Origin: a virus
Direction: 5' to 3' (one strand)
DNA: 36,905 nucleotides
Virus record (IMG/VR): IMGVR_UViG_3300013233_000041
Coordinates: 1 to 36,905 of that record
Part shown: in pieces, positions 1-36,905 of the stretch
Layout: every line of letters starts with the position of its first letter
Position numbering within the stretch: position 1 is the stretch's first letter
Made by a program: the position numbers and the translations under genes
Notes under the pieces: generated by a model
Told to the model about the DNA's origin: nothing
What the model saw: only the letters and a program-made list of their open reading frames with translations
The model's database searches: none

Positions 1-17
1 CGTTCAATAATATTCAA

Positions 18-179
18 TTAGGACTCCGTTTTTGTTGTAAATATAAAATAACCGTCAAACTCTTTCACTTCAACATCTTCTATCTTCTCACAAATTAAAC
101 CATTTTGGTTGAGATATTCTAGAACTTCTTTTCTGGATACTTTGTAAGCCCAAAGCTTACTTACTGTTACGTCTTTAAT
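18..179 (-). CDS. Small hypothetical protein (53 aa) with probable ATT start
   Basis: This open frame lies directly after the tRNA on the same strand. It encodes a mixed-charge soluble peptide that begins KDVTVSKLWAYKVSRKEVLE and ends FTTKTES. No ATG, GTG or TTG lies near its 5' end. A GGAG at 187-190 sits seven bases before an in-frame ATT (177-179), which I take as the start. The first GTG in frame would leave only the last third of the protein. A winged-helix-like pattern (KVSRKEVLEYLNQNGLICEK) is suggestive but too short to assign a function. The frame ends cleanly with TAA. The main alternative is that it is a chance open frame, so confidence is moderate. Confidence 0.42.
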   Translation of the reverse strand: MKDVTVSKLWAYKVSRKEVLEYLNQNGLICEKIEDVEVKEFDGYFIFTTKTES

Positions 180-194
180 ATTAATTCTCCTAAC

Positions 195-270
195 TGGAGC
201 CCTGTATCCGACTCAAACGGATGACCTGCTCATTACAAGTGAGCTGCTCTATCAACTGAGCTAACAGGGC
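195..270 (-). tRNA. tRNA-Thr (anticodon UGU), CCA encoded
   Basis: The minus strand folds into a full cloverleaf. The acceptor stem is GCCCUGU paired with ACAGGGC. The D arm contains AGCUCAGUUGAUAGAGC. The anticodon stem is GCUCA/UGAGC with loop CUUGUAA, giving anticodon UGU (Thr, reads ACA). The T arm is AUCCG-UUUGAGU-CGGAU. The discriminator is U, and CCA is encoded at 195-197. The length is 76 nt. It is the only tRNA in the window. The Shine-Dalgarno of the next gene begins four bases after the CCA, so tRNA 3' processing would release that mRNA's 5' end. Confidence 0.93.
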
Positions 271-274
271 AATT

Positions 275-487
275 CTACCAGTAGTATATCCACGGCTTAC
301 AGTCTAGAGGCATTAGCACCTCATCTATATCGACTTTACCATGCATAACTTTATGCCTTAATACGTTAAACTGTGACCTACGTTTTCGGTGCTTTTCTAG
401 CTTCCGCCAGTATTTAGGTTCTGACCAGTTATCATATTCCTTTTTATTGTGGTTAGCACGAAGTCCATTATGAAATGATCTACTCAT
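275..487 (-). CDS. Small basic hypothetical protein (70 aa)
   Basis: I chose the ATG at 485-487 (MSRSFHNGLRANHNKKEYDN) because an AGAGGAG sequence precedes it at normal spacing. The longer open frame up to 541 has no comparable ribosome site. The protein is rich in Lys, Arg, His and Trp in its centre (KYWRKLEKHRKRRSQ) and has a hydrophobic aromatic tail (KPWIYYW). I do not recognise the family. The net positive charge would fit nucleic-acid binding, which is inference. It lies four bases upstream of the tRNA on the same strand, in the run of small minus-strand genes downstream of the ligase. Confidence 0.7.
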   Translation of the reverse strand: MSRSFHNGLRANHNKKEYDNWSEPKYWRKLEKHRKRRSQFNVLRHKVMHGKVDIDEVLMPLDCKPWIYYW

Positions 488-549
488 CGAAATCTCCTCT
501 CGTGGAAGGGAAATTCTACACCGGATTAAGCTAGAGGTCAAGAATACTT

Positions 550-765
550 TTAACTAAGCTTTCGTAATGCCTCATTCTTGCTTAAAAGAATACCTCTAGC
601 TGACTTAGGGTTGTAATTAGGAACGGTTCCTACTTCCTGTAGCTCATTAGGGTGCTTCTTTTTATGTCTAGCAATGCGTGCAGCTTTGTTAGCTAGCCAA
701 CGTTGAGTGCTATTATAGTTTACTTTACTTGGTCGTTTTTTACGACCTGGATTATTTCCTGCCAT
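550..765 (-). CDS. Small basic hypothetical protein (71 aa)
   Basis: It starts at an ATG (MAGNNPGRKKRPSKVNYNST) with GAGGAAC about nine bases upstream. The start overlaps the end of the preceding gene, whose stop codon lies inside its first codons, so translation is probably coupled. The sequence is strongly basic, with clusters GRKKRPSK and RIARHKKKH, and has no membrane segment. The second half (PNYNPKSARGILLSKNEALR) is less charged. I do not recognise the family. Like its neighbour at 275-487 it may bind nucleic acid, judged only by charge. Confidence 0.75.
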   Translation of the reverse strand: MAGNNPGRKKRPSKVNYNSTQRWLANKAARIARHKKKHPNELQEVGTVPNYNPKSARGILLSKNEALRKLS

Positions 766-1087
766 TTTCTAGTTCCTCTATTCCTTTTTTAATTGCAGAT
801 ATTACTCCAGCATTAATACAATATTCCCAGAGTGCATCTGTTATTTCAATAGACTTAATAGGGGTTTCCTCTCGGTTATCTTTCTCAAACTGATGAATAG
901 GGAGAACCTTATAGGCTGCACCTGCTAAGTCCTGTAGTCCTAGACTAAATAGTCTAGACGCTTCCTCGTCGGTGCAGTCTAGATTAAACGTACAGGATCC
1001 ATCTTCATTTTCTACTTCATTTGATAATTCCACGCTTTTACACTCCTTGATTAGTCTAACGGTTAAGCCCTCTACTAACTCATGCAC
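752..1087 (-). CDS. Hypothetical acidic protein (111 aa)
   Basis: The product is acidic and soluble, about 111 residues, ending in a helical segment (AGVISAIKKGIEELENGRK). I chose the GTG at 1085-1087 (followed by HELVEGLTVRLIKE) because it forms a TAGTG overlap with the ligase stop and sits behind a GGGGG run. A GTG four codons further upstream (1097-1099) is the alternative. The middle (TFNLDCTDEEASRLFSLGLQDLAGAA) looks like a small alpha/beta fold. No family is recognised. Coupling to the ligase gene suggests co-expression early in infection. Confidence 0.75.
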   Translation of the reverse strand: MHELVEGLTVRLIKECKSVELSNEVENEDGSCTFNLDCTDEEASRLFSLGLQDLAGAAYKVLPIHQFEKDNREETPIKSIEITDALWEYCINAGVISAIKKGIEELENGRK

Positions 1088-2886
1088 TACAACCCCCACT
1101 CCCTACGGCACTCATAGTAGTCTACTACCTGAATGCCATATTGTCGGGCCTTATCAATCTTAGACCCACCTTTCTCTCCAGTTAGTAAAAAGTTTACTTT
1201 CTTAGTAACTCCAGGAACTACGGTCCAGCCTAGCGACTCTAACTTCTCTTTAATTGACACTCTTGTTACGTCCATTTTTCCAGTAATACAGACAGTCCCT
1301 TTACTAGCAGCAGTTTCTCCTTCTTGGATTGGTTCTAAATTAGGAAATAGAGCCTCAGATTTTTCTAAGTAGTCAGAATTATTATCAACCCACTGTATTA
1401 CACTATCGGCTGTTTTATCACCAAAACCCTTAATTATAATAATATCATCAAAGGATAAGTCTAATAATGAAGTAACTCCCGCCTTATACAAAGCTTTAGC
1501 ACTAGAAAGGCCAATACCTGGGATACACAGAGCCGCCCATAACTTGTATCTGGGTTGCAATTTAGCGGTCTGAATACTGTTCCAGATAGCGTCTGAATTA
1601 CCTGATAAAGACTCAACATTTCCTATACTAAGGCTAAACACGTCAGTTGGTCTAACTACCATTTTCTTAGCAATTAGAGCCTCTATTGCCGCAGGACCCA
1701 TACCTTTTATGCCTAGAACCTTAGTAAGTGTACTAACTTCTTTAGGAAGACTACCTCCGCAATGTTTATTTGTGCAGTAAACTAAGCCACGACGCTCCTC
1801 TGTTGGCTCAGAACAGCAAGGGCAGTTTCTAATCTCAATAGGGATGGAATAACTACCTTTGCCTACTACGCTAATAATCTGGGGGATAATAGACTTGGCC
1901 TTAATGATAGAGACTGTATCCCCAACACATAACCCTAATGCTCTAATAATATTCATATTAGATAGGGAAGCTCTGCCAACTGTGGAGCCCTCAATCTCTA
2001 CAGGATCTAGAATAGCTACTGGAGTAATACGTCCTAGTTTCCCCATACCCCACTCAATATTTACTAGAGTAGTTGTGTATTCTTCTTCAGGGAATTTATA
2101 AGCGAAAGCAAACTGGGGGTGATGTGAAGTAAATCCTACCCATTTATTACAGTCATTTAACTTATAAACAATCCCGTCTGTGAATGGGAATTCCTTAGCA
2201 AATACATCTTTGTCTAGTACTGATCTGCCAAGGATATGGTCTACCACTTGAAACCCATTATCATCTAAAGATTTTAAAATATCAGTAAATTCTAAGTCAC
2301 TAGCAGGCTTTTCTTCTACAGCATTGTAGGCAATAAATTCTACGTTTCTAGTCTTAAATTCGTCCTCACTCTGAAGACGCATAGCCCCAGCTACCATATT
2401 CCGATGGTTCTTATACTCACCCGCCTTAAAGGTCTTACAGTAAGCCTCTCCTTCAATACGAACATTTCCAGTAATAGATATACGCATTGGGATATTTAGA
2501 GACTTAGCTAGATGAGATACATCCTTTCCTTTTTCACCGTCCCCTCTAGTTAAGACCATTTCAATAGCCCCACCAGAGTAGTAAACACCTAAGGAAATAC
2601 CGTCTAACTTAGGCATAGCAACTGTTTCCCCTTTTAGGCGGTCAAATAACTGCTGAGGGGTTACTACATTATCTAGTGAGTACATTTGCTGGTATTTATG
2701 AGGAATACTAACATCCCACCCTTTAGCTCCTATAAGGAGTTCCCTAGTGATATTATGGTTTTTCTCATATTCTGTAAGATTAAAAAGGAGCTTATCATAT
2801 TCTGCGTCTGTAATCTCAGCATCATTATTATAATACCGATCAGCATACCTTTCTAATAGGGCTAAAGCTTCTTCGTAATTAAACAT
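1087..2886 (-). CDS. ligA: NAD-dependent DNA ligase (LigA family)
   Basis: This enzyme seals nicks in duplex DNA using NAD+. The N-terminus matches the Ia domain, with the Tyr-rich NMN-binding motif (YYNNDAEITDAEYDKL). The adenylation domain follows, with the active-site lysine in the KLDG motif at about residue 93. Next come the OB fold (GRITPVAILDPVEIEG), a four-cysteine zinc finger (CPCC...CTNKHC), helix-hairpin-helix repeats (IPGIGLSSAKAL, IKGFGDKTAD) and a C-terminal BRCT domain. At about 600 aa it is slightly shorter than bacterial LigA (about 670 aa). From memory, phage T5 encodes its ligase in two genes; here it is one uninterrupted chain. I chose ATG 2884-2886 behind GGAG. A TTG two codons upstream overlaps the previous stop and is possible. 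Confidence 0.96.
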   Translation of the reverse strand: MFNYEEALALLERYADRYYNNDAEITDAEYDKLLFNLTEYEKNHNITRELLIGAKGWDVSIPHKYQQMYSLDNVVTPQQLFDRLKGETVAMPKLDGISLGVYYSGGAIEMVLTRGDGEKGKDVSHLAKSLNIPMRISITGNVRIEGEAYCKTFKAGEYKNHRNMVAGAMRLQSEDEFKTRNVEFIAYNAVEEKPASDLEFTDILKSLDDNGFQVVDHILGRSVLDKDVFAKEFPFTDGIVYKLNDCNKWVGFTSHHPQFAFAYKFPEEEYTTTLVNIEWGMGKLGRITPVAILDPVEIEGSTVGRASLSNMNIIRALGLCVGDTVSIIKAKSIIPQIISVVGKGSYSIPIEIRNCPCCSEPTEERRGLVYCTNKHCGGSLPKEVSTLTKVLGIKGMGPAAIEALIAKKMVVRPTDVFSLSIGNVESLSGNSDAIWNSIQTAKLQPRYKLWAALCIPGIGLSSAKALYKAGVTSLLDLSFDDIIIIKGFGDKTADSVIQWVDNNSDYLEKSEALFPNLEPIQEGETAASKGTVCITGKMDVTRVSIKEKLESLGWTVVPGVTKKVNFLLTGEKGGSKIDKARQYGIQVVDYYECRREWGL

Positions 2887-2888
2887 TA

Positions 2889-3224
2889 TCAAATGTCTCC
2901 TGAGACACGAATACTAGGGTGTTGAAAGCCAGTTACTACAAGTTTCTGTTTATCCGTTGCTGATAAACGGGTTTGCACTACCTTACAAATTGAGTAGAGC
3001 ACTTCTGCACCATCCTTAGCTAGGATATCTTGGAAAGCCTCAAAAGGAAGGTCTTTGACACTACGGGTTACTGTAGTTACTTTAATACCGTCTTCCACTA
3101 GAGTTTTTGTACTACCCATAGTTTCTAGTAGCGTATTACGCAATTCCTCTTTTTGCTGTTCTAACAACTTAATCTGCTTTGTAACTTGAGCATATTCACG
3201 AGCCTTCTTAGATAATTCAGTCAT
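2889..3224 (-). CDS. Hypothetical coiled-coil protein (111 aa)
   Basis: The start is an ATG behind GGAG at nine bases. It is the first gene after the promoter at 3263-3291. Residues 4-35 form a probable coiled coil (KKAREYAQVTKQIKLLEQQK and onward). The rest is a compact domain with alternating hydrophobics (VKDLPFEAFQDILAKDGAEV) and a VVQTRLS element. I do not recognise the family. The last codons overlap the start of the ligase gene, so the two are likely co-translated. A role near DNA metabolism is inferred from this position only. Confidence 0.78.
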   Translation of the reverse strand: MTELSKKAREYAQVTKQIKLLEQQKEELRNTLLETMGSTKTLVEDGIKVTTVTRSVKDLPFEAFQDILAKDGAEVLYSICKVVQTRLSATDKQKLVVTGFQHPSIRVSGDI

Positions 3225-3262
3225 TATAATCGTCTCCTCTGGTTTATTCAGTCAATATACGA

Positions 3263-3291
3263 ATACTACACTTATGTAGGTAGTAAGTCAA
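3263..3291 (-). promoter_or_regulatory. Sigma70-type promoter, minus strand, for the ligase operon
   Basis: On the minus strand, TTGACT (3286-3291) is separated by exactly 17 bases from TAGTAT (3263-3268). Transcription would start near 3256, about 30 bases before the ATG of the 2889-3224 gene. The spacer contains CTACCTACATAA, nearly the same as in the plus-strand promoter at 4558. The -10 box is followed by TCG, as in other promoters of this window. Confidence 0.75.
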
Positions 3292-3347
3292 TTAGAATTT
3301 AAGGTTTGCTTTTTCAACAATTTACCTATATAAATAATCGTGGGCGA

Positions 3348-3376
3348 ATCCTACAGCGTAATCACCTAGTAGTCAA
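3348..3376 (-). promoter_or_regulatory. Second sigma70-type promoter, minus strand, tandem to the one at 3263
   Basis: TTGACT (3371-3376), a 17-base spacer and TAGGAT (3348-3353) are followed by TCG. It lies just downstream of the exonuclease stop and about 85 bases upstream of the 3263-3291 promoter, pointing the same way. The -10 box is weaker than in its neighbour. It shares the -35 hexamer and the TTCG end of the -10 region with the others. Confidence 0.6.
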
Positions 3377-3394
3377 TAATAATTTTAAGTCTTT

Positions 3395-4120
3395 TTAGTT
3401 TTCTGTAAACCAGTTTACTGTATAAAGTAGGTCCGAGTCTAAGTCAATAGTTTTAAGCCAGTTTAAGTAATTCCTAGGAATATCTTTAAAGTCTTGACCT
3501 TTATGTTTACCAAAAGTCATTTTCTGTATTAAGAAAGGTTTGTCACAATACTTAACAAAGTCTTCATCATCACAAGGAGTTTGCTCTTTTAAGAACTTAA
3601 ATAAAGACATTAACACTAGAACATCATTATCAGCTCTATGAGTAGATCCTTCATGAAATTCAGGCCTGTCTAGTCCTAAATCATATCGTAAGAACTGTAA
3701 AGCATGACTATCTGACTCAGGAAATAACCTTCTTGCTAGACGTAAGGTACATATAGTTTCCATATCTAGAATACTAATGATTTGATCTTGATTAGTACAC
3801 CTAGAAATAGCTTGGGCAATAATAGGGAAGTCAAAAGCACCATTATGAGCTACTACCCTAGTAACATCATAATCCCGTATATCTTTGACTAGTTCTTCGA
3901 GTACAAGTTCAATAGGTAGTCCTTTCATAACTACATCTTCAGTTATATGATGAACTGCTTTCGCCCCACTAGGAATAGTTTTCTTGTATTGGCAGATACA
4001 ATCTTTTATTCCTGTAAGGGGTGAACCAAACTCATCAACAACTACCCATGCAATCTCTAGGATATAGTCTTTTTCTGTATTTACACCTGTAGTTTCTGTA
4101 TCTAATAAAATATAGTTCAT
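3395..4120 (-). CDS. DEDDh 3'-5' exonuclease, ExoX-like
   Basis: A DnaQ-superfamily exonuclease. Exo I is DTETTG at residues 7-12 (Asp7, Glu9). Exo II is in VVAHNGAFDFPI. Exo III is the DEDDh signature HRADND. After the nuclease core the C-terminus carries a short module (MTFGKHKGQDFKDIPRNYLNWL) matching the C-terminal domain of exodeoxyribonuclease X and related phage proteins. The length of 241 aa is normal for ExoX-type enzymes (about 220). The start ATG overlaps the stop of the upstream membrane-protein gene as ATGA. Likely roles are degradation of host DNA or trimming 3' ends in replication or repair. The first is inference, since the nuclease family itself is clear. Confidence 0.9.
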   Translation of the reverse strand: MNYILLDTETTGVNTEKDYILEIAWVVVDEFGSPLTGIKDCICQYKKTIPSGAKAVHHITEDVVMKGLPIELVLEELVKDIRDYDVTRVVAHNGAFDFPIIAQAISRCTNQDQIISILDMETICTLRLARRLFPESDSHALQFLRYDLGLDRPEFHEGSTHRADNDVLVLMSLFKFLKEQTPCDDEDFVKYCDKPFLIQKMTFGKHKGQDFKDIPRNYLNWLKTIDLDSDLLYTVNWFTEN

Positions 4121-4338
4121 GCGAAGAATACCTGGTAAGTTGTAGAAATAAGAGCTACATTAATTAATCCTACAATTATTTTAGAGATTCGCCCTTGTAT
4201 ACGTAAATCCTTTTTAATACTTTTATTAGTTTCCTTATTGTTTTCTTCATTCATTTTTAATATACTGTAATAGCTAGATATATTTATAATAAAAGCAAGT
4301 ATTACTATACATATATAACCAGTGTATAATGGTATCAA
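4117..4338 (-). CDS. Small two-helix membrane protein (73 aa)
   Basis: It starts at TTG behind AGGAG at seven bases, about 30 bases downstream of the promoter at 4374-4402. Two hydrophobic segments (about residues 5-26, GYICIVILAFIINISSYY, and 53-70, KIIVGLINVALISTTYQV) flank a highly charged linker (KMNEENNKETNKSIKKDLRI). This makes an inner-membrane hairpin protein likely. Holin topology is conceivable, but nothing else here suggests lysis genes and the gene is in an early-looking operon. The function is unknown. It is translationally coupled to the exonuclease. Confidence 0.72.
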   Translation of the reverse strand: MIPLYTGYICIVILAFIINISSYYSILKMNEENNKETNKSIKKDLRIQGRISKIIVGLINVALISTTYQVFFA

Positions 4339-4373
4339 TATTTATCTCCTATTAGTTATAATAATTAAAAAAT

Positions 4374-4402
4374 AGTTTATCATATTATAGGGAATATGTC
4401 AA
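4374..4402 (-). promoter_or_regulatory. Sigma70-type promoter, minus strand
   Basis: TTGACA (4397-4402, consensus) is followed after 17 bases by TAAACT (4374-4379) on the minus strand. It would start transcription near 4367, just ahead of the TTG-initiated membrane-protein gene. It lacks the TTCG extension seen in the 3263 and 3348 promoters. Confidence 0.65.
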
Positions 4403-4450
4403 TAAAATTTTTAAGTTATATAAGGATACCTACCGAACCCAAAATTACTA

Positions 4451-4479
4451 TTGACCAAAGCTAGAATTTATGCTAGTGT
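4451..4479 (+). promoter_or_regulatory. Upstream plus-strand promoter of the replication cluster
   Basis: TTGACC (4451-4456), a 17-base spacer and TAGTGT (4474-4479), preceded by TG one base upstream (extended -10, TGC). It shares AATTTATGCTAGT with the promoter at 4558 and is followed by TCGG. The predicted start, near 4485, falls at or beside an ATG. Confidence 0.65.
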
Positions 4480-4557
4480 TCGGTATGGAAATCGAAAAGG
4501 GATGGATTCTAAAATATTTAAGAAAAAGTCAAGTCCAAATCGGACACAAAAATACTC

Positions 4558-4586
4558 TTGACTACCTACTTAATTTATGCTAGTAT
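4558..4586 (+). promoter_or_regulatory. Main plus-strand promoter for the D5-like gene
   Basis: TTGACT (4558-4563), a 17-base spacer ending in TGC (extended -10), and TAGTAT (4581-4586). This is the best match of the promoter family in this region. It would start transcription near 4593, giving a 75-base leader before the ATG at 4668. The spacer contains CTACCTACTTAA, also seen in the minus-strand promoter at 3263. Confidence 0.8.
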
Positions 4587-4667
4587 TCTCCACCGAGGCA
4601 GAAAGACCAACAGTTAAATATGAAACACTATTTAATAAAAACTAAATAAACAAAGGAAATAATAAAT

Positions 4668-5540
4668 ATGTCAGTATATACAGATACTATGGTTCAAACA
4701 ATCGAAGACGCACTGGTAGGTGTTGTTACAGCATCTAAAGTGCTAGTAGCTGAACTAGCAGAGTCTTTGGAAGTTTCAGAAAAGTCACTAGCAGCTAAGA
4801 TTCGTAATATGGGCTATACTACAGAAAATGCAGTAAAAGGAAAGACTTTTACTGAAGCAGAAACGGCACAGTTTGAGTCTCTAGCCAGTGCAGGTACAGC
4901 GACAGCAGAAGATATTGCCGAAGCTATGGGCAAAACTACTGCTCAAATTCGTGGTAAAGCTCTAGCTTGTAAAGCTACTCTAGCACCGTCCCCTAAGAAA
5001 GCACCAGCAGTTCTTAAGTACACAGAAGCAGAAACCGAAACAGTTACACAGATGGCTGAAAATGGTGATTTCATTGAAGATATTGCAGAAGCTATGAATC
5101 GTACAGTTGCTCAGATTCGCGGTAAGTTGCTGTCTCTCAAACTGAAAGCACCTCAGCGTGAGTCAAAAGCTAAGGCACGCACTGTAGTCTACACCGACGA
5201 AGTAATTGCTAGCGTAATTACAGCGGTAGGCGAAGGTCAGTCTTCTGCCGATATTGCTGAATCTCTGGAACTCAATGTTCGTGGTTTGCGTAGCCGTTTA
5301 GGCCGTATGTTGAAAGCGGGTGATATTGATGCCTTGCCTGAAGACATGGGTACTAATAAAGGCGGTGTATTTAACTACACTGACGAAATCATCGCAACTT
5401 TGCAGAACTTATCTGACAGTGGTATGACTTCAGCCGAGGCTGCAGAAGAAATTGGTGCTCCAGTTGGTAGTGTTCGTGCTAAATCAGGTAAACTCGGTAT
5501 CAAATGGGCAAAAGCAACTAAGGCTTCTACGGAAGACTAA
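4668..5540 (+). CDS. T5 D5-like DNA-binding protein made of five HTH-like repeats
   Basis: The 290-residue protein is a tandem array of homologous units. Each begins with (Y/F)T(D/E), at residues 4, 61, 118, 175 and 237: a period of 57, 57, 57 and 62. Each carries an HTH-like core such as EDIAEAMGKTTAQIRGKALA or ADIAESLELNVRGLRSRLGR. Linkers are basic (SPKKAPA, RESKAKAR). The first position of the T5-type cluster and the DNA-binding repeats match the role of T5 D5, an abundant DNA-binding early protein; the homology is inferred from position and type. Codon choice differs from its neighbours (CGT, GGT and CTG are common). With its own promoter and strong terminator, this points to very high expression. 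A role coating phage DNA or controlling transcription is likely. Confidence 0.82.
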   Translation: MSVYTDTMVQTIEDALVGVVTASKVLVAELAESLEVSEKSLAAKIRNMGYTTENAVKGKTFTEAETAQFESLASAGTATAEDIAEAMGKTTAQIRGKALACKATLAPSPKKAPAVLKYTEAETETVTQMAENGDFIEDIAEAMNRTVAQIRGKLLSLKLKAPQRESKAKARTVVYTDEVIASVITAVGEGQSSADIAESLELNVRGLRSRLGRMLKAGDIDALPEDMGTNKGGVFNYTDEIIATLQNLSDSGMTSAEAAEEIGAPVGSVRAKSGKLGIKWAKATKASTED

Positions 5541-5562
5541 TAAAACTTAACCCAGGCGGTAA

Positions 5563-5594
5563 AGGGAGTAGGCTTCGGTCTACTCCCTATTTTT
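5563..5594 (+). terminator. Intrinsic terminator after the D5-like gene
   Basis: GGGAGTAGGC-TTCG-GTCTACTCCC forms a ten-pair stem capped by a stable UUCG tetraloop, followed by TATTTTT. It lies 23 bases past the stop codon. It should make the D5-like gene a mostly separate transcript, with read-through feeding the next genes. Confidence 0.9.
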
Positions 5595-5606
5595 AGGAGT
5601 GAATTT

Positions 5607-5816
5607 ATGATAAAACAGGTTGAGTACGACCTAATAATCTCCCACGATGCTGGGGATTTGACTAGCTTAGTAGATAAAGCAATTTCCGATGGTTGGCAGG
5701 CTATCGGGGGTGTAGCGGTATCTCCTTGTGATGAGTCTATAGAAGGTTATATTTTCCACCAATCAATAGTATTATATGAAATAGATATTTGTGACGGAGT
5801 TTTTGATGAGGAATAG
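5607..5816 (+). CDS. DUF1737-like small protein (69 aa)
   Basis: The start has AGGAG at seven bases. The pattern of an N-terminal YDLIIS strand, a helix (LTSLVDKAISDGW), the GW-x2-GGVAV turn and a C-terminal FHQSIVLYE strand resembles the DUF1737 family. That family has a conserved GW..GG core and a Gln-containing last strand. The biochemical role of that family is not known to me. It is acidic at the C-terminus and overlaps the next gene, so the two are probably co-translated. The family call is by eye. Confidence 0.7.
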   Translation: MIKQVEYDLIISHDAGDLTSLVDKAISDGWQAIGGVAVSPCDESIEGYIFHQSIVLYEIDICDGVFDEE

Positions 5817-6105
5817 TGATTGTGTAAGTATCCCCCAGGATATGCTAGAAACTGCGGTAAAAACGTTAATATCAAGAGGGGAGTCCCGTGATAACGGACA
5901 AGAAAGAAGTATGGGTAAAACAATTAAGTTATTTAACGAGCTTACTGGAGCTGATCTAACAGAAACAGAAGGATGGTTATTTATGGTATTATTGAAACTA
6001 TCTAGAGCAAGCACCGGGTTCGACTACGATAACTTTATGGATGCAGCAGCTTACCTAGCTCTAGCACAAGAGTCTGAAGTTAAGAGTGACCTAGCTAATG
6101 GCTAA
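5806..6105 (+). CDS. DUF6378-like protein (99 aa)
   Basis: I chose the ATG at 5806 because GGAG lies six bases upstream. The GTG at 5791 is possible but less well placed. The sequence pattern (RGESRDNGQERSMGKTIKLF, then LTETEGWLFMVLLKLSRAST, then NFMDAAAYLALAQ) resembles the phage DUF6378 family: an R-x2-D..G motif near the N-terminus, a central LLKLSR helix and a C-terminal DxxxYLALA helix. The fold resembles all-alpha nucleotide-related proteins such as MazG, but no catalytic acidic cluster is obvious. The function is unknown. It overlaps both neighbours. Confidence 0.68.
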   Translation: MRNSDCVSIPQDMLETAVKTLISRGESRDNGQERSMGKTIKLFNELTGADLTETEGWLFMVLLKLSRASTGFDYDNFMDAAAYLALAQESEVKSDLANG

Positions 6106-6652
6106 AGTAGATCTCAATGAGAATGCTATAAAAAGAATGAAAGACCTAGCTGATGAGGTCAATCCTGATACTCGAAAGAAAGCGCACACAAAAGTTAGTA
6201 TAGCTAAAATGTTTAATATTACCACTGCTAGATTAAATAAGGAAATCCTAGCTTATGAGGAACGCCTGGCGAGAACAACACGTCGTAAAGAGGCTCTTCC
6301 TCACAGAATTCAACCTGAGGAAGTAGATTATTTTATCGAGTGTTATACACAAGATAAAATGACATTAGCTGAAATTGCTAAATTGACACTACGATCATCT
6401 TCGTCAATTAGATCCCACTTATTAAAACGTAATATACCAATGGTATCCACAAGGAAAACATCTAAGCCTACGGTGAAAACTGGGGACTTTGATACTGACT
6501 TACAGATTGGTGACAAAATATTATGCTACTATTACAACTTATTTGGTGAAGTGATGAAAGTATATCCCGACTACTTTAGGGTATGGTTATCTGATGGTGA
6601 TAAAAAGGGGTTCTTCGCACATAGGCCAAGGTCTGATCTAGCTAAAATATAA
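6098..6652 (+). CDS. HTH DNA-binding protein, possible origin-binding or helicase-loading factor
   Basis: 184 residues with two HTH-like regions: an N-terminal one (KVSIAKMFNITTARLNKEIL) and a central one (MTLAEIAKLTLRSSSSIRSH). The C-terminus looks like a small beta-barrel (GDKILCYYYNLFGEVMKVYP, then FRVWLSDGDKKGFFAHRP). The gene sits directly before the replicative helicase. From memory, T5-like phages have a putative origin-binding protein near their helicase. That makes an initiator or loader role plausible, but nothing in the sequence proves it. The start overlaps the previous gene's end. A general transcription regulator is the main alternative. Confidence 0.65.
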   Translation: MAKVDLNENAIKRMKDLADEVNPDTRKKAHTKVSIAKMFNITTARLNKEILAYEERLARTTRRKEALPHRIQPEEVDYFIECYTQDKMTLAEIAKLTLRSSSSIRSHLLKRNIPMVSTRKTSKPTVKTGDFDTDLQIGDKILCYYYNLFGEVMKVYPDYFRVWLSDGDKKGFFAHRPRSDLAKI

Positions 6653-6661
6653 GGAGAACTA

Positions 6662-8005
6662 ATGGCTATTGATTTACAGAAATACATTATTGCCGAAGTA
6701 GTCTCTAGTAAAGACTTAGATTTGTTCCTGTCTTTATATAAAGAGTGGTTTTCTGGGCCATCAGAAACAGCCTATACTGCTTTGAAAGATGTACACGTAC
6801 GAACGGGTAAAGTAGCTACTCCCGAAGAACTAGCTGTTGTTAATGCTAGTTGTTCAAAAGTTACAGATTGGATTGCCGAGTACAATGACACGGAGATTGA
6901 CCAATCTCTAGTATTGTCAGAACTCGAAAATGATTTTGCTAGGAACAAAGTTCTTGACTTTGTGATTTCTACAACTTCTTCAATAAAAGATAAGTCTGCT
7001 GAGGAATTAACTGCAGATTTATCAGATATGCAGCAAAGTCTCACACTAGGAAGTGCTCAGACTAAAGACACGGTGACAGATGCTATTGATGCAGAGTACG
7101 AAAATGACGAGTGCGAACTTATCTCCTCAGGATTTAGTGACTTCTATGACGAAGAAGCAGGCGGATTTGCCTATGGAGAACTTATTGTTGTAGGTGGAGA
7201 GCGTGGAAGTGGTAAGTCTATTATAACTCAGAACCTAACAAACCATCACTACCTAGAGCACAGAAACACTGTAGCCTACTTTAATATAGAAATGTCAAAA
7301 GCTAACGTAGCTAAAAGATTCCTAGCACAGATTGCTAGTGTTCCATACAATGATATACGACGCAGATCATTAACTACACGGCAAAAAATCACTATCGAGT
7401 CTAGCAAAGCTTCCTTCTTTTACAAGCCTTGCTCTGATATTGATAGGTTAATAACGGAACTTAGCCAAGAGGTAATAGACTTCCGACAATTTACAGATGG
7501 TTTAAAAGACCTAGAAAGAAATGAACATAAATACTTTAATATAGATGACGCTAGCCTAACAATGGAAAAGCTAGAACAAACCATTGCAAGGTTAGTAGGG
7601 GAGCATGATCTACGATTTGTGAATGTAGACTATATTAATATTATTAAAGATGGCGGTACAAAGGATCAAGATTGGTTAATCCAGCAACGAAAAGCAGAAA
7701 GACTAAAAGAGATTGCTAAAGCCTATAACATTGTATTACTAACGCCTTATCAGATTCATAGTGATGGTTCTGCTAAACGGGCCAAGGCTATTGAAGATTC
7801 AGTGGATAGAAGCTTTAAGTTCTTCCCTAAGATAAACCAAGAAACAGGCTTACCTGAAAGTGATATTAAGGTATACCAAGCAAAAGCTAGAGACAATGAG
7901 CCTTTTCCGTTCTATGTTGGAATGCAATGGGATTACTTAAAACTTAGAAAAGAAGTGTCTAATAGCTTCGAGGATAAAGAACGAGCAGGAACAGGAGCAT
8001 CCTAG
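6662..8005 (+). CDS. dnaB: DnaB-like replicative DNA helicase
   Basis: A RecA-fold hexameric helicase of the DnaB family that unwinds DNA at the fork. Walker A is GGERGSGKS (about residues 178-186). The following AYFNIEMSKANVAKRFLAQI corresponds to the DnaB motif containing the catalytic Glu. Walker B is RFVNVDYINII (Asp near 323). A Gln/His sensor is seen in TPYQIHSDG. The N-terminal 140 residues are helical and only loosely like the DnaB N-domain. The 447 aa length is typical. AAGGAG lies five bases before the ATG. It is directly followed by primase (stop then ATG with no gap), the usual helicase-primase pairing. Confidence 0.93.
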   Translation: MAIDLQKYIIAEVVSSKDLDLFLSLYKEWFSGPSETAYTALKDVHVRTGKVATPEELAVVNASCSKVTDWIAEYNDTEIDQSLVLSELENDFARNKVLDFVISTTSSIKDKSAEELTADLSDMQQSLTLGSAQTKDTVTDAIDAEYENDECELISSGFSDFYDEEAGGFAYGELIVVGGERGSGKSIITQNLTNHHYLEHRNTVAYFNIEMSKANVAKRFLAQIASVPYNDIRRRSLTTRQKITIESSKASFFYKPCSDIDRLITELSQEVIDFRQFTDGLKDLERNEHKYFNIDDASLTMEKLEQTIARLVGEHDLRFVNVDYINIIKDGGTKDQDWLIQQRKAERLKEIAKAYNIVLLTPYQIHSDGSAKRAKAIEDSVDRSFKFFPKINQETGLPESDIKVYQAKARDNEPFPFYVGMQWDYLKLRKEVSNSFEDKERAGTGAS

Positions 8006-8869
8006 ATGGCCGGTTATATTCAATCTCTACTAGAAAGTAAAGGTATTAGCGTACGAGTCTCTTCTAAAGACCTACTAATTCCTTGTCTAAATCCCGATCA
8101 TGATGATAGCAATCCTAGCTTACGCATTGATGAGGCCACAGGTTTGTTTCATTGTCTGTCTTGTGGGTTTAAAGGGGGTATGCACAGACTTCATGAAATA
8201 CTAGAAGTCGAAGCTCCCCCTGCTCAACTCCTCCTTGAAGTCAAGATGGCCGAAGCTACTAGGATTATTGATAAAGCTACTAGAATCCTTAAGGTAGAAA
8301 TACCTGAAAATATAACACTTATTAGTGAGGGTATAAGAAACCTCCACCCAAGTACCCTAATTGACCACAAAATGTATTTAACAGATAACTCCCCATATGT
8401 TAGCATACCTATTCACGATGAAACGGGAAAGTTAAGGTTTATCGAATCGAGAGCCTTAGACAATACCTTACCTAAGTATCTTCGCTTACCTGAAGATGTC
8501 ACAGTAGACTTCTTATATAATATAGACTGCGGAGCTCCATGCGTAGTGCTAGTAGAAGGAATCTTTGACTATCTAAATCTATATGATCTAGGCGTGCGAA
8601 ATGCTTGTCCAATCTTTGGGTTATATAACTTTACTAAGAAAATCGTAAGGGATTTAAAGAGCGTCGGCGTAGTTAAGGTAGTAACAATGCTAGATAACGA
8701 TATTCCTGGACAGAAGGCTTCATCTATTATTAGGAAAACAGCCGAGATAGGAGGACTAATGTCAGATACAATAATCCCATTAACAGATCCAGGGGACTTA
8801 GATAAACAGCAACTATTTGGGTTACTAAAAGAGAAAAACTACACAATTAAGAATGGCTATATACTTTGA
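8006..8869 (+). CDS. DnaG-type DNA primase (zinc-binding and Toprim domains)
   Basis: It synthesises RNA primers for lagging-strand DNA. The N-terminus has a CHC2-type zinc finger: Cys27, His32, Cys50 and Cys53 (CLNPDH, CLSCGF). The Toprim domain follows, with the catalytic Glu in VLVEGIFDYL (Glu184) and the DxD pair in TMLDNDIPGQ (Asp230, Asp232). At 287 aa it is a short phage primase without the DnaG helicase-interaction domain. The ATG directly abuts the helicase stop. Its stop overlaps the start of a small membrane ORF as TGATG. Confidence 0.92.
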   Translation: MAGYIQSLLESKGISVRVSSKDLLIPCLNPDHDDSNPSLRIDEATGLFHCLSCGFKGGMHRLHEILEVEAPPAQLLLEVKMAEATRIIDKATRILKVEIPENITLISEGIRNLHPSTLIDHKMYLTDNSPYVSIPIHDETGKLRFIESRALDNTLPKYLRLPEDVTVDFLYNIDCGAPCVVLVEGIFDYLNLYDLGVRNACPIFGLYNFTKKIVRDLKSVGVVKVVTMLDNDIPGQKASSIIRKTAEIGGLMSDTIIPLTDPGDLDKQQLFGLLKEKNYTIKNGYIL

Positions 8870-8979
8870 TGGTACTGAGTGGCGTGATCTGTATTATAGC
8901 AGCAATCGTCGGACATGACCAAGGGCTAGGAGCAGTCGCACTAGCAGTAATTGGCCTACACTTTATAAGGAGCGCCTAA
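8869..8979 (+). CDS. Tiny hydrophobic peptide (36 aa) coupled to primase
   Basis: An ATG overlaps the primase stop (TGATG), typical of translational coupling. The frame runs 36 codons and stops just before the polymerase start. The peptide is hydrophobic throughout (LSGVICIIAAIVG, then AVALAVIGLHF) and could form one or two short membrane segments. It fills a gap that otherwise separates two replication genes. No family is recognised. It could be a real micro-protein or a chance frame in an intergenic spacer that also holds the polymerase ribosome site. Confidence 0.5.
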   Translation: MVLSGVICIIAAIVGHDQGLGAVALAVIGLHFIRSA

Positions 8980-8981
8980 CA

Positions 8982-10478
8982 TTGAAAAAGATTGCATTTG
9001 TCTTCGATATCCCGAAATCTGGTAGCAAAGACAACGATATTATAACTAGATTTTTAGAGCCAGTTGTCTCCTATGATTTGCTGTATCTAGTAGATGACCC
9101 TACACTAAAGCGCGTTCTAGTAAAAGACATTACGCTAGACATTGCCTCCCTAGAAGAATATGACTTCATAGTTCCAGTAGGGGCTGAAGTATTCAAAAAG
9201 GTAATTAAATTAAAGGGTGGAGTTACCAAGTTCAACGGAGTTCCTATAGATGAGCCTTTTAGGGCTGTTCCTATCGTAAACCCCGCTATCGTGTATATTA
9301 ACCCTAGTGAAGAAACAAAAATCAGAGAAGCCTTCAATGTTGTTTATCAGATGTGGACTCATGGTTTTTCCGTAGCAACTTCATCTGATAAAGATTACGA
9401 ACATGTACAGTCAGTAGATAGATTTAAGCAGCTTATAGATGGATGGGTAACCGATGGCGTTATGCTAGCATTTGATACGGAGACTACTAGCTTAGATCCT
9501 TTTATGGGTGAAATAATCGGGGCTTCCTTCTCAAACAAAGAACATACGGGCTACTTCGTAGAAAAGGATATTCTAGAACTTGCCCTTGAAGATTTTAAGC
9601 ATCTACTAAGCGGTGTAATTCCTATCCTTATGCATAATAGTAAGTTTGATAAGAAGTTTATTAAGAAACACTATAATATTGATATTCCAGTATTTCATGA
9701 TACTCTAATTATCCACTACTTAATGTTATCACAGAAGAAAGGAACACACTCCCTTAAACTTCTAGCAATGACGTACTCAGACCTAGGAGACTATTCTACT
9801 GAACTAGACAATTATATTACAACCTTTTGCCGTCAAAATAAGATTAAGAAAGAGGACTTCAACTACGGTATGATTGATATAGACATTTTGTCTCCTTATG
9901 CCTGTGGTGATGTCGATGCAACACTGCAAGTGATGAATAATATGGGTAGACCTACCTATAAAGAGGCAGATCCTCTAACTAAGAAGTGCTACAATGAAAT
10001 TATGTTACCAGCAGTAGATATGTTAATGGAATTAGAACTAGCAGGTGCTCCTATAGATCATGACTACTTAACTGAGTTAGACTCACTATTTGAAGATAAT
10101 ATAAGAGAAGCAGAGACGGCAATGGCTGCTAATACTCACGTACAAAGACTAGAAAGACAGCAAGGTTGTCCTTTTAAAGCTAATAGTTATAGGCAGGTTG
10201 GTGAGTTGTTATTTAATATTGCTGGACTACCAGATGCGGGTAAAACAGACTCAGGTTCATTTAAAACTGACAAGGAAACCCTTTTAGGACTAGCTGATAA
10301 AGGACATGAACTTCCACAGCTTATCCTAGACCTTAGAGCCTCTGGTAAAATGAGAGGAACATACACACAGAATATCATTGGTATGGCAGAAGCTAATGGT
10401 AGAGTTAGGGGAACCTTTAACTTATGCTTAACAGAGTCCGGAAGACTATCTAGTAGTGCTGACACGGGGGACTCATAA
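8982..10478 (+). CDS. DNA polymerase family A, N-terminal half: UDG-like region, 3'-5' exonuclease, thumb (split gene part 1)
   Basis: Residues 1-125 resemble a uracil-DNA glycosylase-type fold (VPVGAEVFKK, RAVPIVNPAIVY), as in N-terminal extensions of other phage PolA proteins. Residues 160-320 are the DEDDy exonuclease: FDTETTSLDP (Asp165, Glu167), LMHNSKFD (Asp223) and YACGDVDATL (Tyr306, Asp310). After this come the thumb and the start of the palm up to ESGRLSSS. Six further codons then lead to a stop. In whole PolA proteins the GRLSS motif is followed at once by the QNIP motif, so this chain lacks motifs A, B and C. It starts at TTG behind AAGGAG at nine bases. Proofreading activity may exist alone, but synthesis would need the partner at 10720-11559. 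Confidence 0.93.
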   Translation: MKKIAFVFDIPKSGSKDNDIITRFLEPVVSYDLLYLVDDPTLKRVLVKDITLDIASLEEYDFIVPVGAEVFKKVIKLKGGVTKFNGVPIDEPFRAVPIVNPAIVYINPSEETKIREAFNVVYQMWTHGFSVATSSDKDYEHVQSVDRFKQLIDGWVTDGVMLAFDTETTSLDPFMGEIIGASFSNKEHTGYFVEKDILELALEDFKHLLSGVIPILMHNSKFDKKFIKKHYNIDIPVFHDTLIIHYLMLSQKKGTHSLKLLAMTYSDLGDYSTELDNYITTFCRQNKIKKEDFNYGMIDIDILSPYACGDVDATLQVMNNMGRPTYKEADPLTKKCYNEIMLPAVDMLMELELAGAPIDHDYLTELDSLFEDNIREAETAMAANTHVQRLERQQGCPFKANSYRQVGELLFNIAGLPDAGKTDSGSFKTDKETLLGLADKGHELPQLILDLRASGKMRGTYTQNIIGMAEANGRVRGTFNLCLTESGRLSSSADTGDS

Positions 10479-10720
10479 TGCAGAAGATTAAGAGTCTTAT
10501 AGAAGATGGGAAAGCAAACCTTACTAGCATAGTTACAGTAAAATACGACCAAGTCCCTTATATAGTGGGTGAATGGTTACTAGACCATCATGTTGGGGAC
10601 ACTGATTACGAGAAAGCGTCTCACTCATTAGAATATGGGAATGATAAAGAAATGATAGCCCTAGTGGAAAGCTGGACAATAAGCGGCCTTCCTATATTTG
10701 TATTAAAAGGAGATAAATAG
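10478..10720 (+). CDS. Unknown 80-aa protein inserted between the two polymerase halves
   Basis: The ATG overlaps the stop of polymerase part 1 (TAATG) and has GGGGGA upstream. Its TAG overlaps the GTG of polymerase part 2. The sequence (MQKIKSLIEDGKANLTSIVT to IFVLKGDK) is acidic and soluble. It has normal amino-acid composition and codon use for this phage, so it looks like a true gene rather than intron filler. It has no homing-endonuclease motif (no GIY-YIG, LAGLIDADG or HNH), although such an element could have created the break originally. The function is unknown. A subunit that helps the polymerase halves assemble is speculation. Confidence 0.7.
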   Translation: MQKIKSLIEDGKANLTSIVTVKYDQVPYIVGEWLLDHHVGDTDYEKASHSLEYGNDKEMIALVESWTISGLPIFVLKGDK

Positions 10721-11559
10721 TGGCTAACTATAAACTTAACTTCCAGAATATTCCGGCTAGACGCAAGGATGTAAAGAAAGTTTTCAAAGCTAGAGAAGGC
10801 TACACAATTATAAATGCAGATTTGGCTACGGCTGAGGTTTGGATTGCTGCTGCGTTGTCTGGTGATACTTTTCTACAAAATGCATTTATCTCTGGTCTAG
10901 ACTTTCACTCCTTTATTGCTAAGACAGTATTCTCCCTAGAGTGCTCTGTTGACGATATTAAAGAAAAATACTCAACAGAGCGGCAGTCTGCTAAAACAAT
11001 TACCTTTGCTATTCTATATGGTGCTTCAGTTTACCGTGTGTTTATGGAGTTTAAAAGTTTCGGGCTAGATATTTCAATGGATAAAACACAAGCTATTATT
11101 GACGACTACTTTGCTAATGCTAAAGGTCTTAAAGTATGGCTTGACTCTAATAACTTAACACTCCGTAGAACAGGCAAATTATTATACGCACAAGGCCGTG
11201 TTCGTACAATCTCAGATGTCTTTAATGTTAATAGTAAAGTAGTAGATCACGCTGTACGATCTGGATTAAACTCCCTATTCCAAGGTCCAGCTAGTGACGT
11301 TATGCTTATGGGATGTTCTGACTTCTTTAAAGACTATTGTAATCCTAAAGGTTGGATAACAAATGACCTAGTAAAACCTTTTACAATCGTCCATGACTCA
11401 CTAACATCAGAAGTACATAACTCTGTGGTAGATGAATACAAAGCGGGGCTGAAAGAGTCTATTCAACGTCATAGATATTTCCTTCCTAAAGACTTTCACG
11501 AGACATGCCCGATTGGTGTAGACTTCGAGCAAGGTCCAAACTGGGGTGAGGTTGTTTGA
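10720..11559 (+). CDS. DNA polymerase family A, C-terminal half: palm and fingers (split gene part 2)
   Basis: It starts at GTG behind AAAAGGAG. The product begins ANYKLNFQNIPARR, the QNIP motif that normally follows GRLSS in one chain. Motif A is INADLATAEVW (Asp34, Glu39). Motif B, the fingers O-helix, is RQSAKTITFAILYG (Arg88, Lys92, Phe96, Tyr100, Gly101). Motif C is IVHDS (His225, Asp226), with Ser in place of the more usual Glu. All residues for metal and nucleotide binding are present. With part 1 this gives a complete polymerase of about 777 residues, somewhat shorter than T5 polymerase (about 855 from memory). The two halves are in different frames, so a simple stop-codon read-through cannot join them. 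Confidence 0.93.
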   Translation: MANYKLNFQNIPARRKDVKKVFKAREGYTIINADLATAEVWIAAALSGDTFLQNAFISGLDFHSFIAKTVFSLECSVDDIKEKYSTERQSAKTITFAILYGASVYRVFMEFKSFGLDISMDKTQAIIDDYFANAKGLKVWLDSNNLTLRRTGKLLYAQGRVRTISDVFNVNSKVVDHAVRSGLNSLFQGPASDVMLMGCSDFFKDYCNPKGWITNDLVKPFTIVHDSLTSEVHNSVVDEYKAGLKESIQRHRYFLPKDFHETCPIGVDFEQGPNWGEVV

Positions 11560-12035
11560 TAACCTTAGCTAACCCCCTCCTAGTTAGGTTTCCTAGTAGT
11601 GTCATAACTGCTTCTACTATTGTTAAGGAAACCAACGATTACGTCATACTAGACGATATGACAATAAATCTTAAAAACCCTACTAAGAGTAGTTCAATAA
11701 AAGGAAACCCATTACTGTGCATCGAAGACCTAATAAGAATACCTTTATCTAGGACAACTAGGCAAAGATTTCTATTAGACTTTTCTAGTAAGCTTCTATA
11801 TAGACTGGGAAAATCTGTAGAGGTGGTTATTTCTGTGAGAAAAATTAAGTGCATAACCGATACCTTTTTATACTGTGAAGGCTACTCGTTCCCAATTAGA
11901 CATGACCACACAGTAGACGATCAAGAAAATTCTATGTCACTATTTGCAAAACTAGGGATATGGAATAAAATACCAATATTCATGGAGGTTCTCCATTCGT
12001 ACCCAGAAAAAAAGCCAAGACCCTTCAAAATATGA
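11556..12035 (+). CDS. Hypothetical protein (159 aa) between polymerase and helicase
   Basis: It starts at TTG overlapping the polymerase stop (TTTGA), with TGAGG a few bases upstream. The protein is basic and beta-rich (STIVKETNDYVILDDMTINL, then KSVEVVISVRKIKCITDTFL) and has no transmembrane segment. I do not recognise a family. The last 41 bases overlap the start that I assign to the following helicase. Its place inside the replication cluster suggests a replication accessory role. Confidence 0.72.
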   Translation: MITLANPLLVRFPSSVITASTIVKETNDYVILDDMTINLKNPTKSSSIKGNPLLCIEDLIRIPLSRTTRQRFLLDFSSKLLYRLGKSVEVVISVRKIKCITDTFLYCEGYSFPIRHDHTVDDQENSMSLFAKLGIWNKIPIFMEVLHSYPEKKPRPFKI

Positions 12036-13353
12036 GATAGTTTTACTGGATAAAATATATTTCAAGTCTGCTGCTTTAGCTAACCAAGACTGCTTTGTAG
12101 ATGAGTTTAGTTATATGGACGACGATACATTCCAAAGACTATTCCTTTTTACCTTCTATGCCGAAAGAGATATGTACTCTCTACCAAAAGGTTATATTGA
12201 TAAACTAATACCTTTTCTAAAGAAAAACCATGAAATTATTAGTAAAGAAGCAATACCTAAACTTAAAAGGGATCTTACCTTTCAGAAAGAACTAAGACCT
12301 GAACAAGTCCAACTCCTAGCTAAGTGGGGAGGAGGTTCTGGTATGGTAGTAGCTAGAGCGGGGTTTGGTAAGACTGTAGTAGCTAGTAAGTTAATAGAAA
12401 CTTATGGGGTCAGAACACTTATTCTAGTACCAACAATACGAATACTACAACAATGGAAAGAGTCATTGAATACTTTCTTAGACTGCAGACCTGGAATTAT
12501 AGCTAGTGGTGTTTTTGACTATGATAAAGACATAGTAGTTGCATCACATAAGTCTCTTTTAAAAGCTGATAAGCTCGATTTAGTAAAAAAGCGATTTGGT
12601 TTGATTCTAGTAGATGAGTGTCATAAAGCTCCGGCTCCTAAGTTAATGTCTATAATTAACTCAATGTATGCTAAATACCGTATAGGATTTACGGCCACTC
12701 CTTATAGAAAAGACTTAAAACACTTCCACTTAGAAGGAATATTCGGAAATACCGTAATTGAACATAAGTCTGACTATATAAAAGCTAAAGTTAATATATT
12801 ACAGACTGACTTTATATTCCCATTCGGTGGTATGTCTGACTATAATGATGCCCTGTCTTCTATTGCTAGAAATCAAGAATTTAATTCCCTAGTAGTTAAT
12901 ACTATAAAGTCTTTATATGAAAAAGGAAGGCATATAATAGTAGTAACTCCTAGATTAGAACACATAGAGGTTCTAATGAAAAAGCTTACAGTTCCTTGTG
13001 GTCACATAGTATCTGAGAAGAATCAGAATGACAGAGATTGTAATACCGATTTGTTAAATAGTGTTTTTACCGAAGACAGGTCAGTTCTTTTTGGCACAAA
13101 TGGCCTAGTAGGAACTGGGTTTGACTTAGCTGTACTAGACACGTTAATTCTCCCTTATAGTTTTAACAATAAAGGAGAGCTTCTTCAGATTGTAGGTAGG
13201 ATAGAAAGGCAGTATCCCGACAAACTTAGTCCCCAGGTCTTTCACTTCTTCTTTAAGAATAGACTTATAACAGCTAATCAGCAGACTAATACCCTAGGAT
13301 TTTATAAGGAGTTAGGTCACGATGTTTATATAGACTCATCCTCGTTATCCTAA
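11995..13353 (+). CDS. SF2 DNA helicase, T5 D10-like, with probable ATT start
   Basis: A superfamily 2 helicase. Motif I is ARAGFGKTVVA. Motif II is LVDECHK (DECH). Motif III is GFTATPYR. Motif V lies in GLVGTGFDLAVLD. Motif VI is QIVGRIERQ. The first ATG (12115) would cut off a conserved-looking N-terminus. The frame is open upstream and reads KYEIVLLDKIYFKSAALANQ, typical of the beta-rich start of this helicase type. A GGAGG at 11984-11988 lies six bases before an in-frame ATT at 11995, and no other start codon exists between. From ATT the product is 452 aa, close to the 450 aa I recall for T5 D10. D10-type enzymes branch-migrate and unwind replication intermediates. Confidence 0.88.
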   Translation: MRTQKKSQDPSKYEIVLLDKIYFKSAALANQDCFVDEFSYMDDDTFQRLFLFTFYAERDMYSLPKGYIDKLIPFLKKNHEIISKEAIPKLKRDLTFQKELRPEQVQLLAKWGGGSGMVVARAGFGKTVVASKLIETYGVRTLILVPTIRILQQWKESLNTFLDCRPGIIASGVFDYDKDIVVASHKSLLKADKLDLVKKRFGLILVDECHKAPAPKLMSIINSMYAKYRIGFTATPYRKDLKHFHLEGIFGNTVIEHKSDYIKAKVNILQTDFIFPFGGMSDYNDALSSIARNQEFNSLVVNTIKSLYEKGRHIIVVTPRLEHIEVLMKKLTVPCGHIVSEKNQNDRDCNTDLLNSVFTEDRSVLFGTNGLVGTGFDLAVLDTLILPYSFNNKGELLQIVGRIERQYPDKLSPQVFHFFFKNRLITANQQTNTLGFYKELGHDVYIDSSSLS

Positions 13354-13361
13354 AATTATTA

Positions 13362-13390
13362 TTGACTTTCTCTTACATTTCTGATATAAT
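13362..13390 (+). promoter_or_regulatory. Strong sigma70-type promoter before the SSB operon
   Basis: TTGACT (13362-13367), a 17-base spacer and a consensus TATAAT (13385-13390). Transcription would start near 13397, about 23 bases before the TTG of the 13420 gene. It is the only clear promoter inside the long replication cluster and would boost the 13420 gene and the single-stranded DNA-binding protein, which ends at a terminator. Confidence 0.85.
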
Positions 13391-13419
13391 ATCTAACCAA
13401 TTAAGAGGAGATAGAGACA

Positions 13420-13977
13420 TTGTTTAACTACAACTATATTGAGTCTATATCTAATCGTAGTTGTATACACGGATTTTCTAAGATATTTTACATTAAATGT
13501 CATATCTGTGTCTATAAGCAAAGAAATTTGCCTATAGGACTAAAACGACATATAAACAGTAAGGCTTACCTTATTGCAAATAAATGTTTGAGATTATACT
13601 GGAATCTCCCAGAGACAAAAAATAATAAAAAATACGCGTACATTGAGATGGAAAGTATAGTTAAGGACAGTCGAAAGAACCTAGGCGCACCCGTAAATGA
13701 TATATCAGAAGTATCCTTAAAGTACCTAACACTAGGAGAGTTTTTAGACTATGCAAATGTAGTTAAGCTTATTCACCCAATACAGAGAATACACTATATA
13801 AATGGTATCGAAAAATATATATCCATTCCTATGGATTTAGTAGATAAAATACCTAAACTAACTAAAGAACATAAAGGGAGACTATACTTCCCTTATGAAC
13901 AAAAACTGGAGAGACAAAAATGGCAGGATGGACTAAAGCAAAACCACAAGGAACAACCGGCGATATTACTAGATTAA
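13420..13977 (+). CDS. Hypothetical protein (185 aa) upstream of SSB
   Basis: It starts at TTG with GAGGAG nine bases upstream and follows the promoter at 13362-13390. The protein is basic and Tyr/Ile-rich. It has a cysteine/histidine-containing N-terminus (SCIHGF, then KCHICVYK) that could bind a metal, and a lysine-rich C-terminus (EQKLERQKWQDGLKQNHKEQ). No family is recognised. Its last 58 bases overlap the start of the SSB gene in another frame. The strong promoter suggests the product, or at least the transcript leading to SSB, is needed in quantity. Confidence 0.68.
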   Translation: MFNYNYIESISNRSCIHGFSKIFYIKCHICVYKQRNLPIGLKRHINSKAYLIANKCLRLYWNLPETKNNKKYAYIEMESIVKDSRKNLGAPVNDISEVSLKYLTLGEFLDYANVVKLIHPIQRIHYINGIEKYISIPMDLVDKIPKLTKEHKGRLYFPYEQKLERQKWQDGLKQNHKEQPAILLD

Positions 13978-14582
13978 ATGTAAGTAAAGAGCTACAACCA
14001 GGACAGACAATTGATATTCGCCTAGTAGGAGACTATCTTCCTAGATATCATTACTGGGTAAAAACTACAGAAGGAAAGAGTCGTACAGTAGAGGCTTTAT
14101 GTTTTGACAGAGCTTCAGAATCATTTAGTGGCGGTAAAGACCCTATTGAGGGTAAACGCGACGAACGAGGACAAGAATATAAGGCACAGTTCGCGTATGC
14201 TGTTAACGTAATTGATAGACGCGATGGTAAGATTAAGGTTATGGAATTAAAGAAAACCATCTTTAATGAAATCGTCTCTCTAGCTAGTAATCCTAAATAT
14301 GGTGACCCTGCCGATCCTGAATCTGGGTATGACCTTACTATTAGTAAGGAAAAGACTGGACCTTTACCTATGAATGTTAAGTACTCAGTATTACCAGATA
14401 GAACTAACTCACCTTTAACTAAGCTAGAGTTAGATATGACCTTATTTGAACTTGCTAAGATTTATCCAGAGTCTAACTACGAAAAACAATGTACATGGTT
14501 ACAAGAAAATACAAGTATTATTGCTGGAAGTTCAGATGTACCGTCCTCCGACCTTCCTGACGATGATGACCTACCTATGTAG
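13920..14582 (+). CDS. Single-stranded DNA-binding protein (putative, gp32/SSB-like)
   Basis: 220 residues. The N-terminal half looks like an OB fold (QTIDIRLVGDYLPRYHYWVK, then YAVNVIDRRDGKIKVMELKK). It has aromatic residues and an acidic, Pro-containing C-terminal tail (SSDLPDDDDLPM), the hallmark of SSB proteins that recruit partners. It sits among polymerase, helicase and nuclease genes and has its own upstream promoter and downstream terminator, as expected for a protein needed in large amounts. The ATG follows GGAGAGACAAAA. The family is inferred from architecture rather than a diagnostic motif, so an unrelated OB-fold replication protein is possible. Confidence 0.75.
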   Translation: MAGWTKAKPQGTTGDITRLNVSKELQPGQTIDIRLVGDYLPRYHYWVKTTEGKSRTVEALCFDRASESFSGGKDPIEGKRDERGQEYKAQFAYAVNVIDRRDGKIKVMELKKTIFNEIVSLASNPKYGDPADPESGYDLTISKEKTGPLPMNVKYSVLPDRTNSPLTKLELDMTLFELAKIYPESNYEKQCTWLQENTSIIAGSSDVPSSDLPDDDDLPM

Positions 14583-14592
14583 ATCTATTTAT

Positions 14593-14616
14593 AAACCGCG
14601 ATTATGCGGTTTTACT
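14593..14616 (+). terminator. Intrinsic terminator after SSB
   Basis: AAACCGC (14593-14599), loop GATTAT, GCGGTTT (14606-14612), then TTTACTTT. The stem has seven pairs and the T-tract is interrupted, so termination may be partial. It lies about ten bases after the SSB stop and just before the ribosome site of the next gene. Confidence 0.8.
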
Positions 14617-14636
14617 TTAATTATAGGAGGACTTAA

Positions 14637-14846
14637 ATGACAGACGATAAACTAGAACTAGCAAATTCCTTAATTAGGTTGGAACTCTCAGAAGACTTAG
14701 ACGTTGAATTTTACCAGTCATCTAACCTACCAAAGACAATGGAATTAGCTGTTAGCGAAGCAACTAGACTGGAATATACAATCCTAGATATAGGTGTGGA
14801 CTTTCTAGATACACAGTTTGGTAAGCTACAAATTCAGGTATATTAA
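14637..14846 (+). CDS. Hypothetical acidic protein (69 aa)
   Basis: The start codon has AGGAGG about seven bases upstream, a strong ribosome site. The peptide is acidic (LELSEDLDVEF) with a C-terminal strand-rich part (FGKLQIQVY). No membrane segment or known motif is visible. The stop directly abuts the ATG of the SbcD-like gene, so translational coupling is likely. The function is unknown. Confidence 0.75.
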   Translation: MTDDKLELANSLIRLELSEDLDVEFYQSSNLPKTMELAVSEATRLEYTILDIGVDFLDTQFGKLQIQVY

Positions 14847-15791
14847 ATGAAAATACTATTCACAGCAGATCAGCACATAACTCTTAGAAAGAAAGGAGTT
14901 AAAAAAGACTGGGCTACTAATAGGTACAAACAATACTTCGACTGTCTGGCTAGTATAGACCACGATATTATTATACTAGGAGGGGACTTCTTTGACAAAA
15001 CTCCTAGTATTCAAGAAATTGGCCTATTCTTAGACTTTGTTAGTACCCATCCTAAACCTATGTATATTATTGCAGGAAACCATGAGGCTACCACAAAGTA
15101 CGAAACATTCTTAGGGGAGTTAGACCACTTTCCTAATATTACATTTTGTCTGGAAGATTCAGCACCTCTAGACCTAGATGGTACTAATATTCAGTTTATG
15201 ACGTACGACCAGATAAAGAAGAACGAAAATCCCCCTAAAATTAAAGAAGGAAACAATATACTAGTATCACATGCTAGAGGTGAGCTTCCTTTTGTAGACC
15301 CTGAATATGACTTCAGTAAGTTTTCAGAGTATGATCTAGTACTCTTAGGCGATCTACACAGTATGCATCAAGAACCTAAATTTCCCAATACTTGGTATCC
15401 AGGTAGTCCCTACTCCATTACCTTTGAACTAGGTAATAACGACAAGGAGTGGGGTATTTTTGTCATTGAAACTACCCCATTCAATCCTATTCCTTTATTT
15501 CTACCATTAGACTTACCTCAGTTAATAAAGGTAGAGTGTACTCCTGAGCAGGCTGGCTCCGTACTAGCCACATCTAAGAAGTCCAAAGACTGCATTCTAG
15601 TAGAGGTAACGGGTAATCCTGCCGAGTTAGTAGGTGTAGACAAGTCTATAAAGAGAAAGGTTAAGGTAGTAAGTGAAGCTACAGTAGATCTAGTTGGTAA
15701 GAACTCTTCCGATGAGATAAAAACCGTCCTAGAATATATGGACGTTAAAGACTTACCAAAGATTATGGAGACGTATCATGAAGTTACTTAG
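14847..15791 (+). CDS. sbcD: SbcD/Mre11-like nuclease subunit (T5 D12-like)
   Basis: A calcineurin-type metallophosphoesterase that forms the nuclease part of the SbcCD complex. Metal-binding motifs are seen in order: FTADQH (Asp8, His10), GGDFFD (Asp47), GNHE (Asn78, His79), SHARGE and LLGDLHSMH. The length of 314 aa is short for Mre11 but normal for phage versions. The last codons overlap the start of the SbcC-like gene, matching the paired subunits. Together they cut hairpins and process DNA ends in replication and recombination. Confidence 0.92.
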   Translation: MKILFTADQHITLRKKGVKKDWATNRYKQYFDCLASIDHDIIILGGDFFDKTPSIQEIGLFLDFVSTHPKPMYIIAGNHEATTKYETFLGELDHFPNITFCLEDSAPLDLDGTNIQFMTYDQIKKNENPPKIKEGNNILVSHARGELPFVDPEYDFSKFSEYDLVLLGDLHSMHQEPKFPNTWYPGSPYSITFELGNNDKEWGIFVIETTPFNPIPLFLPLDLPQLIKVECTPEQAGSVLATSKKSKDCILVEVTGNPAELVGVDKSIKRKVKVVSEATVDLVGKNSSDEIKTVLEYMDVKDLPKIMETYHEVT

Positions 15792-17607
15792 TATAGATAT
15801 TAGTAATGCCTATAGCTTTGGTAAGAATGTTCATTTAGACTTTAACAAACTAGACCAGCATACTCAAATTATCGGAAGAAATATAGATGAAGACTTAGAA
15901 GAGGCAAGTAATGGTAGTGGTAAGACAAGTCTGTACCTATGTATTCAACAAGTATTATTTGGCAAGGATTCTAAAGATACATTAAAAGCAGACATTGCTA
16001 ATACTCTAGGAGACGGATCCTACGAAATACACTTATCGTTTCTAGAGAAAGGAGATACCTATATAATATCGGCTAGTAGGACTTCGTCAGGTAAGGGAGC
16101 TTTACTACTAAAAAAGAATAGTAAAGATATAAGTTGTCATACTATCCCAGGAACACAAAAGTTAATACAGAGTATTATTGGGTTAGACTTTACTTTATTT
16201 ACACAGCTTACCTACCAAAGTACAGATAAGTTTCTTGACTTATTATCTGCAACCGATGCTGAAAGAAAGAAAGTATTAGTAAACCTGTTCTCCTTAGATA
16301 GATATGACGATCAAGTTTTACTCTTTAAAGACTTAGTAAGAGCAACTACCTTAGACCTAAAAGTGGCTAGTACAAAGCTGGAGATAATTAAGGATGCCGC
16401 GAACGTTAAAATTGATGATATAGTCCCTGAAAATATAGTCAGAAGTTCAGACGAATTAAATAGACTAATACTAGAAAAAGATAAACTAACTACTGAAATA
16501 GCTAACCTAGATAAGACAAATAAGGAATACGCATACCACACAAGCTTATCCCTTAACCTTGATATATTAAAGTCTAAAGTTTCCACTGCTGGAGATACTC
16601 CGGAATTTACTAAAGAGGAACTTGCAGATGTTGTTTCTAAACTAGCAACTATAAACCAATCAATATCTCAGTATAATAAGCTCTTATCTAGATATGAGTC
16701 TAGTCCAGAGAACTGCAGAACCTGTGGACAGCCTGTTCCTACAGAACATAATGTAGAAAAAGCTAAGGACTGTCGTGACAATCTACAAACTCTTATAGAT
16801 AGAAAGAATAGTCTTCTTGAAGCAGAAGCTCTCCTTACAAGAAAGAAAGAATTGGTAGCCGCTAGAAATTTAGACCTCTTAGAAATCAGCAGATTAAGCG
16901 AGCTATTAGACCTATCTAAGGTCAAAAGCCCCCTCCTTCTATCAGATAAACTTGCTCTCAGCACTACCTTATCTGATCTTATATTTAAAGAGAAGGCTAG
17001 TATTAAAGAATCACAAGATATCGCTGCTAAGAGGGCAAGACATAACGCCAGAGTGGCCGTACTTACAGAGCAAAAGCTTGAAGCTGAGAAAAGACTTGAA
17101 GAAGCTGAGAAGGACTACTCGGTATGTGTCTATAAAGCCTCTCATATGAAAGCTTTATATGATGCATCTAAACTGTTAGTAACATTCAAGCTAGAATCAT
17201 TACTTTTGTATTTACAGAACTCAGTAAATGAATATGTAGATGCGCTATTCCAAGGGGATGTAGCTCTTACAATAGGAACAGCTAAAGGAAAGTTATCCTT
17301 CACTATTATGAAAGGAGGAACAGCTTATTCTATTAAACGGCTGAGTACAGGTGAGAGATCAAGGATGAACATATCAGTTCTGCTTGCTTTGAGAGACACA
17401 CTAGAGTCACTATCGGGAGCAGAAATAGACTTCCTTGTATTAGACGAAATTCTTAGTAGCCTAGACAGTGTGGGTAGAACATCAGTATATGAGATTTTAG
17501 AGAAACTTCCTTATAAAATCCTTAGTATTAGCCACAGCTACCAAGACAATAGGTTGCCCTCAATAGATATTATAAAGAAAAATGGACTCACGGAGATAGT
17601 ACAATGA
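15778..17607 (+). CDS. sbcC: SbcC/Rad50-like ATPase subunit (T5 D13-like)
   Basis: An SMC-type ATPase partner of the SbcD-like nuclease. Walker A is NGSGKT (residues 45-50). Two coiled-coil stretches flank a zinc-hook CxxC (CRTC, Cys313 and Cys316). The ABC signature LSTGERSRM and Walker B FLVLDEILSSLD are near the C-terminus, with the His switch in ISHSYQ. The 609 aa length is compact compared with bacterial SbcC (about 1050 aa), mostly from shorter coiled coils. GGAG lies seven bases before the ATG, which is inside the end of the D12-like gene. Confidence 0.93.
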   Translation: MKLLSIDISNAYSFGKNVHLDFNKLDQHTQIIGRNIDEDLEEASNGSGKTSLYLCIQQVLFGKDSKDTLKADIANTLGDGSYEIHLSFLEKGDTYIISASRTSSGKGALLLKKNSKDISCHTIPGTQKLIQSIIGLDFTLFTQLTYQSTDKFLDLLSATDAERKKVLVNLFSLDRYDDQVLLFKDLVRATTLDLKVASTKLEIIKDAANVKIDDIVPENIVRSSDELNRLILEKDKLTTEIANLDKTNKEYAYHTSLSLNLDILKSKVSTAGDTPEFTKEELADVVSKLATINQSISQYNKLLSRYESSPENCRTCGQPVPTEHNVEKAKDCRDNLQTLIDRKNSLLEAEALLTRKKELVAARNLDLLEISRLSELLDLSKVKSPLLLSDKLALSTTLSDLIFKEKASIKESQDIAAKRARHNARVAVLTEQKLEAEKRLEEAEKDYSVCVYKASHMKALYDASKLLVTFKLESLLLYLQNSVNEYVDALFQGDVALTIGTAKGKLSFTIMKGGTAYSIKRLSTGERSRMNISVLLALRDTLESLSGAEIDFLVLDEILSSLDSVGRTSVYEILEKLPYKILSISHSYQDNRLPSIDIIKKNGLTEIVQ

Positions 17608-18074
17608 TAGATTCTAGAAAGAAAGGAGCGGCGTACGAGAGAAATATAGCAAATGCTCTTACTAAGCTATTAGGGGTTAAGTTTGCTAGAACTCCAGGAT
17701 CGGGAGCTTTTGGAACAAGAAATGAGTCAGCAATGTTACAAGGGGATGTAGTTTGTACCGATGAGTCTTTTAACTTCCCTTACCTTCTAGAATTAAAAAG
17801 GTATAAAGAAGTGCCTTTCTACCCTTATCCTAGAAAACTAAAAGGATCTCTCTTAGCAGGCTGGCTTACTAAACTTGTGGAGCAAATGAAGTTACAACCA
17901 CAGGGCTATAAAGCAGCATTAATCTTCAAAGAGGATAGAAAAGTCGACCTAGCACTGGTACAATGCGCCAGGACTGATAGCACGAATGCAGTATATATTA
18001 AGCATGATGGAGTTCTATTTAAGTTTATGCTACTTACGGAATTTTACGATTTACTAACGGAGGAGCTTCTTTGA
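17604..18074 (+). CDS. Holliday junction resolvase-like nuclease (T5 D14-like)
   Basis: 156 residues with a PD-(D/E)XK nuclease core of the Hjc type. Glu12 is in KKGAAYERNIANAL, Asp48 in QGDVV, and Glu63 with Lys65 in LLELKRY. The N-terminal RKKGAAYE pattern is typical of junction resolvases. It probably cuts branched DNA before packaging. The ATG overlaps the stop of the SbcC-like gene as ATGA. Its own stop overlaps the TTG of the flap endonuclease. Position after SbcDC and before the flap nuclease follows the T5 order. Confidence 0.85.
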   Translation: MIDSRKKGAAYERNIANALTKLLGVKFARTPGSGAFGTRNESAMLQGDVVCTDESFNFPYLLELKRYKEVPFYPYPRKLKGSLLAGWLTKLVEQMKLQPQGYKAALIFKEDRKVDLALVQCARTDSTNAVYIKHDGVLFKFMLLTEFYDLLTEELL

Positions 18075-18898
18075 GCAATTTTAGTAAGAAAAAGACCAAC
18101 CTATTGCTAGTAGATATTTCTAGTATTGCCTTTAGGTATTATAAAAACCCAGATAGTATGGTTGAGGGTCTTGCTAGTATGATTTATAGCTTTGCAGGCT
18201 CTTACGGTGCTAAAGACATTGTGGCCTGCTGTGATTATGGGAAAAGTTCTTACCGCATGAGTGAATATGCTGAATACAAGAGTAACCGTGCAGATAAGAA
18301 AAAAGAAAGAACTCCTGAAGAACAAGAAAGTATAGACCATTACTATAACTGTCAGAAACTCGCTATTGAAACCCTTCCTAGTCAGGGAATTAAAGTCCTA
18401 CAACAGTATGGTGTAGAAGCGGATGACCTTATTGGCTATATGGTAAATAACTACTCAGATAATTACGAACATACGTGGATTCTCTCAGCAGATAAGGATT
18501 TCATGAGTTTGCTCTCAGAACGAGTTTCTCAATTTTCGACAACACAAAGTAAGACCTTCGATCTCGAATACCTAAAAAGAGAATTAGACTGTGATCCCCC
18601 CACGTTCCTTCGGGCACTAATTCTATCAGGCGACAAAATCGATGGGATTCCTGGATACTACCTAGTAGGAGAGCCTAAGAAGCCAACTAGCCGCAGTTTA
18701 GTATATGCTAGAATGGGTGAGTCCTATAGCAGTATATGTGAGCAAATCAAGAAAAAGCCTAAGATTGGTAAAATAGATCAGTTCATCCTAGATAATCCTG
18801 ATATTTATGAAAGGAATATTAAGTTAATTGAGTTACATTCAGAAGTGTTAACAGATAAACAAAAAGACTATATAGTGGAGACAATAAGTGGAAGTTAA
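18071..18898 (+). CDS. Flap endonuclease / 5'-3' exonuclease (T5 D15-like)
   Basis: A 5' nuclease of the PIN-like FEN family that removes RNA primers and 5' flaps. Catalytic acidic residues are visible in LLVDISS (Asp15), CCDYGKSSYR, GVEADDLIGY and LSADKDFMSL. The helix-hairpin-helix element GDKIDGIPG follows. The length of 275 aa is close to T5 D15 (about 290 aa). It starts at TTG behind GGAG, overlapping the preceding stop (TTTGA). Because the polymerase gene has no 5' nuclease domain, this separate protein supplies that activity. Confidence 0.95.
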   Translation: MSNFSKKKTNLLLVDISSIAFRYYKNPDSMVEGLASMIYSFAGSYGAKDIVACCDYGKSSYRMSEYAEYKSNRADKKKERTPEEQESIDHYYNCQKLAIETLPSQGIKVLQQYGVEADDLIGYMVNNYSDNYEHTWILSADKDFMSLLSERVSQFSTTQSKTFDLEYLKRELDCDPPTFLRALILSGDKIDGIPGYYLVGEPKKPTSRSLVYARMGESYSSICEQIKKKPKIGKIDQFILDNPDIYERNIKLIELHSEVLTDKQKDYIVETISGS

Positions 18899-19322
18899 AG
18901 TAGAAAGAGTAGATCAATTAGCAGTCCTTCCTAGGTTCGGACATCAAGGGGATGCCTGTGCGGACGTTGCTAGTATTGAAAACATCCTTATTCCTCCTAT
19001 GGGAAGGGTAGCTGTACGTACCGGCCTTAAACTAGATATTCCAGACGGATATGAAATTCAGGTTAGGAGCAGAAGCGGTAACTCTATTAACAGAGGTCTT
19101 GTTGTAGGTAATGCTCCTGGGACTATAGACAGTGGTTATACAGGTGAACTAAAGGTTATTTTATTCAATTTCAATACCGATATCCACCAGCACGTAAGTG
19201 TTGGAGACAAGATAGCACAGATTAAGCTAGCAGAAGTTATACAAGTAGATTATGTGGGAACACTAGAAGTGAGTAAAGATACCTCAAGAGGTGAAGATGG
19301 ATTCGGGAGTACAGATACATGA
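18888..19322 (+). CDS. dut: dUTP diphosphatase (dUTPase)
   Basis: A trimeric dUTPase that converts dUTP to dUMP, keeping uracil out of phage DNA and feeding dTMP synthesis. The five motifs appear in order: GDACADVAS (motif 1), VRSRSGNS (motif 2), GTIDSGYTGELKV (motif 3), GDKIAQI (motif 4) and RGEDGFGSTD (motif 5). Motif 1 has Cys where Gly is common, a mild oddity. It starts at GTG behind GGAG at seven bases, overlapping the flap nuclease end. Its stop overlaps the ATG of the RNR as ATGA. Confidence 0.94.
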   Translation: MEVKVERVDQLAVLPRFGHQGDACADVASIENILIPPMGRVAVRTGLKLDIPDGYEIQVRSRSGNSINRGLVVGNAPGTIDSGYTGELKVILFNFNTDIHQHVSVGDKIAQIKLAEVIQVDYVGTLEVSKDTSRGEDGFGSTDT

Positions 19323-21334
19323 AGCTAAATGACTATCAAACTTTTATACATAAGTCAAGATATTCTAAGTGGGATGCCTCAAGTGGTAAACGTGAGGATT
19401 GGCCTGAAACAGTAAACAGATATTTAGACTACTTTAACGAAGACCTTAGTCCAGAGGAAAGACACGAGCTCTTTACTGCTATAGTAAACCTGGAAGTTAT
19501 GCCTAGTATGCGTTGTTTAATGGTAGCTGGGGAGGCTCTTGCTAGAAGTAATGTGGCAGGATTTAACTGCTCTGCTGTTGCAGCAAACGATGTTCGGGTG
19601 TTCGACGAAGCACTGTTTGTTTTAATGAATGGAACTGGTCTAGGGTTTAGCTGTGAAAGACAGTATATAACCGATTTGCCGTCTATTAAGAAAGAGGACC
19701 CTAGCGTAGAGTCTATTAGGAAAGCTACTACAGACCCTACTATTATAGAAGCGATAAACAAACTGGATAATACAAGTTTACGAAGATATTACGAAGTCTC
19801 TGAATATTGGGGAACAGACCCAGCAGAACTATCGGTTCTATATAATAATGTTATTTACGTAGCTGATAGTAAGGAAGGATGGGCTTCAGCCTTACGCATC
19901 CTTATTATTGAGTGTTACAACTGTAACTGGGATGTTGAGTGGGACGTATCTAAAGTAAGGGCTGCTGGAGTTAAGCTAAAGGTATTCGGAGGTAGAGCTA
20001 GTGGTCCAGGTCCTTTAGTAGACTTGTTTAAGTATGTTAAGACTTTGTTTAAATCGGCGGAAGGACGTAAGTTACAGTCTATTGAAGTACACAAGCTTAT
20101 GTGTAAAATTGCCGAAATTGTAGTAGTCGGAGGGGTTAGACGAGCAGCTTTGATTAGTCTAAGTAACTTATCTGACCAGAGAATGGCACGATGTAAGAGT
20201 GGGGCTTGGTGGGAAGATGCTCCAGAGTTAGCCCTAGCCAATAACAGCGTGGCTTATACTGAGAAACCCGATATGCCTAGTTTTATGCAGGAATGGCAGA
20301 ACCTCTACAACAGTAAAAGTGGTGAAAGGGGAATCTTCAATAGACAAGCGGCAAACTTGGCGGCTACTCGTAGTGGTAGACGTGAGAGTTCGGAGGACTA
20401 CTTATGTAATCCTTGCAGTGAAATAAACCTACTCCCATCCGAGTTTTGCAACCTTTCTGAAGTCGTAGCTAGAGAAAAAGACACAGCAGCCGACTTATCT
20501 AGAAAAGTTGAACTAGCCACTATATTAGGGACTCTTCAAAGCACAATGACTAGCTTTCACTACCTGAATCCTACATGGAAACAGAATACAGAAGGTGAAG
20601 CTTTACTAGGCGTGTCGCTAACTGGAATCATGGATAACCCCTTACTTAACTCTGATACCCCCGAACTTAAGCAGTTGCTAGCTGATCTAACTGAGGTTGC
20701 TATTAAGACTAACAAGGAATGGGCACTTAAACTAGGTGTAAACCAAAGTGCTGCCATTACCTGTGTTAAGCCTAGTGGTACTGTGTCTCAACTAGTAGAT
20801 TCGGCTTCAGGTATTCATGCTAGATATAGTGACTACTATATTAGAACTGTTAGGCAAGATATTAAAGACCCAATAACTGAATTTCTTAAAGACCAAGGCG
20901 TACCAAACGAGCCTTGTGCTATGAAACCCGACTCTACGGTTATCTTTAGTTTCCCAATGAAAGCACCAGAATCAGCTGTTATGCGAAACGACAGAAATGC
21001 TATTGAACAGCTAGATCACTGGCTTCTATACCAGAGACATTGGTGTGAGCATAAGCCCAGTGTAACTGTTTATGTGAAAGAAGACGAATGGTTTGATGTT
21101 GGAGCCTGGGTGTATAGACACTTTGACGAAGTAAGTGGCGTAAGCTTCCTACCTCATAGTGACCATACATACGCACAAGCTCCTTATCAAGAGATTAGTA
21201 AAGACGATTACCAAAGACTATCAAAGGAATTTCCTAAGATAGACTGGTCTAAACTTATTGAGTACGAAAAGTCAGATAATACAACTGGTATACAGGAACT
21301 AGCCTGTACTGCTGGTGGCTGTGACATCTTATAA
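19319..21334 (+). CDS. Class II adenosylcobalamin-dependent ribonucleoside-triphosphate reductase
   Basis: A monomeric B12-dependent reductase making dNTPs from ribonucleotides without oxygen or a second subunit. Active-site residues are seen: Cys84 (FNCSAV), the NPCSE motif (Asn364, Cys366 as the thiyl cysteine, Glu368), Cys377 (FCNL) and the C-terminal shuttle pair Cys663 and Cys668 (ACTAGGCDIL). The spacing matches the Lactobacillus RTPR type. Residues 125-177 look like an insertion before VADSKEGW. From memory, phage T5 carries class Ia and class III enzymes instead, so this gene differs in origin. The host must supply or take up cobalamin. It is the last gene before the bidirectional terminator. 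Confidence 0.93.
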   Translation: MKLNDYQTFIHKSRYSKWDASSGKREDWPETVNRYLDYFNEDLSPEERHELFTAIVNLEVMPSMRCLMVAGEALARSNVAGFNCSAVAANDVRVFDEALFVLMNGTGLGFSCERQYITDLPSIKKEDPSVESIRKATTDPTIIEAINKLDNTSLRRYYEVSEYWGTDPAELSVLYNNVIYVADSKEGWASALRILIIECYNCNWDVEWDVSKVRAAGVKLKVFGGRASGPGPLVDLFKYVKTLFKSAEGRKLQSIEVHKLMCKIAEIVVVGGVRRAALISLSNLSDQRMARCKSGAWWEDAPELALANNSVAYTEKPDMPSFMQEWQNLYNSKSGERGIFNRQAANLAATRSGRRESSEDYLCNPCSEINLLPSEFCNLSEVVAREKDTAADLSRKVELATILGTLQSTMTSFHYLNPTWKQNTEGEALLGVSLTGIMDNPLLNSDTPELKQLLADLTEVAIKTNKEWALKLGVNQSAAITCVKPSGTVSQLVDSASGIHARYSDYYIRTVRQDIKDPITEFLKDQGVPNEPCAMKPDSTVIFSFPMKAPESAVMRNDRNAIEQLDHWLLYQRHWCEHKPSVTVYVKEDEWFDVGAWVYRHFDEVSGVSFLPHSDHTYAQAPYQEISKDDYQRLSKEFPKIDWSKLIEYEKSDNTTGIQELACTAGGCDIL

Positions 21335-21340
21335 ACCAAT

Positions 21341-21378
21341 AAAAGCCCCCACCTACTAATGTAGAGTGGGGGCTTTTT
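21341..21378. terminator. Bidirectional intrinsic terminator between converging gene blocks
   Basis: AAAGCCCCCAC, an inner CTAC-TAAT-GTAG, a one-base bulge, then GTGGGGGCTTT make a long GC-rich stem with a four-base loop. TTTTT follows on the plus strand and TTTTATT on the minus strand. It lies 7 bases after the RNR stop and 20 bases past the stop of the minor tail protein gene on the other strand, so it ends both converging transcripts. Confidence 0.92.
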
Positions 21379-21397
21379 CCGTTGTCGAGGCGGAAAC

Positions 21398-22525
21398 TTA
21401 TATAGACTCTCTAAACTGTAGCTGAAGGCTGTATCTATTACTAAAGTCATTGACAAATCCTAACTGTTGGTTAGCAAATCTACCATAGAAGCTAAAGAGT
21501 CCATCATTAACATCTGTACTTCCACTAAACAAGTCAATTATAAAGTCGGTATGAGTACCATTTCTAGTAAATAAGTCATGCCAGTACGCTCGTTCATTAC
21601 TAGTAACCAAGTTAAAATTAAAAGAGAGCATATGATAGTGCTGCCTAACTACAGAGTAGGGAGATACTGCATAAACAGTGCTAGAGGTATCCACAGCTGA
21701 TATTTGCCAAGAATTAGCCATGTTTGTCTCTAGCTCATAGAATGTTCCTACATAGATATTACCAATAGTAGTGAAGGGATCAACTGATAAACTGTCTTCT
21801 ACAGAGACTTGAATTTGTGATATAGACGTACTACTAGGTAGGTACATAATAAAAATATTATTATTTTTATAAGCACTCTTTCTATCAGACGCAGTTAAAC
21901 TGGAACTTTGATTATCTCTAAAGTACTTAGTGCCACTAGAAAATCTTCCCTGATTAGGGTTTACTATAGGGGGCAGATTTTTAAGGACTCCTAAAGAATC
22001 AACATACGATATATTTAGTATTGCTGTATCCGAAAAGTTATGGTTTAGTATTGCTATAGTAGACATATCTACAGGGTTTGTATATACGACTGTAGTACTT
22101 AAGTAATTAAAGTTACGTTCATCCAGCTGAAAATAACCTTTCGCGGGGACAACGAGATTCCTATTAGGATTTGTGGCATTAGTTGGAGGGAAATCAGGAT
22201 GACTAACTGGTATCCTGTATCCTAGAATAGTGGTCGCACTTCCGCCTACAGTTGTTAAGACTTCTGTTATAGCCGACGAAGCATTGGGGAGGTAAAAGTT
22301 AACAATCTCAGAATCCCCTAGAAGGAGTAAGTCTATATAACCTTGACCTACTCCTGTTATAGTTCCACCTTTTGCTCCTGATACAGACCCAGTAACGGTC
22401 TCCCCCACTAAAAAGGTACCCGTAACAGCCCCGTGCTCAATACGCTGATGCTTATATATAGAGCTGGTTATACTGGCATTAGTAGATAACACAGTATTAT
22501 CATTTAATATTCTTAACTTATTCAT
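21398..22525 (-). CDS. Minor tail protein (375 aa)
   Basis: Last gene of the virion module in transcription order. The protein is Ser/Thr/Asn-rich and beta-rich, with no transmembrane segment. Near residues 34-70 it carries a Gly-rich module (FLVGETVTGSVSGAKGG) like one in the major tail protein. The C-terminus (FSNRYSLQLQFRESI) looks like a structural beta strand end. The position after the tape measure and the large tip protein suggests a distal tail, fibre-attachment or receptor-side component. I do not recognise a specific family. The ATG has AGGA five bases or so upstream. It follows the 1312-aa gene with only nine bases between. Confidence 0.68.
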   Translation of the reverse strand: MNKLRILNDNTVLSTNASITSSIYKHQRIEHGAVTGTFLVGETVTGSVSGAKGGTITGVGQGYIDLLLLGDSEIVNFYLPNASSAITEVLTTVGGSATTILGYRIPVSHPDFPPTNATNPNRNLVVPAKGYFQLDERNFNYLSTTVVYTNPVDMSTIAILNHNFSDTAILNISYVDSLGVLKNLPPIVNPNQGRFSSGTKYFRDNQSSSLTASDRKSAYKNNNIFIMYLPSSTSISQIQVSVEDSLSVDPFTTIGNIYVGTFYELETNMANSWQISAVDTSSTVYAVSPYSVVRQHYHMLSFNFNLVTSNERAYWHDLFTRNGTHTDFIIDLFSGSTDVNDGLFSFYGRFANQQLGFVNDFSNRYSLQLQFRESI

Positions 22526-22534
22526 TTAGTATTC

Positions 22535-25500
22535 CTATGATTTGTACGTGTTTATGTATTCTCTACCAGCAGCAGCCGATTCTAAGTACCCACATATAGG
22601 GGTAGGGGGTGTATATCTATCTAGAACATACTGCTTCATTAAGAAGGGCCACGTAGGATTCCACCAATTATACCTATCATATGCTCTATTTATGTCAGAT
22701 ACAGGGGTAAACTGTATATTACTAACAGAAAATGCGCTTCCATTAGAGTCGTACATAGATATAACCAGATAGCTAGGGGTAGTAACATTAATTACTTGTC
22801 CTAAAGTTCCCCCTGATACCCAGCCAACAGTACTAAAGGGAATCAACGTAGATGATGACTTAGTTATGTCAATAGCTGTTTCCCCAGTTAAACTAGGAAT
22901 ATCCGGTGTAAGATAGACTGCTACTTTAAAACCAGGACCTACTATATCAGTATTCAAAGATACGTTGTAAGTACCTGGACTTAGAAGCTTAGTTCCTAAG
23001 GATATTCCAGGGTTATTTACTGTAGGAGTAGTACTATTTACGACAAATATAGGGTTTCCTGCATTACTACCAGATATACTAGTAGTTACCCCAGTACCTA
23101 GCCCAATAAATGAGGCTACCCTTTCTATAGAAGGATTACCTAAAGTGTCGTCTCCTCTTTTATCAATGAGGGACTGAGGCTCAAACGTATACGTGTTCTC
23201 ATTCCAGCCGACTGACTCCATAAGAGGAGTAGGAAACTCGGCTAGGTCCGGTATAGGGAAATCTATATTATACGCGTTTGACAGAACCCACCCATATAAT
23301 TCGACTTGGTTATCGGAGGGTATTCTTATTATATCGTACACAAAAATAGTATGCTTTAAACCTAGGTATGATACCTCAATAATATCACCTAACTTTATTG
23401 ACAGAATATTATCATCAGCTATAGTTACATGTACAATCTCAGGTAATTTAGCTAGAACTTTAAATACCTGATCTGATATAGCTTTAGCATCAGTGTCTCT
23501 ATAAAGCCAAGGTAGGACCATTGTCGTACTAGTCCCTGGACTTCCTGAAAAGTAGTCTTTACCGAATTTCTTGGTTTCAGCATTAAAGTCATACTGAAAA
23601 GTTACAGAAGTAACAGCGACGCCATCTGGGTCGTACACTTCATCTAACGAATTAGGAACAACATTGTGATCAAAGTACGTAATTTCAGGAACAATAGAGT
23701 CAGTAAACCTCATCATAGTAAGTACGTTATTAGATGTAATACTTATATGCGTATTAGAGGATAGTTCTATACTGCTAAGAACATCCCCAAAGGTGCTGGG
23801 TTTATCTATGTAATTACGAAACTTTATAGTCTCTAGTTCTTTCCTAATACCTCCTTTTACATTAACAGATATTCCAAGTCCATACTCAGAACCCATATCA
23901 TTTAATATATCTATAGGATTTTCTAGAATTATGGCAAGTGAATAATCAAACCCTAACCATGACGAAGGCGGTGGGACTACCTGTATAGTTAACATTCCCG
24001 GTGGAGGGGGAGCTGCAGGAATAATAGGTAGAACCTCTGTAGTAAGCTGAGTCTCCGAGTCTACTGATACTACATTTACAGTAACGTTAAGCCCTTTATG
24101 TGTTACTCTAGTTCCTACAGGTACATTGTCCGTTATAAAGGTCGCTGTAGGGTCTACTATAGTAGATGTGTAGCTTCCAGCACCGGCAGTGCCAGTAATA
24201 AATAGTTTAGGCTTACCTAATATCGAAACGAATACAGGGTCTACAGAGTTTACCCCTACTATAGAAAATTCGCCATTAGCCAAGTCCGGAGTTACTACAC
24301 TAGTAGTAGGTATAGCTATAGTCTTCTTTGAACTCTTAGGCTTATAGAAGACAGCGTCTAAGCTAGTTATAGGGTGGTCTGCTATTTTGTAAGTATTTGT
24401 TTCCCTAGATATAATAACTGATGACCCTATAGGGACAATACCGAAGTCCTCGAAGTAAACAGTTCCAGTCCCTAGATTATTGACATTCTCGATAACCTGA
24501 GTAATCTTAGAGAAAATAGAATCAGCACTATGACCAATAGCAGTATACTCTAAGGTATCTCCTACTTGAAAACTAGTAATAGGAGAAGTTGTGAAGGCAT
24601 AGTCTAGAGAATTAGTAGTAGCTACTACAGGACTAGTAAAATTGTACTGAGCTCCTAGAGTTTTATCTGAAACTGTAGATAACTTAGTAACTGGGATCTT
24701 TGTATCACGGAAGTCCCCGTAAACTACTGGGATAGGCTTAGATACTGCGTTAGAGTCTAAAGTAGTTCCCACTACTACATTGGTTGGATACTGAACCTCT
24801 AAACCATATAATTCAGAAGGCGACCTAAAAGTTGGGTCACTAGTAAATTGAACAACAACTTTTAGCATATTAGTAGGAGCTCCTCCTACTGTCTCTGGAA
24901 CTAAAACTCCACTATTAACGTCAGCACCTGCTGCTCCTATAGGTGAGAAGGATAAGCCACTATCTGATGATACAGAAACAAAAACCTTAGTTAAGGTACT
25001 ACTTCTGCTGAAGAATAGATTACCCGGCCCAGTTATTGTAGTCCCTGTAAAGTTAAAGGGTATAAGGTTGGTAATGGAACCCGAAGTGTTATAATGTCCT
25101 ATAGTTGTAGCTACAATTGAATTAATAGTATGACTAAATGTATTAGATATTAACTGAACACCAGAGTTATTAGATGTAGTAATAGAACTAATAGATATAG
25201 TAATAGTTTCACCACTATTAACTCTTAAATTTAGGGATGCAAGGTCTAAAACTACAGCTCCTGACTGTAATAACGAATTAGAATTGGGAACCACTACATT
25301 AAAACTAGGAGAACTTATTACTACTTTCACGCTTTTAATAAATGTAGAAGTTCCTACTACTACGTCTAACTTCTCTAAGTACCCAGTTTTTGTGGATATA
25401 AAAGTCTTTACTACAGTACTAGGAAGCGGTATTTGGGAATGGAAAAAACCCCAAGTAGTATTATTAGTGTAGTAGGCCATAGTGGTTCCACCACCAAGGC

Positions 25501-26473
25501 TATTAGTAACTGGAGTTACATCCTCGATATTACTTAAAAACCTACCGGAGTCCCCTTTAAGAACTACACCCGTCCCTAGAGGAGACGTCATTGCTACAAT
25601 AACTGTACTTCCTCCTTGGTCAGAGAAAATGTCACCAAGCCCTGATGTACTCGTAAAGACCCCATTGTACTTATACAAGAAAAGGGTATTAGTACCTGAG
25701 TCTATATAAGATATAACAGCAGAAGCTCCTTTGCTATTCTTAACAACACTGCCTGCAGCCCATCCAGCAGGAATAGTACTTACAGTTACGCTAACTACAG
25801 GGGATCCTACATTAAATACAGCAAACTCAGGAAAGCTAGACGAGTTGTACTGATTAGCTGGTATAGGCGTACTAAGTAAAGTTTCACGATTATCTTTAGC
25901 AGAAAATGTAAAGGTTGTGTCATTAAAAGCAAATCCGCTAGCAGGAGTTCCTATTCCTGAGAAGAATACAGTATAGTCCTGCATATTGTTAGTCTCACCA
26001 AATAGAAGTTGAACTTTTGCAGACTTTTCTAAGTCATAGTTGTGAAATATAGAAGATAGTAGTTGGTCTGTGTTTACTAGGTCAATAGTTGCATTCGCTA
26101 CTACCTGATTCCTTGTCATAAATGAACCGAACGACTCATTTATATTAGGAACACTTAATCGTCCTTCATACACAATATCAGTACCAGAAGACTGCATAGT
26201 TATATCTTCTGAAGCGAATCTAAACACAGACTCAATAAGAATAGTATCCCCAGTACTAGGGGAGAATACTACACCTTGAGGTACATAGTAGGAAACCGAT
26301 GTTGAATTAGGGTCTACGGAGACAACATATGCTGTCCCCGTATTAAACGTCAAGATAGACCCTATTTTTATACTAGACACATCTGCTAGTGATAAAACTA
26401 ATGTATTACCAGTAGGGGCCTTGGCTAAGACCTCTTTTCTAGTAGCTGTAATATCACATAAGATTACTGTCAT
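22535..26473 (-). CDS. Large tail-tip/baseplate protein (1312 aa), possible tail hub
   Basis: A very large beta-rich, Ser/Thr/Val-rich protein encoded right after the tape measure, where siphophages place the distal tail and hub proteins. Residues 20-85 form a module (VLSLADVSSIKIGSILTFNT, ending GDTILIES) like one in the major tail protein. Residues about 870-1110 (ILNDMGSEYGLG, VTFQYDFNAETKKFG, KLGDIIEVSYLG) resemble tail-hub domains that clamp the tail end. The C-terminal 200 residues may be carbohydrate or receptor facing. Its ATG overlaps the tape measure stop (ATGA) with GAGAGGAA upstream. A fused hub plus receptor-binding protein is the best guess. The exact family is unknown. Confidence 0.72.
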   Translation of the reverse strand: MTVILCDITATRKEVLAKAPTGNTLVLSLADVSSIKIGSILTFNTGTAYVVSVDPNSTSVSYYVPQGVVFSPSTGDTILIESVFRFASEDITMQSSGTDIVYEGRLSVPNINESFGSFMTRNQVVANATIDLVNTDQLLSSIFHNYDLEKSAKVQLLFGETNNMQDYTVFFSGIGTPASGFAFNDTTFTFSAKDNRETLLSTPIPANQYNSSSFPEFAVFNVGSPVVSVTVSTIPAGWAAGSVVKNSKGASAVISYIDSGTNTLFLYKYNGVFTSTSGLGDIFSDQGGSTVIVAMTSPLGTGVVLKGDSGRFLSNIEDVTPVTNSLGGGTTMAYYTNNTTWGFFHSQIPLPSTVVKTFISTKTGYLEKLDVVVGTSTFIKSVKVVISSPSFNVVVPNSNSLLQSGAVVLDLASLNLRVNSGETITISISSITTSNNSGVQLISNTFSHTINSIVATTIGHYNTSGSITNLIPFNFTGTTITGPGNLFFSRSSTLTKVFVSVSSDSGLSFSPIGAAGADVNSGVLVPETVGGAPTNMLKVVVQFTSDPTFRSPSELYGLEVQYPTNVVVGTTLDSNAVSKPIPVVYGDFRDTKIPVTKLSTVSDKTLGAQYNFTSPVVATTNSLDYAFTTSPITSFQVGDTLEYTAIGHSADSIFSKITQVIENVNNLGTGTVYFEDFGIVPIGSSVIISRETNTYKIADHPITSLDAVFYKPKSSKKTIAIPTTSVVTPDLANGEFSIVGVNSVDPVFVSILGKPKLFITGTAGAGSYTSTIVDPTATFITDNVPVGTRVTHKGLNVTVNVVSVDSETQLTTEVLPIIPAAPPPPGMLTIQVVPPPSSWLGFDYSLAIILENPIDILNDMGSEYGLGISVNVKGGIRKELETIKFRNYIDKPSTFGDVLSSIELSSNTHISITSNNVLTMMRFTDSIVPEITYFDHNVVPNSLDEVYDPDGVAVTSVTFQYDFNAETKKFGKDYFSGSPGTSTTMVLPWLYRDTDAKAISDQVFKVLAKLPEIVHVTIADDNILSIKLGDIIEVSYLGLKHTIFVYDIIRIPSDNQVELYGWVLSNAYNIDFPIPDLAEFPTPLMESVGWNENTYTFEPQSLIDKRGDDTLGNPSIERVASFIGLGTGVTTSISGSNAGNPIFVVNSTTPTVNNPGISLGTKLLSPGTYNVSLNTDIVGPGFKVAVYLTPDIPSLTGETAIDITKSSSTLIPFSTVGWVSGGTLGQVINVTTPSYLVISMYDSNGSAFSVSNIQFTPVSDINRAYDRYNWWNPTWPFLMKQYVLDRYTPPTPICGYLESAAAGREYINTYKS

Positions 26474-29400
26474 GCTATTCCTCTCGTGCTCATCAAGATA
26501 GTACCATCTCTAGAGACTTTACGCATTTGCTTGCCTCCTTGGTTTCTAAGGAAGCTTTCAAAGTTATTTATAGTTAAGCTACCAGTAGTTTCACCAGTAT
26601 TAGCTTTAACCTCAATAGTAACATTGGTAACACCCCCAGATGTAGGCATGGTACCCGTGCTGTTTATATGATCAAGACCTTTAGAACCACCAACAGCTTT
26701 CATACCATTATGTCTATTAAGGACACCTTCGCCTTTTAGTCCTATAAAAGGTATTTCTTCGGAAGCGCCACCCATAGTCCCACCTGTGTGGAACTTAGGT
26801 GCAGACAAACTACCTCCAGATATAGACTTCATAGGTATAGCTTTTGCGACAACACTAGAAGCTAGTGCCCCTACTGCGCCCATAGCAACCGCAGCTAAAG
26901 GTGGGCCAAAAGGTCCTAACATTGCCGAGAAAGAGGATAGAATTTCAGGAAGATCTATGCCTACCCCAGCAAGCATCTTGGCTACTTTAGTTCCTAGAGA
27001 TGCAGTAGCCCCTTTACTTTCTAAGTCCTGTTTAAGATTCTCCCCTTCCTCTTTACTCTTTATGCTGAAGTCCATAGCTTTAAACTCATTCATAGCTATT
27101 TCTATCGCAGTAGATATAGCGTTATCCTTAATAGCCCCATACATGTCACTCCAGATAGTCTGATTATCTGAAGCAAACTGGGCATTAGCAGCTAGCATAT
27201 CTTCATTAAGTTTTTTCTGGGCTTCTAATAAAGACTTAGCTTTTTTAGACTTAGCATCTTCTTTACCACGAGCGTTAGTAGTACCTATATCTTCTGTTTT
27301 TCTACTAACTGACAGACTTAAGGCATCCTTTCCCTTACCAAACTGCTGGTCTGTTAGGCTTCCATTATTCCTACCAGCTGTAAGGTCCGATATTTTACGA
27401 ACTCTACTAGTCTCTAAGTCCTGCAAAGACCTTTTTGATTTTAGATCGGCTTTTCCAACATCCCCTGAAAAGGCTTGATTAGCTGCTGCTAACATACCTT
27501 TATACGAGGCTTGTGCAGCAGCTAATTGTTCAGCAAATTTAGCTTTAACATCGTCAGTACTTAGCCCTAAAGCTACCATTACTTTATCTTTTAAGGTAGT
27601 ACTAATTATATCGCCCATACTAATAAAAGAGTTAGCAAGTAGTTCACTAGAAGACTTTGCGCTTTCGGCTGCATTCTTAAACTTCATAGCCAGAATATCA
27701 AACATAGAACCAGACTTAAGAGTTTCCTTGTCTGTCATTGTTTTAATCTTAGCGTTCATGTCTTTTACTAAAGCTAACTGCTCATCTAGCGAAAGCTTTT
27801 TACTAGCAAGAACAATATCATTAGAATCTTTAAGAGCTTGTACTCTATCGTTTATGGCATTATCGTCATTACTAGCTAAAGCGCTAAGTTGTTTCTTTTG
27901 CAAATTAGCATTTCTTTTGGCAAAATCGGCATTCTCTGATAGCCTAGCTTTATTACTAGATAGATCTATTGCTAGGATACGGGCATTATACTGCTCTTCT
28001 GTTATAGCATTCTTAGTCAAGTCTCTAACAGCTCTAGCTTGCTGTTCAGCAAAGTACATATCTTGAGCATCCAGCAAATTAGAATGAAAGGCTTTAGAGT
28101 CCGCTATAACTTGGGTCTGTTCTGCTTTGGTACCAGTTAATGTATCTAAGGCTCTTTTAGCACCTGCTTCGTCTGCGTTAATTGAACTCTTAGGTGCTTT
28201 GTTCTTTCTCGCTGCAGCTTCTTGTAATTTGTGTAATTCTGCTGTAAGACCAGGAACTAAGCTTTTTAATTCTTTTGCCCTATTCAGGGCTTTCTTTATT
28301 TCAGCATCACTACCAGCGGATGCTAGTATCTGAGCCTCATTCACACTCTTTGCCTGATCTAGTAATTCTTTGATTATGTTCATCTTTTCAGATGAGGTCT
28401 TAGCTAGGAGTGACCCTTTAGTTACACCTAGTTGTTTAAGTGCAAAATCTACGTTATTGTACGATTCAGATAATTTGGTATTAGCAATAGAAAGGTCTTT
28501 TAAAGACTTAGTCTCTTTGTCATTATAAGTAAGAATATCAGCTATTCTAGATTGTGCCCTTTTTCTATTGGCCTCAACTATATCAGTATTACCAGTAATA
28601 AAAGCAGACCACCTAGACCATACAGTATTACTATCAGCTATAATTTTCTGATTGGCATCTATTGCCTCGCTCATGGCTTTTTGTAATCTAATAGATCGTA
28701 CAACAGCTTTACCATTAGTATCCAGTAATACCGTGTGTTCCCTAATGACACCATTAGCATCTTTTACTTTTGCTGTAAATGTATGAAACCCATCACCGTA
28801 GTCTTTAAGTTTAGTTTGCCCGTCAAATAACGAGTTAATAAGTTGGTCTTGAGATACTCCCAAAGAATTTGAATGTTTCATCAAAGTCTTTTGGGCCACG
28901 GTAAGCTTATTAAGTTTTTCTTCTGTTGAGATAGTAGCCTTATCTATAAGACCCATAGACTCTGCTGCCGAAGCCACAGCATCCCCAAATAGTAAGTAAG
29001 CGGTAACAGCCCACCCAATATAAGGAACGGCCTTTCCGATAAGAGCAAGAGACTTGGCTAGAGCTTTATTCGTAGAGATAGCAATAACTGACGCTTTGGT
29101 GGAGGCCTGGGTTGCGGCAGCCCGCCCAAGTGAAGCCCTAGCTGCTATAACATCACTAGCTGCCTTTTCTTTGGTTGCTGCTGAGTCTAACTTAGTAATC
29201 GCTTCCTCTGCAGCAAGGGCTTTTTCTAGTGTGATAATAGCGGCTGTATGGGCTTCCTTAGCTACAGTCTGTGCTCTTTCAATAGACGTAGCGACTACAG
29301 TAGCCTTAGATGCTGCTACAATACGTAGTCTATACGCAGCCCACAGGGCTATACCAGCGCTGATAACAGTACTAGAAGCTTGGATAGTCTCAGCTAAGGG

Positions 29401-30219
29401 GACAAAGACATGAGCCAACATCCCAGAAGCTACTGTTGCAAAGTTTACCAAATCAGATTTTAACTTACTCATTCTTTCAGCGTAAGAAGCCGTTGCTAGA
29501 TCAAGGGATCCAAACTTCTTAGTACCTTCCGCTAACACGGCATTAGTAAATATCTGAGTTTTCTCTAAAGAAGTAATCTTGTCTACTGTTTTACCTACAG
29601 TCTTAGCATAGTCTCCTAAGATATTCTGTAATCTTGTAGTAATACCTATTTCATCAAGTAATTCTGGTTCTAACTTAGTAACAGCCTTAATAATACGATC
29701 ATAAGCATCAGGCATGGTTCTACCCATTGCTCTAGCTGCTTGTCTAGCTACTTTCGTGAGTCCCTCTAACTGCTTAGGGTCAATACCAGAGGATAGCGCC
29801 AAAGAGGCATTCTTCATAAGGATTGAGGTTGATACTGTCTCGCCAGAGATAGCTCGCAGATTACTAATAATTACCCTAGAACTAAACCCAAAGGTCTTTG
29901 CTAGAACTTCAAAGGAGTTTGCAGTTTCTTCAAACTTAGCGCCCATCTCAATAGCTGACCATGTTCTCTCAATGGCCCACATAGATGCTGCAACTTCTGC
30001 ATACGCACGAATAAGCGGTCCCGTACTAAGAGCCGCTAGGTTAAATGCTTTTTTGTTTGAGTTAGCCATACGCCTAACCATCTTGTTGTGAGTGGTTAGT
30101 TTCTGGTCTACCATGTCTACTTGTTTTCTTATAGTAGTCATAGACTTAGTAACTACTGCTGCTGCTTTTTCAGAAACAGCAGTTACTACTGCTCTAATGT
30201 TAATATCTCTACTCGACAT
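26470..30219 (-). CDS. Tape measure protein
   Basis: 1249 residues, long and helical, Ala/Lys/Ser-rich, setting tail length. At about 1.5 angstrom per residue it predicts a tail near 190 nm. The N-terminus (SRDINIRAVVTAVSEKAAAV) and the region EMGAKFEETANSFEVLAKTF are typical of phage tail tape measure proteins. Hydrophobic stretches occur in the middle (KAVPYIGWAVTAYLLFGDAV) and near the end (LAAVAMGAVGALASSVVAKA), as expected for membrane passage. The C-terminus FHTGG...FIGLKGEGVLNR is the classic tape measure ending. The start has AGAGGAAG before the ATG, inside the end of the chaperone frame. Confidence 0.95.
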   Translation of the reverse strand: MSSRDINIRAVVTAVSEKAAAVVTKSMTTIRKQVDMVDQKLTTHNKMVRRMANSNKKAFNLAALSTGPLIRAYAEVAASMWAIERTWSAIEMGAKFEETANSFEVLAKTFGFSSRVIISNLRAISGETVSTSILMKNASLALSSGIDPKQLEGLTKVARQAARAMGRTMPDAYDRIIKAVTKLEPELLDEIGITTRLQNILGDYAKTVGKTVDKITSLEKTQIFTNAVLAEGTKKFGSLDLATASYAERMSKLKSDLVNFATVASGMLAHVFVPLAETIQASSTVISAGIALWAAYRLRIVAASKATVVATSIERAQTVAKEAHTAAIITLEKALAAEEAITKLDSAATKEKAASDVIAARASLGRAAATQASTKASVIAISTNKALAKSLALIGKAVPYIGWAVTAYLLFGDAVASAAESMGLIDKATISTEEKLNKLTVAQKTLMKHSNSLGVSQDQLINSLFDGQTKLKDYGDGFHTFTAKVKDANGVIREHTVLLDTNGKAVVRSIRLQKAMSEAIDANQKIIADSNTVWSRWSAFITGNTDIVEANRKRAQSRIADILTYNDKETKSLKDLSIANTKLSESYNNVDFALKQLGVTKGSLLAKTSSEKMNIIKELLDQAKSVNEAQILASAGSDAEIKKALNRAKELKSLVPGLTAELHKLQEAAARKNKAPKSSINADEAGAKRALDTLTGTKAEQTQVIADSKAFHSNLLDAQDMYFAEQQARAVRDLTKNAITEEQYNARILAIDLSSNKARLSENADFAKRNANLQKKQLSALASNDDNAINDRVQALKDSNDIVLASKKLSLDEQLALVKDMNAKIKTMTDKETLKSGSMFDILAMKFKNAAESAKSSSELLANSFISMGDIISTTLKDKVMVALGLSTDDVKAKFAEQLAAAQASYKGMLAAANQAFSGDVGKADLKSKRSLQDLETSRVRKISDLTAGRNNGSLTDQQFGKGKDALSLSVSRKTEDIGTTNARGKEDAKSKKAKSLLEAQKKLNEDMLAANAQFASDNQTIWSDMYGAIKDNAISTAIEIAMNEFKAMDFSIKSKEEGENLKQDLESKGATASLGTKVAKMLAGVGIDLPEILSSFSAMLGPFGPPLAAVAMGAVGALASSVVAKAIPMKSISGGSLSAPKFHTGGTMGGASEEIPFIGLKGEGVLNRHNGMKAVGGSKGLDHINSTGTMPTSGGVTNVTIEVKANTGETTGSLTINNFESFLRNQGGKQMRKVSRDGTILMSTRGIA

Positions 30220-30505
30220 TGGCTTCCTCTGCGGGTGCGGCTTTTAGTTCTTCTATAAAATCATATATAAAGGTAATATACTCAAATATAGGAACTCTGT
30301 CCTCTTTCTTTATATCATATATGTCAAAGACAGCTTTAATGTTGGCAAAACAAAGCCCGACTACCCCAACAGAGCTAACTATGACTTGATTACTACATAT
30401 AATATAGAATTTCCAAGCTAGTTGGCTTATTCTGTCTAAGTCGGTTATTCGTATTGGGGTGTCAGTCGGGTTAGGTTCTTCATTTAGGTCATAGCAAATT
30501 CGCAT
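30209..30505 (-). CDS. Tail assembly chaperone, downstream frame (likely made by -1 frameshift)
   Basis: This frame begins with ATG at 30503-30505 but is open further upstream to about 30580, past the stop of the 30571-31005 gene. The ATG lacks a good Shine-Dalgarno. The upstream open part (FLRTIVEDHKGQKSLSYDEY) looks like real coding sequence. This is the lambda G/GT arrangement: two overlapping frames between major tail and tape measure genes. The slip site is GCA AAA TAA. The fused product would be 144 plus about 121 residues. It is acidic at the C-terminus (EELKAAPAEEANVE). Independent translation from the ATG is the alternative. Confidence 0.8.
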   Translation of the reverse strand: MRICYDLNEEPNPTDTPIRITDLDRISQLAWKFYIICSNQVIVSSVGVVGLCFANIKAVFDIYDIKKEDRVPIFEYITFIYDFIEELKAAPAEEANVE

Positions 30506-30570
30506 GTACTCATCATAAGATAAGGACTTCTGGCCTTTATGATCTTCAACAATAGTGCGGAGGAAGCTTA

Positions 30571-30579
30571 TTATTTTGC
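30571..30579 (-). promoter_or_regulatory. Probable -1 programmed frameshift site in the tail chaperone
   Basis: On the minus strand the upstream frame ends GCA AAA TAA. A -1 slip of the lysine tRNA on AAAA, with the stop codon in the A site, would continue into ATA ATA AGC TTC and onward. The -1 frame is blocked by a TGA just two codons upstream, so only a slip at this point can join the frames. Confidence 0.65.
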
Positions 30580-31005
30580 TTCATTTTGTTCCGTAAGCTG
30601 TCGGTTAAAGATACTTACATCATCTAGAACTTGAGTAATAAAGGTGTCTACCTCAGTGCTTCTACTCATAAGTTCAAACTTATTTTCTGAGGTAGCAGGG
30701 ACAGCTTCGTCAGCCATATCGTCTGGTAGGTTTACTAGGAGAAGCTTACTAAGGTGTTTACCTTTTAGCCCATCCCATCCTTGAATTACTAAGTCTGCGT
30801 ATAGTCTAAGAAACTTCTCATTATCTAACTGCTCTTCTAGTACTTTAGTTTTCGGGTTGATCTTTTGACCGATAATACACTGCTCTCTAATATCCATAAG
30901 TTCTTCATTACTGATCTTAGAAAGGGTAATCTTTACATCTTTAATCCCTAAAAAGGGGACTGTTACTTCTGCTTTTGAAACAGCAATATCACTAATATTT
31001 AACAA
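30571..31005 (-). CDS. Tail assembly chaperone, upstream frame (lambda gpG-like)
   Basis: 144 residues, about the size of lambda gpG (140). It lies between major tail protein and tape measure genes. It starts at TTG (31003-31005) with AGGTG seven bases upstream. Sequence features are an N-terminal strand-rich part (SKAEVTVPFLGIKDVKITLS), a central helical YADLVIQGWDGLKGK and an acidic region. The family is very divergent, so the call rests on position, size and the overlapping frame. It keeps the tape measure soluble until tail assembly. Confidence 0.8.
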   Translation of the reverse strand: MLNISDIAVSKAEVTVPFLGIKDVKITLSKISNEELMDIREQCIIGQKINPKTKVLEEQLDNEKFLRLYADLVIQGWDGLKGKHLSKLLLVNLPDDMADEAVPATSENKFELMSRSTEVDTFITQVLDDVSIFNRQLTEQNEAK

Positions 31006-31058
31006 TTTTGTTCACCTCGACTTGAAATATAAGAGTATAATCACTCTACTTTTATATG

Positions 31059-32444
31059 TTAATCAAACACAATAACAATATCATCAGAAACTTCAGGCGT
31101 ATGAGCCTCACCTCTTAATGTAGTTGTTAGTTTAACCATTGTACCAGCATCTAGGGACGGGATGTCTAAAACGCTGTTTGGTAGGTATATAGTAGCTCTT
31201 TGATTAGCTAGAGTTCCTAGTGGGATAATAGTTGGTACGCTATTAGCATTAACACCTTGATTGAAGTACGATAGATCAGCTTCACGGAAGTAAAGACCTA
31301 CGGACGAGGATACGTCACGAGTTCCAGGAACTTCGTATGAACTAGGATAATCTGCTCCATCTTTTTCATCAATGATATACTGGATGTTATTGGCAATAGT
31401 AACACTAGCGTCAGTAACAGCAATAGTAGACCCAGCCATGCTAACAGACCCAATACGGCCATGTACAATAGTACCGGCATCCACAACAGCAGGGAACCAA
31501 GGTGAGATAGAATCGGTAGCTAAAGCACCACCAATAACGAAACCACCTGCAGTGCTAATGGTAAGTACGTTAGTTGTAGCGTTAACGGCTGAAACTAAGT
31601 ATCCTAGTCCGGCGTTGTCATCTACAACTGCACCAGTAATACTATTAGTAATAACTACTCTGGAATCTACATTATATAAGTTACCATCAGTAACCGTTGC
31701 GGTAGTTGCTGCGGCAGCTACATTAGCTGTAAGGACACTAGTACCCGTCCAGATTTGCTTAATGAACTGACCAGTCCATGCACAAGAACCTGCGTCTACA
31801 CCATTTACTGTGAAAACACCTTGGTTTACTGTAGCACCAACTTGAACTTGAACTGAGTGTCCTTTTTTAGCCCAAATAGAATAACTGGCAGGTTTGTATG
31901 CTGGAGTAAAGGCTACACCTGTACTCTTAACATCAACTACTACTGCAGTCGATCCTGAGGTTCCGCCAGTAATAACTTCTCCGGCTACGAAGGCTGTAGC
32001 TACTGCTGATAGGGTTAGCGCTCCCCCATTATGAGCGCCTACAGTTCCGGCACCAGCAATACTACCTGTAACTGCTTCTGTCGCAGTAAACTGACCAGTA
32101 GTAGTACCGATAATTAGTAACCCGTTAGGAACATTAGCAAATGTTCTGGTTCCTAGAAGACCGTCATATAAATGTTCGTTATAGGCAACGTTCGCTAAAG
32201 GGGCTTGTGGTTTAATATAGGTAGAGAAAGCCCAGTCACCTGGGGCATACTTACCTCTGATTCTTCCGAATCGGGCTCTTGACGGTCTTTTCTGAATATC
32301 ATCTATAAAGTTACCGGCTTGGTTAAATGTACCACCATCAGAAACTAGTACTGAGTGGGCACTTGTAGGTACAGCTATTGTTCCTACAGTTGTTTCTGGA
32401 ACAACGCAGACACTAAGCTCGCGCCCTAGGGCAATTTTAGGCAT
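31059..32444 (-). CDS. Major tail protein
   Basis: 461 residues forming the tail tube. The start has AAGGAGG six bases before the ATG, a very strong site for an abundant protein. The N-terminus (LSVCVVPETTVGTIAVPTSA) and C-terminus (LRGEAHTPEVSDDIVIVFD) match the tube-forming beta sandwich of siphovirus tail proteins. At about 460 aa it is longer than simple tube proteins (200-250). The excess lies in inserted beta modules near residues 115-175 (FVAGEVITGGTSGSTAVVVD) and 240-320, which probably decorate the tail surface. It lies before the chaperone pair, the usual order. Confidence 0.88.
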   Translation of the reverse strand: MPKIALGRELSVCVVPETTVGTIAVPTSAHSVLVSDGGTFNQAGNFIDDIQKRPSRARFGRIRGKYAPGDWAFSTYIKPQAPLANVAYNEHLYDGLLGTRTFANVPNGLLIIGTTTGQFTATEAVTGSIAGAGTVGAHNGGALTLSAVATAFVAGEVITGGTSGSTAVVVDVKSTGVAFTPAYKPASYSIWAKKGHSVQVQVGATVNQGVFTVNGVDAGSCAWTGQFIKQIWTGTSVLTANVAAAATTATVTDGNLYNVDSRVVITNSITGAVVDDNAGLGYLVSAVNATTNVLTISTAGGFVIGGALATDSISPWFPAVVDAGTIVHGRIGSVSMAGSTIAVTDASVTIANNIQYIIDEKDGADYPSSYEVPGTRDVSSSVGLYFREADLSYFNQGVNANSVPTIIPLGTLANQRATIYLPNSVLDIPSLDAGTMVKLTTTLRGEAHTPEVSDDIVIVFD

Positions 32445-32455
32445 TTAAGGCCTCC

Positions 32456-32887
32456 TTAAAAGGTTTGGTTTACAGTTGCTAATAGTTCAATTTCAGCTAC
32501 ACCTTCCGGATCGAGTATTCCTTCGTCGGTTGTTATAGCAGATACTACAATATTAGTAACTAGATTGTTCAATCTCGTAGCTTTAAATTCAGTATTTAAA
32601 GCTAATTCAATATCATCTATTAGTGAGTTAAGAGATATATGTGCATTTTCTTCATTAACATACACCCTAACTAAAAAGGAGATAACCCTATCCTGTGTAT
32701 ATCCTGGGTGGTACGTTCTACTTTCATTTCCAGCAGTAATATAAATAGCTGGGAATACGTCAATTTCATCCAAAAATCTCAGTCTAAGACTTACGTCCTT
32801 AACGTCTTGGCTATATCCTGCAGCTAAGGTTATATTACTAAAAGTAGAAACTAATAGTGTTCCTATATCTGTGCGTACATTAACCAT
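32456..32887 (-). CDS. Tail terminator/completion protein
   Basis: 143 residues, just upstream of the major tail protein as in most siphophages. The pattern (DIGTLLVSTFSNITLAAG, then ISFLVRVYVNEENAHISL, then LIDDIELALNTEF) resembles tail terminator proteins with a central beta sheet and flanking helices. It would cap the tail tube and join it to the head. The ATG overlaps the preceding stop (TAATG) with only a weak AGG upstream, so coupling is likely. The call comes from position and general fold pattern. Confidence 0.7.
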   Translation of the reverse strand: MVNVRTDIGTLLVSTFSNITLAAGYSQDVKDVSLRLRFLDEIDVFPAIYITAGNESRTYHPGYTQDRVISFLVRVYVNEENAHISLNSLIDDIELALNTEFKATRLNNLVTNIVVSAITTDEGILDPEGVAEIELLATVNQTF

Positions 32888-33897
32888 TACCTAACCACCA
32901 TTTTAAATCTTTGTCTGAACTTTTTGTAAGCTACGGCTCTAATTGACTTCTTAATAACAGGTCTTGCTCTCACACTTACAGATCTGACTCTGTACCAACG
33001 TCCGTTCTTTAGATTCTTAAACCTAAGATAAGGAGCATTTCTTGCGCGTATTGTCGTAGTTAGTGGGTTACCAGAAGCATCAGTCTTTTCGTGAATACCA
33101 TATCTTCTCTTATCAAAAGAATAAGAAATAACGTCTTTCTTACTAACAATAACATCTTTTATACTAGATATAAAACTTCCTGTTCTATTATTTAGTTTAA
33201 CATTAGCTCTGCCTGATGTAGCCATTCTACTACGGACTTCTTCTTGGACTAATGATGTTATATCTGCACCAACATGACTTGTTGGTATAATATGGATTCG
33301 CTCTGCTTGAACACCTAGTTTAGCTGATATATCTATCTCTATCCCAGATACAGGAGCGCTTCCTAATAATGTTCTGTTAATCTCATCTGTAACTACTTTA
33401 TGTATGTTAGCTTCTAGACTCTTAGATATACGTTTTATAGCTGATTCTGTAAGGCTTATGCTCCACCTATTTAATCCACGCCTATCTCGTTTTATTTCTA
33501 AGTCGGAAGACCTAGGCTTGAATACCGCCCCTAAGTCAGGACTTATACTAGGGAAGACTAGAGCAATGCCGTTATTTTGTTGAGCAAAGCTTTTCTTTAT
33601 ACTAGCTACTGTGTCAGACTTTCCACCTTGGTATGACCTTATATAACTAGAAGATCCTTTACTGACCACGACATCTTTAACTATATCAGTGTCCTGCATA
33701 GCCTCCTCGGTACCTTCCATGGCACTAGGGAGATTTCTGACGGTGGAACTAAAGGCAACTTTCTTGTAAGACGAACCTGGAATTCTAGCTATCTTACTAT
33801 TTATACTAGAGCTCATATTAGCCTTTAGCTTCTTCAGATCTTTAGCTAATTCACTTAAAACGTCTAGTCCATCTGCTTTAAAGTCAATAATAACCAT
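32887..33897 (-). CDS. Putative neck/head-tail joining protein (336 aa)
   Basis: A basic protein between the connector and the tail terminator genes, the slot of the HK97 gp10-type head closure or tail completion protein. It has an N-terminal helical segment (LAKDLKKLKANMSSSINSKI), a basic middle (FKPRSSDLEIKRDRRG) and a strongly basic C-terminus (RPVIKKSIRAVAYKKFRQRF). It is longer than typical gp10-like proteins (about 130-150), so it may contain an extra domain or be a fused neck protein. No motif is decisive. Confidence 0.6.
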   Translation of the reverse strand: MVIIDFKADGLDVLSELAKDLKKLKANMSSSINSKIARIPGSSYKKVAFSSTVRNLPSAMEGTEEAMQDTDIVKDVVVSKGSSSYIRSYQGGKSDTVASIKKSFAQQNNGIALVFPSISPDLGAVFKPRSSDLEIKRDRRGLNRWSISLTESAIKRISKSLEANIHKVVTDEINRTLLGSAPVSGIEIDISAKLGVQAERIHIIPTSHVGADITSLVQEEVRSRMATSGRANVKLNNRTGSFISSIKDVIVSKKDVISYSFDKRRYGIHEKTDASGNPLTTTIRARNAPYLRFKNLKNGRWYRVRSVSVRARPVIKKSIRAVAYKKFRQRFKMVVR

Positions 33898-34476
33898 TTA
33901 CATCAGCCTATAACTCATAAGTATATCCCTAACATCCATTGGTAGAAACCCTAACTCTACAATAGAAGACGAGTTCTTACCCGCTCTTTCTTCACCATGT
34001 AGAACCTGTTTATTGCTAGTAGAACTTGCTTTTCTATCAGAGAATAGGTGCTTAACAATTTTTAGGATAGCTAGCTTCAAATCTGAAGGAGAGGTTGCCT
34101 CAGTATATCCGCTAGTATAAGAGATAAGGATATTATTAAGTCCTGGTCTAAATATAGGGAGAGAGTGACTAATAGTATTTAGTAAGTTAGTTCCTTTTAC
34201 TATAAGACCTTCATCGGGTATTACTGTGTAATCCTGAATAGTAGTATTGTTCTCTTTAACACTAGAAACACTAGTGATAGGCATACTTTTTAGTATAATA
34301 CTACTAGAGCCTCCATTATAAGGTTCATCCACTATAGAAGTCTCTTGTAGATCATATCCACAGAATGCCGAGGCTAGAGCCTCAGACCTAACCAAGTTAG
34401 ACATTATTTCTAAGTCTTGAGTTACGTTGGTTATACCATAGTATCCTTTATATTCATTTAGAGTTACTAGGGCCAT
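33898..34476 (-). CDS. Head-tail connector (gp6/adaptor-like)
   Basis: 192 residues. The pattern of an N-terminal helical part (VTQDLEIMSNLVRSEALASA), a beta part with PITSVSSVKENN and DYTVIPDEGLIVKG, and a later helix (DLKLAILKIVKHLF) is the familiar phage gp6-like adaptor profile. It would sit below the portal as a dodecameric ring. It is placed directly after the capsid gene and a small ORF, the usual order. GAGGTAA lies upstream of the ATG, which overlaps the end of the previous gene. Confidence 0.83.
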   Translation of the reverse strand: MALVTLNEYKGYYGITNVTQDLEIMSNLVRSEALASAFCGYDLQETSIVDEPYNGGSSSIILKSMPITSVSSVKENNTTIQDYTVIPDEGLIVKGTNLLNTISHSLPIFRPGLNNILISYTSGYTEATSPSDLKLAILKIVKHLFSDRKASSTSNKQVLHGEERAGKNSSSIVELGFLPMDVRDILMSYRLM

Positions 34477-34681
34477 TTTGTTTAGTTACCTCTTTACCAA
34501 TAGCTGACTTCTTAACAGCTTCTTTGGTTTTTGGTGAAGATACGACTTCCCACATTCCGGGTTGGATACGCTGCCGATAATCAGCCTCTTCCTTGGTCAC
34601 ATCAATTTCATCATTTGTAAATATGTACTGACTACCTTTCAGTAGTGTATGTTGGGCTGCTTTATACCTTAACTTTACCAT
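34454..34681 (-). CDS. Small basic hypothetical protein (75 aa) in the head module
   Basis: The start has TAGGAG five bases upstream. The N-terminus (KLRYKAAQHTLLKGSQYIFT) is followed by acidic residues (NDEIDVTKEEADYRQ) and ends in a basic, disordered tail (KKSAIGKEVTKQNGPSNSK). It lies between capsid and connector genes, just after a terminator. Small proteins in this slot are common in HK97-type phages and may be head-related. The function is not known. Confidence 0.72.
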   Translation of the reverse strand: MVKLRYKAAQHTLLKGSQYIFTNDEIDVTKEEADYRQRIQPGMWEVVSSPKTKEAVKKSAIGKEVTKQNGPSNSK

Positions 34682-34696
34682 TGTAACTCCTAATAT

Positions 34697-34722
34697 AAAA
34701 AGAGGGAGAATAAACTCTCCCT
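34697..34722 (-). terminator. Intrinsic terminator after the capsid gene
   Basis: On the minus strand AGGGAGA, a six-base loop and TCTCCCT form a seven-pair stem followed by CTTTTT. It starts six bases past the capsid stop. It probably reduces transcription into the tail genes, so that capsid is the most abundant product of the operon. Confidence 0.85.
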
Positions 34723-34728
34723 ACTGAT

Positions 34729-36720
34729 TTATGCACCAACAGTGATGTTGTGAACGAATGTTTCAGTCGCACTTAACTGACCAGCAGTTAATGGAACTAG
34801 GGGGTTGAAGTCCAAACGTAATGAACCAGTCAAAGACTTAGTCTGATTACGTGGGTCACGCCAGTTTTCTACATTAACATTCTTGCGGTAGCCCAGTTTG
34901 AATCTGTCAGGACGAACGATACAAGCACGTACATCACCAACGTTAACCGGTGTTGCAATACTTTCTGTTGGAATAATTGGGATACCCCAGATATTAGAAA
35001 GTTCACCAGTTTTCAAGGTAGCTTCTGAGCCGTAGTTAGTGACGGTTTGAACTAGAGGATCATCCGCTAGTTTGTAATAATCCTGAATATTGATAAGCAG
35101 GGCTACGTCTCTGGAACCGATAGCGTATCTACCCATTGCAGATCTAGCAGCAGCGATGTTAGCTGGAGTAAGATCAGCTGCGGCTGTACCGGCAATAGCT
35201 GTACTAAAGCCTGCACCAGCACCAGTAGCATAGTGAGTAATACCACGGAAAGAACCACCAACACCAGTACCCGTAACTAGAGTAGTATCAATCAAGTTAG
35301 CCATTGCATATGCAATTTCCTGACGGATAGTAGGCAATAGTGCGATTACAGCGTCGTCTTCATCTTCATAGTTGAAGGCAACAGGAGCCATGATCTTCTT
35401 AGCAGTAAACAGGATGTTGTCGATAGTAAGGTTCTGATCGGCAGGAGCTGTTCCTGGAGCTTGGAAGGACGCAGTAACACCAGCAGCGTTAAAAGGAAGA
35501 CGATAGTCAGCCAAAGGCATCTGGAAGCTAGAAAACAGCTTTTCAATCTTGAGTTCTTTCCGAATATCCTGTTCAAGACGTTTGTCAAAGCCAACTGGGG
35601 CCATAGACACGCCGCCGGTATTGGTAACAGCTTTCTGGATTTCTTCTGGAAGGGCTTTAAATGCAGACAAACCTGATAGAGGTTTTTCCAACGCAACAGA
35701 CAACAGATAAAGATCATCTAGAGTTTTCATATACTCGCGTTTATCAGCTTCCTTCATTGTGCTAGGAGTGTACTGTACACCAGCTTTTTCCATAGGGATA
35801 CCTGTCTCGTCAGCAGCTTTAGTCTCTGCTTCGTCAGACGCAGCTTTCATAGCAGCAGCTACGGCTTCTTTAATTTCTAAAGCGCGTTTGGCTTCAGCTT
35901 CTGCAGCTTGGGCTTTAGTGTCTTCGATTTCTTTTGCTTTAGCACGTTCTGCTTCTAGTGCTTTTTGAACTGCGGCTTCTACATCCACAGACTTAGTTGT
36001 AGCCATTGGTTGTTCTCCTGTTTCTGCGGATTGTCCGCTATTTGATTTAGCTAGCAGGGCTGCTGCGATAGCTGGGTCGATTGGTGCATCTGGATTTTTA
36101 TCATCCACGATGGTTGTTACTTCGGTTGAAGTAGAAGTACTCCCAGACTCTTCTTCTGTAGAAGTTTCTGTAATTACTAGGGCTTTATTAGCTTGGGTAG
36201 CGATAGCTTCCTCCTTTTTAATAGACTTTAGATTTTGAAAGTCTTTAGACTCCGAGAAAACAGAGTCTTGATTACATGGTATTGATACAAGGCTAGTTTC
36301 TAACATCTCTAGCTCAGTTATGACGAATGTATCATTCGCAGGAATATACTTTCCGTCTAATAATCTAAAACCTACTGAAAATGCCGATAACACCCCATCT
36401 TTGATAAGGGTAATAGTTTTGTATAGGTCTTCTGCAGCACTGGATATAAAAACTTTAACCCAGAGCCCTTTGTCGTCGATCTTATGTTCAACCATTCTAC
36501 CAATAGGCTGATCTCTATTATGTTGAAGTAGAATAACCGGGTTCTTCAAATAATTATCTAAGTTATAGGCTGTAGGTGATATTAAATCACCCGACCTATC
36601 CCTAGTAGCTGCATTAGCTAGACCTTCAATGTAGAACCCATCTGCGGCTGCATCTTTGGTAATAGTGGATTTGTCTAGAGTACATGATAAGTAAGACAAC
36701 TCCTGATTTTCTGTAGTCAT
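34729..36720 (-). CDS. Prohead protease-scaffold-major capsid protein fusion
   Basis: 663 residues in one frame. Residues 1-165 are an HK97-type (U35/S78) prohead protease: His67 in LLQHN, Ser115 in LSAFSVGF and Glu141 in MLETSLVSIP are the likely catalytic triad. Residues 239-320 form a charged coiled coil (EAAVQKALEAERAKAKEIED), typical of a delta/scaffold domain. The rest, from about residue 325, is an HK97-fold capsid protein (FDKRLEQDIRKELK, SFRGITHYATG, RPDRFKLGYRKN). Cleavage would release mature capsid. The ATG overlaps the portal stop (ATGA) with AAGGAG upstream. An internal ribosome site can make capsid without protease. Confidence 0.93.
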   Translation of the reverse strand: MTTENQELSYLSCTLDKSTITKDAAADGFYIEGLANAATRDRSGDLISPTAYNLDNYLKNPVILLQHNRDQPIGRMVEHKIDDKGLWVKVFISSAAEDLYKTITLIKDGVLSAFSVGFRLLDGKYIPANDTFVITELEMLETSLVSIPCNQDSVFSESKDFQNLKSIKKEEAIATQANKALVITETSTEEESGSTSTSTEVTTIVDDKNPDAPIDPAIAAALLAKSNSGQSAETGEQPMATTKSVDVEAAVQKALEAERAKAKEIEDTKAQAAEAEAKRALEIKEAVAAAMKAASDEAETKAADETGIPMEKAGVQYTPSTMKEADKREYMKTLDDLYLLSVALEKPLSGLSAFKALPEEIQKAVTNTGGVSMAPVGFDKRLEQDIRKELKIEKLFSSFQMPLADYRLPFNAAGVTASFQAPGTAPADQNLTIDNILFTAKKIMAPVAFNYEDEDDAVIALLPTIRQEIAYAMANLIDTTLVTGTGVGGSFRGITHYATGAGAGFSTAIAGTAAADLTPANIAAARSAMGRYAIGSRDVALLINIQDYYKLADDPLVQTVTNYGSEATLKTGELSNIWGIPIIPTESIATPVNVGDVRACIVRPDRFKLGYRKNVNVENWRDPRNQTKSLTGSLRLDFNPLVPLTAGQLSATETFVHNITVGA
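36004..36019 (-). promoter_or_regulatory. Internal in-frame ribosome binding site and ATG inside the protease-capsid gene
   Basis: AGGAG (36015-36019) lies eight bases upstream of an in-frame ATG (36004-36006, residue 239, MATTKSVDVEAAVQ). This starts exactly at the scaffold coiled coil. Translation from here would give a 425-aa scaffold-capsid chain without protease. Codon choice changes at about this point, from AGA/AGG arginine codons in the protease to many CGN codons in the capsid part. Confidence 0.75.
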
Positions 36721-36905
36721 CTTGACTCCTTAGTTGGTTTGTCCTTTGGAGGACGTCCCCCTGTATTAGGATTTACAGCAGAACCTGCTATATTTGCAGG
36801 AATTCTTATTTCGTCCAGCCCATCTATAGGAGGTTTTCTTAGAGGTTTTCTTGCCTCATTTGGTGTTATAATACCACCATTAACAAGAGTAGCTAGAGTC
36901 GATGC
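36717..36905 (-). CDS. Portal protein, C-terminal end (partial, runs off the window)
   Basis: The last 62 codons of a gene that continues beyond position 36905. The frame reads LVNGGIITPNEARKPLRKPP, then IDGLDEIRIPANIAGSAVNP and NTGGRPPKDK. The GxITPNEAR...PP.DG.DE...P.N pattern is the usual C-terminus of HK97-type portal proteins. It is followed directly by the capsid gene (ATGA overlap). This matches the portal-protease-capsid order of such phages. Only the tail end is visible, so length and start are unknown. Confidence 0.85.
   Translation of the reverse strand, partial: ASTLATLVNGGIITPNEARKPLRKPPIDGLDEIRIPANIAGSAVNPNTGGRPPKDKPTKESR

Follow-up and report, generated by a model that had tools for sequence, protein, structure and literature searches.

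The uncultured T5-like phage of IMG/VR record IMGVR_UViG_3300013233_000041 encodes its family A DNA polymerase (PolA) in two genes, with the chain broken between GRLSS and QNIP and a separate 80-codon open reading frame (ORF) lying between the two parts. The window, that is, the whole stretch of DNA analyzed (36.9 kb; 36,905 nt), is probably a fragment of a genome. Judging from the sequence, we consider it likely that the two chains reassemble in trans into a PolA and that the 80-codon ORF is a passenger.

The left part of the window encodes, in order, a D5-like regulator, DnaB-like helicase, primase, polymerase, hypothetical protein, D10-like helicase, SSB-like protein, SbcD, and SbcC, and thus contains the helicase–primase–polymerase–D10 helicase order expected of the T5-like lineage. 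The hypothetical protein (159 aa; 11556–12035) occupies the slot of a small T5-like gene between the polymerase and the D10 helicase, and no similarity to the relatives searched was detected. A separate 241-aa exonuclease assigned to PHROG 192 (DNA polymerase exonuclease subunit) is encoded on the minus strand at 3395–4120 and co-exists with the intact exonuclease domain of the PolA N half.

Table 1 Features of the split polymerase locus and its replication neighborhood.
Feature	Coordinates	Strand	Basis
DnaB-like replicative helicase	6662..8005	+	synteny with T5-like phages
DNA primase	8006..8869	+	synteny with T5-like phages
Ribosome-binding site AAGGAG, N half	8967..8972	+	sequence
PolA N half, 498 aa, start TTG 8982	8982..10478	+	PF01612 58 bits; PF00476 positions 12–124
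Insert, 271 nt, relative to all intact relatives	10461..10731	+	between N-half A493 and C-half K5
GGGGGA, possible ribosome site of 80-codon ORF	10466..10471	+	sequence
Predicted hairpin over GGGGGA ribosome site and ATG	10468..10498	+	local fold −9.9 kcal/mol
80-codon ORF, function without assignment	10478..10720	+	codon score; no homologue
Ribosome-binding site AAAAGGAG, C half	10705..10712	+	sequence
PolA C half, 279 aa, start GTG 10720	10720..11559	+	PF00476 positions 125–381; model matching PolA palm/fingers
T5 D10-like helicase	12115..13353	+	synteny with T5-like phages

The N half comprises a DEDD 3′–5′ exonuclease, the thumb, and the first palm motif up to GRLSSSA, followed by a five-residue tail (DTGDS). 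The C half begins MANY-KLNFQNIP and comprises the palm/fingers portion. Matches to the Pfam DNA_pol_A profile end at position 124 in the N half (67 bits) and begin at position 125 in the C half (138 bits), so that the domain is complete over the two genes and cut between adjacent profile positions with no residue missing. The two halves and the small ORF occupy three different reading frames. The stop codon of the N half (TAA, 10476–10478) shares one base with the ATG of the 80-codon ORF at 10478 (TAATG), and the stop codon of the latter (TAG, 10718–10720) shares one base with the GTG of the C half (TAGTG). Alignment with intact T5-like relatives placed the last shared residue before the break at A493 (10458–10460) and the first after it at K5 (10732–10734), which defines a 271-nt insert with nothing lost. 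The preliminary description had reported a PolA split by an 80-codon gene that overlaps both halves, with the halves in different frames and each preceded by its own ribosome site; the profile cut, the alignment, and the coordinates bear out each of these points. A simple sequencing error is set aside, as it would not produce an insertion of 271 nt that contains a coding frame and a strong ribosome site and has an overlap at each end.

We then asked how related phages encode this site. All 238 loci from IMG/VR and named phages in which both halves could be placed, some contigs having been fetched more than once, were contiguous and in frame at the break site. The break therefore does fall inside a pair that is contiguous in PolA, as had been proposed, with the loop before QNIP as its exact spot; the N half keeps GRLSS and the C half keeps QNIP. 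Five loci were not placed as contiguous by the script: EF24C (L175) has one long ORF in its annotation, whose alignment shows a gap of 66 nt, three others (L174, L178, and L256) align too poorly near the break for judgement, and L171 is phage MEP401, which has a split PolA and belongs to another phage group. The nearest relatives found share 44–49% identity with the C half and 37–40% with the N half; the split and the small gene are known from one contig, with no close sister among the relatives searched, the best of which are about 40–48% identical. T5-like (Demerecviridae) isolates, which share lineage and gene order with the window, are 29–31% (N half) and 33–38% (C half) identical to it, but their polymerase is contiguous at the site in every isolate and relative examined.

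The catalytic residues of both activities are retained. The exonuclease residues D165, E167, D223, Y306, and D310 are kept in the N half and are invariant across the aligned intact relatives. In the C half, which carries QNIP and motifs A (D34, E39), B (R88, K92, F96, Y100), and C (H225, D226), all of these motif A–C residues are kept and are invariant in a 23-sequence alignment. As each half keeps all of its catalytic residues, the halves likely assemble into a working enzyme. AlphaFold2 modeling of the C half alone yielded a confident palm/fingers fold (pLDDT 87) that matches Taq and Bst PolA with a TM of about 0.7. Residues 1–15, including QNIP, are disordered in this lone model, which would fit a segment that needs the other chain.

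The 80-codon ORF, which takes 240 of the 271 nt of the insert, scores like a real gene: on the phage’s own codon usage it reached 0.161 bits/codon, a value that falls at the 36th percentile for chunks of true genes and exceeds 99.4% of wrong-frame chunks. Searches of phages, viral contigs, genome contigs, Pfam, PHROGs, NCBIfam, and the PDB returned no homologue of the 80-aa protein. Its AlphaFold model is of low confidence (pLDDT 65), and Foldseek matches to that model were discarded as meaningless. A predicted hairpin covers its possible ribosome site and ATG, and the surrounding 110-nt region folds with a z of −1.80. We tentatively suggest that the hairpin probably couples translation of the 80-codon ORF to that of the N half, in that ribosomes finishing the N half would open it and expose the ribosome site and ATG. 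Like the TAATG of the window, a UAAUG overlap joins T4 mobE to the gene before it (PMC2988022), and the mobE ribosome site is similarly sequestered by a hairpin, according to a title in the reference list of that paper. A possible target-site duplication at the ends of the insert (TAGTGCTGAC / TAGTGGCTAAC) was rejected, as 14% of random 20-mer pairs match or beat its score.

The position of the break raises the question of splicing, since introns are frequent in phage polymerase genes and lie at conserved motifs. In a PDB alignment, C-half residues L6–N7 fall on the P–N of Klenow PNLQNIP, which we take to be P674–N675 in E. coli numbering. The break would thus lie within about two residues of a known group I intron site at residue 674. 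Introns of the phages SPO1, SP82, Bastille, and Pf-WMP3 are located at this residue, and that of phiL7 at 676 (PMC3428280); by translation, the 882-nt SPO1 intron divides GRLSSNEP|NAQQFP. These phage PolA introns interrupt the polymerase at essentially the same place as the window break, but they undergo splicing and contain a ribozyme, in most cases along with an HNH endonuclease, whereas no sign of either is seen in the window insert. A very short group I intron containing the 80-codon ORF, spliced out to leave one polymerase chain, would account for the position, and in-frame junctions with U before and G at the end exist (for example, an intron at 10458–10722 giving GRLSSS-ANY-KLNFQNIP). 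Each such junction, however, adds or removes residues compared with relatives. Neither a catalytic core, sought with covariance models, nor a stable folded RNA was found in the insert: Rfam gave no intron match at E ≤ 10, and folding was no better than that of shuffles (z −0.28), whereas the start of the SPO1 intron gave a 25.6-bit Rfam match (fold z −3.75), and L249, a T5-like relative whose intron lies at motif B, gave 43.4 bits. Rfam also detected nothing in the polymerase interruption of SPG24, a member of a phage group with reported introns (PMC11878797), so the negative for the insert is strong rather than absolute. With most of the insert being a codon-biased ORF, a ribozyme core would also have to coincide with coding sequence, and we regard splicing as improbable. 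An intein, split or contiguous, was likewise rejected: this would call for one continuous frame or for halves of adequate length with C, S, or T at +1, but the locus has three frames, the halves extend past the shared sequence by just 5 and 4 residues, and K is the first shared residue after the break. Fusion of all three products by two −1 frameshifts was also rejected. A TAA (10714–10716) closes the C frame shortly before the start codon of the C half, and frameshifting within the small gene ahead of this stop would therefore yield no fusion to the C half; a shift at the GGGGG run could formally fuse the N half to the small ORF.

Other interrupted polymerases were encountered among the relatives. 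Four T5-like loci (L249–L252) are interrupted at motif B (KAITFG|YGSG; 6282–7370 in L249) by an endonuclease-like ORF that appears LAGLIDADG-like by eye, and the interruption in L249 is a group I intron by Rfam. In Salmonella phage Kenya-K36 (L006; 2423–6067), the DNA polymerase carries an insert of ~360 residues in its exonuclease domain with intein-like ends (YA|CLTHDS...VVHN|C), in a gene annotated just as DNA polymerase. Two polymerase families, PHROG 12241 and PHROG 2573, respectively end and begin close to the window break and may represent other split or intron-annotated polymerases. Given these boundaries, further PolA genes that are split or interrupted by introns have probably been annotated as if they encoded separate proteins.

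A split PolA with a small ORF between its halves has been published for the Methylophilales (OM43) phages MEP401 and MEP402 of the Zobellviridae (PMC10580990). As in the window, adjacent genes encode the exonuclease with the N-terminal PolA domain and then the C-terminal PolA domain, and the ORF between them is of similar size (77 aa there, 80 aa in the window). The phage groups, however, are unrelated, and direct comparison showed that the 77-aa (gp14-like) ORF and the 80-aa ORF are also unrelated. The MEP401/402 break lies about 20 residues further downstream, after QNF..SRYGE and before motif A (between SRYGE and MILNADAKALEW), whereas that of the window lies upstream of QNIP and is thus not of the MEP401 type. 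We surveyed 102 loci from IMG/VR relatives of MEP401 (L257–L284 and L285–L363; some contigs were included twice) and found the polymerase split in every one. A gp14-like ORF lies between the halves in 60 of these; the others have different ORFs (small membrane-like or 97-aa), short spacers, or nothing. In L362, the insert is a longer ORF that may be endonuclease-like, and in L327 and L329 the N stop overlaps the C start by one base with nothing between. Splicing does not readily explain such variation, which shows that a phage lineage can stably maintain PolA as two genes with no constant third partner.

Split replication enzymes are also known from other families. The split family B polymerase gp43A/gp43B of Aeromonas phages 25 and 44RR, whose two parts co-purify with polymerase activity, and the split NrdA of Aeh1 resemble the window in that an inserted gene or spacer cuts a replication enzyme, which there works as two chains (PMC2988022); they differ in enzyme family and in being interrupted by homing endonucleases or by a spacer that is not translated. 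The N-terminal exon product of Pf-WMP3, taken alone, is reported to act as an exonuclease and not to synthesize DNA (PMC3428280, data not shown there); any polymerase activity of the window halves would hence rest entirely on their assembly.

The MEP401-type loci also bear on whether the enzyme has two parts or three, which had been left open at the outset. Were the 80-aa protein to bridge the halves as a structural subunit of a three-chain PolA, this would explain why a gene that looks real is co-encoded between them and overlaps both, and MEP401-type phages often have a conserved ORF of 77 aa at the corresponding position. The replacement of that ORF by unrelated ones, or its absence, argues that no bridge is needed there, however, and the 80-aa protein has neither a detected homologue nor a confident model. 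We therefore think a third structural chain unlikely, and we similarly doubt that polymerase assembly depends on, or is regulated by, an 80-aa protein sitting at the break beside the primer terminus; rather than encoding a polymerase subunit, the gene is in all likelihood a passenger that entered a hot spot for mobile elements. The two-part form is favored by the conserved catalytic residues, the lack of evidence for splicing or of a frameshift route, the intact homologues, and the MEP401 precedent. A dead or dying pseudogene, with replication left to a host enzyme or to one encoded elsewhere in the genome, is very improbable. It would agree with the contig being a fragment and with a modestly raised divergence, but both frames are fully open with good ribosome sites, no catalytic residue has been lost, and the identity of the polymerase halves to relatives is at least that of the helicase, primase, and D10 helicase. 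The contig also contains no second PolA; a second intact polymerase elsewhere in the genome, with the split pieces inactive, is what the preliminary description had named as telling against a functional split. In gene trees, the window forms a long branch for every gene; relative to three control genes, the N half shows unremarkable divergence (1.04, seventh among 47 taxa), and that of the C half (1.31) is the highest of the 47, with intact relatives next at 1.27 and 1.23. An identity-regression rate test placed both halves about 2.7 sd low and was given less weight because the control genes are near saturation. Since the long branch affects all genes and the slight excess is confined to the C half, we do not read the divergence as decay. 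Finally, the locus comes from a single metagenomic contig, and a chimeric join of unrelated contigs could in principle mimic a split. Correct polymerase halves nevertheless flank the insert on both sides with no residue lost, the codon usage of the insert matches that of the phage, and the start/stop overlaps are tight, which makes an assembly artefact scarcely credible.

Under the favored two-chain reading, one operon would produce the polymerase as two polypeptides: an N chain with the exonuclease, the thumb, and the first palm strand with GRLSS, and a C chain with QNIP, the fingers, and the remaining palm with motifs A, B, and C. These chains would fold separately and associate non-covalently to give a PolA of normal shape, in which GRLSS and QNIP would dock across the nick beside the primer terminus. 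The split may have arisen when a short gene entered the GRLSS–QNIP loop, beside a known mobile-intron hot spot, and new start and stop signals, by allowing translation of both halves, could have ensured its survival.

The initial suggestion that this break has no precedent was too strong, given the published MEP401/402 split (PMC10580990) and the introns at the site (PMC3428280). It holds for the position: a break inside the GRLSS/QNIP motif with no detected intron appears to be new among everything searched. A split PolA is therefore not a new category, and we take the window to represent a second, independent origin, this one from another phage family and with the break more tightly placed. 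Should the two chains assemble, PolA would tolerate a chain break next to the segment gripping the primer terminus, and the break would offer a ready-made split site for engineered, assembly-controlled polymerases. Together with the MEP401-type phages, the window would, if this is true, make the stretch from GRLSS to motif A a repeatedly used natural split site, suggesting a route from a mobile-element hot spot to a permanent two-subunit enzyme.
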